Assembly (NCBI GenBank): GCA_016783965.1
Contig: JADHVO010000002.1
Coordinates: 186,001-250,000, forward strand
DNA: 64,000 nucleotides
Direction: 5' to 3'
From: Alphaproteobacteria bacterium
GTDB taxonomy: Bacteria > Pseudomonadota > Alphaproteobacteria > Micropepsales > Micropepsaceae
The notes under the pieces were generated by a model. It did not search any database. It was not told the origin of the DNA and saw nothing but the letters and a program-made list of their open reading frames with translations. The stretch's first letter is position 1. The number at the start of each line of letters is the position of its first letter. Both the position numbers and the translations under genes were made by a program. Positions 1 to 64,000 of the stretch are shown here, piece by piece.

Positions 1-476
1 CCGCGGTGAATGGCGCCGCGGCGGGCGTGGGCATGAGCATCGCGCTGATGGGCGACCTCGTGGTTGCGTCGAAGTCGGCCTATTTTCTCCAGGCCTTCAC
101 GCGGATCGGATTGGTGCCCGACGGCGGGTCGACCTGGCTTTTGCCGCGCCTGATCGGGCTTGCGCGTGCGAAGGAACTCTCACTGCTGGCCGAGCGCCTG
201 CCTGCGGAGAAGGCTGTCGATTGGGGCCTGATCAACCGTGTGGTCGGCGAAAATGAATTGATGGAAGAGGCGCTGAAGCTGGCGAACCAGCTGGCCGAAG
301 GACCGGCCTCTTTGGCGATCACCCGCAGCCTCTACTGGCAGAGCCCCCTCAACAGCTATGAGGAACAGCTTGATCTCGAACGGATCAGCCAGGAACGCGC
401 CGGAAAGACAGAAGATTTCAGAGAAGGCGTCTCGGCCTTTCTGCAAAAGCGCCAGGCCAAGTTCGCCGGGAAATAA
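1..476 (+). CDS. Enoyl-CoA hydratase/isomerase family protein (3' part only)
   Basis: The reading frame is already open at the first base, so only the C-terminal ~157 residues are present. They match the crotonase fold: a Gly-rich oxyanion segment (VNGAAAGVGM), then the RIGLVPDGGSTWLLPRLIG stretch typical of PaaG-like and general enoyl-CoA hydratases, then the 'AVDWGLINRVV' helix. The product should hydrate or isomerise an enoyl-CoA in fatty acid or phenylacetate-type breakdown; the substrate cannot be told. The GTG at position 6 is an internal Val codon, not the start. A 140-bp gap separates it from the M13 peptidase genes. Confidence 0.88.
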   Translation, partial: AVNGAAAGVGMSIALMGDLVVASKSAYFLQAFTRIGLVPDGGSTWLLPRLIGLARAKELSLLAERLPAEKAVDWGLINRVVGENELMEEALKLANQLAEGPASLAITRSLYWQSPLNSYEEQLDLERISQERAGKTEDFREGVSAFLQKRQAKFAGK

Positions 477-616
477 GCTGTTCGGGATTTCGAGTAGTTC
501 ACGCACGCGCGTGTGACTTGCGCGCGGCTGCGAAAAGCTGACCTATTGCTGACAGATTCATGAAAGGGCTGCGGCTGTTGGGGCCGCGCCCTCACCACAA
601 CCGGAGAGCACTCCTT

Positions 617-2668
617 ATGCGTCGCAGCCGCCTTGTTCTATTGGCCGCAGCCCTTTGCGTGGGCACCGCCATTGCCGCCGTTCCTGCCGGAAAGCCAGAG
701 CTGGGCACGTTCGGCGTCGACTTGACCGGGATGGACCGCAGCGTGAAGCCCGGCGACAACTTCTTTTATTACGTGAACGGCACGTGGATGAAGAAGACCG
801 AGATCCCGGCCGACCGCAGCAGCATCGGCGCGTTCCAGCAGCTCCGCATTCTCTCCGAAAAGCGACTGAAAGAGATCGTCGCCGACCTCAAGGCAAAGCC
901 TGTCGACAAGCTGACGCCGGAAGAGAAGAAGCTGCGCGACCTGTTCGACGCGTTCACCGATACGAAGGCAATCGACGCCGCGGGCCTGGCCCCCGCCAAG
1001 GCCGACCTCGACACCATCGCCGCGATCAAAGACCTCGACGGCGTGGCACGTGTGATGTCCGCACCGCGGATGAGCGTGGCATCCGTGTTCAACATGAGCA
1101 TCGGCGTCGACGAGAAAGACCCGAACGCGTACTCGATCGTGCTGACCCAGGGCGGCCTGGGCATGCCGGATCGCGACTACTATCTGCGCGATGACGCGGC
1201 GCTGGCGGCGGCGCGCGACGCCTACAAGAAGTATCTGGCGCAGATGCTGACGCTGGCGGGTGCACCGGACGCGGAAAAGCGTGCGCAGGCGATCTATGAT
1301 GTCGAGGCGAAGATCGCCCAGGTGCACTGGACCCGCGCCGAGAACCGCGACGAGGACAAGACCTACAATCCGATGACGGTCAGCGACCTCAAGAAGCTGG
1401 CACCTGACTTCGCATGGGATGCGTTCTTCGCCGAGGCCGGCATTCCGATGAAGGGGCCGAAGGGCGAGCGCGTGGTCGTGGTGACGCAGAAGTCAGCGTT
1501 CCCGGCACTCGCCAAGATCTTCCACGATACGCCGGTCGAAGTGTGGCGCGACTACCTGACGGTGCACTATCTGCACGCACAGTCGTCGTATCTGCCCAAG
1601 GCCTTCGACGACGCGGACTTCGACTTCTACGGCAAGGTGCTTGGTGGACAGTCGGTGCAGCTCGATCGCGCGACACGCGGCGTGCACCTGCTCGACAACC
1701 TGCTCGGCGAGGCGCTTGGCAAGCTGTACGTCGCCAAGTACTTCCCGCCGGACTCGAAAAAGAAGGCGGAAGAGCTGGTGGCCAACCTGCTCAAGGCCTA
1801 CGACGCGGACATCCGCACCCTGCCCTGGATGAGCGAAGCGACGCGGCAGAAGGCGCTCGAGAAGCTGCACAAGTTCACGCCGCATATCGGGTATCCAGAC
1901 AAGTGGATCGACTACTCGGCCTACACCGTGCAGCCCGGCGCCCTGCTGGCCGACACGCAGAACGGGGTCGAGTTCGAATGGCACCGCGAGCTGAACCGCA
2001 TCGACCAGCCGGTCGACAAAGGCGAGTGGGGCATGACGCCTTCGACGGTGAACGCCTACTACAACCCGTCGATCAACGAGGTCGTGTTCCCCGCCGCGAT
2101 TCTCCAGGCGCCGTTCTTCGATCCGAACGCGGACCCTGCCGTGAACTATGGCGGCATCGGCGCGGTGATCGGGCACGAGATCAGCCATGGCTTCGACGAT
2201 CAGGGGGCAAAGTATGACGGCGACGGCGTGCTGCGCGACTGGTGGACGCCGGAGGACTTCAAGAACTTCAAGGCGAAAACGCAGGCGCTGTCGGACCAGT
2301 TCGACCAGTACGAAGCGCTGCCGGGCCTGCACGTCATCGGCGCCAATACGCTCGGCGAAGACATCGCGGACCTCGCCGGCATCACGATCGCGCTCAAGGC
2401 CTACAAGCTGTCGCTGAACGGCAAGCCTGCGCCGGTGATCGACGGTTACACGGCCGAGCAGCGCTTCTATCTGTCTTATGCACAGATCTGGCGGTCGAAG
2501 TATCGCGAGAACGCGCTGCGCACGCAGGTGTTGTCGAACGAGCATGCGCCGGCGGAGTTCCGCGCGATCAGCGCGACGCGCAATTCGGATGCGTGGTACA
2601 CGGCGTTTGGCGCCAAGCCGGGCGACAAGTACTACCTCGCGCCAGACAAGCGCGTGCGCCTCTGGTAA
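617..2668 (+). CDS. M13 family metallopeptidase, paralogue 1
   Basis: Exported zinc endopeptidase of the neprilysin/PepO family, 683 aa, the usual length. An N-terminal signal peptide (MRRSRLVLLAAALCVGTAIA) sends it to the periplasm or outer surface. The large M13 N-lobe is followed by the NAYY substrate motif, the zinc motif HEISH (residues 520-524), the third zinc ligand E581 in GEDIAD, and the family's terminal 'VRLW'. ATG 617 is chosen because it follows a GGAGAG site at 603-608 and begins the signal peptide; an upstream in-frame ATG at 560 would bury it. First of three tandem paralogues, separated from the second by a strong terminator. Substrates are unknown; family members cleave small peptides. 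Confidence 0.93.
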   Translation: MRRSRLVLLAAALCVGTAIAAVPAGKPELGTFGVDLTGMDRSVKPGDNFFYYVNGTWMKKTEIPADRSSIGAFQQLRILSEKRLKEIVADLKAKPVDKLTPEEKKLRDLFDAFTDTKAIDAAGLAPAKADLDTIAAIKDLDGVARVMSAPRMSVASVFNMSIGVDEKDPNAYSIVLTQGGLGMPDRDYYLRDDAALAAARDAYKKYLAQMLTLAGAPDAEKRAQAIYDVEAKIAQVHWTRAENRDEDKTYNPMTVSDLKKLAPDFAWDAFFAEAGIPMKGPKGERVVVVTQKSAFPALAKIFHDTPVEVWRDYLTVHYLHAQSSYLPKAFDDADFDFYGKVLGGQSVQLDRATRGVHLLDNLLGEALGKLYVAKYFPPDSKKKAEELVANLLKAYDADIRTLPWMSEATRQKALEKLHKFTPHIGYPDKWIDYSAYTVQPGALLADTQNGVEFEWHRELNRIDQPVDKGEWGMTPSTVNAYYNPSINEVVFPAAILQAPFFDPNADPAVNYGGIGAVIGHEISHGFDDQGAKYDGDGVLRDWWTPEDFKNFKAKTQALSDQFDQYEALPGLHVIGANTLGEDIADLAGITIALKAYKLSLNGKPAPVIDGYTAEQRFYLSYAQIWRSKYRENALRTQVLSNEHAPAEFRAISATRNSDAWYTAFGAKPGDKYYLAPDKRVRLW

Positions 2669-2677
2669 GCCGATTTC

Positions 2678-2714
2678 GTGCCGCCGGGAAACGCTCCCGG
2701 CGGCACTTTTCTTT
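2678..2714 (+). terminator. Rho-independent terminator after M13 paralogue 1
   Basis: A perfect 12-bp stem (GTGCCGCCGGGA, 2678-2689, paired with 2695-2706) with a 5-base loop is followed by TTTTCTTT. It starts 10 bp after the first M13 stop codon, so the first paralogue is probably transcribed apart from the next two. Confidence 0.9.
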
Positions 2715-2735
2715 GGGGCATTCGGGGAACGATCC

Positions 2736-4775
2736 ATGAAACGCAGCAGCATCCTTCTTCTCGGCGCCGCCCTCATCGCGACCGCCGCCGCCTTCGCTGC
2801 CGGCCAGCCGCAGGTGAAACCGTGGGGCGTCGAGCTCGGCTACATCGACAAGGGCGTGAAGCCCGGCGACGACTTTTTCGCCTATGCCAACGGCAACTGG
2901 GTGAAGCACTCGAGCATCCCCGCCGACCGAACCTATGCGGGCGTGAACCTGGAGCTCGACCTCCAGAACGATGCACGGTTGAAAGGGTTGGTCCACGAAT
3001 TGTCGACCACGCCGGACGCAAAGCTGTCGCCGGAAGGCCGCAAGCTGCGCGATCTGTACAACGCGTACATGGATAACAAGCAGATCGAGGCGAACGGGCT
3101 GAAGCCCGCTGAAGCCGATTTGGCCAAGATCGACAGCTACAAATCGCTGAGCGATGTCGCGGCAGCAATCGGCGATCCGGCGCTGGGCCTGGACGGGCCG
3201 TTCGGCTTCTACATCGGCGTCGACGACAAGAATTCCGACGCCTATTCGATCAACCTGTATCAGTCCGGCATCGGCATGCCCGACCGCGACTACTACCTGA
3301 AGACCGACAAGGAAATTGTCGACACCCAAAAGGCGTACAAGAAGTATCTCGCCGACATGCTGACCATCGCCGGCGTCAAGGACGCCGCGGCGCGGGCGGC
3401 GAAGATCTACGACCTGGAGCTGGCCATCGCGAAGGTGAGCTGGCCGGCGCAAGACCGGCGCGATGCGACCAAGACCTACAACCCGATGACGGCAGCAGAC
3501 CTCAAGAAGCTCGCGCCGGGCTTCGCCTGGGACGCATTGTTCAAGGCGGCAGGCATCGACGAGAGGGGCGGCGCGCGCAAGGTGCTGGTTGCCGAGAACA
3601 CCGCGTTTCCGAAACTCGCGCAAGTGTTCGCCGCCACGCCGCTGGAGGTGTGGAAGGACTACATGAAGGTGCGCTATCTGCACCACTTCGCCGCGTTCCT
3701 GCCGAAGAAAGTGGACGACACGGATTTCGCGTTCTACGGCACCGCGCTGAACGGCAAGACGGCGCAACTGGCCCGTGACGTTCGCGCCATCCATCTGCTC
3801 GACAATTCGATGGGCGAGGCGCTGGGCCATCTCTATGTCGCCAGGTATTTCCCGCCGGAGGCGAAGACCAAGGCGCTCCAGCTGGTGAAGAACCTGATCG
3901 CCGCCTACGACGCCGACATCCAGACGCTGGCGTGGATGACGCCGGCCACGCGTGCCAAGGCGCGCGAGAAGCTGCATGCGATGGCGCTGAAGATCGGCTA
4001 TCCCGACAAGTTCCGCGACTATGGCCCTCTGGCAATCGATCGCGACAGCCTGATCGGCGACATCAAGGCTGCGTCGCTGTTCGAGTGGCACCGGCAGCTC
4101 AAGCGCGTCGACGGCCCGGTCGACCGGGCCGAGTGGGGCATGACGCCGCCGACCAACAACGCCTATGACAACTTCAACTTCAACGAGATCGTGTTCCCCG
4201 CCGGCATCCTCCAGCCGCCCTACTTCGACCCGAATGCCGACGACGCGGTGAACTACGGCGAGATCGGCGCCACGATCGGGCACGAGATCAGCCATGCCTT
4301 CGACGACCAGGGGGCCAAGTACAACGCGCGCGGCAACCTGGAGAACTGGTTCGCGCCGGCCGACCTGAAGGGTTTCCAGGCCCGCACGCATGCCATTGCC
4401 GAACAATATAGCCAGTACGAGCCGTTGCCCGGCCTGCACATCAACGGACAATTGACGTTGGGCGAGAACGTTGCCGACATCGCAGGCCTGGTGATCGCCC
4501 ACAAGGCGTACATCATCTCGCTGCACGGCAAGCCGGCGCCGGTTCTGGACGGCCTGACGGGCGACCAGCGCTTCTACATCGCCTATGCGCAGAGCTGGCG
4601 CGAGACCCATCGGCCGGGCGCGATCCGCAGCCAGGTGCTGTCGAACCCGCATAGCCCGTCGGAGTTCCGAGTCAATGGCGTGGTCCGCAACGACAGCAAT
4701 TGGTACACCGCGTTCGACGTGAAACCGGGCGACAAGCTGTATCTGCCGCCCGACAAGCGCGTGCCGGTGTGGTGA
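2736..4775 (+). CDS. M13 family metallopeptidase, paralogue 2
   Basis: Second exported M13 zinc peptidase, 679 aa, with a signal peptide starting MKRSSILLLGAALIATAAAFA. The zinc motif HEISH lies at 516-520 and the third ligand E577 in GENVAD. The protein ends 'VPVW', matching the M13 C-terminus. ATG 2736 is chosen because it opens the signal peptide and lies after the upstream terminator; the in-frame codons before it overlap paralogue 1. The NAYY motif of the other copies reads NAYDNFNFNE here, so the substrate groove differs. Only 31 bp separate it from paralogue 3, suggesting a two-gene transcript. Confidence 0.93.
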   Translation: MKRSSILLLGAALIATAAAFAAGQPQVKPWGVELGYIDKGVKPGDDFFAYANGNWVKHSSIPADRTYAGVNLELDLQNDARLKGLVHELSTTPDAKLSPEGRKLRDLYNAYMDNKQIEANGLKPAEADLAKIDSYKSLSDVAAAIGDPALGLDGPFGFYIGVDDKNSDAYSINLYQSGIGMPDRDYYLKTDKEIVDTQKAYKKYLADMLTIAGVKDAAARAAKIYDLELAIAKVSWPAQDRRDATKTYNPMTAADLKKLAPGFAWDALFKAAGIDERGGARKVLVAENTAFPKLAQVFAATPLEVWKDYMKVRYLHHFAAFLPKKVDDTDFAFYGTALNGKTAQLARDVRAIHLLDNSMGEALGHLYVARYFPPEAKTKALQLVKNLIAAYDADIQTLAWMTPATRAKAREKLHAMALKIGYPDKFRDYGPLAIDRDSLIGDIKAASLFEWHRQLKRVDGPVDRAEWGMTPPTNNAYDNFNFNEIVFPAGILQPPYFDPNADDAVNYGEIGATIGHEISHAFDDQGAKYNARGNLENWFAPADLKGFQARTHAIAEQYSQYEPLPGLHINGQLTLGENVADIAGLVIAHKAYIISLHGKPAPVLDGLTGDQRFYIAYAQSWRETHRPGAIRSQVLSNPHSPSEFRVNGVVRNDSNWYTAFDVKPGDKLYLPPDKRVPVW

Positions 4776-4806
4776 GTAGAGAACGACAACAAGGGGACTT
4801 TCCACG

Positions 4807-6855
4807 ATGAGAAAGATCGCGATCGCCCTTCTGGGCGCCGCTGCGATTTCGTGCGCGGCATGGGCGGCAACCGACAAGGCCGCAATTCAGCCCTGGGGCT
4901 TCGACCTCAGCGGCATGGACCGCAGCGTGAAGCCGGGCGACGACTTCTTCGAATTCGCCAACGGCAACTGGTTCAAGCGCACGACGATCCCGAGTGACCG
5001 CACGTCGATTGGCTCGTTCCAGCAGCTCCGGATCGACTCCGAAAACCGGATGAAGGCGCTGATCGCCGACCTGCATGCCAAGCCGGTCGCGTCGCTGACG
5101 CCGGAGGAGCATCAGATCCTCGACCTGTACGACGGGTTCGTGGACCAGGCCGCGATCGATGCCCGCGGGCTCGCGCCGCTGAAGCCGACTTTCGCCCGCA
5201 TCGCGGCGCTCAAGACGTTGGATGATGTGGCGGCGCTGATGGGCGATCCCGCCTTCATTGCGGCGCAGGATTCCGACGGCATCGTCGGGAGCGGCATCCG
5301 TCCCGATCCCAAGAACTCCAACGTCTATGTCGTGACGGCGACGCAGTCGGGCCTCGGCATGCCGAACCGCGACTACTACCTGAAGACCGACGATGCCGGC
5401 ATCACGGCGACGCGCGAGGCATACAAGAGGTATCTCGTCACCATGCTGGGCCTGGCCGGCGAGACCAAGGATGTCGAGGCGCGGGCGGCCGCGGTCTATG
5501 CGCTGGAAGAAGCGATCGCCAATGCGCACTGGGCCTCGGCGGCACGGCGCGATGCGGACAAGACCTACAACCCGATGACGGTGACGGACCTCCAGAAGTT
5601 CGCACCGGGCTTCAACTGGGTTGCATACTTCAAGGCGCAGGGCATCGACCCGGACCGCAAGGTGATCGTACGCGAGAACACGGCGTTCCCGGGCATGGCT
5701 GCAACTTTCGCCAAGACGCCGGTCACGGTGTGGAAGGACTACTTGATCCTCCACACGATGCACTCGGCGGCGCCGTACCTGCCCAAGGCGGTCGACGACG
5801 CCGACTTCGATTTCTACGGCAAGATGATCGGCGGCACCTCACAGCAGCTGCCGCGCGACAGCCGCGCCGTCGCCCTGATCGACGCGGTGCTGCCGCATCC
5901 GTTCGGCAAGCTCTACGCGGCAAAGTACTTCCCGCCGGAGACCAAGGCGAAGGCCGAGGCGCTGGTGCAGAACATCATCGCCGCCTACGACGCCGACATC
6001 CACAAGATCACCTGGATGAGCGACGTCACCAAGGCGAAGGCGCTGGAGAAGCTGCACAAGTTCACGCCGCACATCGGCTATCCCGACAGGTGGCGCGACT
6101 ATTCGGGCCTCGAGATCAAGCGGGACGATCTGCTGGGCAACATCCAGCGGGCGCAGGCGTTCGAGTGGAAGTACCGGCTGGACCGCATCGACCAGCCGGT
6201 CGACCGCAACGAATGGAACATGACGCCGCCGACGGTGAACGCCTACTACACGCAGTCGTTCAACTCGATCTTCTTCCCGGCCGCGATCCTGCAACCGCCG
6301 TTCTTCGATCCGAATGCGGACGACGCCGTGAACTATGGCGGCATCGGCGTGGTGATCGGGCACGAGATCGGCCACGGCTTCGACGACCAGGGCAGCAAGT
6401 ACACCGGCGAAGGCATCCTGCAGAGCTGGTGGACCGACACCGACCGCAAGGCGTTCGAAGAGCGCGTGTCGGCGCTCGGCGCGCAATACGAAGCGTACGA
6501 AGGCCTGCCGGGGCTACACCTGAACGGGCGGCTGACCATGGGCGAGAATATCGGCGACCTGTCGGGCGTGGCGATCTCGCTGCAGGCCTATCATGCATCG
6601 CTGCACGGCAAGGCGGCGCCGGTGCTGGACGGATTCAGCGGCGACCAGCGCTTCTTCCTGGCGTTCGCACAGGTGTGGCGCGGCAAATACACGGACGCCG
6701 CGATGCGCCAGCAGGTGCTGACCAACCCCCACAGCCCGCCGCATTGGCGCGCCGTGGGTCCGGAGCGCAACGTCGACGGCTGGTACGAGGCGTTCGGCGT
6801 GAAGCCGGGCGACAAGATGTACATCGCACCGGAGCAGCGCGTACACCTGTGGTGA
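4807..6855 (+). CDS. M13 family metallopeptidase, paralogue 3
   Basis: Third tandem M13 zinc peptidase, 682 aa, with signal peptide MRKIAIALLGAAAISCAAWA. The zinc motif is HEIGH at 519-523, Gly replacing the Ser of the other two copies, and the third ligand is E580 in GENIGD. NAYY and the C-terminal 'VHLW' are present. A purine-rich AAGGGGAC site at 4791-4798 precedes ATG 4807. All expected zinc ligands are intact, so the enzyme is probably active; small sequence differences among copies suggest different peptide preferences. Confidence 0.93.
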   Translation: MRKIAIALLGAAAISCAAWAATDKAAIQPWGFDLSGMDRSVKPGDDFFEFANGNWFKRTTIPSDRTSIGSFQQLRIDSENRMKALIADLHAKPVASLTPEEHQILDLYDGFVDQAAIDARGLAPLKPTFARIAALKTLDDVAALMGDPAFIAAQDSDGIVGSGIRPDPKNSNVYVVTATQSGLGMPNRDYYLKTDDAGITATREAYKRYLVTMLGLAGETKDVEARAAAVYALEEAIANAHWASAARRDADKTYNPMTVTDLQKFAPGFNWVAYFKAQGIDPDRKVIVRENTAFPGMAATFAKTPVTVWKDYLILHTMHSAAPYLPKAVDDADFDFYGKMIGGTSQQLPRDSRAVALIDAVLPHPFGKLYAAKYFPPETKAKAEALVQNIIAAYDADIHKITWMSDVTKAKALEKLHKFTPHIGYPDRWRDYSGLEIKRDDLLGNIQRAQAFEWKYRLDRIDQPVDRNEWNMTPPTVNAYYTQSFNSIFFPAAILQPPFFDPNADDAVNYGGIGVVIGHEIGHGFDDQGSKYTGEGILQSWWTDTDRKAFEERVSALGAQYEAYEGLPGLHLNGRLTMGENIGDLSGVAISLQAYHASLHGKAAPVLDGFSGDQRFFLAFAQVWRGKYTDAAMRQQVLTNPHSPPHWRAVGPERNVDGWYEAFGVKPGDKMYIAPEQRVHLW

Positions 6856-6864
6856 TGTAAGAAG

Positions 6865-7245
6865 CTAGCGCTTCTTGCGCGGGGCGCGCGAGGCGGGGAC
6901 CGCCTTGCGCGCCTTTTTCTTTGCCGCCGGCGAGGCTTGCGCGACCTTCAGCGCCGCGCGGGCCCATTGCGCGAGTTCGTCGGGGTCGTCGTAGAGGCGG
7001 TCAGGAAGGCTGAGCCAGGTGGTCGTGATCAGCTCCTTGCCCTTGTAGAAGGTGAAGGGCTTCGATTTCTCGGCGTCGAACGCCTTGCGCGTTTCGGCGT
7101 CGGTCTTGAAATAGATCGTGTCGTTGTTGAAGACCATGCCGAGCATGGTGTCGCCGGCGTAGATACCCTCGCCGCCGAAGAACCGGCGCAGGCGGATCGG
7201 TCCGAATTCGCCAAAGAGGTCGTCGAAGCGGTGCGGGTCACTCAT
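6865..7245 (-). CDS. TfoX N-terminal domain protein
   Basis: 126-aa protein matching the TfoX/Sxy N-terminal domain: a 'FGPIRLRRFFGGEGIYAG' start, then 'MLGMVFNNDTIYFKTD' and a trailing YYDDPDEL-like helix. TfoX_N proteins are small cytosolic proteins; in gammaproteobacteria the full-length form regulates competence, but stand-alone copies in alphaproteobacteria have no settled role. The tail is a Lys/Arg/Ala-rich segment. ATG 7245 is chosen over upstream codons because it overlaps the TetR stop as ATGA, implying translational coupling in one operon. Confidence 0.8.
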   Translation of the reverse strand: MSDPHRFDDLFGEFGPIRLRRFFGGEGIYAGDTMLGMVFNNDTIYFKTDAETRKAFDAEKSKPFTFYKGKELITTTWLSLPDRLYDDPDELAQWARAALKVAQASPAAKKKARKAVPASRAPRKKR

Positions 7246-7844
7246 CGCTTGCCGCCAGCGCCAAACCGCAAGCCGTCTATCAGCAGAGCGATCATGCGGG
7301 CCGTGTGGTCGGACGCGACGTCGTGGGCGGGCCGGCACAGACTGACAACGGCGCTCAGCAGATCTCCGGGGGCGACGCCGGTCCGGATATCGCCGGCGGC
7401 AACAGCCTTCTTCAACAGGGAGTCGAGCGCGGGCCGCAGTTTTGAATCGTAATACGCCGGCAGGGGTTCATAGGCGGGATCGCCAGAGTGCAGAGCCGTC
7501 GCCAATCCGCGCTTGGTCGCGACGAATTCCGCGAAGCGCTGCATCCAGCGCGACAGCGCTTCGACCGGGGGATATTTTGCCGCGAGCTCTGCGGCCGCGT
7601 CTGCGCAGGCGTCCACCTCCTGGCGGAACACAGCGACGATCAGGTCAGAACGCTGCGGGAAATGGCGATAGACGGTGCCCACACCAACACCGGCTTTCTC
7701 CGCAATGTCTCGCACGGGTGCGTCTACGCCGGACTTGCCGAACACGGCCAGCGCTGCTTTCAGCAGCGTCTCCATATTCCGCTGCGCGTCGGCGCGCCGC
7801 GCGGGTTCCGCGCCCTCCTTCGCCGATTGTTTCGTGCGCTTCAC
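7242..7844 (-). CDS. TetR family transcriptional regulator
   Basis: 200-aa repressor. The N-terminal TetR helix-turn-helix reads VRDIAEKAGVGVGTVYRHF, with R..LI.AVF after it; the C-terminal half is the variable ligand and dimer domain. GTG 7844 is chosen because an AGAGGG site lies 5 nt upstream and the length fits the family; the longer open frame upstream runs through the operator and promoter region. It is divergent from a short-chain dehydrogenase, the usual layout for a TetR repressor controlling its neighbour and itself. The inducer is unknown. Confidence 0.88.
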   Translation of the reverse strand: MKRTKQSAKEGAEPARRADAQRNMETLLKAALAVFGKSGVDAPVRDIAEKAGVGVGTVYRHFPQRSDLIVAVFRQEVDACADAAAELAAKYPPVEALSRWMQRFAEFVATKRGLATALHSGDPAYEPLPAYYDSKLRPALDSLLKKAVAAGDIRTGVAPGDLLSAVVSLCRPAHDVASDHTARMIALLIDGLRFGAGGKR

Positions 7845-7854
7845 AAAAACCCTC

Positions 7855-7901
7855 TTGCCAAACGGAACATCGCTCCGTATAAACGGATCGTCGTTCCGTT
7901 T
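7855..7901. promoter_or_regulatory. SDR promoter covered by two tandem 21-bp TetR-type operators
   Basis: A sigma70-like promoter facing the SDR gene has -35 TTGCCA (7855-7860), a 17-bp spacer and -10 TATAAA (7878-7883). Two consecutive 21-bp dyads lie over it: AAACGGA-N7-TCCGTAT (7860-7880) and AAACGGA-N7-TCCGTTT (7881-7901). The second dyad is perfect, the first has one mismatch, and they are exactly 21 bp (two helical turns) apart. That is the expected form of an operator for the adjacent TetR protein. Confidence 0.75.
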
Positions 7902-7955
7902 GTGCGTTTTATCAACCGGCGGCGGCGACCACAAGCCCGCGAAAAGGAGATTACC

Positions 7956-8708
7956 ATGCCGGACAACCGCATCGCACTCGTCACTGGCGCCAACCAGGGC
8001 ATCGGCCTTCAGATCGCTCACGACCTTGTCGCGAAAGGGCTGACCGTCTTGGTCGGCTCGCGCAATCTGGCGAACGGTGAGGCTGCCGCGCTCGATATCG
8101 GCAAGGGCGCGCACGCTGTCCAACTGGACGTGACGGATACCCGCTCGATCGCGGCTGCGGCCGCGCTCATCGGCAAGGAATATGGGCGGCTCGACGTATT
8201 AGTGAACAACGCCGGCATCTCGAAGGTTGGCCAGCCAAGCGGCACCTTCGACGAGATCGTGAAGAACAGCCGGATCACCAGCGCGCCACTGGACGACATC
8301 CGCACGATCTTTGAAACGAACGTGTTCGGCGTGATCGCCGTGACGCAGGCGATGCTGCCTCTGTTGCGCAAGTCAAAATCGGCGCGGATCGTGAATGTAT
8401 CTAGCGGGGTCGGATCGCTGATGCGGACGCTCGGCCCCGGCGGCGAGCACCTGCGTTCGATCTACGGCATGTATTCGGCGTCCAAGACCGCGCTGAACGC
8501 GGTAACGGTTGGCATGGCGCTCGACCTGGCGGCGGATGGGATCAAGGTCAACGCGGCCTGCCCCGGCTACACCAAGACGGCGCTCAACAACTTCATGGGC
8601 ACGCGGACGGTTGAGCAAGGGGCGCGCGAGCCGGTGCGTCTGGCCCTGCTCGGCGACGATGGCCCGACCGCAAGCTATTCGAACGATGAGGGCCCGCTGC
8701 CGTGGTGA
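7956..8708 (+). CDS. SDR family NAD(P)-dependent oxidoreductase
   Basis: 250-aa classical short-chain dehydrogenase/reductase. The Rossmann nucleotide site TGANQGIG is at residues 10-17, the NNAG motif follows strand 4, and the catalytic YSASK has Tyr173 and Lys177. ATG 7956 sits 6 nt after an AAAGGAGA ribosome site. The C-terminus ends 'YSNDEGPLPW', common in carbonyl-reductase-like SDRs. Divergence from a TetR gene, with operators over its promoter, suggests induction by a small carbonyl or other toxic compound; the substrate cannot be read from sequence. Confidence 0.9.
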   Translation: MPDNRIALVTGANQGIGLQIAHDLVAKGLTVLVGSRNLANGEAAALDIGKGAHAVQLDVTDTRSIAAAAALIGKEYGRLDVLVNNAGISKVGQPSGTFDEIVKNSRITSAPLDDIRTIFETNVFGVIAVTQAMLPLLRKSKSARIVNVSSGVGSLMRTLGPGGEHLRSIYGMYSASKTALNAVTVGMALDLAADGIKVNAACPGYTKTALNNFMGTRTVEQGAREPVRLALLGDDGPTASYSNDEGPLPW

Positions 8709-8715
8709 CGCGTGA

Positions 8716-9120
8716 TTAGTGTGCGGCGTCCTTGGCCGGCGTGATGGACACGCTCTCGCCGCAGCCGCAGGCGGCGGTCTGGTTCGGGTTGTTGAACACA
8801 AAGCGCGCGCCGAGCTTTTCCTTCACGAAATCCATCTCGGTGCCGATCAGGAACAGGATCGCCTTCGGGTCGATGAAGATCTTCACGCCCTTGTCCTCCA
8901 CCACCTCGTCCAGCGGCTTTATCTCTTCGGCGTAGTCCATCGTGTAGGACATGCCGGCGCAGCCGCCGTTCGTCACACCGACGCGCACGCCCTGATACCG
9001 GCCTTCGGCGTCGGCCATGATGTCTCGTATGCGCGCGGCGGCGGCATCGGTGAGTTTCACGGCCTTGGGGCGCTCGCGGCGCGGCTTCGGCGAGGTGGTC
9101 GGGGTCTGGGTCGTCGCCAT
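8716..9120 (-). CDS. sufA: HesB/IscA-type Fe-S carrier protein
   Basis: 134-aa A-type Fe-S carrier. The three conserved ligands are Cys54 (NGGCAGMSY) and Cys118/Cys120 (AACGCGES). A ~20-residue Ser/Thr/Pro/Lys-rich extension precedes the conserved core. It accepts clusters from the SufBCD scaffold and hands them to apoproteins. Last gene of the Fe-S operon, 2 bp after sufT. SufA versus ErpA cannot be separated from sequence alone; SufA is preferred from context. Confidence 0.88.
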   Translation of the reverse strand: MATTQTPTTSPKPRRERPKAVKLTDAAAARIRDIMADAEGRYQGVRVGVTNGGCAGMSYTMDYAEEIKPLDEVVEDKGVKIFIDPKAILFLIGTEMDFVKEKLGARFVFNNPNQTAACGCGESVSITPAKDAAH

Positions 9121-9122
9121 GG

Positions 9123-9503
9123 TCAGTACATGTTCAGTTCGAGTTTTGCTTCTTCGCTCATCCGCTCCGGGGTCCAGGGCGGATCGAAGGTCATGTTCAC
9201 GGTCACCGCGCCGATGCCTTCCACGCCTTCCAGCGCGTCCTTCACCATCTGAGGCATCTCGCCCGCCACCGGGCAGCCGGGCGCGGTCAGCGTCATGTCC
9301 ACGGTGGTGTCCTTGTTGTCCGCGACATCGACCTTATAGATAAGACCGAGTTCGTAGATGTCCACCGGGATCTCCGGGTCGTAGACGGTCTTGAGCGCGC
9401 TCACGAGCCTGATCGTGAAGTCGCGAAGTTCCTCTTCGCTCAACGCGGTGGCGTTGATCTCGGTTCGGGCCGCGGTTTCGGACGTCTTCGGTTCGGCGTT
9501 CAT
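9123..9503 (-). CDS. sufT: SUF system protein of the MIP18/DUF59 family
   Basis: 126-aa member of the MIP18 (DUF59) family, with DPEIP at residues 42-46 and the conserved Cys77 in TAPGCPVAGEMP. In SUF operons these proteins (SufT) help maturation of Fe-S proteins. The ATG overlaps the sufU stop by 4 nt, so the two are translationally coupled. Assignment rests on family motifs and operon position. Confidence 0.87.
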   Translation of the reverse strand: MNAEPKTSETAARTEINATALSEEELRDFTIRLVSALKTVYDPEIPVDIYELGLIYKVDVADNKDTTVDMTLTAPGCPVAGEMPQMVKDALEGVEGIGAVTVNMTFDPPWTPERMSEEAKLELNMY

Positions 9504-9955
9504 TCGGTCTTGGCGGTTTCACCGCTCTCCAGAGCCGACTTCATCGTATGCCAGGCAAGTGTCGCGCATTTGACACGCATAGGAAACGCGCTAACGCCGG
9601 CCATGACGTCAAGGCGCTCCCGATCGTCGGGGTCGAGGTCGCCGGCATCCTCGCCTTTGACCAGGTGCAGGAACCCGCCCATCAGCTTTTCCGCTTCGGC
9701 GACGGTGCGGCCGACGAGCATGTCGGTCATCAGCGAAGCGGACGCCTGGCTGATCGCGCAGCCCTTGCCTTCGAACGCGATGTCGGCGATGCGGCCGCTG
9801 GCATCCACCTTCAGGTACATGGTCACGCGGTCGCCGCAGAGCGGGTTGTGGCCCTGCGCAGTATTGGTAGCATCGACCAGCTTGCCGAAATGGCGCGGGT
9901 GTTTGGAGTGATCGAGGATCACGTCCTGGTAGAGCTCGCGCAGCGTGTCGTCCAT
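9500..9955 (-). CDS. sufU: SufU-type Fe-S assembly protein
   Basis: 151-aa NifU-like/IscU-fold protein with Cys40, Asp42, Cys66 and Cys130 in the three conserved sites (HNPLCGD, GKGCAIS, VKCATLAW). The ~20-residue insertion before the third Cys marks the SufU subgroup rather than IscU, and the HscA-binding LPPVK loop is absent. In Gram-positives SufU is a zinc-dependent sulfur acceptor for SufS rather than a scaffold; that role is inferred here because sufS lies 2 bp upstream. Confidence 0.88.
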   Translation of the reverse strand: MDDTLRELYQDVILDHSKHPRHFGKLVDATNTAQGHNPLCGDRVTMYLKVDASGRIADIAFEGKGCAISQASASLMTDMLVGRTVAEAEKLMGGFLHLVKGEDAGDLDPDDRERLDVMAGVSAFPMRVKCATLAWHTMKSALESGETAKTE

Positions 9956-9957
9956 CG

Positions 9958-11202
9958 CTACACCAGAATCTTTCGCGCCTTGGCGAGCGCTTCGAGCATG
10001 ACGTCGACTTCGGCGCGAGTGTTGTAGAGGCCGAAGCTGGCGCGGGTCGTGGAGGCGACGCCGAACCGCTCCATCAGCGGCTGAGCGCAGTGATGGCCGG
10101 CCCGCACAGCAACGCCTTCGCGGTCGAGGACGGTCGCAAGGTCGTGGGCGTGCATGCCCTCGGTCTCGAAGGACAGGATCGACGCCTTGCCAGGCGCATC
10201 GCCGATCACGCGCAGCCAGTTGAACTGGCGCACGCCTTCGCGGGCGTAGGTGAGCAGGTCGTGCTCGTGCGCGCGGACGGCGGCGCGGTCGAGGCCGTTC
10301 AGGTAATCGATCGCGGCAGCGAGGCCGACGCTTTCGATGATAGGTGGCGTGCCAGCCTCAAAGCGGGCGGGCGGATCGGCGTAGGTGACGACGTCACGCG
10401 TGACCTCGCGGATCATCTCGCCGCCGCCGTTGAACGGCCGCATACCTTTCAAGTGCTTGCGCTTGCCGTAGAGAGCGCCGATGCCGGTGGGACCGTACAG
10501 CTTGTGCGCGGTCAGCGTGTAGAAATCGACGTCCAGCGCCTGCACATCGACGAGCTCGTGCACCGCGCCCTGCGCACCGTCGGCCAGCACCGGCACACCC
10601 TTGGCGTGAGCGCGGGCGACGATCTCGGCGAGCGGCGTGACCGTGCCGAGGACGTTGGAGATGTGGGTGATGGCGACGAGCTTCGTCTTGGCCGTGATCG
10701 CGGCGTCGACGGCTTCGATGTCGAGGCTGCCGTCCTCGCGGATGTCGACCCATTTGAGCACCGCACCGTTACGCTCGCGCAGGAAGTGCCAGGGGACGAT
10801 GTTGGAGTGGTGCTCCATCACGCTCAGCACGATCTCGTCGCCGGGCTGGATGCGCGGCGCGAGGTAGCTGTAGGCGACGAGGTTGATGGCTTCGGTGCCG
10901 CCCTTGGTGAAGACGATCTCGTCCTCATGCGCGGCGCCCAGGAATTTCTGCACGGTGCGGCGGGAAGCCTCGTAGCGGTCGGTTGCCTTGCCGGAGAGAT
11001 AGTGCACGCCGCGATGGACGTTCGAGTATTCGGTCGCCGAGAAGTCGCGCATCGCGTCGAGCACCTGCCGCGGCTTCTGGGCGCTGGCGCCGTTGTCGAA
11101 ATAGACCAGCGGCTTGCCGTAGATCGACTTGGACAGAATCGGGAAGTCGGCACGGGTGGCGACGGGATCGAACGCGGTGGAGATCTTGCTCTGCGCGGTC
11201 AT
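9958..11202 (-). CDS. sufS: Cysteine desulfurase, group II (SufS)
   Basis: 414-aa PLP enzyme that removes sulfur from L-cysteine for Fe-S cluster assembly. The PLP lysine is Lys234 (TAHKLYGPTG) and the persulfide cysteine is Cys372 in the short group II loop RAGHHCAQP. ATG 11202 is chosen because it overlaps the sufD stop as ATGA; the open frame extends further but only antiparallel to sufD coding. It should work with SufU next door. It is the second desulfurase of this operon, alongside the group I enzyme at 14730-15902. Confidence 0.95.
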   Translation of the reverse strand: MTAQSKISTAFDPVATRADFPILSKSIYGKPLVYFDNGASAQKPRQVLDAMRDFSATEYSNVHRGVHYLSGKATDRYEASRRTVQKFLGAAHEDEIVFTKGGTEAINLVAYSYLAPRIQPGDEIVLSVMEHHSNIVPWHFLRERNGAVLKWVDIREDGSLDIEAVDAAITAKTKLVAITHISNVLGTVTPLAEIVARAHAKGVPVLADGAQGAVHELVDVQALDVDFYTLTAHKLYGPTGIGALYGKRKHLKGMRPFNGGGEMIREVTRDVVTYADPPARFEAGTPPIIESVGLAAAIDYLNGLDRAAVRAHEHDLLTYAREGVRQFNWLRVIGDAPGKASILSFETEGMHAHDLATVLDREGVAVRAGHHCAQPLMERFGVASTTRASFGLYNTRAEVDVMLEALAKARKILV

Positions 11203-12311
11203 GGCTGCATCGCCTTGGGCAGCGCGTCTTCGACGGCCTCCCAGATGGTCGCGCGGATGGTTTCGTCGGCGATCTCGTCGACCGCTTCTTCCAGGAAAGC
11301 GCGGACCAGCATGTTGCGGGCCTCGGCCTCCGGGATGCCGCGAGCGCGTAGGTAGAACAGCGAGTTGGGGTCGAGGTCGCCGACCGCGGCGCCGTGGGCG
11401 CACTTCACGTCGTCGGCGAAGATTTCGAGCTCGGGCTTGAGGTCGGCTTCGGCGCGCGTGCCCATCAAGAGCGCCTTGGCTGTCTGGCGGGAGTCGGACT
11501 TGTCGGCCCCCTGCTCCACCGTGATGCGGCCCTGGTAGACGCCGCGCGACTTGCCGCCGGCGACTTTCTTGAAGAGCTGCGTCGACTGGGTATGGCCGAC
11601 AGCGTGGATGACGTGGGTCGTGACGTCAGCATGAGCGCCATTGCCCAGCACCGAGACGCCGGAGAGATGCGCCTGGGCATTCTCGCCGGCGAGTGCGATC
11701 TGGAATTCGGCGCGGGAGAGCTTGGCGCCGCCGTTGAACAGATGGGCGCGGTAGGTGCCGTCGCGAGCGACGCGGACGGCGTATTCTTCGACCTGCACGG
11801 CATCGGTGCGCGGCGCGTGGCGGATGTGGGTGAGCTGGGCGTTGGCGCCGATCACGATTTCAACGCCGAGATTGGAGAAACCGCTGGCCTTATTGGTCTC
11901 GCAGAGCGTGAGCGAAGCGTCCTCCTCCAGCACGATCAGCGCGCGGGCGCTGCCGGCGGCGGCGAAGTCGACGGCGAGCGAGCCAGGGGCCTTGTCACGC
12001 GAGACGCGCAAGGCAAAGCCGGTGCGTGCGTGGGCGAAGGAGGCCGATGCCATCGCGTTTTGCGGGAGCGTGCCGAAATGCTTCTGGACCCATGCAGGCG
12101 CGTTGGCGTGCGAGAGGTCGAACAGCTCGACGCCCTCTGGCAGCGTCCCGACGGACCATGATGCGGCCGCGTCGTCATTGGCGCCCTCGATCGCAGTCTT
12201 GAGGTCGGAATACTTCCAGTCCTCGATTCGGCGATGCGGCACGCCCAGCGCGGCGAAGCGGTTCGCAGCTTCGGCGCGGCGTTCGTCCAGCCATGTGGCA
12301 GGAGCGTTCAT
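11199..12311 (-). CDS. sufD: Fe-S cluster assembly protein SufD
   Basis: 370-aa SufD, the SufB paralogue that completes the SufBC2D scaffold. The N-terminus has the family 'RIEDWKYSDLK' motif, the middle is the beta-helical core, and the C-terminal region (SDSRQTAKALLMG, then KCAHGAAVGDLD.NSLFYLRARGI) is the conserved SufBD block. It overlaps sufC by 1 nt (TGATG) and sufS by 4 nt. At 370 aa it is somewhat short for the family but complete. Confidence 0.94.
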   Translation of the reverse strand: MNAPATWLDERRAEAANRFAALGVPHRRIEDWKYSDLKTAIEGANDDAAASWSVGTLPEGVELFDLSHANAPAWVQKHFGTLPQNAMASASFAHARTGFALRVSRDKAPGSLAVDFAAAGSARALIVLEEDASLTLCETNKASGFSNLGVEIVIGANAQLTHIRHAPRTDAVQVEEYAVRVARDGTYRAHLFNGGAKLSRAEFQIALAGENAQAHLSGVSVLGNGAHADVTTHVIHAVGHTQSTQLFKKVAGGKSRGVYQGRITVEQGADKSDSRQTAKALLMGTRAEADLKPELEIFADDVKCAHGAAVGDLDPNSLFYLRARGIPEAEARNMLVRAFLEEAVDEIADETIRATIWEAVEDALPKAMQP

Positions 12312-13060
12312 CAGGCGGCCTTGCCGACGATGTGCTCGTAGCCCTTGGCTTCGAGCTCGTGCGCCAGCTCCTTGCCGCCCTCGGCGACGATCTTGCCCTT
12401 GGCCAGAACGTGGATGCGGTCAGGGACGATGTAGTCGAGCAGACGCTGGTAATGGGTAATGACCAGCATGGCGCGCTCGGGCGAGCGCAGCGTGTTGACG
12501 CCTTCGGCGACCAGCTTCAGCGCGTCGATGTCGAGGCCGGAATCGGTCTCGTCGAGGATCGCGAGCCTGGGTTCGAACAGCGCCATCTGGAGGATCTCGA
12601 GCCGCTTCTTCTCGCCGCCGGAGAAGCCGACATTGAGCGCGCGCTTCAGCATCTCTTCGGTCACGCGCAGGTTCGCCGCCTTGCCGCGCACCAGCTTGAG
12701 CACCGACATGGCGTCCAGCTCCTTCTCGCCGCGGGCGCGGCGCTGGGCGTTCAGAGCGGTCTTGAGGAAGGTGAGCGTAGTCACGCCGGGAATCTCGACC
12801 GGGTACTGCATGGCGAGGAACACGCCCTGCGCGGCGCGCTCTTCCGGCGCCAGCGCGGCAAGGTCTTCGCCATTGTAGGTGATCGAGCCGGAGGTGATGT
12901 CGTAGCCGGCGCGGCCGGCGAGCACATAGGACAGCGTCGACTTGCCCGAACCGTTCGGGCCCATGATGGCGTGCACCTGCCCGGGCTCGATCGAGAGCGA
13001 GAGCCCCTTAAGGATTTCCTTGCCGTCGACGGCAACGTGCAGGTCTTTGATCTCAAGCAT
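12311..13060 (-). CDS. sufC: Fe-S cluster assembly ATPase SufC
   Basis: 249-aa ABC-type ATPase that drives the SufBCD scaffold. The Walker A is GPNGSGKS (34-41), the signature is FSGGEKKRLEILQM, and the Walker B reads LAILDETDSGLD, with the SufC-specific ETDSGLD. There are no membrane segments, as expected for a soluble ABC subunit. Its ATG follows directly on the stop of the 72-codon gene (TAGATG), so its translation is tied to that gene. Confidence 0.96.
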   Translation of the reverse strand: MLEIKDLHVAVDGKEILKGLSLSIEPGQVHAIMGPNGSGKSTLSYVLAGRAGYDITSGSITYNGEDLAALAPEERAAQGVFLAMQYPVEIPGVTTLTFLKTALNAQRRARGEKELDAMSVLKLVRGKAANLRVTEEMLKRALNVGFSGGEKKRLEILQMALFEPRLAILDETDSGLDIDALKLVAEGVNTLRSPERAMLVITHYQRLLDYIVPDRIHVLAKGKIVAEGGKELAHELEAKGYEHIVGKAA

Positions 13061-13278
13061 CTAATTTTTCAGTTCCAGCGGTGTGAGTTCTGGATGCGCC
13101 TCGTAGATAGGGGAGAGAACGTCACAGAAAATGTCTCCCATCAGTTGCGCCGCAATTGCGCGAAAGCGTTCGAATTCTTCCTGGTCGCATTCATCCATGA
13201 CGATCCGGATGGTCTCGTCGATTTGCGCGGCAACGGCGCGCATCGCGCTCTCAACTCTAACTGCGGTCGTACGCTCCA

Positions 13279-13279
<1 letters not shown>
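13061..13279 (-). CDS. 72-aa protein encoded between sufB and sufC
   Basis: Small acidic, apparently all-helical protein starting MERTTAVRVESAM and ending in 'HPELTPLELKN'. It has two cysteines (in MDECDQEEF and GDIFCDVL) and no signal or membrane segment. I do not recognise a named family. Its ATG overlaps the sufB stop by one base (TAATG) and its TAG abuts the sufC ATG, so it is translated within the SufBCD unit, which argues that it is real and that its amount matters to the complex. A helper or regulator of SufBC is an inference from position only. Confidence 0.78.
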
Positions 13280-14729
<1,450 letters not shown>

Positions 14730-14730
<1 letters not shown>

Positions 14731-15902
14731 CAGGCGGCTCCCCTGGCAAGGGCCATCTTGCGGCCGAGCAGCGTCTTGAGCGACGCGAGGAACGCGCTCT
14801 GCTCCGCGATGCCGAGATCGGGACCGAAGCTGACGCGCAGCGCGCAGCGCGCGAGGCTTTCCGGCACACCCATGGCGGCCAGCACATGCGACGGTCCCAC
14901 CTTGCCGGATGCACACGCCGCCCCGGAGCTGACGGCAATGCCGTCGAGATCGAGCGCCATCAGCGCGTTCTCCGCCTGAAGCTGCGGGATCGCGAAGCAG
15001 GAGACGTTCTTCTGACGCAACTCGTCCACCCCGAAGATAACGACGTTCGGCGCGATGCGGCGCAACGCGATCTCGAAGTTCTCGCGGATGCCGGCAACCA
15101 GATGGCTTTCGGTGTCGAAGTTCGCCTGCAAGGCGCGCGCGGCCGCAGCGAATCCGGCGATACCGGGCACGTTCTGCGTGCCGCCACGGCGCCGCATCTC
15201 CTGCGCGCCGTTGAACAACGGCGCCAGCGGCGCGGTCTCTTTCGCGATGAGCGCGCCCACACCCTGCGGCCCACCGATCTTGTGCGCGGCAAGCGAAAGG
15301 TAATCGGCGCCCCAAGCCGAGAAGCGGATCGGGCTGTAGCTGCTCGATACCGCATCGACATGCAGCAGCGCATCGGCGCCACCCTCTGTGCGCAGGATCC
15401 TTGCAAGCGCCGCGATATCCTCGATCACGCCTGTCTCGTTGTTGGCGAACAGCAGCGAGACCAGCGCGCGGCCCTTGCCATTCATCAGCAGCGAGCGGAA
15501 GCGCTCCGGCACGATGCGGCCGTTTTCGTCCACCGGCACTTCGGTAAACCTGAGGCCCGGCGTGGTCTCGGCCAGCGACGCGGCGACACCGCGCACGCTG
15601 TCATGCGCCGTGGCACTGACAAACAGGCGAACGATGCGCTCGCCTGCTTCCAGCGCGCCCATCACCGCGCCGCGTAGTGCCAGCGCATTGGCTTCGGTAC
15701 CTCCGCTCGTGAAGATCACTTCACTCGCCCGGGCACCGGCGAAGGCGGCGATCTGCTCGCGCGCCTCTTCGACCAACGCGCGCGCGGCACGGCCGGCGGC
15801 GTGCACCGACGACGGATTGCCAGTGAGGTCGAGTGCCTTCACCACGGCGGCTTTCGCCTCCGGGCGCAACGGCGCTGTCGCGTTGTGATCCAGGTACACC
15901 AT
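14730..15902 (-). CDS. Cysteine desulfurase, group I (IscS/NifS-like)
   Basis: 390-aa class V aminotransferase. It opens [12 protein letters not shown], the classic IscS/NifS start, with the PLP lysine at Lys208 ([10 protein letters not shown]) and the catalytic Cys330 in the long group I loop [10 protein letters not shown]. It should form a persulfide from cysteine. It is the second gene of the operon, 11 bp after iscR and overlapping sufB by 1 nt. Having both a group I and a group II desulfurase in one SUF operon suggests division of labour, for example cluster supply versus tRNA thiolation. Confidence 0.9.
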
Positions 15903-15913
15903 GACGGGCGTGA

Positions 15914-16402
15914 TCAGGCCGCCTCGGCCGCAGCGTCTTGCTCGTTGTGGCTCTCAGACGGCGCGGCACAGGGCTGGGCGCGGCCAAGCACACGCTTCTC
16001 GACCACGTCGGCCAGCGAAACGCCGGAGAGGAACACATGGATCTGGCGGCCAAGCTCTTCCCACAAGTCGTGGGTCACGCACCGGGCGCCCTGGGCGGTG
16101 CAGCCCTTGGACGAACCCGGCTTGCAGCGGGTGGCGGCGATCGGCTCATCGACCGCAACGATGATGTCGGCGATGCGGAGTTCCGCAGACGGGCGGCTGA
16201 GGCGATAGCCGCCGCCGGGACCGCGCACGCTCTTGACCAGCCCCCCGCGGCGAAGCTTGGCGAACAGCTGCTCGAGGTAAGAAAGCGAAATTTCCTGACG
16301 CTGAGCGATGTCAGCCAGTGAAACCGGCTTGTTGGCGGCTTCGTGCTGGGCCAGATCGGCCATCGCCATCACGGCGTAACGTCCTTTGGTGCTGAGGCGC
16401 AT
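15914..16402 (-). CDS. iscR: Rrf2 family Fe-S cluster regulator, IscR-like
   Basis: 162-aa Rrf2 regulator. The winged helix (MRLSTKGRYAVMAMADLA...LEQLFAKLRRGGLVKSVRGPGGGY) precedes a cluster loop with Cys93, Cys101, Cys108 and His111, spaced much like the [2Fe-2S] ligands of E. coli IscR. It should sense Fe-S status and repress this operon when clusters are plentiful. The RBS AAGGAGA lies just upstream. It is the first gene of the Fe-S operon, downstream of a promoter with a matching IscR-type site. The C-terminal tail is Ala/Glu rich. Confidence 0.9.
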   Translation of the reverse strand: MRLSTKGRYAVMAMADLAQHEAANKPVSLADIAQRQEISLSYLEQLFAKLRRGGLVKSVRGPGGGYRLSRPSAELRIADIIVAVDEPIAATRCKPGSSKGCTAQGARCVTHDLWEELGRQIHVFLSGVSLADVVEKRVLGRAQPCAAPSESHNEQDAAAEAA

Positions 16403-16500
16403 AATTTTGTCTCCTTACGGCGAAGCGCGATTTGCCTTGCTTTTGAGGGGCCTGATCGGTGTAAGAAGCGGCCCGCCGCGCTTATGGAATCTCTGAGCCG

Positions 16501-16533
16501 GATATAGTTTTTCCGACTAGGACGGTCAAGTAT
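16501..16533 (-). promoter_or_regulatory. Promoter of the Fe-S operon with an IscR-type binding site
   Basis: Read on the minus strand, the -35 is TTGACC (16529-16524), the spacer 17 bp and the -10 TATATC (16506-16501), which is close to ideal sigma70. From 16533 the sequence ATACTTGACC followed by GTCC and TAGTCGGAAA matches the pattern of type 1 IscR sites (ATA.yTGAC....AGTC.G..), so the site covers the -35 and spacer. The likely start is near 16494, giving a ~90-nt leader before iscR. Confidence 0.75.
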
Positions 16534-16649
16534 TCCCGTGACGCATCTGTTGCATAGCCCAAATTCCTTGAATTCCCTGCTGATTTCCAGGTTATTGCAG
16601 CGCGGGAAATCCGAGAAAATCCCTACAAAATCCGCCCACGGAACCGCTT

Positions 16650-17306
16650 ATGCCTGATATTATCCTGCCCGGTCCTGCCGGCCGCATCGAAGCCCGCTAT
16701 CAGCGGCAAAAGGCCCCCGGGGCGCCCATGGCGCTGGTGTTGCATCCCCACCCGCAGTTCGGCGGGACGATGAACAATCCGCTCGTCTATGACCTGTATC
16801 ACATGTTCCACAAGCTGGGCTGCACTGCGGTGCGGTTCAACTTCAGGGGCGTGGGCCGCAGCCAGGGAACCTTCGACTCCGGTGCCGGCGAACTGTCGGA
16901 CGCGGCCGCGATCCTTGACTGGATGAACACCCTGTATCCGAACCCCTCGAACGTGTGGGTGTGCGGCATCTCATTCGGCGCCTGGATCGGCATGCAGCTT
17001 CTGATGCGCCGGCCGGAGATCACCGGCTTCGTTTCCATCGCGCCGCCGGCGTCGATGTACGACTTCGCGTTCCTGGCGCCCTGCCCGGCGTCTGGCCTCA
17101 TCGTGCATGGCACGAAGGACCAGGTGGTGCCCGAGCCCGACGTGCAGAAACTGGTCGATCGTCTGACCGCGCAAAAGGGCATCAAGATCACCTACGAGAA
17201 GATCGAGGGCGCCAATCACTTCTTCGACAAGCACGAGGGCGATGTCGTGGAGGCCGTCGAGGGCTATGTCCACAACATGATGAGCAAGCCCCGCGAAGGG
17301 CGCTAG
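16650..17306 (+). CDS. Alpha/beta hydrolase, COG2945-like
   Basis: 218-aa serine hydrolase. The HPHPQFGGTM loop (32-41) is the oxyanion-hole hallmark of this subfamily. The nucleophile elbow GISFGAW holds Ser108, the acid is Asp157 in GTKDQVVP and the base His190 in GANHFF. No signal peptide, so cytosolic. It stands alone between the divergent Fe-S operon and a convergent small gene. The substrate is unknown; members are esterase-like. Confidence 0.88.
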   Translation: MPDIILPGPAGRIEARYQRQKAPGAPMALVLHPHPQFGGTMNNPLVYDLYHMFHKLGCTAVRFNFRGVGRSQGTFDSGAGELSDAAAILDWMNTLYPNPSNVWVCGISFGAWIGMQLLMRRPEITGFVSIAPPASMYDFAFLAPCPASGLIVHGTKDQVVPEPDVQKLVDRLTAQKGIKITYEKIEGANHFFDKHEGDVVEAVEGYVHNMMSKPREGR

Positions 17307-17311
17307 GGCTG

Positions 17312-17400
17312 CATCCTTCGAGGGCCGCTGCGCGGCCACCTCAGGATGACGCGCTTATTCGTCACGCTGAGGTGCGAGCGAAGCGAGCCTCGGAAGCGTC
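17312..17400. repeat. REP-like double hairpin between convergent genes
   Basis: Two adjacent imperfect palindromes fill the gap between two convergent genes. The first has outer arms CATCCT (17312-17317) / AGGATG (17343-17348) and inner arms GGCCGC / GCGGCC (17323-17337). The second contains GAGG..GAGCGAAGCGAG..CCTC (17369-17391). The style (CCTTCGAGG...CCTCAGGATGA) is familiar from dispersed intergenic elements of alphaproteobacteria. No second copy was seen in this window. It may act as a bidirectional terminator. Confidence 0.6.
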
Positions 17401-17602
17401 AGCGCAATCCGGCGCTGCGCATCGTGATGTCGATCGTCGCGGCAGCGGTGTGATGGCCGGCGAGCTGTTCGCTGTCCTTCAGCGATTTCAGGTCGCGGAT
17501 CAGGTGATGCTTCGGCGCGCCCAGGTCAATCAGCGTGTTGAGCATCACGCGCATCATGCCGCTGAGCGCGCTTTCGTATTCCGTCATCGGATAGTCCGTC
17601 AT
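17399..17602 (-). CDS. Hypothetical 67-aa protein
   Basis: Small soluble protein starting MTDYPMTEYESALSGMM with the middle 'LIDLGAPKHHLIRDLKSLKDSEQLAGHH'. I do not recognise the family. ATG 17602 is chosen because a strong GAAGGAGG ribosome site (17615-17608) lies 5 nt upstream; the open frame extends 12 codons further without such a site. It has no signal peptide or membrane span. The strong RBS and ordinary codon use support it being a real gene. Confidence 0.68.
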   Translation of the reverse strand: MTDYPMTEYESALSGMMRVMLNTLIDLGAPKHHLIRDLKSLKDSEQLAGHHTAAATIDITMRSAGLR

Positions 17603-17787
17603 GCGAGCCTCCTTCGCGTCACGCCGAGAGGATCGCACATGGCGCTATGCAAAGCGTAAGGCCTCGCCACCGCATTTTAGTCATCGTGTAGGTTACGCCG
17701 CAGACACTCGATGGAACTTGCGCCGTTCGCCTCATTCTTGGCTAGAATTGCCGCAATGGTAGGGATTGGTGTCGGACGGGGCAGGAC

Positions 17788-18639
17788 ATGAACAGATACA
17801 TCGCCGTGATCGCAGCGGCCGGCGCACTTGCGGCCTGCGATTCCGGATCGAGCCCCTCGGGCCCGAACGGCGCTGCCGCAACAGCTGCTGCGATCGCGCC
17901 CGGCTCAGCATCGCCAAACGGCGTTCGCGTGGCCGAGATCGGCCTACCACCGCTGCCCGGCGGCGCCACGATGATCGCCGCGACCAACGCGCCGGCGCCG
18001 AACGGCACACTGGCCACCAGCACCGACTCGAGCTCCGGCGACGGCTCCGCGTCCGCGCCGACCGCGGGCGACGATGGCGCGCCGCTGGAAGGTGGGCAAC
18101 AGAGGGCCGACGGCAACTCGGGCAGTTCGCACGACACCGCGTCCTATGCGCCGTTGCCGACCGGCGCCAATTATGCCGACGAGACCACGAACTTCGGCGT
18201 GGCGCCGCAGACGACGCTGAAGTCGAACGTGGGCACGCAGACACCGACCAGCATCCCCGGCGGACGCACGATCACGACCAAGGATTTGGCCAAGGCGCTG
18301 CGCGACGGCCAGCCGATGATGCTGATCGACGCCTGGGACGACCAGCACGGCGGGACTCACGCGACGCTGCCCGGCGCAACCGAGTTGTCCTATGCCGGTG
18401 CACCCGGCACCTTCGACGATGCGATCCAGAGCCGCTTGGAGAAGGACCTTCAGCGCGTGACCAAGGGCGACAGGACCCAGACGCTGGTGTTCTTCTGCCA
18501 GGGCGCCGTCTGCTGGGAAGCCTACAACGCGGCACTTCGGGCCCTGCACGCCGGCTATGACGACGTCGTCTGGTACCGCGGCGGATTGCCCGCGTGGCAG
18601 CAATCAGGCGGGCAACTGAAGACCCCGAGTCAGGGCTGA
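17788..18639 (+). CDS. Rhodanese-domain lipoprotein with CxxxxCW motif
   Basis: 283-aa predicted lipoprotein: the signal MNRYIAVIAAAGALAAC ends in an LAAC lipobox with Cys17. Residues ~18-155 are Ser/Thr/Gly/Pro-rich linker. The rhodanese-like domain covers ~160-280, with FFCQGAVCWEAYNA (Cys237, Cys242) and WYRGGLPAW near the end. It resembles the 'PQQ-dependent catabolism-associated CXXCW motif' group, although no PQQ genes are nearby. It probably handles sulfur or thiol chemistry in the periplasm. A hairpin terminator follows. Confidence 0.82.
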   Translation: MNRYIAVIAAAGALAACDSGSSPSGPNGAAATAAAIAPGSASPNGVRVAEIGLPPLPGGATMIAATNAPAPNGTLATSTDSSSGDGSASAPTAGDDGAPLEGGQQRADGNSGSSHDTASYAPLPTGANYADETTNFGVAPQTTLKSNVGTQTPTSIPGGRTITTKDLAKALRDGQPMMLIDAWDDQHGGTHATLPGATELSYAGAPGTFDDAIQSRLEKDLQRVTKGDRTQTLVFFCQGAVCWEAYNAALRALHAGYDDVVWYRGGLPAWQQSGGQLKTPSQG

Positions 18640-18666
18640 GGCGGAATTCCGAAACGGCGGCTTGAG

Positions 18667-18690
18667 AAAAGCCGCGCGGCGTGGCTTTTT
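18667..18690 (+). terminator. Terminator between the rhodanese lipoprotein gene and tyrS
   Basis: AAAAGCC (18667-18673) pairs with GGCTTTT (18683-18689) around a 9-base GC-rich loop, and the run of T ends the stem. It makes the in-frame GTG at 18681 an unlikely start for tyrS, supporting the ATG at 18699. Confidence 0.65.
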
Positions 18691-18698
18691 CCAATGCC

Positions 18699-19952
18699 AT
18701 GCCAACACACATCCCCCCGTTCAAGTCCGACTTCCTCCGCACCTTCGTGGAGCGCGGCGCCTATTACGCAAGCTCCGAGCCCTGGGAGGAACTTGACACC
18801 ATGTTCCGAACGGAACGGGTGACGGCCTATATCGGCTTCGACTGCACAGCCAAATCGATGCACATCGGCAATCTGGTGCAGTTGATGACGTTGCGGCGGC
18901 TCCAGCAGGCCGGGCACCGCCCGATCCTGCTGATGGGCGGCGGCACGACCAAGGCGGGCGATCCGTCCGGCAAGGACGAGACGCGCCTGATCCTGACACC
19001 GGAACAGATCAACGAGAACAAGAACAGCATGCTCTCGGGCGTGAGGCATCTGCTCCAGTTTGGCAACAAGCCGACCGACGCCATCATGGTCGACAACGCC
19101 GAATGGCTCGACAAGCTCGAATACATTCCGTTCCTGCGTGAGGTCGGCAGGCACTTTTCCGTCAACCGCATGCTGACGATGGACAGCGTACGCCTTCGTC
19201 TCGAGCGCGAGCAGCCGATGAGCTTCCTCGAGTTCAACTACTCGATCATGCAGGCTTACGACTACACGGAGCTGTACAAGCGGTACGGCTGCCGCTTGCA
19301 GTCTTGCGGCTCTGACCAGTGGGGCAATGTGGTGTCGGGCATCGACCTCGGCCGCCGCATGGGCCTGCCGCAACTCTTCGCCCTGTCGACACCGCTGATC
19401 ACCACCGCGTCGGGCGCCAAGATGGGCAAGAGCGTGTCGGGTGCCGTATGGCTGAACAAGGAGATGCTCAGCGTCTACGACTACTGGCAGTTCTGGCGCA
19501 ATTGCGAGGATGGCGACGTGGGAAAATTCCTGCGCCTGTTCACCGACCTGCCGCTGGACGAGATCGCGCGGCTGGAAGTGTTGCAGGGCGCGGAGCTGAA
19601 CGAAGCGAAGAAGATTCTTGCGACCGAGGCAACGGCGGTGCTGCATGGCCGCATGGCGGCGGACGAAGCGGCCGCGACCGCCCGACGCGTGTTCGAGGAA
19701 GGTGCTTCGGCAGAAGGATTGCCGACATTCGCGCTCAAGCTGCCGGATGGCGTGCTGAACCTCGCCGTCGCGACAGGGCTTGCCTCATCGAACTCCGAAG
19801 CCCGCAAACTGATCGCGAACAACGGGCTCAGGATCAACGACGTGGCGGTCAGCGATCCGCGCCTTCAGGTCACGGCGAGCGACCTGACCCCGGAAGGCGT
19901 GCTCAAACTGTCGAGCGGCAAGAAGAAGCACGTGCTGGTGAAGCCAGCTTAG
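18699..19952 (+). CDS. tyrS: Tyrosyl-tRNA synthetase
   Basis: 417-aa class I synthetase that charges tRNA-Tyr. The catalytic domain shows [16 protein letters not shown] (HIGH-type motif HIGN), the tyrosine pocket [12 protein letters not shown] and SDQWGN, and the KMSKS-type loop AKMGKS. The C-terminus is an S4-like RNA-binding domain ([16 protein letters not shown]). ATG 18699 is preferred because the earlier GTG sits inside a terminator hairpin. It converges with the AsmA-like gene, overlapping by 4 nt at the stop codons. Confidence 0.97.
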
Positions 19953-22900
19953 TGCTGCACCGGCGACGGGGCACCGTTTTGTGGCATCACCGTCACCGGC
20001 GGCGGGTTATTCGACGGCGCGTTGGCAGCGTCGGGCATCTTGCCCTCGAAGATGTGGCGCAGAATGCCGGGCGTCAGCATCGAAAGGGGGTTGACCGTGA
20101 CCTTCGGCTCATCGGCATCGCCGCTGACAGCATAGCTGAGGCCGATGATGCCCTCGCCAGGCCTCGAAACCAGCAGATCGCCCAGCAGCGGAATGACGCC
20201 AAGAACGCTGTTGATGCCGAACAGCGGTACCAGTGTTCCCTTGAGTTCGACGTCGTTCTTTGGCCGGTCGAGATAGCCTTCGGCGCTCACGCCAATTGCG
20301 GGGCCGGTCGCTCGCGCGTCGTGAATGGCGATGACGTTGTTCCTGGAGCTGAACGGGATCCTGAGTTCGTCGACCGCAATCCCGTTGTTCTGCATCAGGT
20401 TGGCGAAGCCGATCAGCGAACCCGCACTGAACAGCCGCGCCAGGAACGGCTGGTTGAGCAGCCGGAAGTCCTTCAGGCGAACGACGCCTTCATAGTCGTT
20501 GGGCGTGCCGCCGCCCTGCCCCGACGCCGTCCCATGCAGCGTGCCCTGGAAGTCGAGCCTGCCGCCCTTGAGGCTGTTGAAGCCGAACAGACCCCGCGCG
20601 AGCGCGCCGAAATCGGAGGCAGTGAGGCTCAGCTTCCGGTCATTACCTGCCGCCACGATGCTGCCGGCGATCGCACCGTTCCTTCCGGTCGAAGCGTTCA
20701 GCGTCATGGTTGCCGGGCGGTCGGCGACGCCGGTGACGTCGAGCGCGAAGGGCGCGACGGACACGCCATTGCGCAAGGCGACGCGGTCGACTCTTGCATC
20801 GATATGAAACGGCTCGTCGAAGAACGAGTCGGAGCGGGCGCTCTTGCCGCCACCGGGCTTGCCACCGCCATTGCTCGTTCCGCGCGACGCGAGCCGCGTG
20901 CCGTCGACAGAACGGCCACGCAGCGTGATGTCGACTCCGGCGGGGCCGCGCGTCAGCTTGAGCGAAAAGTCGTTCGTCGCGCCAGCCTTGACGGATGGCG
21001 CATCGAGCGAAACGAGCTTTCCGTCATCGTCAAAGGTCATCCCGAACGTCGCCTGTAGGCTGGGGCTCGTGATCGTGGCGTTCTCGGTTCGCGGGATGCT
21101 GTGCGGTCCGAAGGTCACAGCGGCGCGGGACGTAGCGGGAAAACCGGCCGGTTTGGTGATGCCGAAGAGATCGAGGGTAAGCACGGACGGTGTCAGGTCC
21201 AGCGTCATGTCGGCGCCCGTGAGTTCTCCGCGGCGGCCGGTGAGGAGGGCGTTCAGGCCGACTGGTCCCCGGAAATAGTCGTCGGCGCGCAGGCCAAGGG
21301 TTTCACGGCCGGTCTCGTCCAGGAGTCCTTTCACACTGATCCGAGACGTGACCGGGCCAGTGGCCTTGAAGTCCTCGACCCAGTCGATGTTGAGCCGCGA
21401 ACCGGCAAGTCCGGTCACACCGGCGGCGTGCAGATGGCTGTTGTCTATCTCGAACATCACGTTGCCGTCGGCGAGCCGGAGTGTCTTGCCGAGCGCGATG
21501 CCGAAGCCCTGCACGGATGCCTTGACCGATATGCCGACGTCGTCGACGTCTAGGTTCTTGCGCATGGGCACATGAAAATTAAGGTCGATGCCCGCTTTGC
21601 CCGTCGTCTCCTCCGGATTGATGCCGAACCGGGTCGGATAGTTGAGCGGTTTGAGATCGGTCAGCTTCAGGACATCGGTCATCGTGCCGTCAATGTGACC
21701 GGTGATGTCGCCGGGCGACTCGGAGACGGAGAGGTCCGGAATGACCGCATGCGCCCGGGTCAACACCAGCGGCCCGATGCGGCCCCGGGTGAGATCGGCG
21801 GTAAACGAATTTCCGGTCAGCTTCGCCGTGCCATAGACTCCTGTCAGGTGGGTGAGCCCGCGGACATAGTTTGCCTCGACATTGGACATGGCGAAGGTCA
21901 TCAACAGCACGTTGTCGGGAATACGCGGCATGTCGAGCATGCCTGCTGGAAAGTGCGTCTCGAACACGATCGGCCCGAGGCTACCTGAGAAAATGTTGGC
22001 GTCGATCCACTCGCGGGCGCCCTCGCCTGTGCCGAGCGGCCAGTAGTGCAAGAGGTCGCGCACGCTCATCGCCTCGATGCGGCCCTTGAGCTCGGCCGCA
22101 GGCGACATCTTGTCGACCAGCGTGATCTTGCCCGCGGTGTTCAAAACCAGCGAGCCACCTTTGGTCCTCAGATAGTCGAGCAGAATGTCATGCGTGGCCG
22201 GCACATAGGTGCCCTTGACCTGCACGAGCGGCAAGAACACCGGCCGGCTAAATGTACCGGGCACGGCCAGTGCCGTCTTGTCGGCCGTCAGTTCGACACC
22301 GAGACGGGTAACAGCGCCACCGCCGTCGTAGATCAGATTGGTTCTGCCGACGACATGCGCCTGGAGTTGGTCGGACTCCAGCGACGCATCGTCAAGCGTG
22401 ATATGCGCCGTCGAGCGATCGTAGCGGCCGGCGACGTGCATCTTGGCGACGCGGATCGGCTTCTGGATGCCGACCAGCACGGCGGTCCCGTTGGCCGACG
22501 CTGCAAACTGGGCGTTGAGCAGATGCGTGCCGTCGATCACGAAGCCGGCCGAGAAGTCGGCCTGCATCGCAATTGTCTGAAGGAACTGAAACATCGGCGC
22601 GTTGTGCCCGAGCGCGGCAATATCGAGGTGCTCGACCCTGATCTGCCCGCTGACCGGACCCTGGGCGGGCGGCAGGATCATCCTGCCCGTGACATGCGCC
22701 GCCTTGCCGGTAACCTCGATGTCCGCGTCGAGCGTCGAGACGAGATTGCGGCCCTCCGTCGCGATACGGACATCGGCGCGCGGCGATACAAGGAAAAGGC
22801 CCGTCGTCTGGTCCTTGAAGGCGAGCCGCGCGTCGCGGACCGCGAAACTGTGTAGCGACGAGGCGCTCGAACTGTTCTTGTTGATCGCGTCGGTGATACG

Positions 22901-23446
22901 CCGGATGATGTCGGCTTGGCTCTCGTCGTTCTCCAAACCAAGCCGAAGCGTGCCGGTGCGGTCGCGCACCAGCACGAGTTGCACTCCGACAAGCGTGACA
23001 CGCGTCACAACAACCTTGCCCTGCACGAAAGGACCGGCGGCCAGGTCGATGTCGGCCTGCGGCGCCTGTGCGATGATGCGGCCGCGGGAGTCGAAGACCC
23101 GCGCCCCCAGCACGACGAGGTTCACCCGTCCCTGGCTCCGGGACCACTCGATTGCTGCCTGGTCGTACTTGATGGTGATGCCGGGGAGCGCCTGAGCGAG
23201 GGCGTCCGAGATCTGACCCGACAGCGGCCCGAGAGAGATGGGGCCGACAAGAAGGCGCAGGCCGGCACCGACCACGAAGAACAGAGCAGCAACAGCAAGA
23301 GCTGCGCCGATCAGGGCGGTACGGCTGATATGGTGCGACTTTACGTACCTGCCGATGAGGGTCGAATTCCAAGCCTCCGAGAGACTGGTTCTGACCCGTG
23401 ACGGTCCGATATCGCCGGGCCGGGCAGCTACAGGGTCTTGGGCCAA
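19949..23446 (-). CDS. Large AsmA/YhdP-like envelope protein (DUF3971)
   Basis: 1165-aa protein with one N-terminal transmembrane segment (about residues 42-66) and a long periplasmic beta-rich region. It matches the YhdP/TamB/AsmA superfamily: a DUF3971-type middle and a C-terminal AsmA-like region ([24 protein letters not shown], then VDELRIPF... [20 protein letters not shown]). Such proteins bridge inner and outer membrane and are implicated in phospholipid transport. The only plausible start is TTG 23446, with GAGG about 10 nt upstream; no ATG occurs before the membrane segment. It lies alone, divergent from bcp. Confidence 0.86.
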
Positions 23447-23584
23447 CGGAAGCGCACCTCTAACCCCCTAAAATCGTGGAAGAATGGGGCCGAAGCTTGG
23501 CCTTCGCGCCCCAAATCAGCTATCAGCTTATGGCCTAGACCTAGACCCAAGGTAAACGCCTATTCGCCCCGTGAGGAGTGAACG

Positions 23585-24052
23585 ATGGAACTTAATGCCG
23601 GCGACAAGGCCCCGAAGTTCCGTCTTGCCACCGATGGCAACGGCGAAGTATCGAGCGCCGCTCTTAAGGGTAAACCCTACGTTCTGTATTTCTATCCAAA
23701 GGACGACACTTCGGGCTGCACTAAGGAAGCGATCGGGTTCTCCGAAGCCAAGAGGAAGTTCGACGCGCTGGGCGTAAGCCTGATTGGCGTGTCAAAGGAC
23801 AGCACGGCCTCGCATGACAAGTTCAAGGCCAAGCACAAATTGAAGATCACGCTGGGCTCGGACCCCGATCAGAAGACGATCGAGGACTGGGGCGTTTGGG
23901 TGGAGAAAAGCTTGTACGGCCGCAAATACATGGGAATTGAACGCGCCACCTTCCTGGTGGATGCAAAGGGAACGATCGCGCAGGCGTGGCACAAGGTGAA
24001 GGTGCCCGGTCATGTTGACGCCGTGCTGGCCGCCGCGAAGACGCTGGCATGA
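23585..24052 (+). CDS. bcp: Thioredoxin-dependent peroxiredoxin, Bcp/PrxQ family
   Basis: 155-aa peroxiredoxin that reduces hydroperoxides. The peroxidatic cysteine is Cys45 in DDTSGCTKEA. The usual resolving Cys five residues later is Ile50, so this is the one-Cys form, dependent on an external thiol. The helix 'GVSLIGVSKDSTASHDKF' and the C-terminal Arg region (IERATFLVD) fit the family. GAGGAG at 23573-23578 precedes ATG 23585. The stop overlaps an in-frame ATG of the next ORF. Confidence 0.93.
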   Translation: MELNAGDKAPKFRLATDGNGEVSSAALKGKPYVLYFYPKDDTSGCTKEAIGFSEAKRKFDALGVSLIGVSKDSTASHDKFKAKHKLKITLGSDPDQKTIEDWGVWVEKSLYGRKYMGIERATFLVDAKGTIAQAWHKVKVPGHVDAVLAAAKTLA

Positions 24053-24198
24053 AGCCGCATCTGCCGAAAAACAAGGGTTTGCCGCGGTTAACCTCCAAAT
24101 CGTTTTTCTGGGGCAAGAGCTTGATCCGCCGTCGACAAATGAGTGAAATGCGCGCCTTCGGGGTAAGCGCGCAAGACGCTAACAAGGGTGAGATTGGG

Positions 24199-25647
24199 AT
24201 GGCGGGGACGCTCGTCGAGCGCGTCTGGGCTTGGCTCCACGAGACTTTTCCGGAGCGCCAGATCTACATCCGCTCGGACGGGCGCGTGCAATTCTTCACC
24301 TTCGGCGCGACGCTTCAGGCGACGCTCGCTGGCCTGTCGCTGATCTTCCTGGGCTGGGTGGCATTTGCCACGGTCAACGTAATTTTCAAGGACCGCATCA
24401 TCGCGGCCAAGGATCACCGCTACCAGCAGATGCAGTCTGCCTATGAGAACAGGGTCGCAGATCTTCAGCTCTCGCAGGACGAGCTCAACAATGCGTTGGT
24501 CACGGCCGAAGACCGCTTCAAGGCGACGGCCGACGAGCTCGAGTTGAAGCAGAACACGATCCTGAAATTCCTGAACAAGAAGCGCCAGGTGGACTCGACA
24601 CTTGCCGTTCTGTCGAACACGGGCATACGCGAGGGACACGACGACGGGACTACCGAATCCGGCGACGCCGGTCCCGGACCAGCGCCTTCGGACGACATCG
24701 ACAGCACTACGCCGCCGCCCACCGGCACGACGCCCGTCGATATGGGAGGTGCTTCCGAGCTTCGCGTGATGCCGCAGCCTCCGGCGGTGCAGCCGCGGAC
24801 TGCCAAGCCAACGAAGGCGAGCCTGCTCGACTTCAGTGGTGCTGTAGATCGGATCAGGGGCCTGCTGTTCGGCACGCCGTCATCGATTCCGGCGGCCACG
24901 GACCTGGCCTATAGCCGCCATCCGGGCCTTCGCATCCTCGCTGATCAGACCGCGCGCGTCGCGCGCCTCGGCCGCAATGAGACGGTGCTCATGGCGCGGA
25001 CCCAGACGGAGGTCGCTGAGGGCGTCGCAACGATCCAGGCCGTGATCCGCCGTACGGGCATCAACCCGGACACATATACCCAGCGGTTCAACGCGAGCGA
25101 AGGTGTTGGCGGTCCCGAATGGCCTCTCCAGGCGATGCACATAGACGGTATCGCAGATGCTGCCTTCACGAATGCATACCTGCGCGCCTCCGCCGTGCTG
25201 GACCAGATGAATACGCTGCTGACCGCCATGCAGCACATTCCGCTGACAACGCCGGTCTGGGGCCCGGCCTTCGAGCGCACATCAGGCTTCGGGGCGCGCA
25301 TCGATCCGTTTACCGGCCATTACTCATTCCACCCAGGCATCGATTTCGCCGGCCCGTGGGGCGCGCAGATTTCGGCCACGGCGCCAGGAACCGTGGTTTA
25401 TGCCGGCCCGCGCGGCGGGTATGGCAACATGGTAGAAATTGACCATGGTTTTGGAATCCGTACCCGTTATGGGCATATGTCATCGATTCTTGTTCAAGTA
25501 GGGGCTAAGGTAGCCAAGGGCGCGCCCATCGGAAGGCTTGGATCGACGGGGCGCAGCACCGGGCCGCACGTGCACTACGAGGTCTGGTACGACGATGTCG
25601 TAAGGAATCCGAGCACCTTTATCGAGGCGGGGCGCCATGTTCTCTAG
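24199..25647 (+). CDS. M23 family metallopeptidase, membrane-anchored
   Basis: 482-aa predicted peptidoglycan endopeptidase. One transmembrane segment (about residues 35-58) is followed by a coiled coil (~70-135), a Pro/Thr-rich linker and a C-terminal LytM domain. The zinc ligands are visible: His378 and Asp382 (FHPGIDFAG) and His457/His459 (GPHVHYEVW). GTRYGHMSS is also present. ATG 24199 is chosen for its AAGGGTGAG site and because it puts the membrane segment near the N-terminus; the frame is open back to 24049, overlapping bcp. The 3' end overlaps the bactofilin gene by 11 nt. Confidence 0.9.
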   Translation: MAGTLVERVWAWLHETFPERQIYIRSDGRVQFFTFGATLQATLAGLSLIFLGWVAFATVNVIFKDRIIAAKDHRYQQMQSAYENRVADLQLSQDELNNALVTAEDRFKATADELELKQNTILKFLNKKRQVDSTLAVLSNTGIREGHDDGTTESGDAGPGPAPSDDIDSTTPPPTGTTPVDMGGASELRVMPQPPAVQPRTAKPTKASLLDFSGAVDRIRGLLFGTPSSIPAATDLAYSRHPGLRILADQTARVARLGRNETVLMARTQTEVAEGVATIQAVIRRTGINPDTYTQRFNASEGVGGPEWPLQAMHIDGIADAAFTNAYLRASAVLDQMNTLLTAMQHIPLTTPVWGPAFERTSGFGARIDPFTGHYSFHPGIDFAGPWGAQISATAPGTVVYAGPRGGYGNMVEIDHGFGIRTRYGHMSSILVQVGAKVAKGAPIGRLGSTGRSTGPHVHYEVWYDDVVRNPSTFIEAGRHVL

Positions 25648-26200
25648 CAAGAAGGATTCTGCACCTGCGGCTGCGCCGAGCGTACCGCCGCTGAAGCGAG
25701 CTGCGCGCTCGTCGGCGCCCTCCATCATCAGCGCCGATCTGGTCGTGAACGGCACGCTGACCTCGACGGGCGACATCCAGATCGACGGCCGCGTCGAAGG
25801 CGACGTGCACTCCGCCGGGCTCGTGGTTGGGGACAAGGCGTTCATCCACGGCGAAATCATGGCCGAGGAAATCACCATCCGCGGGCGCGTGCAGGGGTCA
25901 GTCCGCGCGCGCAAGGTGCTGCTCTGCTCGACGAGCCATGTCGAAGGCAATATTCTGCATGAAGCGTTCGCGGTAGAGACCGGCGCGTTCTTCGAGGGCA
26001 ATTGCCGCCACGCCGACAATCCACTCGCTGACGACCCGGCGAAGAGGATCGCGAGCCCGGCGCCCTCCACACCGGCTGCCGCTCCCGCTCCGCCTCCCGC
26101 CCCGGCCCCGGCATTCACCACCGTGACGCGCCCCATGCCGACCAGCGATGCGCGCCCGGCAGCGGCCGCGACCTTTGCGCCGCTCAAGACCGGCGCCTGA
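25637..26200 (+). CDS. Bactofilin family cytoskeletal protein
   Basis: 187-aa protein with a central bactofilin beta-helix (about residues 27-135): SIISADLVVNGTLTSTGDIQIDGRVEGDVHS and the repeating 'G.V.G.V.A..V' pattern. Both tails are Ala/Pro rich and disordered, as usual. Bactofilins polymerise without nucleotide and position cell-wall enzymes. It overlaps the upstream M23 gene, a pairing seen widely in proteobacteria, which suggests that the filament places that hydrolase. Confidence 0.93.
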   Translation: MFSSKKDSAPAAAPSVPPLKRAARSSAPSIISADLVVNGTLTSTGDIQIDGRVEGDVHSAGLVVGDKAFIHGEIMAEEITIRGRVQGSVRARKVLLCSTSHVEGNILHEAFAVETGAFFEGNCRHADNPLADDPAKRIASPAPSTPAAAPAPPPAPAPAFTTVTRPMPTSDARPAAAATFAPLKTGA

Positions 26201-26223
26201 CGTTTCAGCACACCAACAGCAAG

Positions 26224-26260
26224 CCCCGCCACGGATATCGCCGCGGCGGGGTTTTGTTTT
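26224..26260 (+). terminator. Terminator after the bactofilin gene
   Basis: CCCCGCC (26224-26230) pairs with GGCGGGG (26245-26251), with an additional inner CGG/CCG pairing, followed by TTTTGTTTT. It also separates the convergent 26-codon gene. Confidence 0.88.
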
Positions 26261-26269
26261 AGTGCCGTG

Positions 26270-26350
26270 TCACGCGTGGCCGGTGACGAGCCACAGCACG
26301 ATGATGATCGGGATGGGAACCCCGATCAGCCAAAGCAGAAGCGAGCGCAT
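26270..26350 (-). CDS. 26-aa hydrophobic membrane peptide
   Basis: Tiny single-pass protein (begins MRSLLLWLIGVPIPIIIV) ending in a short polar tail. An AGGGA site 6 nt upstream of ATG 26350 and the conserved-looking 'LLLWLIGVPIPIII' core support translation. Similar short 'WLIGVPIPIIIL' peptides are familiar from alphaproteobacterial genomes, with no known role. It would be missed by normal length cut-offs. Confidence 0.55.
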   Translation of the reverse strand: MRSLLLWLIGVPIPIIIVLWLVTGHA

Positions 26351-26480
26351 GTCCGTCCCTGATGAAGTCGGCGATTGAATGCGCGAAGCAACAAGAAGGT
26401 TCCGGGCGCGGCCATGGCCGACCAAGGAACGACGCGGTGCCGGGCGCGTTGCCGGTGCGCATCCAGCCTGGAATTCTTCC

Positions 26481-27605
26481 ATGACCACGACCGCTGTTGT
26501 GAATGAGGACACGGCGACACTCGTCAGCGACGACACAGCGACAAGGCGATTTTCGTGGAGCGCAGCCTTTGCAGGCGCCTTCGTCGCAACCGCGGTGACG
26601 CTGCTGCTTCTGACGCTGGGCTACGGTGTCGGACTATCGCTGGTGACGGCCCGGAATGCGACCGAAAACGGGACGATTACCTTTCTGACCTTGGGCGCGA
26701 TCTATTTCCTGGCAGCGCAGGCCTTCGGCTTTGCAGTCGGCGGACACATCGTCGCACGCATGATTGGCCCTGCGCTTGAGACCGACCGCGACGAAGAAAT
26801 CCGCGCGGGAACCCACGGGCTGGTAGCGTGGGCACTGGCAGTCGTCGCCATCGCGACGCTGATCGCGCTGTCCGTGGTAGCCGGCGGTGCCGCTACCGCG
26901 GGCGCCATGAGCACCGCGTTGGCGTCGACGTCACCAACACGCAGCGACGGCGCCGCAGCACCTTCACCCGTCACCGCCTATTGGGTCGACACCCTTTTCC
27001 GCGCGCCGTCGGCGAAGGCGGCGCTCGCCAGCTTCCGCCGGTACGCGCAGGCCAACAGCACGGCGACCGACGCGCCGCCGCCGGCCAGCGACACCGCGAC
27101 ACCGAACCAGACGCCGTCGGCCAACAGCACCGCAGAGCCTGAATCGACACCGCCCATGACCAACAGTGTGGTGCCCCTCAATGGCAGTGCGACCGCGCCA
27201 GTCGCAGCCGTCCCTGCAACAGCGACATCGATGCCGGCGACCGTGCGCAGCACCGCGGCGGACAAGGCGGAAGCCGGCCGCATTCTCACCGTCGGCATGG
27301 CCAAGGGCGGCACGCTGTCCGGCGACGACAAGGCACAGCTCGCGCGCATCATCGCCAACGACACCGGCATGGGACTCGATTCGGCGGTGGCGCGGGTAAA
27401 CGACGTCGTGAGTCGCATTCACGCCGACGAGGTCCAGACCGCGGAGATGGCGCGCAAGACTGCGGCCTATGCCAGCCTGTGGACCGCCTTCGCGCTGCTG
27501 TTCGGCGCGATCGTCGCGGTGGCGGCGGCGATCTCGGCACGCTGGAAGGACGACAAGGAGCACGGCCTGTTGCCGGGCACCCGCGTCAGCGAAGTGAAGT
27601 TCTAA
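26481..27605 (+). CDS. Hypothetical multi-pass membrane protein
   Basis: 374-aa protein of unknown function. Three hydrophobic spans fall at about residues 28-54, 65-95 and 114-140; a long Ala/Thr/Ser/Pro-rich non-membrane region follows (~145-275), then a helical segment 'ADKAEAGRILTVGMAKGGTLSGDDKAQLARIIANDTGM' and a final membrane span (~335-365). The early part (AFAGAFVATAVTLLLLTLGYGVGL) resembles integral membrane proteins found in many proteobacteria. ATG 26481 places the first span ~28 residues in; the frame is open 34 codons further upstream, and the RBS is weak in either case. Confidence 0.72.
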   Translation: MTTTAVVNEDTATLVSDDTATRRFSWSAAFAGAFVATAVTLLLLTLGYGVGLSLVTARNATENGTITFLTLGAIYFLAAQAFGFAVGGHIVARMIGPALETDRDEEIRAGTHGLVAWALAVVAIATLIALSVVAGGAATAGAMSTALASTSPTRSDGAAAPSPVTAYWVDTLFRAPSAKAALASFRRYAQANSTATDAPPPASDTATPNQTPSANSTAEPESTPPMTNSVVPLNGSATAPVAAVPATATSMPATVRSTAADKAEAGRILTVGMAKGGTLSGDDKAQLARIIANDTGMGLDSAVARVNDVVSRIHADEVQTAEMARKTAAYASLWTAFALLFGAIVAVAAAISARWKDDKEHGLLPGTRVSEVKF

Positions 27606-27609
27606 GGGG

Positions 27610-28741
27610 CTACTCGAGGTCCTCGATCTTGGCTGCCGGCTTGCCGCCGACGGCCTGGGCGAGCGCCGCAGCCATAAACGGATCGATGTCACCGTCGAGC
27701 ACGTCGTCGGGCGTGCGGCTTTCGACGCCAGTGCGCAGATCTTTCACCAGCTGGTAGGGCTGGAGCACATACGAGCGGATCTGGTGGCCCCAGCCGATGT
27801 CCGACTTCTCGCCGATGAAGGCGCCGGTCTCGTCCTGCTTCTTCTTCAGTTCGATCTCGTAGAGGCGGGCGCGGAGCATGTCCCAGCAATTGGCGCGGTT
27901 CTGGTGCTGCGAGCGCTCGGTCTGGCAGGCGACCGCGATGCCGGTGGGGATGTGCGTGATGCGCACCGCGGATTCGGTCTTGTTGACGTGCTGGCCGCCG
28001 GCGCCGGACGCGCGATAGACGTCGATGCGGACATCCTTTTCGGGCACGTCGATCTCGATCGACTGGTCGATTACCGGATAGACCGTCACCGAGGAGAACG
28101 AGGTGTGGCGCCGCGCGTTGGAGTCGAACGGCGAGATGCGGACCAGGCGATGCACGCCGCCTTCGGTCTTCAGCCAGCCGTAGGCGTTGTCGCCCTTGAC
28201 CAGGATGGTCGCGGACTTGATGCCGGCGCCCTCGCCTTCGCTCTCTTCGAGATATTCCACCTTGTAGCCGTGCTTCTCGGCCCAGCGCGTGTACATGCGC
28301 AGCAGCATCGAGGCCCAGTCCTGACTTTCGGTACCGCCGGCGCCAGCGTGGATCTCGAGATAGGTGTCGTTGCCATCGGCCTCGCCGGAGAGCATCGACT
28401 CCAGGCGCTGTTGTTCGGCGCGCTTCTGCAAGTCGCCGATGGTGCGCTCGGCGTCTGCCACCATCGCGGTGTCGTTCTCGGCCTCCGCCAGCTCGATCAG
28501 ACCGAGCGCATCGGCGAGCTCGTTCTCAAGGCCCCTCACGGCGGTAATGGACGCATCCAGCTTCTGACGTTCGCGCATCAGCTTCTGGGCGTCCGTCGGA
28601 TTGTTCCAGATGGCGGCGTCTTCCGCCTTCGCGTTCAGTTCGTCGAGGCGGCGAAGGGCCCGATCCCAGTCAAAGATGCCTCCTCAGCAGGGCGATGGCC
28701 TGCTGGATGTCTTCGACGCTACGGGCGATTTCGGGGCGCAT
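27610..28741 (-). CDS. prfB: Peptide chain release factor 2, with programmed +1 frameshift
   Basis: Releases peptides at UGA and UAA. The first 23 codons (28741-28673, [19 protein letters not shown]...) end at CTT, followed by an in-frame TGA. After a +1 shift, translation continues GAC TGG GAT and runs to 27610, for about 376 aa. The main part shows the GGQ motif ([20 protein letters not shown]) needed for hydrolysis. The RF2 anticodon-like SPF motif is also present (RISPFDSNA). A reading frame called only from ATG 28578 would lose the N-terminal ~54 residues. The stop lies 5 bp from the convergent membrane-protein gene. Confidence 0.95.
28669..28684 (-). other. prfB programmed +1 frameshift site
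   Basis: On the minus strand the sequence is AGGAGG CAT CTT TGA C. The AGGAGG acts as an internal Shine-Dalgarno 3 nt before the CTT slip codon, and the UGA is followed by C, the weak stop context. This is the same layout as the E. coli site, so RF2 would regulate its own synthesis. Confidence 0.93.
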
Positions 28742-28780
28742 TCTGTTCTCCGGGGGTCGTGATATAGGGGCGGAGGGCCG

Positions 28781-28819
28781 AAAAAGCAAAAGCCGCCTTC
28801 GGTGCACTTCGGGCGGCTT
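28781..28819 (-). terminator. Minus-strand terminator upstream of prfB
   Basis: AAGCCGCC and GGCGGCTT (28819-28790 on the minus strand) form an 8-bp stem with a 14-base loop, followed by TTGCTTTTT. It would end a minus-strand transcript coming from the 28.8-29.6 kb gap or from the PBP1A gene, insulating prfB. Confidence 0.7.
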
Positions 28820-29330
28820 CTGCCTGATACAGTGCATGAGCGACTTCCGGCCGTGCACCATCGCGCACGCCAACAAACTGCCTTCGCTGTACCCCTCGAT
28901 CCCTGCTGGACTCTCGGACGCCGTTTCGCTCCAAGCTTCTGAGCAGCGTGCCGTCCTCTCCATGTTAGGTGCGCGTGACCCGCAACAGGTTCTGTATGCA
29001 GTACTCGCCACGCTAAATTCGGAATGTCATCTCAAGCAACTCTCCAGGTTGGAGGGCAGAGATATTCGAGAAAGTGGCGCGTTCAAGGCTTGCTGCCGTC
29101 ATTGATCCGTGTACGGATTTCATATCGTTCAATTCGCTGCAGTGCACGGGGGCATAAGCGGTTGATGCAGTTCGGAGCGCAACAAATGATCGTTTAATTG
29201 GGCATCCGAAAAAAAATTCGCGGAACGCCAAGCCGCTGTTTTCTCTGGAACGCAGCTGCCCGAGTGGCGGCGTAAACATCTACTCTTCCAGGGATGGACG
29301 TGAGAGCCGGAATGCGGCAATGGTTCCGGC
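28820..29330. other. Gene-poor stretch of lower GC
   Basis: About 510 bp between the minus-strand terminator and a small plus-strand gene, visibly poorer in G and C than its surroundings (for example the A8 run at 29209-29216). It has short open frames on both strands, but none with a convincing start, codon pattern or recognisable motif. I see no tRNA, tmRNA, RNase P or SRP signature. An untranslated transcript ending at the 28781-28819 terminator is possible. Confidence 0.45.
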
Positions 29331-29555
29331 ATGAAGAACGGTTGGTCGATTGCGGTCGCGGGCAAATCGCGCGCGGGCTCGCCTCAGACGCGACACTATC
29401 TCGTCGCCATCGAGAATGAGCATCTGGCGCGCGAGACGCTGGAGCGTCTCATCGGATCGGACGAAACGATCGTCGGCGCGACGATGATCGAGCCGCGGCA
29501 TCTCACGCGGCGAAACATGGCCGAGAACGACGTGTTCGAACTGGGCGGACGATAG
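29331..29555 (+). CDS. Hypothetical 74-aa protein
   Basis: Small protein beginning MKNGWSIAVAGKSRAG, with the core 'RHYLVAIENEHLARETLERLIGSDETIVGA', reading like a compact alpha/beta fold. No known family recognised. Codon use is GC-rich, unlike the low-GC stretch just upstream. A short hairpin (GCCGGAA / TTCCGGC, about 29306-29330) lies directly against the ATG and no clear Shine-Dalgarno is visible. It ends 24 bp before the convergent PBP1A stop. Confidence 0.55.
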   Translation: MKNGWSIAVAGKSRAGSPQTRHYLVAIENEHLARETLERLIGSDETIVGATMIEPRHLTRRNMAENDVFELGGR

Positions 29556-29579
29556 ATCCGCGCTGCCTTATCGCTTCGG

Positions 29580-32024
29580 CTAGTAGAGCCCGCCGTTGGC
29601 CGGGTCGACAGTCGGGGCAGCGGTGGCGCTGTCGTCAGTCGCCGTCGTGCTCCCGCCGAAAGTGGTTGAATTGCCGCCGAGCTCGCCGTTGGGCGCGTCG
29701 GGCTCGCCGGGCGCAGTGTTGGGCTTGAACGCCTCGGGAAAGGTGCCGCCGACGGCGCCGGACTTGTGGTCGATCTTAACGATCTCGATGCCGGGCGGCT
29801 GGCGGAACGGAATGCCCGGCGTGTTCGACAAAGCGCCCTTCATGAAGTCGCGGAAGATCGGCGCCGAGACCGAGGCGCCCTGCTCGTTGCCGCCAAGGCC
29901 GCGCGGATTATCGAAGCCGGCATAGACGCCGCACAGAAGATCGGGCGAGAAGCCGACGAACCAGACGTCCTTGGCCTCGTTCGAGGTACCGGTCTTGCCG
30001 GCCAGCGGCTTGCCGACGGCGAGCACGGAACGGCCGGTGCCGAACTGCACCACGCCTTCCATCATGTGCACCATCTGGTAGGCGGTGAGCGGGTCGAGCA
30101 CCTGCTCGCGCACGTCCTCAAGCAGCGGCTCCTGCTGGCCGTGATAGTCGTCCTGGTCGCAGCCGTCGCAGTTGCGGCCGTCATGGCGCCAGATGGTCTT
30201 ACCGTTGCGGTCCTGGATGCGATCGATCAGCGACGGGATCACCCTCTTGCCGCCATTCACAAACACGGCGTACCCGGTGACCTGCTTGAGCAGCGTCGTC
30301 TCGCCGGCGCCCAACGAGTTGGCGAGCAGCGGCTGGAGATGATCGTAGGCGCCGAACTTGATCGGATATTCGATCACCTTGTCCATGCCGACCGCCTGCG
30401 CGAGGCGCACGGTCATCAGGTTGCGCGACAGCTCAAGGCCGCGGCGCAGCGTGGCCATGCCGAGATAGCCGCCGCGCTCGAAGTTCTTGGGACGCCAGAT
30501 GTGACCCGAGCCGTCGTTCATCTCGAACGGGCCGTCGAGCACCTTGCTGACCGGCGTGTAGCCGTTGTCGAGCGCTGCCGCATACACATAGGGCTTGAAC
30601 GACGAACCGGTCTGCCGCATCGCCTGGAAGGCGCGATCGAACTGGCTGGACGCGTAGGAGAAGCCGCCCGACAGCGCGAGCACGCGGCCGGTGTGCGGAT
30701 CCATCGCGACGATGCCGCCGTTGATTTCCGGCACCTGGCGCAGGCCGTACTCGTTCGCGCCATTCGGCAGCGCCTCGACGTAGATCACGTCGCCCGGCTT
30801 GTAGACGTCGGCCGGCTTCTGCGGCGGCGGCCCGCCCCAGGGAGAACCCTTGTTCTGGTGATGCGCCCAGGTGATCTCACTCCACGGAATCGTCGCTTCA
30901 CTGCCGTCGTTGAGACCGATGCGCGTGGTCTGGCCATCGAATCCGAGCACCACGGCGACGCGCCAGGTCTCGACGCCCGACTGGTTCTGGACCGCCTTGA
31001 GCGTGTCCTTCCAGTTGCCGTTGATGTCGATGTTGCTGAGCGCGCCGCGCCAGCCATGCCGGCGGTCGTAGCGCACGAGGCCGGCGCGCAGCGCGTTCAC
31101 CGCGTAGTTCTGGAGCGCGGTGTCGAGCGTCGAGCGGACCTGGAGGCCGCCGTCATACAGCGCCTGCTCGCCGTAGCGGGCATAGAGTTCGCGGCGGACT
31201 TCTTCGACGAAGTAATCGGCGTCTTGGGTCTGCGAGCCGAAGGCGCGGGTCTGGGTGATGAGCGGCTCGGCCTGCGCGGTGTCGCGCTGTTCCTTCGTGA
31301 TGTAACCGTTCTCGTACATCTGGCCGATCACCCAGTTGCGGCGGTCGACGGCGGCCTGGTGGTTGCGCACCGGATCGAACTGCGACGGCGCCTTGGGCAG
31401 CGCGGCGAGGAAGGCGACCTCGGCGACGTCGAGCTCGTCGAGCGACTTGCCGAAATAGTTGAGCGAGGCGGCGGCGACGCCGTAGGAGTTCTCGCCGAGA
31501 TATATCTCGTTGAGATAGAGCTCGAGAATCTTCTGCTTGGAATAGGTCGCGTCGATGCGGATCGCGAGCACCGCTTCCTTGATCTTGCGCGCGAAATTCT
31601 GGCTCGAGTTGAGCAGGAAGTTCTTGGCCACCTGCTGGGTGATGGTGGACGCGCCTTCCAGGCGCTTGTGCTGGAGGACATTGAACATGTCCTTCACGGC
31701 CGCGCGCATGATGCCCGAAGGATCGATGCCGGGGTGGTTGTAGAAATTCTTGTCCTCGGCCGAGGTGAAGGCCTCGGTGATGAGCTTGGGCACGAAGCCG
31801 ATGGGCACGAAGATGCGGCGCTCGCGCGCGTATTCGCCGAGCAGCGTGCCGTCGCCGGCATAGACGCGGGTGGTGACCGGCGGGGTGTAGTCGCGCAGCG
31901 TCTCGATCGACGGCAGGTCGCGCGTGAGCCAGAACACCGTGATCACCACGGCGAGGACGCCGGTGGCGCCGATCACGGCGATGCCGAGACCGAGATAAAC
32001 AAGAACGCGGCGCAGGGTGCGCAT
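29580..32024 (-). CDS. mrcA: Penicillin-binding protein 1A (bifunctional)
   Basis: 814-aa bitopic peptidoglycan synthase. The N-terminal membrane anchor is at ~10-33. The GT51 glycosyltransferase has its catalytic Glu90 in TSAEDKNFYNHPGID and EGASTITQQVAKNF. The class A transpeptidase has Ser474-x-x-Lys477 (TGSSFKPY), SRN and KTGTSNEAKD. Between them is the PBP1A OB-type insert. ATG 32024 is chosen because it opens the anchor and follows GGAAGGG by 8 nt. A Thr/Gly/Asn-rich tail ends the protein. It lies 76 bp downstream of the amidase gene, on the same strand. Confidence 0.95.
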   Translation of the reverse strand: MRTLRRVLVYLGLGIAVIGATGVLAVVITVFWLTRDLPSIETLRDYTPPVTTRVYAGDGTLLGEYARERRIFVPIGFVPKLITEAFTSAEDKNFYNHPGIDPSGIMRAAVKDMFNVLQHKRLEGASTITQQVAKNFLLNSSQNFARKIKEAVLAIRIDATYSKQKILELYLNEIYLGENSYGVAAASLNYFGKSLDELDVAEVAFLAALPKAPSQFDPVRNHQAAVDRRNWVIGQMYENGYITKEQRDTAQAEPLITQTRAFGSQTQDADYFVEEVRRELYARYGEQALYDGGLQVRSTLDTALQNYAVNALRAGLVRYDRRHGWRGALSNIDINGNWKDTLKAVQNQSGVETWRVAVVLGFDGQTTRIGLNDGSEATIPWSEITWAHHQNKGSPWGGPPPQKPADVYKPGDVIYVEALPNGANEYGLRQVPEINGGIVAMDPHTGRVLALSGGFSYASSQFDRAFQAMRQTGSSFKPYVYAAALDNGYTPVSKVLDGPFEMNDGSGHIWRPKNFERGGYLGMATLRRGLELSRNLMTVRLAQAVGMDKVIEYPIKFGAYDHLQPLLANSLGAGETTLLKQVTGYAVFVNGGKRVIPSLIDRIQDRNGKTIWRHDGRNCDGCDQDDYHGQQEPLLEDVREQVLDPLTAYQMVHMMEGVVQFGTGRSVLAVGKPLAGKTGTSNEAKDVWFVGFSPDLLCGVYAGFDNPRGLGGNEQGASVSAPIFRDFMKGALSNTPGIPFRQPPGIEIVKIDHKSGAVGGTFPEAFKPNTAPGEPDAPNGELGGNSTTFGGSTTATDDSATAAPTVDPANGGLY

Positions 32025-32100
32025 CAGGTGCCCTTCCCGAGCGGCCCTCTTATAGGCCGATTGTGGCGGAGGAAAGATAAGGGTGGCGGAATTGACATAT

Positions 32101-33432
32101 TTACTGGTTGGCGATTCCGGTTCCTGGACTGAAGTAACGATCCACGGCATTGGCGATGGCGCCCACAACGCCGTTGCGCCACCGGGGCGTGTTCATCTGG
32201 TCCGCGTCGGACGCGTTGGACAGATAGCCCAATTCGATAAGCACCGCAGGGACATCGGGCGCTTTCAGGACCACGAAGGCTGCTGAACGATGGGCCTGAC
32301 GCGGCAAGATGTCCGTCGCTCCGGTCAGCGTTGCGATCGCCTCGGTGGCGAAACGTGACGACCTGTTCATCGTGTCACGCTGCGCCAGGTCGATCAGGAT
32401 CGGCGCCACCGTGGAGTTCCCCCCGCCGAGATCGACGCCGGCGATGACGTCTGACTGGTTCTCCTTGCGCGCCAGCGCGGCCGCCTCACGGTCCGAACCG
32501 CGCTCGGACAAGGTGTAGATCGACAGCCCGCTGATGCCGGGATCCGGGTTCGAGTCGGCGTGCAGCGAAATGAACAGGTCGGCGCGCCAGGAGCGGGCAA
32601 TGCGGGTGCGGTCGGTCAGCGGGATGAAGACGTCGGTGTCGCGCGTCAGATGCACGGTGTAGCCGCGCTTCACGAGTTCGTGGCCGAGACGAAGCGCTTC
32701 GTCGAGGACAAGGTCCTTCTCCATCAGCCCGTTCACGCCGCTGGTGCCGGAGTCGATGCCGCCATGGCCGGCATCGATGACGACGACATGTTTCTCGACC
32801 GGCGCGGGCGTGGGCGACGGCGCGGGCGGGAGCGAGGCGAGCTGCTCGGCGGCGGCTTCGCGGGCGCGCAGGTCTTCGGGCCACCCCGCCGACTTGTCGA
32901 ACATGTCCTGCGTGGTGGGCGCGAGATCGATCACGGCGCGATAGCCGTAGCCGCCCGACGGCGGGATGACCATGACGGGCGACACGGCGACGGGGCTGTT
33001 GAGGTCAATGACAAAGCGCGAGTTGCCGGAGCGGAACTGGCCGTAGCGGTAGGCTCGGATGGCGCCATTGCCGCTCGGCCGCGGGGCATTGTCCATGTGC
33101 CACTGCACGGCCGGCATATCGACCACCACGCGATTGGGATTGCGCAGGGTGAAGGTGCGGAAGGTGACCGGGTCCGAGACCTCGACCACGAAGCGGGTCT
33201 TGTCGGTGTGCTCGCCGAGGCGAGTGGCCATCACGATGGGGATGGTGTGAGGTCCGGGCCGGGCAGCCGGGGATTGTGGCTTGGGCGGGACAGGGGACAC
33301 CGCGCCGTCACCCTTGAGGATCCGGGTGATGAGGTCGTCGGCAGCGTCCGTGGTGCCGGAGGCAGCCCAAGCCGCCCCAGCGATCACCAGGGTCGCGAGC
33401 CCACCCAAAATGGTGGTCCACCGCCGATTCAT
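32101..33432 (-). CDS. N-acetylmuramoyl-L-alanine amidase, AmiC type
   Basis: 443-aa exported amidase that splits the peptide from MurNAc during cell separation. The signal peptide runs to about residue 23. An AMIN domain (about 60-175: RFVVEVSDPVTFRTF ... RFVIDLNSPVAV) targets the septum. The Amidase_3 domain follows, with VVVIDAGHGGIDSG, the glutamate in the 'GLMEKDLVLDEALRLG' helix, SLHADSN and AVLIELGYLSN zinc and catalytic motifs. It is upstream of PBP1A on the same strand, a common alphaproteobacterial pairing, and divergent from rne. Confidence 0.93.
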   Translation of the reverse strand: MNRRWTTILGGLATLVIAGAAWAASGTTDAADDLITRILKGDGAVSPVPPKPQSPAARPGPHTIPIVMATRLGEHTDKTRFVVEVSDPVTFRTFTLRNPNRVVVDMPAVQWHMDNAPRPSGNGAIRAYRYGQFRSGNSRFVIDLNSPVAVSPVMVIPPSGGYGYRAVIDLAPTTQDMFDKSAGWPEDLRAREAAAEQLASLPPAPSPTPAPVEKHVVVIDAGHGGIDSGTSGVNGLMEKDLVLDEALRLGHELVKRGYTVHLTRDTDVFIPLTDRTRIARSWRADLFISLHADSNPDPGISGLSIYTLSERGSDREAAALARKENQSDVIAGVDLGGGNSTVAPILIDLAQRDTMNRSSRFATEAIATLTGATDILPRQAHRSAAFVVLKAPDVPAVLIELGYLSNASDADQMNTPRWRNGVVGAIANAVDRYFSPGTGIANQ

Positions 33433-33484
33433 CCCAAAAGCCCGAGAACAGCCGCCAGAAACTGGCCGTAAACCATTTACGAAG

Positions 33485-33600
33485 TCTTAGCACTAAGCGT
33501 TTTTACAATGAATCCCGTGGGTTCCCCTTGCCGTTGGGGGAAGGGGACCCTACAAGCATATTCATGCTGCGCCGTCCGGTCACAGGGGTGACCGGATATG
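33485..33600 (+). promoter_or_regulatory. Structured rne upstream region
   Basis: The 425-bp space between amiC and rne holds several dyads: CTTAG-CA-CTAAG (33485-33496), a stem GGGTtCCCCTT / AAGGGGACCC (33519-33550) and a perfect 9-bp stem TCCGGTCAC / GTGACCGGA with a 4-base loop (33575-33596). A -10-like TACAAT (33504-33509) precedes the two stems, so they would sit in a ~340-nt rne leader. RNase E autoregulates through a structured 5' UTR in E. coli; the same here is inference. From 33601 to 33857 I see nothing specific. Confidence 0.45.
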
Positions 33601-33857
33601 ACGGTGCGGTGGTCCGGGACAGGCGCCGGAACGGCTTTCAAGCCCCAGCGTGCCCAATCCCTCCATTGCAGCAGCACCAAACCGGCCCGGCCGGCGAAAA
33701 GTAATTCTTGTGATGACCGACACAGCGCGAGCCCTTTCCCCCCACCCCGCATCGCAGATGCAGGCGGCGGCGCGGCGGCGCGTGTCCCCAACAACGCGGT
33801 CCAACCACTCCCCGGCGCCCACGAGCGCGGGACGTTGCCGGCCGCTCGGAGAGTTCA

Positions 33858-36809
33858 ATGTCCAAGCGCATGCTGATCGACGCATCTCACCCGGAGGAGA
33901 CGCGCGTCGTCGTTCTCGACGGTAGCAAGGTCGAGGAATTCGATTTCGAGGCCGCGTCAAAGCGGCCCCTCAAGGGCAACATCTACCTGGCCAAGGTGAC
34001 GCGCGTGGAGCCCTCGCTCCAGGCGGCGTTTGTGGAATACGGCGGCAACCGCCAGGGCTTCCTGGCCTTCGCCGAAATCCATCCCGACTACTACCAGATC
34101 CCGATCGCGGACCGTCAGGCGCTGATCGCTGAGCAGGAAGCGGAAGCCCGCCGGCGCCAGGAGGACGACATCGAGTCGTTCGAGATCACCTCGGGTCCCA
34201 AGCCCACGACGGGCGAGGACGAAGAGGAAGAAGCCGCAAGCGCCGAGGCCAGTGCGCCGGCGGAGCCCGTCGACACCATCGACTCTGCGCCTGACGCCAC
34301 TGCCCTGCCGACAGAGGATGGCGCGGAGGCCGCGCCGCCGGTCGAAGGCGCTGCCGACGACGAGGACGACGAGCACGAAGAGGTGTTCGTCCATCAGGGC
34401 GCGGCGGTCGAAGACGATCACGACCATCACCACAGTCACGACCACCACACCCATGACGGACACGTCCATCACGACGACGCGGACGACGAGATCGACACGG
34501 TTGCGGACGAGGAAGAGGAAGACGGCGTCGCCGACGAGCAGACCGTCGCGGCCTCCGCATCGCATATCCCGGCCGAGGACGGCATGCATGTCGAAACGCC
34601 GGAGCCGGAGATCACCGAGAACATCCCCGACATCCAAACCGCTTCGGAGCAGGCGCCCGAGGGCGAGCAGCACGCCGCCAATGCCAACAGCGAGCAGGCG
34701 CTGCATGCGCCGCGGCCGTCGCAGCGCTGGGTGCGCCGCCGCCACTACAAGATCCAGGAAGTCATCAAGCGCCGCCAGATCATCCTGGTGCAGGTGGTCA
34801 AGGAAGAGCGCGGCAACAAGGGTGCGGCGCTGACGACCTATCTGTCGCTGGCGGGCCGTTACTGCGTGCTGATGCCCAACACGCCGCGCGGCGGCGGCAT
34901 CTCGCGCAAGATCACCAATGCGAACGACAGGAAGCGCCTGAAGGAAGCGGCGCAGGGGCTGGAGCTGCCCGAGGGCATGGGCCTCATCATCCGCACCGCG
35001 GGCGAGAACCGGACCAAGCTCGAGATCCGGCGCGACTACGAATACCTGCTGCGCATGTGGGACACGATCCGCGAGACGACGCTGAACTCGATTGCGCCGG
35101 CGAACGTGTACGAGGAAGGCGACCTCATCAAGCGCGCCATCCGCGACCTCTACAACAAGGACGTGCAGGAGATTCAGGTCGAGGGTGAGGCGGGCTACCG
35201 CAACGCCAAGGACTTCATGCGCATGCTGATGCCGGCGCACGCCAAGAACGTGAAGCTCTACCAGGAGCCGACACCGCTGTTCCAGCGCCAGCATGTCGAG
35301 GCGCAGCTGGACCAGATGTTCCAGTCGACCGTGACGCTGAAGTCCGGCGGCTACATCGTGATCAACCAGACCGAGGCGCTGGTGTCGATCGACGTGAACT
35401 CCGGCCGCTCGACGCGCGAGCACTCGATAGAGGAGACGGCGCGCAAGACGAACCTGGAGGCGGCGGACGAGATCGGGCGGCAGCTGCGCCTGCGCGACCT
35501 TGCCGGCCTGATCGTCATAGACTTCATCGACATGGAAGACGGCCGCAACGACCGCGACGTCGAGAAGCGGCTGCGCGATGCGGTGAAGAACGACCGCGCC
35601 CGCATCCAGATCGGCAAGATCAGCCAGTTCGGCCTGCTCGAGATGAGCCGTCAGCGCCTGCGCGCGGGCGTCATCGCGGGCTCGACGGTCCCCTGCCCGC
35701 ATTGCGGCGGCCAGGGCATCGTGCGCTCTGTGGAATCCACCTCGCTGCGTGTGCTGCGCGGCCTCGAGGAAGAAGCGCAGAAGCAGCGCGCCGAAGGGCT
35801 GACGGTCAAGGTCGCGAGCGACGTCGCGATGTACACGCTGAACCAGAAGCGGCGCGAGCTGTCGCGGATCGAGAACGACTACCAGATCACCATCAGCTTC
35901 GAGCCGAAGCACGACCTGATGGCGGGCGCGTTCGAGATCGAGCGTGAAGGCCATCGCAATCCCGAAGACTTCCCGCGGCCGCAGGCGCTGCCGCCGGCAC
36001 CGCTCAGCCCCGAGGACCAGGCGGACCTGGACGTGGTGGAGGAAGAGGAGCTGGAGGCCGAGGACGAGGCCATCGAAGAGGCGATCGAAGCCGAGGAAGC
36101 GGAAGCCTCCGGCGAAGAGCGTCCGGAGCGCGAGCGCCGCGACGACGGCGAGCGTGGCGGACGGCGCGGACGCCGCCGCCGCGGCGGGCGCAACCGCAAC
36201 CGCCGCGACCGCGACCAGCGCGAGGGCGGTGCGCCGCGCGAGGCGGGCGACGGCGAGCAGCAAGCCGCTGCGCCCGCGGCTTCGGAGGACGGTGGCGACG
36301 GCGAATTCGCGACCGAGCCGGAGGATATGGCCGAAGGCGGCGAGCAATTTGCGAGCGATCATGCGCCGGAGCACGGCGGTCAGAACGGCGAGCGCGGACC
36401 GCGCCGCCGGCGGCGGCGTCGCGGGCGCCGCGGCGGCAACCGCGACCGTTTCCAGTCCAGCGAGAACCCCATGGCCGCGCCGGCCGATGGCGAGGCCATG
36501 CCGCCCGTCGACGGCGAGGCTGTGCTGCCGGTGCCCTCGACCCCGCCCGTGTCGCAAACGCCGGCATCGTTCGGCTCCGACCGCTACGGCCATGTTGACG
36601 AGATCGACACGACCCCGACCAACACACCAACCCGCAGCGTACCCAATGCGGCGTCGTCGCCCTCCTGGTCACTGAGCGATCCGCACGAGATCGACACCAC
36701 GCCGCAGGAAACGCCGAGGCCTGCGGCCGCCACCGAGACGCCGGCGTCGACCGAGCCGGCCGCACCGCCCAAGAAGGGCTGGTGGCAGCGCGCATTCAAG
36801 TCAAACTGA
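33858..36809 (+). CDS. rne: Ribonuclease E/G family endoribonuclease
   Basis: 983-aa RNase E, core of the RNA degradosome. An S1 domain (from ~37) is split by a long acidic insert (~100-290) holding a His/Asp-rich tract near 186-207 (11 His in 20 residues). The RNase E/G catalytic core follows, with SIDVNSGRST (Asp512) and VIDFIDMED (Asp555, Asp558) for metal binding and the Zn-link CPHC (Cys613, Cys616) for tetramer formation. The C-terminal third is disordered, alternating Arg-rich patches (RRGRRRRGGRNRNRRDRD) and acidic stretches, for RNA and partner binding. It ends in a 'KKGWWQRAFKSN' peptide. The His-rich stretch could bind metal. Confidence 0.96.
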   Translation: MSKRMLIDASHPEETRVVVLDGSKVEEFDFEAASKRPLKGNIYLAKVTRVEPSLQAAFVEYGGNRQGFLAFAEIHPDYYQIPIADRQALIAEQEAEARRRQEDDIESFEITSGPKPTTGEDEEEEAASAEASAPAEPVDTIDSAPDATALPTEDGAEAAPPVEGAADDEDDEHEEVFVHQGAAVEDDHDHHHSHDHHTHDGHVHHDDADDEIDTVADEEEEDGVADEQTVAASASHIPAEDGMHVETPEPEITENIPDIQTASEQAPEGEQHAANANSEQALHAPRPSQRWVRRRHYKIQEVIKRRQIILVQVVKEERGNKGAALTTYLSLAGRYCVLMPNTPRGGGISRKITNANDRKRLKEAAQGLELPEGMGLIIRTAGENRTKLEIRRDYEYLLRMWDTIRETTLNSIAPANVYEEGDLIKRAIRDLYNKDVQEIQVEGEAGYRNAKDFMRMLMPAHAKNVKLYQEPTPLFQRQHVEAQLDQMFQSTVTLKSGGYIVINQTEALVSIDVNSGRSTREHSIEETARKTNLEAADEIGRQLRLRDLAGLIVIDFIDMEDGRNDRDVEKRLRDAVKNDRARIQIGKISQFGLLEMSRQRLRAGVIAGSTVPCPHCGGQGIVRSVESTSLRVLRGLEEEAQKQRAEGLTVKVASDVAMYTLNQKRRELSRIENDYQITISFEPKHDLMAGAFEIEREGHRNPEDFPRPQALPPAPLSPEDQADLDVVEEEELEAEDEAIEEAIEAEEAEASGEERPERERRDDGERGGRRGRRRRGGRNRNRRDRDQREGGAPREAGDGEQQAAAPAASEDGGDGEFATEPEDMAEGGEQFASDHAPEHGGQNGERGPRRRRRRRGRRGGNRDRFQSSENPMAAPADGEAMPPVDGEAVLPVPSTPPVSQTPASFGSDRYGHVDEIDTTPTNTPTRSVPNAASSPSWSLSDPHEIDTTPQETPRPAAATETPASTEPAAPPKKGWWQRAFKSN

Positions 36810-36825
36810 TCGACGCTGATGAATT

Positions 36826-36864
36826 GAAGCGGCGCGGATCGAACGGTCCGCGCCGCTTCCTTAC
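36826..36864 (+). terminator. Terminator-like hairpin after rne
   Basis: A perfect 13-bp stem GAAGCGGCGCGGA (36826-36838) / TCCGCGCCGCTTC (36847-36859), 8-base loop, follows the rne stop by 17 bp. The downstream run is only CTTA, so termination may be partial. Confidence 0.65.
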
Positions 36865-36888
36865 GCCAGCGCTGGCCTCGACGGATGT

Positions 36889-36934
36889 GCGAATAAGTCT
36901 CATTTACTCGATCGGTCGCAACGGTATATTGCGA
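36889..36934 (+). promoter_or_regulatory. Promoter of the flavoprotein cassette with two candidate operators
   Basis: -35 TTTACT (36903-36908), 16-bp spacer, -10 TATATT (36925-36930), then GGAGA just before the GTG start at 36963. A 19-bp stretch at 36889-36907 (GCGAATAAG T CTCATTTAC) agrees with the classic Fur box at 11 of 19 positions and overlaps the -35. A separate dyad TCGCAA-N7-TTGCGA (36916-36934) overlaps the -10. Both are candidate operator sites; neither is proven. Confidence 0.45.
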
Positions 36935-36962
36935 TCGATTCTTAATTGCATTCGGAGATATC

Positions 36963-37910
36963 GTGCACTGGTTGTCGAAAGGCTTGCTTATTGCCTTCGC
37001 GCTCGCCGCGTCCTTCGCCGCGCCTGCGGAGGCAGATGAGCCGCTCCTGGGCTTCCTCTACACCACCGACCTGTTGCCCAAGGGCGGCATGGAGGTCGAG
37101 CAATGGCTCACCTGGCGGCATGCAAAGGCGCACGGGAGCTTCAATCTGCTCGAGAACCGCAGTGAGTTTTCTTATGGCGTGACAGACTCCCTGCAGCTTT
37201 CGGGCTACCTGATCTATGACTGGACGCAGGCCCACCATAACGGTCCCGACGGGAGCACGACTGCCCCAGAGCAGTTCTCGGACTTCTTTCCCGCGCCCGG
37301 CTCCTATTTCAACAAGTGGAAGTTCATTGGCGTGGCCGGCGAAGCGATCTGGCGTGTGCAGAGTCCTTACACCGATCCCGTCGGCATTGCGCTGTACGCC
37401 GAACCCACCATCGGCAACCGTTTCCAGGAACTCGAACTCAAGGCGATCTTCCAGAAGAACTTTCTCGACGATCGTCTGGTCCTGATCGGCAACATCACCT
37501 GGGCACCCGAGGTTCGCCATCTGCCGGCAAATCCCTTTGCAGCCCCCGGCAGCGTGGATGCGTCCCGAAACGTCAACGTCGAGACAGACGTCAATTTCGG
37601 CATCGGCGCGTCATACCGTTTCGCCCCCAACTGGTCGGTCGGGGTGGAGCTTCAGAACGAACGCGAGATCAACCAATGGGCGCTTTTTGCGCGAAGCCAG
37701 TGGATGGGCAATGCCTACTACACAGGCCCCACGATCCACTATGCCAACGACCACTTCTTCGCCACGCTGACCTGGTGGCAGCAGCTACCCTGGGCGAACA
37801 ACTACATGGACCCCGGCGTCGTCGTGCACGGCTATGACGGCGACGTGGACTTCGAGCGCACCCGCGTGCGCCTCAAGGTCGGCTACTATTTCGGAGGCGG
37901 CGATCAATGA
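36963..37910 (+). CDS. DUF6662-like outer envelope protein
   Basis: 315-aa exported protein, signal peptide ending about AEA (residue 24). The rest alternates aromatic and polar residues (GGMEVEQWLTWRHAK, SFNLLENRSEFSYGVTDSLQLSGYLIY) and ends in a C-terminal 'RTRVRLKVGYYFGGGDQ' strand, the pattern of an outer-membrane beta-barrel. I assign it to the DUF6662 type from memory of these motifs. GTG 36963 is the start, 4 nt after GGAGA. First gene of a four-gene operon; its stop overlaps the next ATG (ATGA). Confidence 0.72.
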   Translation: MHWLSKGLLIAFALAASFAAPAEADEPLLGFLYTTDLLPKGGMEVEQWLTWRHAKAHGSFNLLENRSEFSYGVTDSLQLSGYLIYDWTQAHHNGPDGSTTAPEQFSDFFPAPGSYFNKWKFIGVAGEAIWRVQSPYTDPVGIALYAEPTIGNRFQELELKAIFQKNFLDDRLVLIGNITWAPEVRHLPANPFAAPGSVDASRNVNVETDVNFGIGASYRFAPNWSVGVELQNEREINQWALFARSQWMGNAYYTGPTIHYANDHFFATLTWWQQLPWANNYMDPGVVVHGYDGDVDFERTRVRLKVGYYFGGGDQ

Positions 37911-38431
37911 AAGCGCGCTTCCTTCTGTTGCCCGCAGCGGCGCTGGTGATCGCTTCGCCCGTCCACGCCAAGGTTTATCTCAGCGTGGAACAGGCGCAGC
38001 AGCTGATGTTTCCGGGTGCGTCCTTCACACCGCAATTCCTCACCCTCACCGACACCCAGGTAACGGCGATCGAAAGCGCCAGCGACGCCACCGTTCTGAA
38101 CCGGGCCCTGAAGGTGTGGAAAGTTTCCACCGGCGGCTGGTTCATCGTCGACGAGGTCGTCGGCAAGCACGAATTTATCCCGATTGCTCTCGCCATCGAT
38201 GCTTCCGGCGCGGTCAAGGATATCGAGATCCTGGAATACCGCGAAGCCTATGGCGACGATGTGCGCAATGCACAATGGCGTGCGCAGTTCACCGGCAAGC
38301 GAAACGGGGCCAGGCTTACTCTGACCGACGACATCCAGAACATTTCCGGCGCCACCCTGTCCTCCAAACACGTCACCGACGGCGTCCGCCGTCTCCTTGC
38401 CACGTATGTCGTCGCCATTGCGCCCCATTGA
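37907..38431 (+). CDS. Exported FMN-binding domain protein
   Basis: 174-aa protein with a signal peptide (MKARFLLLPAAALVIASPVHA) and one FMN_bind domain (~75-170). It carries the covalent flavinylation motif: NISGATLSSKHVTDGVR, with Thr150 the expected acceptor of FMN through a phosphoester bond, as in NqrC/RnfG. Upstream, 'AIDASGAVKDIEILEYREAYG' is the usual FMN_bind strand pair. It should carry electrons outside the cytoplasm. It overlaps both neighbours, and the next gene encodes the transferase that would attach the flavin. Confidence 0.9.
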   Translation: MKARFLLLPAAALVIASPVHAKVYLSVEQAQQLMFPGASFTPQFLTLTDTQVTAIESASDATVLNRALKVWKVSTGGWFIVDEVVGKHEFIPIALAIDASGAVKDIEILEYREAYGDDVRNAQWRAQFTGKRNGARLTLTDDIQNISGATLSSKHVTDGVRRLLATYVVAIAPH

Positions 38432-39269
38432 AAAGCTCAAGCCGCTACTCGGCACCTTTGTCCGCATCCGTGTCGAAGGAGTCGCAACGTCCAAGGCGTT
38501 TGATGCCATCGACGAGGCCTTCAGCTGTATCGTCGAGATCCATCGCCTGATGAGCTTCCATGAGCCCGCAAGCGAGCTCTCGGTGCTCAATCGCGAAGCC
38601 TGGCGAGCTCCGGTCAAGGTGCATCCGCATACCCGGGCCGTGCTCGAAAAAGCGCTGGAGATCGCGCGAGCTTCAAACGGCCTGTTCGATCCGACGATCG
38701 CGCCTTGGCTCGTGCAAGGACGCCTGCTGCCCGCACCCGCGGCTGCAATGCCCGACGGCAACGCGACATGGGAAGACATCCTGCTCTCCCCCGATGGATG
38801 GGTGCGCTTTGCGAGGCCTCTGTGGGTCGACCTCGGCGGCATTGCCAAGGGCTATGCGGTGGACTGCGCTAGCGCCGTTCTTGAACGATACCGGCCGGTC
38901 CAGGGTTGCGTCGACGCCGGCGGCGATTTGCGACTGGTGGGCCCAATGCCCGGCCGCGTCCTCATCGACGCCGCTGGGCCGGGGGACATTCCGGTTCTCG
39001 AACTGCAAAATGCGGCCGTTGCCAGTTCCGGGAGCCAGACCGTAGCGGGCCGGGGCCGCGTCAGTCCGCACATCGACACGCGAACAGGCATGGGCTGCCC
39101 GACCGATCGGTTTGTCTCGGTGATCGCGCCGCGTTGCGTGGAAGCCGATGCCCTGACCAAGGTCGCAATGGCCGCAAAAGGCGATTGCGGACCAATACTC
39201 GCTCAGTATGGCGCGCAAGCCCTGCTGTTCGAGAACGCGCGGTGGCGATCCTTGGCGGAGGCTGCGTGA
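38406..39269 (+). CDS. apbE: FAD:protein FMN transferase
   Basis: 287-aa ApbE enzyme that moves FMN from FAD onto a Thr/Ser of flavoproteins. Visible motifs: PLLGTFVRIRV, the SELSVLN segment (56-62), DLGGIAKGYAVD (142-153), DAGGDLR (170-176) and the metal-binding EADALTKVA with Asp248. No signal peptide or lipobox is seen, although its presumed substrate next door is exported. ATG 38406 lies inside the preceding gene (26-nt overlap); a TTG nine bases earlier is the alternative. The TGA overlaps the next ATG. Confidence 0.92.
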   Translation: MSSPLRPIEKLKPLLGTFVRIRVEGVATSKAFDAIDEAFSCIVEIHRLMSFHEPASELSVLNREAWRAPVKVHPHTRAVLEKALEIARASNGLFDPTIAPWLVQGRLLPAPAAAMPDGNATWEDILLSPDGWVRFARPLWVDLGGIAKGYAVDCASAVLERYRPVQGCVDAGGDLRLVGPMPGRVLIDAAGPGDIPVLELQNAAVASSGSQTVAGRGRVSPHIDTRTGMGCPTDRFVSVIAPRCVEADALTKVAMAAKGDCGPILAQYGAQALLFENARWRSLAEAA

Positions 39270-39727
39270 TGCAACTTCCCGTCATGCCGATGCTCGACCC
39301 GGTGCGGTTGACGAGGACGCGCCGGCTGGCGCTTTACGGCACGGGCACAGGCCTGTGGCTCAGCGGCGCACTGTGGCTGGTATTTCACTATTTCATGGTG
39401 CAGCAGACAGCTTTCGGACCTGCGCCGCATCCGCTCGAACATTGGTGGCTGTCCATACACGGGCTGTTTGCCTTCGGAACGCTCTGGATGCTCGGCTTGC
39501 TGTGGGGTGCGCACATCGTCGGCGGTTGGCGATCGGGCCGTCGCCGCGTTACCGGGTCATTGCTTCTGCTGATGAACGCCGAACTGACCGTGACCGGCTA
39601 TCTTCTCTATTACCCGCCCAGCGACGACGCGGTTTCCACCGTCGCATTCTTGCACTGGACTGTTGGCCTCGCAGCGCCCCTGTCTTTCGTCATTCATCGA
39701 TATCTTAAGACTCAGAGGCGGCGCTAG
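39269..39727 (+). CDS. Four-helix, His-rich membrane protein, cytochrome b-like
   Basis: 152-aa integral membrane protein with four predicted spans (~21-43, 60-84, 94-115, 123-146). Histidines sit in or at the ends of the helices (His40, His64, His82, His129, His143), suitable for binding b-type haem, though no family is certain. Last gene of the cassette, overlapping apbE by 1 nt. The likely role is to pass electrons from the membrane pool to the flavinylated protein outside; this is inferred from the operon. Its stop overlaps the convergent SRPBCC gene by 4 nt. Confidence 0.78.
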   Translation: MQLPVMPMLDPVRLTRTRRLALYGTGTGLWLSGALWLVFHYFMVQQTAFGPAPHPLEHWWLSIHGLFAFGTLWMLGLLWGAHIVGGWRSGRRRVTGSLLLLMNAELTVTGYLLYYPPSDDAVSTVAFLHWTVGLAAPLSFVIHRYLKTQRRR

Positions 39728-40188
39728 CCGGCTCGCTTGGCCAACTCGCCGAGAAGCACGCGCCACCACCGGCCGTGCCGTTCCAGGAAGAGCATGTCGG
39801 GCCAGGTGTGGCGGGCGACGTGGGTTTGCGGGACTGTGTCCCAGCCCCTGTGCTCGACGGTGATGCGGGTTTCGGCGGCGATGGGCTCGAAGCGGACCTC
39901 GACCTGCGTGTTCTGGTCCCCGGTGAAGGTCGCCTGGCGCCAGCCGAAGACGAGGCGCTTGCCCGGCTCCCAGACTTGGACGCGGCCGATGACGAAGATC
40001 GTGCCGCTCGGCAGCGTCTCTATGAAGCGGCCACCCTCGCCCGGCTCGAAGCTGAGCACGCCGCCGCCACGCGGCGTAAAGCGGAAGAAATCGTCCGGTT
40101 TCCACCACAGCGCGATCTCGCGGGTGAAGACGTCGAACGCGTCGTGCGGATCGGCGGCAACGCGGACCGAGACGATGATCTTGCTCAT
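39724..40188 (-). CDS. SRPBCC/AHSA1 family protein
   Basis: 154-aa START-like protein: 'VSVRVAADPHDAFDVFTREIALWW' at the N-terminus and the Trp-rich C-terminal helix 'RHTWPDMLFLERHGRWWRVLLGEL'. This AHSA1-like subgroup commonly accompanies ArsR regulators. The ligand is unknown. It is the third gene of a VOC - ArsR - SRPBCC operon, 7 bp after the regulator. Confidence 0.86.
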   Translation of the reverse strand: MSKIIVSVRVAADPHDAFDVFTREIALWWKPDDFFRFTPRGGGVLSFEPGEGGRFIETLPSGTIFVIGRVQVWEPGKRLVFGWRQATFTGDQNTQVEVRFEPIAAETRITVEHRGWDTVPQTHVARHTWPDMLFLERHGRWWRVLLGELAKRAG

Positions 40189-40195
40189 GCCGCGG

Positions 40196-40540
40196 TCACT
40201 TCTTCTTCGCCCCGCGCTTCTCGATATGCGCCTTCAGTGAAAGAAGCTGCCGGCTCCACAGCGCTTCCATCCGCTCGAGCCAGTTTTTCAGGTCGGCCAT
40301 AGGTTCGGGCCTTAAGGAGTAAACGCGGACACGGGCGTCGAGCCCGTCATGGCGCTCCTCTACGAGGCCAGAGAGCCGCATGGTCTTCAGATGGCGGCTC
40401 ATCGCGGGCGCGCTGATGCCCACGGCCTGCGCGAGCTCGCCGGCGGGGCGCGGCCGTTCCGACAGAAGGTCGACTACGCGGCGGCGCTGCGGATCGGCGA
40501 GCGCCGCCAGCGTATCGTCGATGCGGTGCGCGGACCTCAC
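40196..40540 (-). CDS. ArsR family HTH regulator
   Basis: 114-aa winged-helix protein: 'LAALADPQRRRVVDLLSERPRPAGELAQAVGISAPAMSRHLKTMRLSGLVEERHDG' is a complete ArsR HTH. No metal-binding Cys pair is present, so it belongs to the non-metal ArsR type that travels with SRPBCC proteins. GTG 40540 is chosen because it overlaps the VOC stop as GTGA; the open frame upstream is antisense-free but runs through that gene. It probably autoregulates through the dyad at 41022-41035. Confidence 0.87.
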   Translation of the reverse strand: MRSAHRIDDTLAALADPQRRRVVDLLSERPRPAGELAQAVGISAPAMSRHLKTMRLSGLVEERHDGLDARVRVYSLRPEPMADLKNWLERMEALWSRQLLSLKAHIEKRGAKKK

Positions 40541-40995
40541 TTCTTCGGCGCGCGTTCGGTCAGGCCCATCTTGCCCAGCGCATCGGCGGGCATCGCGGTC
40601 ACCTTCTGGCGGAAATTCCAGACATGGCCGTCGCAGTCCAGCGCGCGATAGGTGCGGTCGCCGTAGAACTGGTCGGCGGGCTCCTGGATGATACGGGCGC
40701 CGGATTTGCGCGCCTGGTCGCAATGCGCGTTGACGTTGCCGACCGTGGCCCAGAGGAATTGCGTGCCGGCACCGCCGAGCGCGAGAGGGCTCTTCATCGG
40801 TGCGACGCCACCCGGGCTCCATTCGCCCATCACGCCGACCTGACCGCCGTTCAGCGACATCACGCAATGGCCGACCTTGCCGCTGTCGTCGGTCAGCAGC
40901 GTGTCGATCTCCATGCCGAACGCATCCTGGAGCCATTTTACGGCGGCGAGCGGATCGCGATAGGCGAGCGTGGGTTGGATCGTGGGGTCAGCCAT
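40537..40995 (-). CDS. VOC (glyoxalase-fold) family protein
   Basis: 152-aa vicinal-oxygen-chelate protein: 'TLAYRDPLAAVKWLQDAFGMEID' opens the first beta-alpha-beta module and 'HCDQARKSGARIIQEPADQFYGDRTYRALDCDGHVWNF' is the second. This subgroup resembles glyoxalase/bleomycin-resistance and PhnB-like proteins; no substrate can be stated. First gene of the operon, behind an AT-rich promoter with a dyad. Confidence 0.87.
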   Translation of the reverse strand: MADPTIQPTLAYRDPLAAVKWLQDAFGMEIDTLLTDDSGKVGHCVMSLNGGQVGVMGEWSPGGVAPMKSPLALGGAGTQFLWATVGNVNAHCDQARKSGARIIQEPADQFYGDRTYRALDCDGHVWNFRQKVTAMPADALGKMGLTERAPKK

Positions 40996-41021
40996 GGAAC
41001 TACTCCTTGTCCGATAGAATA

Positions 41022-41053
41022 ATATTTAACAATATGTGAAACTATTGAGTCAA
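41022..41053 (-). promoter_or_regulatory. Promoter and likely ArsR operator of the VOC operon
   Basis: On the minus strand: -35 TTGACT (41053-41048), 18-bp spacer, -10 TTAAAT (41029-41024). The dyad ATATT-GTTA-AATAT (41035-41022) covers the -10, a typical ArsR operator size and place. The AT-rich composition stands out from its surroundings. Confidence 0.6.
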
Positions 41054-41086
41054 GCGGCTTTCCGCTGGCCGCGCGGCATCGATTGG

Positions 41087-42499
41087 CTATTGCGCCGGGT
41101 TGTCTCCCGAGGCCCCGAGGCCGTGGCCGCCGGGGTCGGGCAGCGCGACGCAGAGACCGGATTGGCAACTGATTGCGTTGACGGTCTCGTTCGGCGCGGC
41201 GCCGGTCGATCGCAGGTCGCCGGCGCGCACCATCGATTCGCCGCGCCCCGCGCGGGCGAGCGCATAGCCGACCGAAGCCGTGGCGTTCGGGCCGCCTGCT
41301 CCCGCAGCGGCGAGACTGAAGTCACCGCCGCCCGCGGCGATCACGGGCGTCAGAAACGCTGCCGACAGGCCGGCATCGCCCGACGACGGCGCGCGCGCAA
41401 GCATCACGCCGGTGCCCGTGGCGCTGCGCCCCGAACCGAACGGCCCGTTCATCGTCACGGCGCAGGAGACGGACTGGCCATTTGCATCGGTTGCCGCAAA
41501 GCCGGTGGCGCCAAGATCGGCCGGCAACGCCGTCACGCCGAACTGTGTGAGCGCGTTCTTGACCGCGACGATGACCGAGGCCTGAAGGTCGTTCACGCCC
41601 GTCGGCGTCTGGAGCGCGCGGTTCAGCGTGTCGAACAGCGAGCCGGCGAAGGCACCGGCGCCGACCGCGCGGTCGGGCAGGTAGACGACCGCGTTGCCGA
41701 TCTGCATGACCTGCGGCTGGCGGCGCAGGGCTTCATAGCGCGCGAACTCTGGCACGCCGATGGCGCCGCCCTGGGTCTGCGAATAGGCGATGATGCGCGC
41801 GCCGACCGCACCGCGATAAAGCGCATTGGCGCCGCCTGTGCGGATCTGGCCGAGCGTCACCGCGAGATCGGGGTTGGAGACCACCGCACCGGCCGGCTTG
41901 GGCGCGCCGGATTCGTCCAGGAATTCGGCCGCGAGATTGGCGTCGAGGCGAATGACGTCCTTGGCCGCCGTTACGCGCGCGGCAAGCGCCAGGCTGATCG
42001 GAAAGCCGGCCGCGGCCATGCTTTCGGCCGGCGCAACGACCCGCTGCCATGGTAAACGGCCGTAGACGCTCTGCATCAGGGCGAAGCCGCGGACGTTGCC
42101 CGGTACGGCATAGGCGCCGCCGCTGGCAGCATCGCGGGCGAGGAAATCGAACTCCTCGGTCTGGCCGCTCGCGCCGTTGTGAACGATGCAGATGCCGCCA
42201 CCGCCGAGCCCGGCCGCGACCGGATAGGTTACCGACAGTGCGAAATACATCACCGCAGCGGCATCCACCGCGCTGCCACCTTGCCTGAGCATCTGCGCTC
42301 CGGCCTGCACGGCATAGGGTTCGTCACCGACCACCAGGGCCCTGGCGCCAGAGCCCGTGGCGCCGCCACTATCCAGCCCCAATGAATTGCCCAAATCGTC
42401 CGTGCAACCGGCCAGAAGCACAAGGCTTGAAACACAAGCCAAAATCCGTGAACGAAGGCTCAAGTGTGACTTCCCTGAATGACTTGTAAGACGCGCCAC
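41087..42499 (-). CDS. Gamma-glutamyltransferase-family lipoprotein, catalytic Thr not conserved
   Basis: 470-aa member of the gamma-glutamyltranspeptidase family: 'AVQAGAQMLRQGGSAVDAAAVMYFALSVTYPVAAGLGGGG' is the classic N-terminal block. A lipoprotein signal ends LLAGC (Cys32). At the autoprocessing site the family signature T-[STA]-H-x-[ST] reads A331-T332-G-F-A, so the nucleophile Thr position is Ala and the following His is Gly; 'TMNGPFGSG' is kept. It is also shorter than the usual ~550 aa. It may be an inactive or altered homologue. The start is GTG 42499, or TTG 42463, which has a better AGGGA site. Divergent from the M48 gene. Confidence 0.8.
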   Translation of the reverse strand: MARLTSHSGKSHLSLRSRILACVSSLVLLAGCTDDLGNSLGLDSGGATGSGARALVVGDEPYAVQAGAQMLRQGGSAVDAAAVMYFALSVTYPVAAGLGGGGICIVHNGASGQTEEFDFLARDAASGGAYAVPGNVRGFALMQSVYGRLPWQRVVAPAESMAAAGFPISLALAARVTAAKDVIRLDANLAAEFLDESGAPKPAGAVVSNPDLAVTLGQIRTGGANALYRGAVGARIIAYSQTQGGAIGVPEFARYEALRRQPQVMQIGNAVVYLPDRAVGAGAFAGSLFDTLNRALQTPTGVNDLQASVIVAVKNALTQFGVTALPADLGATGFAATDANGQSVSCAVTMNGPFGSGRSATGTGVMLARAPSSGDAGLSAAFLTPVIAAGGGDFSLAAAGAGGPNATASVGYALARAGRGESMVRAGDLRSTGAAPNETVNAISCQSGLCVALPDPGGHGLGASGDNPAQ

Positions 42500-42578
42500 C
42501 CGTCCGTTGACGCCAATGATGTGCCCACATACGGTCCCGCCGAACCGGGGGCGCGGGACCGTTAGGAGAGTTCAAGCC

Positions 42579-44006
42579 TTGGCCTTTTGCAACCCTTTGA
42601 TCCGCATCCGTCCATCTGTCGCATGGACATCGCACCGCTTCGGCCGGTGGGCGTCGCGCCGCGTCCGCGGCATGGCGATGGCGACGGCCTTTCTCGGCGG
42701 CATGTTCCTGACCGATCCGGCGGCGGCGCAGGGGCTGATGCTGCTGCGCGACACCGAGACGGAGCGCGCGCTGCGCTCTTATGAGGACCCGCTGCTCAAG
42801 GCCGGCGGGCTCGATCCGGCGGCGGTGAAGATCTACATCGTGAACGACAACTCGGTGAACGCCTTCGTCGCCGAGGGCCAGAACATGTTCATCCAGTCCG
42901 GCATGCTCCTGTTCGCGAAGAACTCGCTCGAGCTCAAGGGCGTGATGGCGCACGAGACCGGCCATATGGTAGCCGGGCATCTGACACGCGACACCGAAGC
43001 GATGCACAAGGCGATGATCCCCATGCTGCTTTCCATGGTGGTCGGCATCGCGGCGATCGCGGCGGGCGCCGGCCAGGCGGGCATGCTGATCCTGATGGGC
43101 GGCCAGGGCATCGCGGAGAACCAGTTCAACGCCTTCAGCCGCGTGCAGGAAGCGACGGCCGACCAGATTGCGCTCAAGCTGCTCGACAAGACGCACCAGT
43201 CGGCGCGCGGACTGGTGGCGACGTTCCAGCGCCTGGCCGACGAGGAGGCGCGCGCGATGGACCGCATGGACCCATACGCCAGTGACCATCCGATGGGCCG
43301 TGAGCGCGTCGAGAACCTTGAAACCGGACTCGAAGCTTCACCCTACAAGGACGTGCCGGAAGACCCGGCGGTCGAGCATGAGTACGAGATGATCCAGGCG
43401 AAGCTGTACGGCTACGTGGCGCCGGTGCAGGCCGTGCTGAACAAGTATCCGGCGAGCGACACCAGCAAGGTCGCGCGCTACGCCCGAGCCATGGCCTATT
43501 CGCGCAAGCCCGACCTGCCCAAGGCGTTGGCCGAGATCAACAGCCTGATCAAGGACGAACCAAACAACCCCTACTTCTACGAGGTGCTGGGGCAGATTTA
43601 TGTGAGCATGGCGAAGCCGGACCTGGGCGTGGTGGCGTACCAGAGGTGCGTCGACCTCATGCCGGACGCGTCGCAGCTCCGCGTGGCGCTGGCCGCGGCG
43701 CAGCTTGCCACCGAACGGCCGCAGCTCGCACAGCCCGCGGTCAACAATCTCAAGATCGCGCTCCAGCAGGAGAGCGACGATCCGTTCGCGTGGTACGAGG
43801 CCGCGCAGGGCTATTCGATGCTGGGCAACGAATCGATGGCCGACCTGGCGACGGCGGAGCGGTACTTCTCTGTGGGGGCGATGGCACCGGCCGTGCAGTT
43901 TGCGGCGCGGGCGCGCCACGGCCTGGAACAGGGCTCGCCAGACTGGCAGCGCGCCAACGACATCGTCGCGATCGCCATGCCGATCGCCAAGCAGCAGCAG
44001 CGCTAG
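42579..44006 (+). CDS. M48 family metallopeptidase with TPR repeats, BepA-like
   Basis: 475-aa exported zinc protease. An Arg-rich signal ends near 'DPAAAQ' (~residue 50). The M48 domain holds HETGH (His125-His129) and the third ligand Glu191 (EATADQ). The C-terminal half (~280-475) is TPR-like helical repeats (AYSRKPDLPKALAEINSLIKDEPNNPYFYEVLGQIY). BepA in E. coli does outer-membrane protein and LptD quality control; the same domain order suggests a similar role. TTG 42579 is chosen because AGGAGAG (42564-42570) lies 8 nt upstream; no ATG fits as well. The next gene, a DsbA-like protein, is 16 bp downstream. Confidence 0.88.
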   Translation: MAFCNPLIRIRPSVAWTSHRFGRWASRRVRGMAMATAFLGGMFLTDPAAAQGLMLLRDTETERALRSYEDPLLKAGGLDPAAVKIYIVNDNSVNAFVAEGQNMFIQSGMLLFAKNSLELKGVMAHETGHMVAGHLTRDTEAMHKAMIPMLLSMVVGIAAIAAGAGQAGMLILMGGQGIAENQFNAFSRVQEATADQIALKLLDKTHQSARGLVATFQRLADEEARAMDRMDPYASDHPMGRERVENLETGLEASPYKDVPEDPAVEHEYEMIQAKLYGYVAPVQAVLNKYPASDTSKVARYARAMAYSRKPDLPKALAEINSLIKDEPNNPYFYEVLGQIYVSMAKPDLGVVAYQRCVDLMPDASQLRVALAAAQLATERPQLAQPAVNNLKIALQQESDDPFAWYEAAQGYSMLGNESMADLATAERYFSVGAMAPAVQFAARARHGLEQGSPDWQRANDIVAIAMPIAKQQQR

Positions 44007-44022
44007 GCCGCGAAGGGACTTC

Positions 44023-44775
44023 ATGGACAAGGCACAGTTGAAGATCGCGGCGCTCGGCGCGCTGGGCGGCGCGGCGCTATCGGTGATCATCGTGTTCGCG
44101 AGCGCGGCGCTGGGCGCGTTCCCACTGAACGGCGAGCAGGTGAAACGCTACCTGATGGCGAACCCGACCATCCTTGTCGAGATGATGGCCAAGGTGCAGG
44201 ACCAGCAGGCGGCGGATGCCGACCGGGTGCAGAACGAGATCGTCGCGAAGCTGGGTCCGAAGGCGCTGTTCGATCCCAAGGTCGCCTATGTCACCGGGCC
44301 GGCGAACGCGAAGAACACGCTGGTCGAGTTCTTCGACTACAACTGCGTGCATTGCCGCAACTCGCTGGCGGCGATGAAGAAGTACTACGCGGAGCACAAG
44401 GGCGACACGAGGTTTGCGTTCGTCGACTTCCCCATCTTCGGCGAGATGTCCGACGAAGCGGCCCGCACGGCCATCGCGGCGCGCAAGCAGGGCGACAAGT
44501 ATGTGGCGTTCTCGTTCCTGCTCATGGGCGAGAAGGGCGCGATCACCTCGACCGACCAGATCCTGGCGGACGCGAAGGCGGCGGGGCTGGATATCCCGAA
44601 GCTTATCGCCGACATGAAGGACCCGGAGACCGACAAGACGATGGCGGCGGCGCACCTCCTGGCCAAGCAGCTGAAGATCGACGGCACGCCCAGCTTCGTC
44701 GGAAACGGCCGCTTCCATGCAGGCGAGCTCACCTACGAGGAGCTGCGCGACTTCATGGCGGGCAAGGACCTCTGA
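44023..44775 (+). CDS. DsbA family thiol oxidoreductase (thioredoxin fold)
   Basis: 250-aa protein with an N-terminal membrane anchor (~8-30), a helical segment, then a DsbA-like domain with CVHC (Cys108, Cys111) and the cis-Pro loop GTPSFVG. The AAGGGA site precedes ATG 44023. It most resembles the Com1/ScsC-type DsbA relatives common in alphaproteobacteria. It should oxidise or isomerise disulfides in the periplasm, and probably forms an operon with the BepA-like protease. Confidence 0.9.
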   Translation: MDKAQLKIAALGALGGAALSVIIVFASAALGAFPLNGEQVKRYLMANPTILVEMMAKVQDQQAADADRVQNEIVAKLGPKALFDPKVAYVTGPANAKNTLVEFFDYNCVHCRNSLAAMKKYYAEHKGDTRFAFVDFPIFGEMSDEAARTAIAARKQGDKYVAFSFLLMGEKGAITSTDQILADAKAAGLDIPKLIADMKDPETDKTMAAAHLLAKQLKIDGTPSFVGNGRFHAGELTYEELRDFMAGKDL

Positions 44776-44782
44776 GCTTCGT

Positions 44783-45619
44783 CTAGTGCGCCAGCGAGAG
44801 ACAGGCAGCGCCGATGGCGATGGTGCTCACGGCTGCGATGCGGCGGCGGGTGAGCGGCTCGCCCATGAAGACACGGGCGATGACGGCGGCGAACAGGATG
44901 CTGGTCTCGCGCAGGGCGGAGACCGCGCCCATCGGGCTGATCGACATCGCGACGATGACAGTACCGTAGGCGACGGCCGATACCACGCCGCCGCCAATGG
45001 CGCGCAAGGCCTGGCCATCGAAAGGCTGGAGCGGAGAGCGGCGCCGCAGCGCCAGATAGAGCAGCGGCATCGGCACGCCCTGGCAGATGAAGGACCACGC
45101 CGTATAGGACTCGGCATTGCCTGAGAGGCGCGAGCCGGTGCCGTCGGCCAGCGAATAGCCGGCGATAAAGATGCCGGAGGCGAGCGCGGCGAGGACGGAC
45201 CCGAGATGGGCGCGGTCGATGCCACGGGCCGAGGCGAAGATGCCGGCGGAGACGAGGAACACACCGAGCAGCGCAAGCGATGGTAGGTGCTCATGGGCAA
45301 ACAGCGCTGCGCCGAGGGTGACCAGAAGCGGCGAGGAGCCGCGGGCGATGGGATAGATTTGTCCGAAGTCGCCCTCGCGATAGGCGCGCACGAGCACGAA
45401 GCAGTAGCCAATCTGGACTACCGCGGAGAATGCGATGTAGGGCCAGCTAACCGGCGCGGGAAGCGGGAGGGCGATGGCGAAGGGTGCCGCCACCGCAGCC
45501 GACACCAGCGACATGACGGTGATGCCGCGAAGACGGTCCATGCTGCTGCGCAGGACCGCGTTCCAACCGGCATGCAGGATGGCCGCGCCGAGAACCAGCG
45601 CGATGACGAGAGGCTTCAC
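44783..45619 (-). CDS. EamA/DMT superfamily transporter
   Basis: 278-aa inner-membrane protein with about ten hydrophobic helices in two repeats, and the EamA hallmarks 'HAGWNAVLRSSMDR' early and 'ISPMGAVSALRETSILFAAVIARVFMGEPLTRRR' in the second repeat. These transporters export amino acids, purines or other metabolites; the substrate cannot be predicted. It ends 8 bp from the convergent DsbA-like gene. Confidence 0.88.
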   Translation of the reverse strand: MKPLVIALVLGAAILHAGWNAVLRSSMDRLRGITVMSLVSAAVAAPFAIALPLPAPVSWPYIAFSAVVQIGYCFVLVRAYREGDFGQIYPIARGSSPLLVTLGAALFAHEHLPSLALLGVFLVSAGIFASARGIDRAHLGSVLAALASGIFIAGYSLADGTGSRLSGNAESYTAWSFICQGVPMPLLYLALRRRSPLQPFDGQALRAIGGGVVSAVAYGTVIVAMSISPMGAVSALRETSILFAAVIARVFMGEPLTRRRIAAVSTIAIGAACLSLAH

Positions 45620-45628
45620 GGGATTCCG

Positions 45629-46030
45629 CTAGCCCCGCTTCTCAAGTGGCTCGGTATGGAGCTCCAGCCACCGATAGCCGCGGCTCTCGTGATAGACAGA
45701 GACCGTCGGCGGCGGGAAAGACAGGTCCGCGAAGGCGCCGGCCGGAATGCCGACGACGCCGGGGATACCATTGTTCCGTGTGTAGATCGCCGCACCGCAA
45801 AGCGGGCAGAAGCCGCTGGTGATATGGCCACCGTCGTCACCGATCCGGACATACTCTGTGGCCCTGCCAGCGATGGTGACATCCTTTTCGCGCCACCAGC
45901 CGCTGTAGCCGAAGGCGCTGCCCGTGCGTCGCTTGCAGGCGAGGCAATGGCAGACGGACACGCGCAACGGCTCGCCTTCGCACGTCGCCGAAAGCTGTCC
46001 GCAGGTGCATTCGGCGCGGCGGCTAACCAT
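45629..46030 (-). CDS. GFA family (glutathione-dependent formaldehyde-activating-like) protein
   Basis: 133-aa Mss4-like zinc protein. The conserved cysteines are present: CTCGQL, CHCLACKRRTGSAF and FCPLCGAAIY. The family is named for a glutathione-formaldehyde adduct enzyme, but most members have unknown function. Its start overlaps the thiSG stop by 1 nt, so it may be co-transcribed with thiamine synthesis. It lies 9 bp upstream of the EamA gene on the same strand. Confidence 0.88.
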   Translation of the reverse strand: MVSRRAECTCGQLSATCEGEPLRVSVCHCLACKRRTGSAFGYSGWWREKDVTIAGRATEYVRIGDDGGHITSGFCPLCGAAIYTRNNGIPGVVGIPAGAFADLSFPPPTVSVYHESRGYRWLELHTEPLEKRG

Positions 46031-47028
46031 CAGATCAACCCCGTCATCGGGCTCGACGGATCGCCGTAGTTCTTCCTGGGCATGCGGCCGGCGAGGTACG
46101 CCTCGCGGCCGGCCTCAACCGCGAGCTTCATGGCGCGGGCCATCTTCACCGGGTCTTTCGCATGCGCGATGCCGGTGTTGGAGATGACCGCGTCGCAGCC
46201 GAGCTCCATCGCGACCGCTGCGTCGGACGCCGTGCCGATGCCGGCGTCGACGATCACCGGGACCTTGGCGCTTTCGATGATCAGGCGGATGTTCACCGTC
46301 GACTGGATGCCCATGCCGGAGCCGATGGGCGACGCGAGCGGCATGATCGCGACCGCGCCCATGTCCTCCAGCCGCTGCGCCATCAACGGATCGTCGCTGC
46401 AATAGACCATCACCTTGAAGCTGTCCTTGGTCAGCATCTCGGTGGCGCGCAGCGTCTCGATCATGTCGGGATAGAGGAGTTTCTTCTCTCCCAGCACTTC
46501 GAGCTTCACGAGGTCCCAGCCGCCGGCCTCGCGCGCGAGGCGCAGGGTGCGCACAGCGTCCTCGCCGGTGAAACAGCCGGCGGTGTTGGGGAGATAGGTG
46601 ACCTTCTTCGGATCAATGAAATCGACCAGCCGGGGCTGGTTGGGATCGGTCAGGTTCACGCGGCGCACGGCGACGGTGACGATCTCCGCGCCGCTCGCCT
46701 CCAGCGCGCGGGCATTGTCCTCGTAGTTCTTGTACTTGCCGGTGCCGATGATGAGGCGCGACGTGTAGGTCTTGCCCGCGATGACGAACGGCTTGTCTTC
46801 CACCGCGGGTGTGATCGGCACATTGCCGCCGCCGATGAAGTGCACGACCTCGTAGCGATCGCCGTCCTTCACCAGCACGCTGTCGTAGGTCGAGCGCGGG
46901 ACGATCTCGAGGTTGCGCTCCACCGCGATCTTCTTCGGGTCGAGGCCGAGGGCGGCCAGCATGCCGCGCACGCTGAGGCCGGACGAAAAGCTGCGAGGTT
47001 CGCCGTTGACGATGACGTTGAGTGACAT
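46030..47028 (-). CDS. thiG: Fused sulfur carrier ThiS and thiazole synthase ThiG
   Basis: 332-aa fusion. Residues 1-~70 are ThiS ([20 protein letters not shown] ... [11 protein letters not shown]), the beta-grasp carrier; ~78-332 are ThiG, which makes the thiazole phosphate of thiamine. ThiG motifs: [15 protein letters not shown], the Schiff-base region '[33 protein letters not shown]' with '[18 protein letters not shown]', and [13 protein letters not shown]. ThiS normally needs a free C-terminal Gly-Gly to form a thiocarboxylate; here GGG is internal. ATG 47028 follows a TPP riboswitch directly. Confidence 0.93.
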
Positions 47029-47039
47029 TGTGCTTCCTC

Positions 47040-47120
47040 TCCCTACGCCGGCACGACCCGGATCAGGTTCGAAGGGATTGGGCTTGACGCCCATCTCAGC
47101 CCTCGCGGGCACCCCTGGGA
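47040..47120 (-). promoter_or_regulatory. TPP riboswitch (THI element)
   Basis: On the minus strand the conserved parts appear in order: AGGGGTGCC, GCTGAGA (47100-47094), CCCTTCGAACCTGATC and the closing GTAGGGA just 12 bp before the thiSG start. Binding of thiamine pyrophosphate should lower expression, probably by hiding the start region, since there is little room for a terminator. Upstream, TTTATC (47163-47158), a 17-bp spacer and TATACC (47140-47135) form a plausible promoter. Confidence 0.92.
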
Positions 47121-47228
47121 TTATTGACTTGGTTGGTATACCCCCCTCCCCGTCGCCGATAAACCCCGGGTTTCCGTGGGACCGACATGCGACTATAAGG
47201 GGCGAATCCAGCCCTTTCTGGAGTTCCT

Positions 47229-47699
47229 TTGGCCAAGTCTGCCAACAAAAATAAAGCCTTGCCGATCTACGTGCTGAACGGCCCGACCCTCAACCTGCTC
47301 GGCACGCGCGAGCCGGAGATATACGGCACCACCACTCTCGCCGACATCGAGAAGATGGTGGTGGCGCGCGCCAAGACGCTCGGCTTGAGCGTTGTCTTCC
47401 GGCAATCCAACCACGAAGGCGAGCTGGTGGACTGGATACAGGAAGCGCGCACCAAGGGTTGTGGCGTCATTCTGAACGGGGCGGCGTACACACATACCTC
47501 GGTCGCGATCCACGACGCTCTGAAAGCGCTGGGCAAACCGATCATCGAAGTGCATCTCTCCAACCCGCACGCGCGCGAGCGTTTCCGTCACCGCTCCTAT
47601 GTGAGCCTGGTGGCGACCGGCGTGATCGTGGGTCTGAAGGCGCAGGGTTATCTCGCCGCCGTCGATGCGATGGCGGATCTTGTCAAAGGTCAGTCATGA
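47229..47699 (+). CDS. aroQ: 3-dehydroquinate dehydratase, type II
   Basis: 156-aa dehydroquinase of the shikimate pathway. Motifs: [19 protein letters not shown] (with the catalytic Tyr), [26 protein letters not shown] and the substrate-binding '[20 protein letters not shown]'. The start appears to be TTG 47229, after GGAG at 47218-47221. It overlaps accB (ATGA), an aroQ-accB-accC order common in proteobacteria. Confidence 0.95.
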
Positions 47700-48175
47700 A
47701 CAAAGAAACAAAGCCGGCGAACGGCAAGAGCGGCAGACTGGTGGATGCTGGCGCGATCCGCGAACTGGCGGAGCTCCTGAAGGAGACCGGTCTCACCGAA
47801 ATCGAGATCGAGCACAACGGCGCGCGCCTGCGCGTGAGCAAGATGGCGGGTGGCGCGATCATGGCCGCGGCCCCAGCTGTGGCGGCTGCCGGTCCGATGG
47901 CCGCGCAGGCCGTTGCTCCGGCCAAGCCAAGCGGTCCCAACCCAGGCGCCGTGCCGTCCCCGATGGTCGGCACGGTCTATCTGTCGCCCGAGCCGGGCGC
48001 CAAGCCGTTCATCAGCGTTGGCCAGACGGTCAAGGAAGGCGACACGCTGTTCATCGTGGAAGCGATGAAGACCATGAACCCGATCACCGCGCCCAAGGGC
48101 GGCGTTGTCGGGGAGATCTGCGTCAACGACGCGAGCCCGGTCGAGTTCGGTCAGACCCTCTGCATCATCAACTAA
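47696..48175 (+). CDS. accB: Acetyl-CoA carboxylase biotin carboxyl carrier protein
   Basis: 159-aa BCCP. The N-terminal helical region ([23 protein letters not shown]) is followed by an Ala/Pro linker and the biotinyl domain, with biotin attached to Lys125 in VEAMKTMN. The thumb region is present ([13 protein letters not shown]). It carries CO2 between the AccC and AccDA reactions. The ATG overlaps the aroQ stop by 4 nt. Confidence 0.96.
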
Positions 48176-48189
48176 CCGTCATGCAGATT

Positions 48190-48253
48190 GCGCCACTGTC
48201 CCCCACCCGAAAGATCGCTTCGCGATTTTTCGACCTCCCCACAAAGGGGAGGT
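48190..48253 (+). repeat. Dispersed-type intergenic element with hairpins upstream of accC
   Basis: The 83-bp accB-accC gap is filled by a GC-rich element typical in style of alphaproteobacterial intergenic repeats (CCCCCACCCGAAAGATCGC, then CGACCTCCCCACAAAGGGGA). It forms ATCGC-TTC-GCGAT (48213-48225) and CCTCCCC-ACAAA-GGGGAGG (48234-48252). The second hairpin's 3' arm contains the GGAGG ribosome site for accC, 6 nt before its ATG. Confidence 0.6.
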
Positions 48254-48258
48254 GACTC

Positions 48259-49611
48259 ATGTTTGAAAAGGTCCTCATTGCCAACCGGGGCGAGATCGCG
48301 CTTCGCATCATCCGCGCCTGCCGCGAGATGGGCATCTCCACCGTCGCGATCCACTCGACCGCGGACTCCAACGCGATGCATGTGCGCATGGCGGACGAGA
48401 GCGTGTGCATCGGCCCGCCGGCGATTCCGCAGAGCTATCTGAACATCCCCGCGATCATCGCGGCGTGCGAGATCACCGGCGCGGAGGCGATTCATCCGGG
48501 CTACGGCTTCCTGTCGGAAAACGCGCGCTTCGCGGAGATCGTGAAGGAGCACGGCATCACCTTCATCGGGCCGACGTCCGAGCACATCCGCATGATGGGC
48601 GACAAGATCACGGCCATCCAGGCGGTCAAGGCGGTCGGCATCCCGACGGTGCCGGGCTCGGGCGGCGCGGTGGAGGACAAGGACGCGGCCCAGGTCGCGG
48701 CGCGCATCGGCTACCCCGTGCTGATCAAGGCGACGGCCGGCGGCGGCGGGCGCGGCATGCGGGTCGCACAGACCGCGGCTGACCTCGCGCTGGCGCTGTC
48801 AACGGCGCGCGCGGAGGCCAAGGCGGCCTTCGGCAACGACCAGGTCTACATGGAGAAATATCTCCAGAAGCCGCGGCATATCGAAATCCAGGTGCTGGCC
48901 GACAGCCAGGGCCATGTGATCCATCTGGGCGAGCGCGACTGCTCTCTGCAACGCCGGCACCAGAAGGTGTGGGAAGAGGCCGGGTCCCCTGCCCTCAACG
49001 CCCAGCAGCGCAACGACATCGGCCGCGTGGTGACCAAGGCGCTCAGCAAGCTCGGCTATCTCGGCGCCGGCACCATCGAGTTCCTGTTCGAGGACGGCGA
49101 GTTCTACTTCATCGAGATGAACACGCGCCTCCAGGTCGAGCACCCGGTGACCGAAGCGATCACCGGCATCGACATCGTGCGCGAGCAGATCCGCATCGCC
49201 GCCGGCGGTGCGCTGGAGCTGCACCAGAGCGACGTGACGTTCAGCGGCCACGCCATCGAGTGCCGTATCAACGCGGAGAACCCGTTCACCTTCCAGCCGT
49301 CGCCCGGAACGATCACCCAGTTCCATGTGCCGGGCGGTCTCGGCGTGCGGTTCGATTCCGCGGTCTATTCCGGCTATCGCATACCGCCCTATTACGACAG
49401 CATGGCCGGCAAGCTGATCGTGCATGCGCGCAACCGCAACGAATGCCTGCTGCGCCTGCGCCGTGCGCTGGACGAGCTCGTGGTGGGCGGGATCGAGACG
49501 ACCATACCGCTGTTCCAGCACCTCGTCCGCGAGAAGGACATCATCGACGGCGAGTACAACATCCACTGGCTCGAGCAGTATCTCGCGCGGCTGAAGGCCG
49601 AGAAGACGTGA
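48259..49611 (+). CDS. accC: Acetyl-CoA carboxylase biotin carboxylase subunit
   Basis: 450-aa ATP-grasp enzyme that carboxylates the biotin on Acc[26 protein letters not shown] is the typical start. The Gly-rich loop reads [12 protein letters not shown], '[19 protein letters not shown]' and the catalytic '[16 protein letters not shown]' follow, then [10 protein letters not shown]. The GGAGG ribosome site is in a hairpin. The TGA overlaps the ATG of a downstream unknown ORF. Confidence 0.97.
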
Positions 49612-50078
49612 TGCTGGCTCGAACGGCGGCGTATGGTGCCATCGTGCGAGCAGCTCTTGGCGAAACGTCGATTCCAACGCGCTTGGCGCGGCGCCACGGA
49701 GTGGTTCTTGAAAGGATTGCGCGCGGCGCCGGGGCAACCCGCTGGTACTTCTGTCCCAACGTCGCGTCACTTGCCGCAGTATCTTCCCATCTAAGTCCCG
49801 GCAGTTGCGTTAGCTTCTACTTTGACGATCGCATCCAAGCGGGACCATTCGGCCAAGACATCGTCGACCGCACAAAGGCGATCATTCCAGCATTCGTTGA
49901 ACACCGAGCACCAGCAGGCGCGCGCCAGAAGGCGGCGCTCGGCGACGGCATTCCGGAGGATGCTGTAGGTCCTGCCGTTCCTGTCGGTCCTGGGAGGCGG
50001 AAATACTGCCGCGTCTCGCCGGCGCGGATCACGTATTGGGCGATGGTGCCCTCGGTCCAGCCGCCAATCTCTGGTTGA
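49611..50078 (+). CDS. Hypothetical 155-aa protein overlapping a convergent gene
   Basis: ORF starting [20 protein letters not shown] at the accC stop (TGATG). Its first ~80 residues look protein-like (RWYFCPNVASLAAVSSHLSPGSCVSFYFDD), with wobble positions less GC-biased than accC. From ~49791 to 50078 it overlaps the convergent broken membrane-protein gene, so the C-terminal ~95 residues may be only the antisense shadow of that gene. I recognise no family. The real end of the functional protein is uncertain. Confidence 0.42.
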   Translation: MLARTAAYGAIVRAALGETSIPTRLARRHGVVLERIARGAGATRWYFCPNVASLAAVSSHLSPGSCVSFYFDDRIQAGPFGQDIVDRTKAIIPAFVEHRAPAGARQKAALGDGIPEDAVGPAVPVGPGRRKYCRVSPARITYWAMVPSVQPPISG

Positions 50079-50422
50079 TAGACGCTCATGGGACGCGGCT
50101 TCTTCGGATCGTAGCCGCAGCATCTGGTCAGGAGTTCAGGCGACGTCCGGATCGGCTTGCCGTCGAGTCGGGCCTCGAAGGTCTGGACGATGGCGGGGCC
50201 GACGCCGGCGTTCGTAACGTCGAACAGAATCACCTGGGTGCCGTCGGGCAGGCCGTCGCTGGTGTCGATCTGGAGGAAGGGCCAGGATGCGGCCGCGACC
50301 ATCTTCTTGTTTGCGTCCATGGTGCCGATGGCGACCCACAGCGACACCGCGGATATGAAGAGCGCCGCGCCAGTGGCAACATACTCCAGCCAGTGGCGGC
50401 GGTGGTGCGGCGGGAACGGCAC
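49791..50422 (-). pseudogene. Frameshifted small membrane protein gene
   Basis: Two overlapping minus-strand frames join into one protein. The 5' frame begins near GTG 50422 (further in-frame start at 50521) with a transmembrane segment (YVATGAALFISAVSLWVAIGTMD) and an extracytoplasmic domain (TQVILFDVTNAGVGPAIVQTFEARLDGKPI) to 'RQYFRLP' near 49998. The natural continuation 'RTDRNGRTYSILRNAVAERRL' and 'CWCSVFNECW' lies in the -1 frame, ending at 49791. A one-base loss in the CCTCCCAGG region would explain the break. The CxCSVFxxCW ending is seen in small bacterial membrane proteins of unknown role. It could be a sequencing error. Confidence 0.55.
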
Positions 50423-50505
50423 GACGGATCGTCCATGCCTTCGCTTATAGTGCCGGCTCTTCGGGGCTGCTAGGCTTGGGCGATTTTCAGGGCGGGAGAT
50501 TTTGC

Positions 50506-50910
50506 ATGGGTTGGCTTGCACGGCACGAGCAGACGCTGCTCGGCATCCTGCGCATCGTCGCGGGACTTCTGTTTCTCGAACACGGCCTGCAGAAGGTCGC
50601 CGGCTTCCCGCCGATGCCCGCGGCGATGGCAGCCGCGATCCCGCACGCGATGATGCCGATCATCATCACGGCCGGTGTCATCGAGCTGGTCGGTGGCGCG
50701 CTGATCACCCTCGGCCTTCTCACGCGGATCGCGGCGTTCATCTGCTCCGGCGAGATGGCGGCCGCCTATTTCCTCGGCCACATGGCGCGCGGCGGGTTCT
50801 TCCCGTCGGTGAACGGCGGCGATGCGGCGATCCTGTTCTGCTTCGTGTTCCTGTTCCTCGCGTCCGCGGGACCGGGAGCATTCGCGATAAGCCGTTCCGC
50901 TAAAGTTTGA
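50506..50910 (+). CDS. DoxX family membrane protein
   Basis: 134-aa four-helix membrane protein of the DoxX/DoxD type: LRIVAGLLFLEHGLQKVAGFP, then GVIELVGGALITLGLLTRIAAFICSGEMAAAYFLGH. ATG 50506 is chosen for the GGGAG 7 nt upstream. DoxX proteins are linked to thiol and oxidative-stress membrane complexes in some species; the specific role here is unknown. It lies beside, and divergent from, the broken membrane-protein gene. Confidence 0.9.
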   Translation: MGWLARHEQTLLGILRIVAGLLFLEHGLQKVAGFPPMPAAMAAAIPHAMMPIIITAGVIELVGGALITLGLLTRIAAFICSGEMAAAYFLGHMARGGFFPSVNGGDAAILFCFVFLFLASAGPGAFAISRSAKV

Positions 50911-50968
50911 ATCAAAGGCAAGAGACGATCTTCAGGCGGTTCTAAAGCGGGCGGTCCATAACCAGCGC

Positions 50969-51217
50969 ATGGATGCCCTGACGATCTCGCTGCGCGGGAT
51001 GGAGACAGCCTCCGCGCAGTTCGCGCAGGCGGCGGCCGCAACTGTGCGCGACAGCCTTCCGGTCGCCGCTGCAGGTTCGGCCGGGCCGGTGTCCACGGGT
51101 GACCTCAATTCGGACGTCGTCGGCCAGATGATGGCGATGCTCAGCTACCGCGCGAATCTGCGGGCGTGGCAGGCCGCCAACCGCATGACCAGGGCCACGA
51201 TCGACCTTATCGGCTGA
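50969..51217 (+). CDS. Small flagellar-rod-like protein
   Basis: 82-aa protein. N-terminal 'DALTISLRGMETASAQFAQAAA' and C-terminal 'SDVVGQMMAMLSYRANLRAWQAANRMTRATIDLIG' are the two terminal helices that pair in flagellar rod and hook proteins such as FlgB/FlgC, with almost no domain between. No other flagellar genes are in the window. It may be a conserved small relative rather than a working rod subunit. The ribosome site is weak. Confidence 0.55.
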   Translation: MDALTISLRGMETASAQFAQAAAATVRDSLPVAAAGSAGPVSTGDLNSDVVGQMMAMLSYRANLRAWQAANRMTRATIDLIG

Positions 51218-51241
51218 GGCCCGGCGCGCTAGCATCGGCGC

Positions 51242-51976
51242 ATGCACGGGAACCCGCGGATCACGCCGGAGCTTCTGCTGGCCGCCTACGCCGAGGGGAT
51301 CTTCCCGATGGCGGAGCGCCGGGACGACCCGACCCTGTTCTGGGTGTCGCCGGAGATCCGCGGCATCATTCCGCTGAACGGATTCCACGTCCCCAGACGG
51401 CTCGCGCGCACGGTGCGCAGCGACCGCTTCCAGGTGACGACCGATGCCGCCTTTCTGGACGTGATGCAAGCCTGCGCCGAAGCCGCGCCTAGCCGCACCG
51501 AAAGCTGGATCAACGCGGAAATCATCCGCCTTTACAGCGCGCTGCACGCCATTGGCCATGCACATTCGATCGAGTGCTGGCTTGAAGGCGCGCTGGTGGG
51601 GGGGCTCTACGGCGTCAGCCTGGGCGGCGTGTTCTTCGGCGAGAGCATGTTCTCGCGCGTGCGCGACGCCAGCAAGGTGGCACTGGTGCACCTCATAGCG
51701 CAGTTGAAGCGCGGCGGTTATGTCCTTCTGGACGCTCAGTTTCAGACCGAGCACCTCCGCCAGTTCGGCACGCAGGAAATCCCGCGCGCCGAGTATCTCG
51801 CGCGGCTGCATGCGGCGCTGGCGGTGCAGGCTTACTGGTCGGCGCCTTCGGGGAGCGCTTCAGGCTTCTCGCGGTCGGTCGCGTCGGGCGAAACGGGCCG
51901 CGTGACCTTGGTCGGGCCGATGGTGACGGTCTCGCCCGGCGCCACCGCCCTGCAGCTGATCACCCAGATATCGTAG
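51242..51976 (+). CDS. aat: Leucyl/phenylalanyl-tRNA--protein transferase
   Basis: 244-aa enzyme that adds Leu or Phe to N-terminal Lys/Arg of proteins (N-degron pathway). Family motifs: [56 protein letters not shown] and [15 protein letters not shown]. The conserved core ends near residue 200 (~51840). The last ~45 codons overlap, antisense, the 3' end of the DUF2155 gene by 145 bp, and look like an extension created by that overlap. Confidence 0.93.
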
Positions 51977-52371
51977 ATCGGGTGCTCCACGCCATGGAGG
52001 CCGGGGCTCGAGGCATACATCCAGCCGGAGAAGATGCGGCGCGCGGCCTGGTCGGGGCGATGGTCGTCAACTTGCACGAATGCCGCCGTCTCGGGCGTTT
52101 CGGTCGACGGCGTGGTGTAGCAGTACTTCGCACTGACGGTGAACGTCGCGTACTGCGCCGACTGGCCGATCGGCACCAGCACGGTGGTGGCGCGGCCGGT
52201 GATCTTGTCGAGCCCGCGCATGATGAGCGTCATCGGGCCGACGGGCCTGGCGGGCGCGGGCCGCGGCGCGGACGGCTTCGGCGCCGTGACCGCGGGCTTG
52301 GCGCCGAGTGCAGAGCCACAAACGAAGGCCAGCACGGCGACAGAGACCGAAATCGTCCTAAGGATGCTCAC
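51832..52371 (-). CDS. DUF2155 domain-containing exported protein
   Basis: 179-aa exported protein. Signal peptide from GTG 52371 ([23 protein letters not shown]), a Pro/Ala-rich stretch, then the DUF2155 core ([55 protein letters not shown] ... [27 protein letters not shown]) with two conserved cysteines. DUF2155 is typical of alphaproteobacteria, of unknown function, and is often next to the complex I factor NDUFA12. The ORF is open further upstream to 52416. The C-terminal tail overlaps aat. Confidence 0.87.
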
Positions 52372-52846
52372 TTGGTGCCGGCTTCTGGCCGCCCTGCTGT
52401 CCATTGTTGTTGCCACCGCCGATGAAGCGGCCGACGAGGCCCATCAGGTCGACCGAGCCCTGGACGTTGGTGATGGCACCGCCCGGTGGCAGCATTTTGT
52501 CCTCGCCGCCCGGGGTGATCGAAAGATACGAGCTGCCCAGCAGCCCTGAGGACGTCACCATCAGCGACGAGTCGACCGGGACCTGCACGTCGTTGCGGAT
52601 GTTGAGGTGCAGGGTGACGAGGTAGGTCTTCGGATCGAGGTCCATCGCGCTGATGGCGCCGATCTTGATTCCCGACAGCCGCACGTCTGTACCGGTGGCG
52701 AGACCGTCGACGCGCGGCATCTTCGCCGTTAGCTCATAGCCGCTCAGACTGCCGGAACTAGTGCTGGTGTAGCCGAAATAAAGGAACGCCGCGGCCACCA
52801 GGACCACGACCGCGCCCATGATCGTCTCGACCGTGTTGTTGCCCAT
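52358..52846 (-). CDS. mlaD: Outer membrane lipid asymmetry protein MlaD
   Basis: 162-aa MCE-domain protein: one N-terminal membrane anchor (IMGAVVVLVAAAFLYFGY), then 'GYELTAKMPRVDGLATGTDVRLSGIKIGAISAMDLDPKTYLVTLHLNI' and 'LLGSSYLSITPGG', the MlaD fold. It binds phospholipid between the membranes as part of the MlaFEDB system, whose other genes are not here. A Gly/Asn/Gln-rich tail ends the protein. It overlaps the DUF2155 start by 14 nt and abuts the NDUFA12 stop. Confidence 0.92.
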   Translation of the reverse strand: MGNNTVETIMGAVVVLVAAAFLYFGYTSTSSGSLSGYELTAKMPRVDGLATGTDVRLSGIKIGAISAMDLDPKTYLVTLHLNIRNDVQVPVDSSLMVTSSGLLGSSYLSITPGGEDKMLPPGGAITNVQGSVDLMGLVGRFIGGGNNNGQQGGQKPAPSEHP

Positions 52847-53227
52847 CTATTCGGGCTTCCACGCCTGATAGTCGCCGGTGGCGCGCGGACGCTCGCCGGA
52901 CTTCAGCAGGCTGCCGTCGGGACGATAGGCCTCCGGCGTGCCGGTCAGATTCGGGACGTGGTCCTTCTCCCACGCCTTCTCCTTGAACGGCGCCTTGGTC
53001 GGCGGCTCCTTGAAGGTGTGGTGCAGCCAACCGTGCCAATCGGGCGGCACGCGACTCGCTTCGACCGTGCCGGCGTAGATCACCCAGCGGCGCGAGCCGT
53101 TCTTGTTCTCGTAATAGCGGTTGCCAAACTTGTCGGTGCCGACCGGGACGCCTGACGTCCAGGTCGTCCAAAGCGTGCCAAGCGTGGCCGAGTGCCACCA
53201 AGCGTAAAGCATGCGGATGAAAGACAT
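52847..53227 (-). CDS. NADH:ubiquinone oxidoreductase subunit NDUFA12-like
   Basis: 126-aa homologue of the mitochondrial complex I accessory subunit NDUFA12, which in bacteria is confined mainly to alphaproteobacteria. Core: GVPVGTDKFGNRYYENKNGSRRWVIY, then 'EASRVPPDWHGWLHHTFKEPPT' and a Pro/Lys-rich tail. ATG 53227 (MSFIRMLYAWW) is chosen because it starts the conserved region; the frame is open to a TTG at 53365 with no conserved sequence. It probably helps complex I assembly. No nuo genes lie in the window. Confidence 0.9.
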   Translation of the reverse strand: MSFIRMLYAWWHSATLGTLWTTWTSGVPVGTDKFGNRYYENKNGSRRWVIYAGTVEASRVPPDWHGWLHHTFKEPPTKAPFKEKAWEKDHVPNLTGTPEAYRPDGSLLKSGERPRATGDYQAWKPE

Positions 53228-53718
53228 AACCGTTTGACCGAACCGGCTGAATCGCGTGCGCGGACTATAGGTGCCGCACGCCGCAGATGCCATTGCGAGT
53301 TGGGCGACACGGTGACCGGCTTGCGTAAGAATCCGGAGAACGCTGTTTTCGCGCGATATCCACAATCAATCCAAAAACCACACGCCCACGTCGGCTGTCA
53401 CAAACGAGAAAAATTTTTCTGCGCGATTCTGATTAACGGCTTGACTACCGACTTTCCCCAACAAAATCGCACATTCATCGAACCACAACATATGGTGGGT
53501 AAGATTCTGTTTACCACTTTTGGCTTGCGAGCCGTTTCGAGTGGTGTCCATACTTAGGGCCTGTCGCTGCTCGCGACACCAAATCTGGCGGACGAAATCC
53601 AAATCCCCGCCGAGGTCTCCCTCACAATAGAGGGCGATCCGGCGCAGGGAAAACTGTCCCCAAACGGTGCGGAGCAGCGGTTCGAGGGCCGCTAGTTACA
53701 GCTTGGGGATCACGTCAG
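53228..53718. other. Intergenic region upstream of nrdJ
   Basis: A 491-bp gap between divergent NDUFA12 and nrdJ. The middle (about 53340-53530) is clearly AT-richer, as expected for promoters, with TTGACT at 53441-53446 as a candidate -35 but no clean -10. A short stem GCGG-N7-CCGC (53680-53694) precedes nrdJ. I looked for a cobalamin riboswitch and for paired NrdR boxes and saw neither with confidence. Confidence 0.5.
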
Positions 53719-57486
<3,768 letters not shown>

Positions 57487-57507
57487 AGGGACGCCTCGCG
57501 ATGGGCG

Positions 57508-57546
57508 AAGGGGGTGGGTCTGTGCGGACCTGCCCCCTTTTCGTTT
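57508..57546 (+). terminator. Terminator after nrdJ
   Basis: AAGGGGG-TG-GGTC (57508-57520) pairs with GACC-TG-CCCCCTT (57527-57539) around a 6-base loop, followed by TTTCGTTT. It begins 22 bp after the nrdJ stop. Confidence 0.85.
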
Positions 57547-57595
57547 GGCGGAACGCGAGGGAGTCTTGCGCGTTGGCCGACGAGAGGTGCCACAC

Positions 57596-57781
57596 ATGGC
57601 GAAACAGCTTGTCGAAGTGATCGACCGCAGGGGGCACGTGGTCCACACCTACGCGGTCGAGCTGCCGGACGCGGATTGCCACGATGCGGAATACGAAGAG
57701 GTGGCGCTGATCCTGGCCGAGAAGGGCGGGATCGTGGCGGAGTCGGAATACATTCATCTTCGCGCCCGCTGCATCCGCTGA
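57596..57781 (+). CDS. Hypothetical 61-aa protein
   Basis: Small acidic soluble protein starting MAKQLVEVIDRRGHVVHTYAVELP with two cysteines (DADCHDAEYEE and RARCIR). ATG 57596 is chosen because GAGAGGTG lies upstream; earlier in-frame codons fall in the terminator region. It has no signal or membrane span and no family I recognise. Confidence 0.6.
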   Translation: MAKQLVEVIDRRGHVVHTYAVELPDADCHDAEYEEVALILAEKGGIVAESEYIHLRARCIR

Positions 57782-57801
57782 CGGCGTGCTATGCTGCGCG
57801 C

Positions 57802-58146
57802 ATGAAGAACGCCCTGCTCGCTCTGCTTCTCGCTGTCATCGTGACGCCGGCGTTCGCCGCCGACGACTGGAACGGCACATGGGCGGGCAACTGGGACAAC
57901 AACGGCGACGGCGCTCAGCTCATCATGGCGGGCAACACCGCGATCGGCCTGTACTGGCACGGCGACTACATCCCCGACGAGCTGAATTCGTCCGTGAACG
58001 GATCAACGCTCACGATCACCTGGGGTCCGACGAAAGCGAACGAGTCCTCCGCGATCCTGACGCGTGAAAGCGCGACCACTGCGCATGTCGTGATGCACGA
58101 ACCCGGTCGCGGCATCGTGGAATTTTCTGTCCGGCTTCAGCACTGA
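57802..58146 (+). CDS. Small exported protein of unknown function
   Basis: 114-aa protein with a clear signal peptide (MKNALLALLLAVIVTPAFA). The mature part begins DDWNGTWAGNWDNNGDGAQLIMAG and continues with alternating beta-strand-like sequence ('GSTLTITWGPTKANESSAILTRE'), resembling small lipocalin-like or beta-barrel periplasmic proteins. No named family recognised. It is 20 bp after the 61-aa gene, so possibly co-transcribed. Confidence 0.72.
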   Translation: MKNALLALLLAVIVTPAFAADDWNGTWAGNWDNNGDGAQLIMAGNTAIGLYWHGDYIPDELNSSVNGSTLTITWGPTKANESSAILTRESATTAHVVMHEPGRGIVEFSVRLQH

Positions 58147-58239
58147 ATTTGTGCAGTGCGCCAAACACGCGGGCAGTGATTCGGTTTCTGTGGACAACCG
58201 ATTCGTGACACTCGACTCACCCGGCATTCACGCGCATGC

Positions 58240-58644
58240 TCCCTTTGCGTCTGGGGCGCCTGCGCACACAGGAGAAGCCCGAGGCACCCGAAAAGGTGAC
58301 CGGCGCACACCTTGTACCGGACGGTGAGGGCTCGAGCCTGAAACGGACCGGAGTGCTACAAGGGCTGCGGAAAGGCTTCTAGAAGCCTGAAGCGGACCGA
58401 GGACCAGAGACCGGCGGGGAAACCGGTTAGGCTGGATGCGAGAAGCGGATGATCACCGCGCGAGCATGACGTGGAAGGCCCGACGAAAGAAGGGCGCGGT
58501 GGACGAGAGGAAGCCGTAGAAGAAGCGTCGAAACCGATAGGCACGGGACTTTGAGCGAGCTGCGCCGGCCGGCGCGGTAAGACAGGGAAACCAGTGACTG
58601 ACCGTGGACGGGGGCCATCGCGAGGGGCCTCCGTTTGCGTTTTT
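58240..58644 (+). ncRNA. Candidate structured non-coding RNA
   Basis: About 600 bp (58147-58751) carry no convincing gene. The plus strand is purine-rich and full of palindromes: GGCTCGAGCC (58329-58338), a perfect 16-bp AGGCTTCTAGAAGCCT (58373-58388), ACCGG...CCGGT around GGGGAAA (58410-58427) and a perfect 14-bp GCGCCGGCCGGCGC (58562-58575). The phrase AGCCTGAA-x-CGGACCG occurs twice, about 49 bp apart. All three plus frames contain stops. It ends in a terminator hairpin. The 5' end is a guess. It matches none of RNase P, tmRNA, 6S or SRP RNA that I can recognise. Confidence 0.4.
58609..58644 (+). terminator. Terminator ending the candidate ncRNA region
   Basis: CGGGGGCC (58609-58616) pairs with GGCCTCCG (58626-58633), one G-U pair, 9-base loop, followed by TTTGCGTTTTT. 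No plus-strand ORF ends close by, so the transcript it stops is either the candidate RNA or readthrough from the small exported-protein gene ~460 bp upstream. Confidence 0.68.
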
Positions 58645-58751
58645 GGGGTGTTGGTCGCGCTCTTATGCAAGGCGATCGCGCAGGCGCTGCAATGCCTTGC
58701 CGGGAAAATGACGCAATTGAATGTCGGTTTTCCGGGGTCCCCCCGGGCGCG

Positions 58752-59195
58752 CTACAGCGGCGAATTGCCCTGTGTGCAGGCGGACGGGTTCGCGGGCGCG
58801 CTGCCGTCAACTGGCGCCAGGCCGTTGATGCTGCCGCCGTGATACCGGAGGTCGGTGTAGAACGAACCACCCGCCGTGACGCTCACGCGCCAGGTCGGCG
58901 TCGTGGTCGTGTGCAGCTTGTGGTCACCGGCGGGAATATCGAAGTACACGCAGGTGCCGGACTTGATGGGATCGGCGAGCCAGTGATCGTCGATCGCGAG
59001 ATTTGCGTCGTAGGTCGCGTTCGACTGCACCGGATAGGAGACGTAGAGGCGCCCCATGTTTGCCGCAGGCACGGCTGGTGCTGCCGGAGGAGCGGGGGGT
59101 GCCGGCGTCGCTGGCGGGGCCGGTGTTGGGTCGGCGGCGAGCGCGGGCAATGAAAAAGCACCGATCGCGAACGCGAACGCGGCAAGCCTGGTCAT
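58752..59195 (-). CDS. Exported protein, DUF2846-like
   Basis: 147-aa protein with a signal peptide (MTRLAAFAFAIGAFSLPALA), an Ala/Pro repeat linker (~22-47) and a domain reading 'GRLYVSYPVQSNATYDANLAIDDHWLADPIKSGTCVYFDIPAGDHKLHT', which resembles DUF2846. Such domains are small beta-sandwiches in the periplasm with no set function. ATG 59195 follows GGGGGAG by 7 nt. Confidence 0.65.
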   Translation of the reverse strand: MTRLAAFAFAIGAFSLPALAADPTPAPPATPAPPAPPAAPAVPAANMGRLYVSYPVQSNATYDANLAIDDHWLADPIKSGTCVYFDIPAGDHKLHTTTTPTWRVSVTAGGSFYTDLRYHGGSINGLAPVDGSAPANPSACTQGNSPL

Positions 59196-59257
59196 GTCAT
59201 ACTCCCCCCTGCGCCGCCGCCATCCTAGGGCGCGCGGCGCAGACGGAGCAATTGGCC

Positions 59258-59722
59258 TCACACGCGCGTGACGCGGGCGCCGAAGCAGCCGCGGCGGGCA
59301 TAGTGCACGTCGATGTGGGCGACGGCCGGATCGGCGAAAAACTGCGTGAACAGCGCGCGCGGATCGCTGTCCACCACGTCGGCAGCGGTCATGTCGCCAT
59401 TGGCATCATAAGCGCGCACCGACAGCAGCCGGCCCTGGAAGACCGGCGGCAGCGTGTCGACGGCATCGAACGGCGCGGCTGCAGCCTCGCGCACGAAGAT
59501 CGGACCGGAGGCGCGGTAGGGCGAACGCGCCATGTGATGGGCGAACGGAAGCAGGATCAGCGCCTCGCCGGGCTCGGCGTCCTGAAGCGTAACGCGGCAG
59601 GGCGCGCTGTGCGGGGCGTCGGCCATCACGCGCTTCATGCTGCGCTCGGCAAGCTCGGCGCCGCTGAGGGCGAAGAGCGGGGCGAACTGGGCGGCGTCCA
59701 GGCCGCGGATGCGAAAGGACAT
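59258..59722 (-). CDS. DUF1203 domain-containing protein
   Basis: 154-aa soluble protein matching DUF1203: it starts MSFRIRGLDAAQFAPLFALS and contains 'MADAPHSAPCRVTLQDAEPGEALILLPFAHH', 'SPYRASGPIFVRE' and the ending 'AHIDVHYARRGCFGARVTRV'. The family is of unknown function. ATG 59722 is chosen because it begins the conserved region; the frame is open upstream but runs into the divergent pentapeptide gene. Confidence 0.85.
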   Translation of the reverse strand: MSFRIRGLDAAQFAPLFALSGAELAERSMKRVMADAPHSAPCRVTLQDAEPGEALILLPFAHHMARSPYRASGPIFVREAAAAPFDAVDTLPPVFQGRLLSVRAYDANGDMTAADVVDSDPRALFTQFFADPAVAHIDVHYARRGCFGARVTRV

Positions 59723-59861
59723 GGGCTGTCTCCGGTCGGGTGTCTCGTCCCGAAACTGGCCCTGCCCGCCCCGGCTTTCGACCCGGTTCTTGCGGATTTC
59801 CAGGCGCGGCACGGGCTTTGCGGCATCAGGGGCAAGACGTTCCAAACCGAGACGTTTGCCC

Positions 59862-60326
59862 GTGTCCAAGTTGTCCCTGTTCTTTCTTCTCTTTGCGGGT
59901 GCGCTGCTTGCGACGGCGCCTGCCCTGGCCGCGCCGTCCTATGACGCGGCGGCGGTGGCGCGCATCCACGGCGGCATTGTTGACTGCCCCGGCTGCAACC
60001 TGGCGGGCGCCGACCTGACGAACACTTGCGTGAAGGCACACAACTTGACCGGCGCGAATTTCGACGGCGCCAACGCGGTGCTGATGTGCATGTCCTATGC
60101 GAATTTCTCGAACGCCACGTTTCGCAAGACCGACCTGTCGGGCGCGAACCTGGCGCACGCCAATCTCGACGGCGCGGACCTCTCCGGCGCCGTCATGACC
60201 ATCACCTCGCTGAAGGGCACCGACCTGACCAAGGCCAGGGGCCTGACGCAGGCCCAGCTCGACGCCGCGTGCGGCGACGCCGACACGCGCGTGCCCGCCG
60301 GCCTGAGGGTGCACCTCTGCACCTGA
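59862..60326 (+). CDS. Exported pentapeptide-repeat protein
   Basis: 154-aa protein with signal peptide SKLSLFFLLFAGALLATAPALA, then pentapeptide repeats (A(D/N)LxG pattern: CNLAGADLTNTCVKAHNLTGANFDGANAV, KTDLSGANLAHANLDGADLSGAV). Four or more cysteines (CPGC, NTC, MCM, DAAC, HLC) could form disulfides in the periplasm. GTG 59862 is the only start that leaves an intact signal peptide. Function unknown; such beta-helices usually act as rigid binding surfaces. Confidence 0.8.
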   Translation: MSKLSLFFLLFAGALLATAPALAAPSYDAAAVARIHGGIVDCPGCNLAGADLTNTCVKAHNLTGANFDGANAVLMCMSYANFSNATFRKTDLSGANLAHANLDGADLSGAVMTITSLKGTDLTKARGLTQAQLDAACGDADTRVPAGLRVHLCT

Positions 60327-60358
60327 CCAGTTCGTCCTCCACCTAGGGACACCAACTG

Positions 60359-60390
60359 GCCCCCGTTCGAAAGGACGGGGGCTTCCTTTT
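60359..60390 (+). terminator. Terminator after the pentapeptide-repeat gene
   Basis: GCCCCCGT (60359-60366) pairs with ACGGGGGC (60375-60382), 8-base loop, then TTCCTTTT. It ends just before the next gene's start at 60394. Confidence 0.85.
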
Positions 60391-60393
60391 GCC

Positions 60394-61173
60394 ATGCGGT
60401 TCTGGCCCACTGCCACCATGCGGCGGATGGCGGGCGTTCTGGCAGCGGCGTTGAGCACCCTGTTCTTCGGGGCCGCGGCGCCCGGGGCCAATCCGGATCC
60501 GGCCTGCACGGAGCAGACGTTCGAGGCCGTGCGTTTCCTGGTCTGTCCGTTCGATCCGGCGCGCCACGAACTTCGCCTAATGGCGCGCGATGCCAACGGC
60601 CACTGGCTGCGCAGCTTTGCCCGGCTTGCGAAAACGCTGGGACCCGACGGCGGCCGCCTGAGCTTCGCGATGAACGCCGGGATGTACGAGGAGGACGGCA
60701 CACCGGTCGGTCTGTACATCGAGAACGGCACCGAGCTGCGCCCCCTCAACATGCGCGACGCCGAAGGCAATTTCTACATGAAGCCGAACGGCGTGTTTTC
60801 ACTCAGGTCCGACGGCACCGCGCGGATCGAAGAGACGCTGCACTTCGCCATTCGTTCGGACCGCCCCCTCTATGCCACGCAATCGGGGCCTCTGCTTGTG
60901 ATGGACGGTAAGCTGCATCCGGCGATCACAGCGGACGGGCCGTCGCGCAACATCCGCAACGGCGTCGGCCTTCGCAACGGGACGGCGCTCTTCGTCATGA
61001 GCGAGGACCCGGTGTCGTTCGGCAAGCTGGCTCGGTTCTTCCGCGATGCGCTGAAATGCGACAACGCACTCTACCTCGACGGCACGGTGTCGAGCCTGTG
61101 GGTGCCGGCGCAGCGCATTCGCTTGCGCGGCGCAGACATCGGACCGATGATCGTGGTACTCGACAAGCCGTAG
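60394..61173 (+). CDS. Phosphodiester glycosidase family (NAGPA-like) protein
   Basis: 259-aa exported protein of the NAGPA/DUF2233 family. Signal peptide in the first ~30 residues, then 'LSFAMNAGMYEEDGTPVGLYIENG', 'NFYMKPNGVFSL', 'ATQSGPLLVMDGKLHP', 'RNIRNGVGLRNG' and 'CDNALYLDGTVSSLWVP'. Eukaryotic NAGPA removes GlcNAc from phosphodiesters; bacterial relatives are mostly uncharacterised, probably acting on envelope sugars. ATG 60394 comes 4 bp after the terminator with no strong RBS; the later ATG at 60418 or 60427 is possible. Confidence 0.85.
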   Translation: MRFWPTATMRRMAGVLAAALSTLFFGAAAPGANPDPACTEQTFEAVRFLVCPFDPARHELRLMARDANGHWLRSFARLAKTLGPDGGRLSFAMNAGMYEEDGTPVGLYIENGTELRPLNMRDAEGNFYMKPNGVFSLRSDGTARIEETLHFAIRSDRPLYATQSGPLLVMDGKLHPAITADGPSRNIRNGVGLRNGTALFVMSEDPVSFGKLARFFRDALKCDNALYLDGTVSSLWVPAQRIRLRGADIGPMIVVLDKP

Positions 61174-62742
61174 CTATTCGGCGGCCTGCGGCAGCTCTTT
61201 CTTCTTCCAGCGAAGCACGGGCTTGCGGGCGGCGGCGGTTTCGTCGAGGCGGCGGCGGGGGGCGAGACGCGGGGCGCCCTCGAAACGCTCCTTCCTGCCG
61301 GCCTTGGCCTCCAGCGCCATCTCACGCAGGACGTGGATGAAGCGGTCGAGGCTTTCCTTGGACTCCGACTCCGTCGGCTCTATCAGCATCGCGCCGTGGA
61401 CGACCAGCGGGAAGTACATGGTCATCGGATGATAGCCCTCGTCGATCATCGCCTTGGCGAAGTCGAGCGTGGTGACGCCGGTGCCTTCCAGGAAGCCGTC
61501 GTCGAACAGCGCCTCGTGCATGCAGGGGCCGTCGCCGAACGGCGCGGTCATGACGTCCTTGAGGCTGTGCAGGATGTAATTGGCGCTGAGCACCGCGTCC
61601 TCCGAGGCCTGGCGCACGCCGTCGCGGCCGTGGCTCAGCATGTAGCTGAGCGCGCGGCTGAACATGCCCATCTGGCCGTGGAAGGCGCACATGCGGCCGA
61701 ACGGTTTGGCGCCGTCCTTGATCTCGGCGCGGTCCTCGATCAGGCGGAAGCCGTTCGCGTCGTGGACGAGCAGCGGCAGCGGCGCGAAGGGCGCCAGCGC
61801 GGCGGAGAGCACGACCGGGCCGGCGCCCGGACCGCCGCCGCCGTGCGGCGTGGAGAACGTCTTGTGCAGGTTGATGTGCATCGCGTCGATGCCGAGGTCG
61901 CCCGGGCGTACGCGGCCCGCGATGGCGTTGAAGTTGGCGCCGTCGCAATAGAAGTAGGCGCCTGCCTTGTGCGTGGCGTCGGCCATGTGGCGGATGTCGC
62001 GCTCGAACAGGCCGCAGGTGTTCGGGTTGGTGAGCATGATCGCGGCGACGTCGGGCCCGAGCTTGCCTTCCAGCTCCACCATGTCGACGCGGCCGTCGGC
62101 CGTTCCCTTCACCTCGTCGATGGTGAAGCCGGCGAAGGCGGCAGTGGCGGGGTTGGTGCCGTGTGCGGATTCGGGAACGAGGATCCGGTTGCGCTTCTCG
62201 CCGCGCGCCTCGACTGCGGCGCGGATCGCGAGCAGGCCGCAGAGTTCGCCATGCGCGCCGGCCTTGGGCGACATCGCGACAGCGGGCATGCCGGTGAGCG
62301 TGGTGAGCCACTTCATCAACTCGGAGATCAGCTCCAGCGCGCCCTGGGTGGTGGATTGCGGCGCGAGCGGATGCAGGTCGCCGAAGCCGGGAAGCCGCGC
62401 CATCTTCTCGTTGAGGCGCGGATTGTGCTTCATCGTGCACGATCCGAGCGGATAGAGGCCCGCGTCGATCGCATAGTTGTTGCGACTGAGGCGCACGTAG
62501 TGTCGCACGACCTCCGGTTCCGAGAGGCCCGGCAGTCCGATGGGGCCGCGGCGGCGCTGGCCTCCGAGGCGCGCTTCGGACAGTTGCACGTTCGGCAGAT
62601 CGACGCCGCAATGGCCGTCGCGGCCGATCCCGAAGATCAGCGGCTCCTCGTGGTCGAGGCCGCGGTCGCCGGAGATCGTCGGCAGCTCGTTGAGCTCGAT
62701 CGCGCCCGGCGCGGTCGGGCGGCCCTGGTTGTTCATCGTCAT
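61174..62742 (-). CDS. gcvPB: Glycine dehydrogenase (decarboxylating) subunit 2
   Basis: 522-aa P-protein subunit containing the PLP site: Lys294 in NLHKTFSTPHGGGGPG. Other motifs: LYPLGSCTMKHNPRLNE, AGAHGELCGLLAIRA, ESAHGTNPATAAFAGF and LTNPNTCGLFE. With subunit 1 it decarboxylates glycine and loads the lipoyl arm of the H-protein. ATG 62742 follows GGAGG by 9 nt and lies 1 bp after the gcvPA stop. A Lys/Arg-rich tail ends the protein. Confidence 0.96.
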   Translation of the reverse strand: MTMNNQGRPTAPGAIELNELPTISGDRGLDHEEPLIFGIGRDGHCGVDLPNVQLSEARLGGQRRRGPIGLPGLSEPEVVRHYVRLSRNNYAIDAGLYPLGSCTMKHNPRLNEKMARLPGFGDLHPLAPQSTTQGALELISELMKWLTTLTGMPAVAMSPKAGAHGELCGLLAIRAAVEARGEKRNRILVPESAHGTNPATAAFAGFTIDEVKGTADGRVDMVELEGKLGPDVAAIMLTNPNTCGLFERDIRHMADATHKAGAYFYCDGANFNAIAGRVRPGDLGIDAMHINLHKTFSTPHGGGGPGAGPVVLSAALAPFAPLPLLVHDANGFRLIEDRAEIKDGAKPFGRMCAFHGQMGMFSRALSYMLSHGRDGVRQASEDAVLSANYILHSLKDVMTAPFGDGPCMHEALFDDGFLEGTGVTTLDFAKAMIDEGYHPMTMYFPLVVHGAMLIEPTESESKESLDRFIHVLREMALEAKAGRKERFEGAPRLAPRRRLDETAAARKPVLRWKKKELPQAAE

Positions 62743-62743
62743 C

Positions 62744-64000
62744 CTACAGAACCTCCGCCAGCGCCCTGGTGAGCGCATCGGCGTCTTCGTCGGTGGTGGT
62801 CTCGGTGGCGGCGACGATCAGCAGGTCTTTCACCGACGGATCGTGCGGCAGGAGGCGCGAGGCGGGAACCCCAGCAATGATGCCCTTCTTAGCGAGCACA
62901 TCGACAACCTCCGCGGCGGGCTTCGACAGCTTCACGGTGAACTCGTTGAAGAAGGCCGGCGTGACAAGGCTGACGCCCTTCACCGCGCTCAGCTTGTCGG
63001 CGAGCGCCGACGCCTTGGCATGGTTGATGCGGGCGAGACGGGTCAGGCCCTCTTCGCCCAGGAGCGACAGGTGGATCGTGAAGGCCAGGCAGCAGAGGCC
63101 GGAATTGGTGCAGATGTTCGACGTCGCCTTCTCGCGGCGGATGTGCTGCTCGCGGGTCGACAGCGTCAGCACATAACCGCGCCTGCCGGCGGCGTCGACC
63201 GTCTCGCCACAGAGGCGGCCGGGCATCTGGCGGAGATATTTCTCCTTCGTCGCGAACAGACCGACATAGGGGCCGCCGAAGTTGAGGCCGTTGCCGATCG
63301 ACTGGCCTTCGCAGGCCACGATGTCGGCATCCTGGAAGCCAGGCGCTTCGAGCAGGCCGAGCGAGACGACTTCGGTGACGACCGCGATCAGCAGCGCACC
63401 CTTGGCGTGCGCGGCGGCGGCAAGCGGCTTCAGATCGCGGATCAAGCCGAACACGTCGGGGCTCTGCACCACGATACAGGCAGTCTCGTTGTCGATCAGC
63501 GCGGCAATGTCTTCCGCCTTGCCGGGCGTGACGGTGGCGCGGGTGATGGTGCCGTGCAGGCCGGCGACGGTCTCAACCGTCTCGGCGTAATGCGGATGCA
63601 GGCCGCCGGAGAGGATCGCTTTGGGGCGGCGCGTGATGCGCTGGGCCATCAGCACCGCTTCGGTCGTGGCCGTGGAACCGTCGTAGAGCGAGGCGTTGGC
63701 GACTTCCATACCGGTCAGCAGCGCGACCTGGGTCTGGAATTCGAACATGTATTGCAGCGTGCCCTGCGCGATCTCGGGCTGGTAGGGCGTGTAGCTGGTG
63801 AGGAATTCGCTGCGCTGGATCAGGTGATCGACCGCGGCCGGGACGTGGTGCTTGTAGGCGCCTGCCCCACAGAAGAACGGCGCGGCGCCGGCCGCGGTGT
63901 TCTTCGCCGCCATGCGCGTGAGCTTGCGGTCGACCTCGATCTCGCCCTGCGTGTCAGGAAGATCGAAGGCCGAGAGCGGGACGACCGCTTCCTTCGGCAC
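62744..64000 (-). CDS. gcvPA: Glycine dehydrogenase (decarboxylating) subunit 1 (5' end outside window)
   Basis: 418 residues of the ~450-aa other P-protein subunit. The window begins within the family's N-terminal '...VPKEA' segment, about 30 residues in, so the true start is beyond 64000. Motifs: [52 protein letters not shown] and '[10 protein letters not shown]'. The stop is 1 bp from gcvPB, one operon; gcvT and gcvH probably lie beyond the window. Confidence 0.96.

Follow-up and report, generated by a model that had tools for sequence, protein, structure and literature searches.

A widespread four-gene flavin cassette with Fur-like boxes upstream, predicted to form an envelope electron-transfer module

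In the sections of PMC8238504 used here, extracytosolic flavinylation is reported for about half of bacteria, with thousands of genomes lacking a characterised system. Among the closest described arrangements, the Caulobacter DUF2271/DUF4198/ApbE operon (CC_3059-3063) is given as Fur-repressed in the part of PMC3751524 concerned, and DUF4405 is shown to bind haem b in the corresponding part of PMC11334425. For one widespread group, the cassette described here supplies a specific system of four parts, a small candidate cytochrome among them. It occupies positions 36963-39727 of the window, by which we mean the whole 64,000-nucleotide stretch of Micropepsaceae DNA that was analysed, and encodes as one overlapping set a DUF6662 barrel, an exported FMN_bind protein, an ApbE and a four-helix membrane protein (genes 1 to 4; Table 1). 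By direct reading of the sequence, successive genes overlap by 4, 26 and 1 bases, and the operon consists of these four genes only. The gene order given in the initial annotation is borne out by the sequence and by Pfam matches for genes 1-3, and its description of a compact envelope flavin electron-transfer unit is supported, with haem and covalent flavin as its predicted cofactors. Gene identities, linkage, invariant residues, predicted folds and Fur-like boxes all come from computation. The cassette probably encodes a small machine of the envelope in which electrons run through a haem membrane protein and a flavin protein, most likely freeing iron for uptake.

Table 1. Features of the cassette and its upstream region, in window coordinates
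Feature	Position	Strand	Remarks
Fur-like box TGCGAATAAGTCTCA	36888..36902		13/14 positions, p 0.002; adjoins promoter
Sigma-70-like promoter TTTACT-16-TATATT	36903..36930	+	9/12 matches; 0.1 expected in region shuffles
Possible second Fur-type site	36929..36950		Weak; pattern framed after reading the stretch
Gene 1, predicted DUF6662 outer-membrane barrel protein	36963..37910	+	GTG start; Pfam above cut-off; signal peptide by eye; 12-strand model
Gene 2, exported FMN_bind protein	37907..38431	+	Pfam above cut-off; RnfG nearest solved relative
Sec-type signal peptide, gene 2	37907..37969	+	By eye; hydrophobic leaders in examined homologues
SGATLSS flavinylation motif	38345..38365	+	Thr150 = 38354-38356; Thr150 invariant
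Gene 3, ApbE flavin transferase without export signal	38406..39269	+	ATG start; Pfam above cut-off; genome's only ApbE
Gene 4, four-helix membrane protein, candidate di-haem cytochrome b	39269..39727	+	His codons 39458, 39512, 39653, 39695

The arrangement goes beyond chance: among 64 related loci, 51 carry the complete set, with the same gene order and all genes on one strand. The remaining 13 comprise five that keep the FMN_bind, ApbE and membrane genes but lack DUF6662 (in one, L063, the contig end cuts the locus), six with the FMN_bind gene alone and two cut by a contig end after it. In a sample of 398 genomes, 14 carry gene 4, and all 11 genomes with DUF6662 are among these, the two genes lying about 2 kb apart. 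Co-occurrence, which the initial annotation had set beforehand as a point on which it could be refuted, therefore holds. The gene order, for which it proposed a search across alphaproteobacteria, is indeed conserved, but over a wider range that takes in beta- and gammaproteobacteria, Acidobacteriota and Verrucomicrobiota. Within the genus the distribution is patchy: a search with one sequence as query finds gene 4 in two of 37 genomes. Plasmids also carry the cassette, a location that is new, and gene 4 is annotated as a 'hypothetical protein' in four annotated plasmid records.

Gene 1 matches DUF6662 (PF20367) at 62.1 bits (cut-off 27), and the family is matched at E 0.01 or better in all 46 rows of alignment A2. 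Its structure model (pLDDT 93.2) is a 12-strand barrel that resembles small channels on structure comparison, which supports the proposed barrel partner for the flavoprotein; a profile search of solved structures gave nothing useful (best E 0.66). Ten loci without DUF6662 have one other, unrelated porin family in the barrel slot. The name DUF6662 was not found in the literature searched, and the cassette context suggests an iron-related role for the family.

The gene 2 product matches FMN_bind (PF04205) at 40.7 bits (cut-off 22), with RnfG as its nearest solved relative at E 6.4e-9. The annotated SGATLSS motif with Thr150 is present and fits the [S/T]GA[S/T]-type motif of ApbE-flavinylated proteins. 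Gly148, Thr150 and Ser152 are invariant in all 44 rows of alignment A3, which holds 44 of the 65 FMN proteins on hand, the window's included, and Thr150 is also invariant in 20 of 20 further homologues. Gene 3 is an ApbE (PF02424, 142.7 bits, cut-off 25.6), and a hydrophobicity scan found no signal peptide or lipobox in it or in 13 other cassette ApbEs, a point on which the initial annotation is silent. The cassette thus contains a mismatch between a leaderless ApbE and a substrate with an export signal. Of 15 cassette genomes, 10 have the cassette ApbE as their sole one, and it is also the sole ApbE of the window's genome. Such an apparently leaderless, often sole ApbE beside an exported substrate is new. 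That leaderless ApbEs are a peculiarity of the cassette is a weakened proposition: of nine DUF2271 loci, seven have a recognisable ApbE and only that of L145 shows a clear leader-like stretch, these ApbEs being read as stop-to-stop frames, some possibly fusions.

How gene 2 comes to be loaded is not obvious when gene 3 lacks an export signal, and the cassette raises the question of whether an ApbE can load a protein before export. One possible answer, which we advance tentatively and as somewhat more doubtful than not, is that the leaderless ApbE flavinylates the unfolded Sec preprotein of gene 2 in the cytosol, the preprotein then being exported with its cofactor already fixed. If true, it would contradict the rule by which an exported ApbE loads envelope flavoproteins on the outside, and would account for periplasmic flavoproteins in genomes whose sole ApbE is leaderless. 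A competing account, which we regard as very improbable, holds that no covalent flavin is attached to gene 2 in the envelope and that this protein works with loosely bound flavin or none, while the ApbE serves another, cytosolic target. The missing export signal would suit this account, as would the cytosolic ApbEs with cytosolic targets known from the portion of PMC12052999 used here. Against it stand the invariant Thr150 and the adjacency of the FMN_bind and ApbE genes, which mostly overlap (39 of 45 loci).

Gene 4 has no Pfam family above cut-off, and its model (pLDDT 93.8) consists of four helices. Four histidines, H64, H82, H129 and H143, are invariant in all 53 rows of alignment A1 (which omits L025, L027, L029 and L031 of the 56 loci) and in 20 of 20 homologues outside it, and the model places them at both ends of helices 2 and 4. 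The earlier proposal of a four-helix protein with histidines placed for haem is supported on both counts. With one histidine pair near each membrane face, the arrangement of di-haem cytochromes b, gene 4 is a candidate for such a protein, as judged from residues and model. Cytochrome b561 (PF01292) is matched at E 0.1 or better by 20 of 53 gene 4 relatives (best 1.3e-8), with relative L021 scoring 30.1 at a cut-off of 30.1 and the window's gene 4 giving no match. DUF4405 (PF14358) is likewise matched at E 0.1 or better by 20 of 53 relatives (best 7.5e-4); the window's gene 4 again gives no match, and none of 10 relatives scanned reaches the cut-off of 26.7 bits. A profile search of solved structures gave nothing useful (best E 0.089), and Foldseek found no confident match for the model in the PDB (best E 0.33). 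Among the VIA-align matches listed were hydrogenase cytochrome b, cytochrome b6f, superoxide oxidase and FdnI at Z 10.1-11.4 (rmsd 3.0-4.5, 126-139 residues aligned), but since de novo bundles appear at equal Z, and Z of about 11 is within the chance range for helical bundles, these matches are consistent with the cytochrome reading and go no further. PepSY structures were not among the VIA-align matches listed, which excludes nothing.

The upstream region points to iron. Fur-like boxes upstream of the cassette are new, and the window's putative box, which touches the promoter, is the only site with 13 or more matching positions in the 64-kb window; scored with the plain E. coli consensus, it does not reach significance (p 0.275). 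With a degenerate pattern framed after the upstream regions had been read, Fur-like boxes were found in 34 of 56 tested regions versus eight of 252 controls. With this pattern kept fixed, they were found in six of 14 further regions. Against the plain E. coli Fur consensus, 33 of 52 regions were not significant, and boxes at p 0.05 were present in none of four Acidobacteriota and four of 16 Verrucomicrobiota regions. Across the window's own genome a box pattern occurs at three sites, one of them in the window (reversed control, 0), too few for defining a regulon. Clustering of flanking genes showed recurrent neighbours to be mostly lineage-specific, with no obvious iron gene near most loci. 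Single loci do have them: FUR at L008 and L012, FecR with a sigma factor at L017, TonB receptors beside L012 and L017, a TonB-receptor plug domain at L057, PepSY_TM neighbours at L012 and L057, and DyP peroxidase at L013 and L100. The literature searched gave no experiment on any cassette member and no direct report linking the gene set with iron.

On balance we favour the view that the four genes are one operon for an envelope electron-transfer module induced by iron shortage, with ferric iron or a ferric chelate as the most likely acceptor. Iron shortage would switch the operon on, and gene 4 would act as a minimal di-haem cytochrome b of the inner membrane, H64/H129 binding a haem close to the periplasm and H82/H143 a second one close to the cytoplasm. 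Electrons drawn from the quinol pool or the cytosol would pass to the soluble periplasmic gene 2 protein, on which the gene 3 ApbE would have fixed FMN at Thr150, and this protein would reduce the periplasmic acceptor. The ferric substrate would enter through the gene 1 outer-membrane channel (DUF6662, or the unrelated porin in other genomes), and a separate permease would then import the ferrous product. The window's genome has an FTR1-type permease, and a family search for the FeoB GTPase domain gave eight matches of mixed nature there. For this scheme we infer haem, covalent FMN, the direction of electron flow, iron as acceptor and channel function.

The same electron path could end elsewhere than at nutritional iron, for example at a periplasmic or outer-membrane redox enzyme or at a small molecule such as peroxide, an oxidised thiol or an organic oxidant, with the iron control reflecting only a replacement of cytochrome c by flavin under iron scarcity. 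Suitable neighbours exist in the DyP peroxidases at L013 and L100, the annotated cytochrome c peroxidase near L114 and the multicopper oxidases near L113; both porin families resemble general or hydrophobic-substrate channels, and a flavin/cytochrome exchange is proposed in the sections of PMC8238504 cited above. However, in the flanking-gene clustering no one acceptor enzyme turns up repeatedly next to the cassette, the TonB, FUR and PepSY_TM neighbours suggest iron uptake, and gene 4, itself a candidate haem protein, would keep the unit from being iron-free. We consider this account unlikely, though less so than a conduit through the envelope. In the latter, the flavoprotein would dock to the barrel and electrons would leave the cell for an acceptor, solid or dissolved, much as in porin-cytochrome systems. 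A barrel from either of two unrelated families does stand almost always beside the FMN_bind gene, and weak matches to MtrB_PioB occur in three DUF6662 relatives (best E 0.0066), but the cassette shows no further redox protein that could serve the outer face, and a barrel of 12 strands, as modelled for DUF6662, is probably too narrow for an FMN_bind domain. The 12-strand model leads us to rank the conduit as quite improbable. The acceptor outside the cell that the initial annotation had proposed loses ground likewise, as the small-channel-like barrel suits substrate entry better than a protein-filled conduit.

The favoured module, an iron-controlled reductase, can be set beside several known systems. 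Much like RnfG and NqrC, gene 2 has an FMN_bind domain with a flavinylation motif, but it appears by eye to be soluble and exported, and its operon has no other Rnf or Nqr subunits. In the FoxB and HiuBC siderophore reductases, an inner-membrane protein is likewise predicted to carry two His-ligated haems, periplasmic ferri-siderophore reduction is proposed, and the operon is Fur-regulated; they differ in being PepSY proteins, and the part of PMC13001220 used here describes no flavoprotein or ApbE partner. DUF4405/FezC cytochromes, as presented in the portion of PMC11334425 cited above, are also membrane proteins with conserved histidines, and DUF4405 genes lie beside apbE. They are described with six helices, whereas gene 4 has four and leaves the DUF4405 cut-off unreached; their substrate differs, and the barrel partner belongs to the cassette. 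The PepSY-like/DUF2271/DUF4198/ApbE clusters combine a membrane electron carrier, an exported ApbE substrate and an ApbE in one operon, with Fur control and proposed iron reduction (PMC8238504 and PMC3751524, in the parts used here); for the cassette, the Fur boxes are predicted. Here the substrate is FMN_bind in place of DUF2271, the membrane protein belongs to a four-helix family that gives no match to PepSY_TM, and the operon opens with the gene for a DUF6662 barrel. Family searches with PF03929 (PepSY_TM) and PF10029 (DUF2271) found no match in the window's whole genome, in agreement with the absence of PepSY noted earlier. The locus had initially been set apart from iron-reductase layouts, and its parts do differ, but the Fur-like boxes and the iron genes beside some loci tie it to iron. 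Our best reading is that the cassette would be an iron-controlled periplasmic reductase comparable to the PepSY/DUF2271 systems and built from other parts.

We scanned species genomes with the FMN-binding (FMN) protein of the window as query and classified the resulting 64 loci by profiles seeded with the window's four genes, which encode a DUF6662 barrel, the exported FMN protein, ApbE and a four-helix membrane protein (TM, gene 4). The full set is present in a single order and on one strand in 51 of the 64 loci. Five have FMN-ApbE-TM without DUF6662 (L011, L013, L035, L039 and L063, the last beginning at a contig end); a further six show only the FMN protein within the fetched stretch (L038, L040, L041, L050, L052, L055), and in two (L064, L067) the gene set ends after FMN at the contig end. 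Across 45 loci that have the complete set in one piece, the FMN gene overlaps ApbE in 39 and ApbE overlaps TM in 37, and distance matrices correlate at 0.71-0.89, part of which is accounted for by common descent. In 398 genomes of the phylum, sampled independently, gene 4 occurs in 14 and DUF6662 in 11, all within those 14 and each about 2 kb from gene 4 on one contig. The initial annotation had described these genes as a compact cassette for extracytoplasmic flavin electron transfer; the finding holds up and reaches further than could be known from the one stretch. The lone FMN_bind homologue of L038, L040, L041 and L055 sits directly upstream of a frame that reads by eye as glutamate-synthase-like.

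Features of the cassette region in the window
Feature	Position	Strand	Remarks
Four-gene cassette	36963-39727	plus	gene ends overlap by 4, 26 and 1 bases
Sigma-70-like promoter	36903-36930		TTTACT-16-TATATT
Gene preceding the cassette	33858-36809		ribonuclease E by eye, with long acidic and arginine-rich stretches

Hosts of the cassette loci include alpha-, beta- and gammaproteobacteria, Acidobacteriota and Verrucomicrobiota. The closest relative of the window FMN protein is from Dyella (75% identical), and a single-sequence search found gene 4 in just 2 of 37 genomes from the window's genus. Eight plasmid records contain the FMN protein; two of the five examined are typed as conjugative, and all four annotated ones among the five label the fourth gene 'hypothetical protein'. 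Plasmid carriage fits movement of the cassette as a block, of which the tree gives no proof. One Sphingobium contig carries two copies (L015 and L016), approximately 69 kb apart.

Genes 1-3 score above the Pfam cut-off as DUF6662, FMN_bind and ApbE. A barrel of 12 strands is modelled for DUF6662 (pLDDT 93.2); its nearest structures are FapF (Z 21.7, rmsd 3.3, 243 aligned) and the COG4313 channel (Z 21.7, rmsd 2.9, 234 aligned). In ten loci lacking DUF6662 (L011, L035, L039, L101-L104, L112-L114), the position immediately upstream of the FMN gene is taken by a member of one other porin family; L103 has no ApbE within the fetched stretch, and L104 has TM on the opposite strand. A profile built from seven porins, including three of these ten loci, matched seven of eight further proteins at E 1.3e-37 or better, and did not match the OprB-type porin of L013. 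Both barrel families occur together in L007, L012, L014 and L016. As the slot is filled by either family, an outer-membrane channel seems to belong to the function of the cassette. No barrel gene was seen in L100 (genome G010, same genus as the window), where a cupredoxin and a DyP peroxidase precede FMN-ApbE-TM in the place of DUF6662. A second, solitary DUF6662 gene at L105 (genome G439) has a Fur-like box upstream.

Gene 4 matches no Pfam or NCBIfam family above cut-off, and its model has four helices (pLDDT 93.8). H64, H82, H129 and H143 are invariant in 53/53 aligned proteins and in 20/20 outside that alignment, among which H40 is not conserved. Helix 2 carries H64 and H82 towards opposite ends, as helix 4 does H129 and H143. 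If the basic stretches seen by eye in the sequence (N-terminus, loop near 86-93, C-terminus) are taken as inside, one histidine pair would lie towards the periplasm and the other towards the cytoplasm. Cytochrome b561 and DUF4405 each match 20 of 53 family members at E 0.1 or better (best 1.3e-8 and 7.5e-4, respectively), and neither matches the window protein itself. Comparison of the model with solved cytochromes b gives Z about 11, the same level as unrelated bundles. Gene 4 is best read as a candidate di-haem cytochrome b.

A passage of a 2025 review describes ApbE as typically periplasmic and membrane-anchored, and in the examples given there cytosolic ApbEs have cytosolic targets (PMC12052999). 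By hydrophobicity scan and inspection by eye, the called ApbE starts of 56 cassette loci are near the first domain motif and carry no hydrophobic leader; the maximum for any ApbE frame stretch ahead of the motif is 1.55, the starts of L009 and L043 being badly parsed. The 55 FMN proteins of those loci begin with a hydrophobic leader (1.43-2.95) and have no twin arginine in their first 12 residues. A single ApbE is present in 11 of 15 cassette genomes, being the cassette's own in ten; in G422 it lies outside the cassette, with a lipobox-like leader. None of the 14 cassette ApbEs of the 15 genomes has a leader, and nine others (G101, G376, G398, G420) have one in five cases and none in four. Either FMN is loaded before export, or ApbE exits by some other route, or the FMN protein is not flavinylated. 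In the DUF2271 comparison loci, adjacent ApbE frames of L139-L144 likewise have no clear export leader, unlike L145; given these similar ApbEs, leaderless ApbE may extend beyond the cassette.

The E. coli Fur consensus reaches p 0.05 or less in 19 of 52 upstream regions, and p 0.275, above that level, in the window. A degenerate 15-base pattern, devised after the upstream regions had been read, reaches it in 34 of 56 (four of the 56 lie upstream of the other porin family), against 8 of 252 controls upstream of other long, uncurated open frames of the same loci. Once fixed, it reached that level in 6 of 14 further regions. Many betaproteobacterial loci are closely related, so these counts represent fewer independent events than loci. 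By group, the pattern reaches that level in 30 of 36 regions outside Acidobacteriota and Verrucomicrobiota, in 4 of 16 from Verrucomicrobiota and in 0 of 4 from Acidobacteriota. The window box (13/14) is the sole such site in 64 kb, and its end abuts the start of the -35 hexamer. Upstream of DUF6662 in L006 we noted by eye GACT...AGTC-type palindromic repeats, unlike the Fur pattern; a different iron or Fe-S regulator may act in Acidobacteriota.

Flank proteins, in some loci chosen by eye and then confirmed by Pfam, include FUR (L008, L012), TonB receptors (L012, L017) and a plug domain (L057), FecR with a sigma factor (L017), PepSY_TM (L012, L057) and DyP peroxidases (L013, L100); at L010 a FUR relative was recognised by similarity. 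The majority of loci have none of these neighbours. The window's genome has two FUR-family genes and lacks PepSY_TM; its FTR1 permease adjoins a frame that, by eye, is cupredoxin-like and has a 12-of-14 box. The cassette probably serves iron acquisition.

In the literature searched, no paper mentions 'DUF6662' and none combines ApbE, flavinylation, outer membrane and porin. The four-gene set is not described in the available portions of PMC8238504, PMC11334425, PMC12052999, PMC3751524 and PMC13001220, whose supplements may list such clusters. Excerpts of two of these concern a Caulobacter operon with DUF2271, DUF4198 and ApbE that is Fur-repressed, its promoter bound by Fur (PMC3751524), and that is grouped with PepSY-like clusters (PMC8238504). 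The cassette is a coherent, testable candidate for a new form of flavinylation-based electron transfer, of a general kind that is already known.
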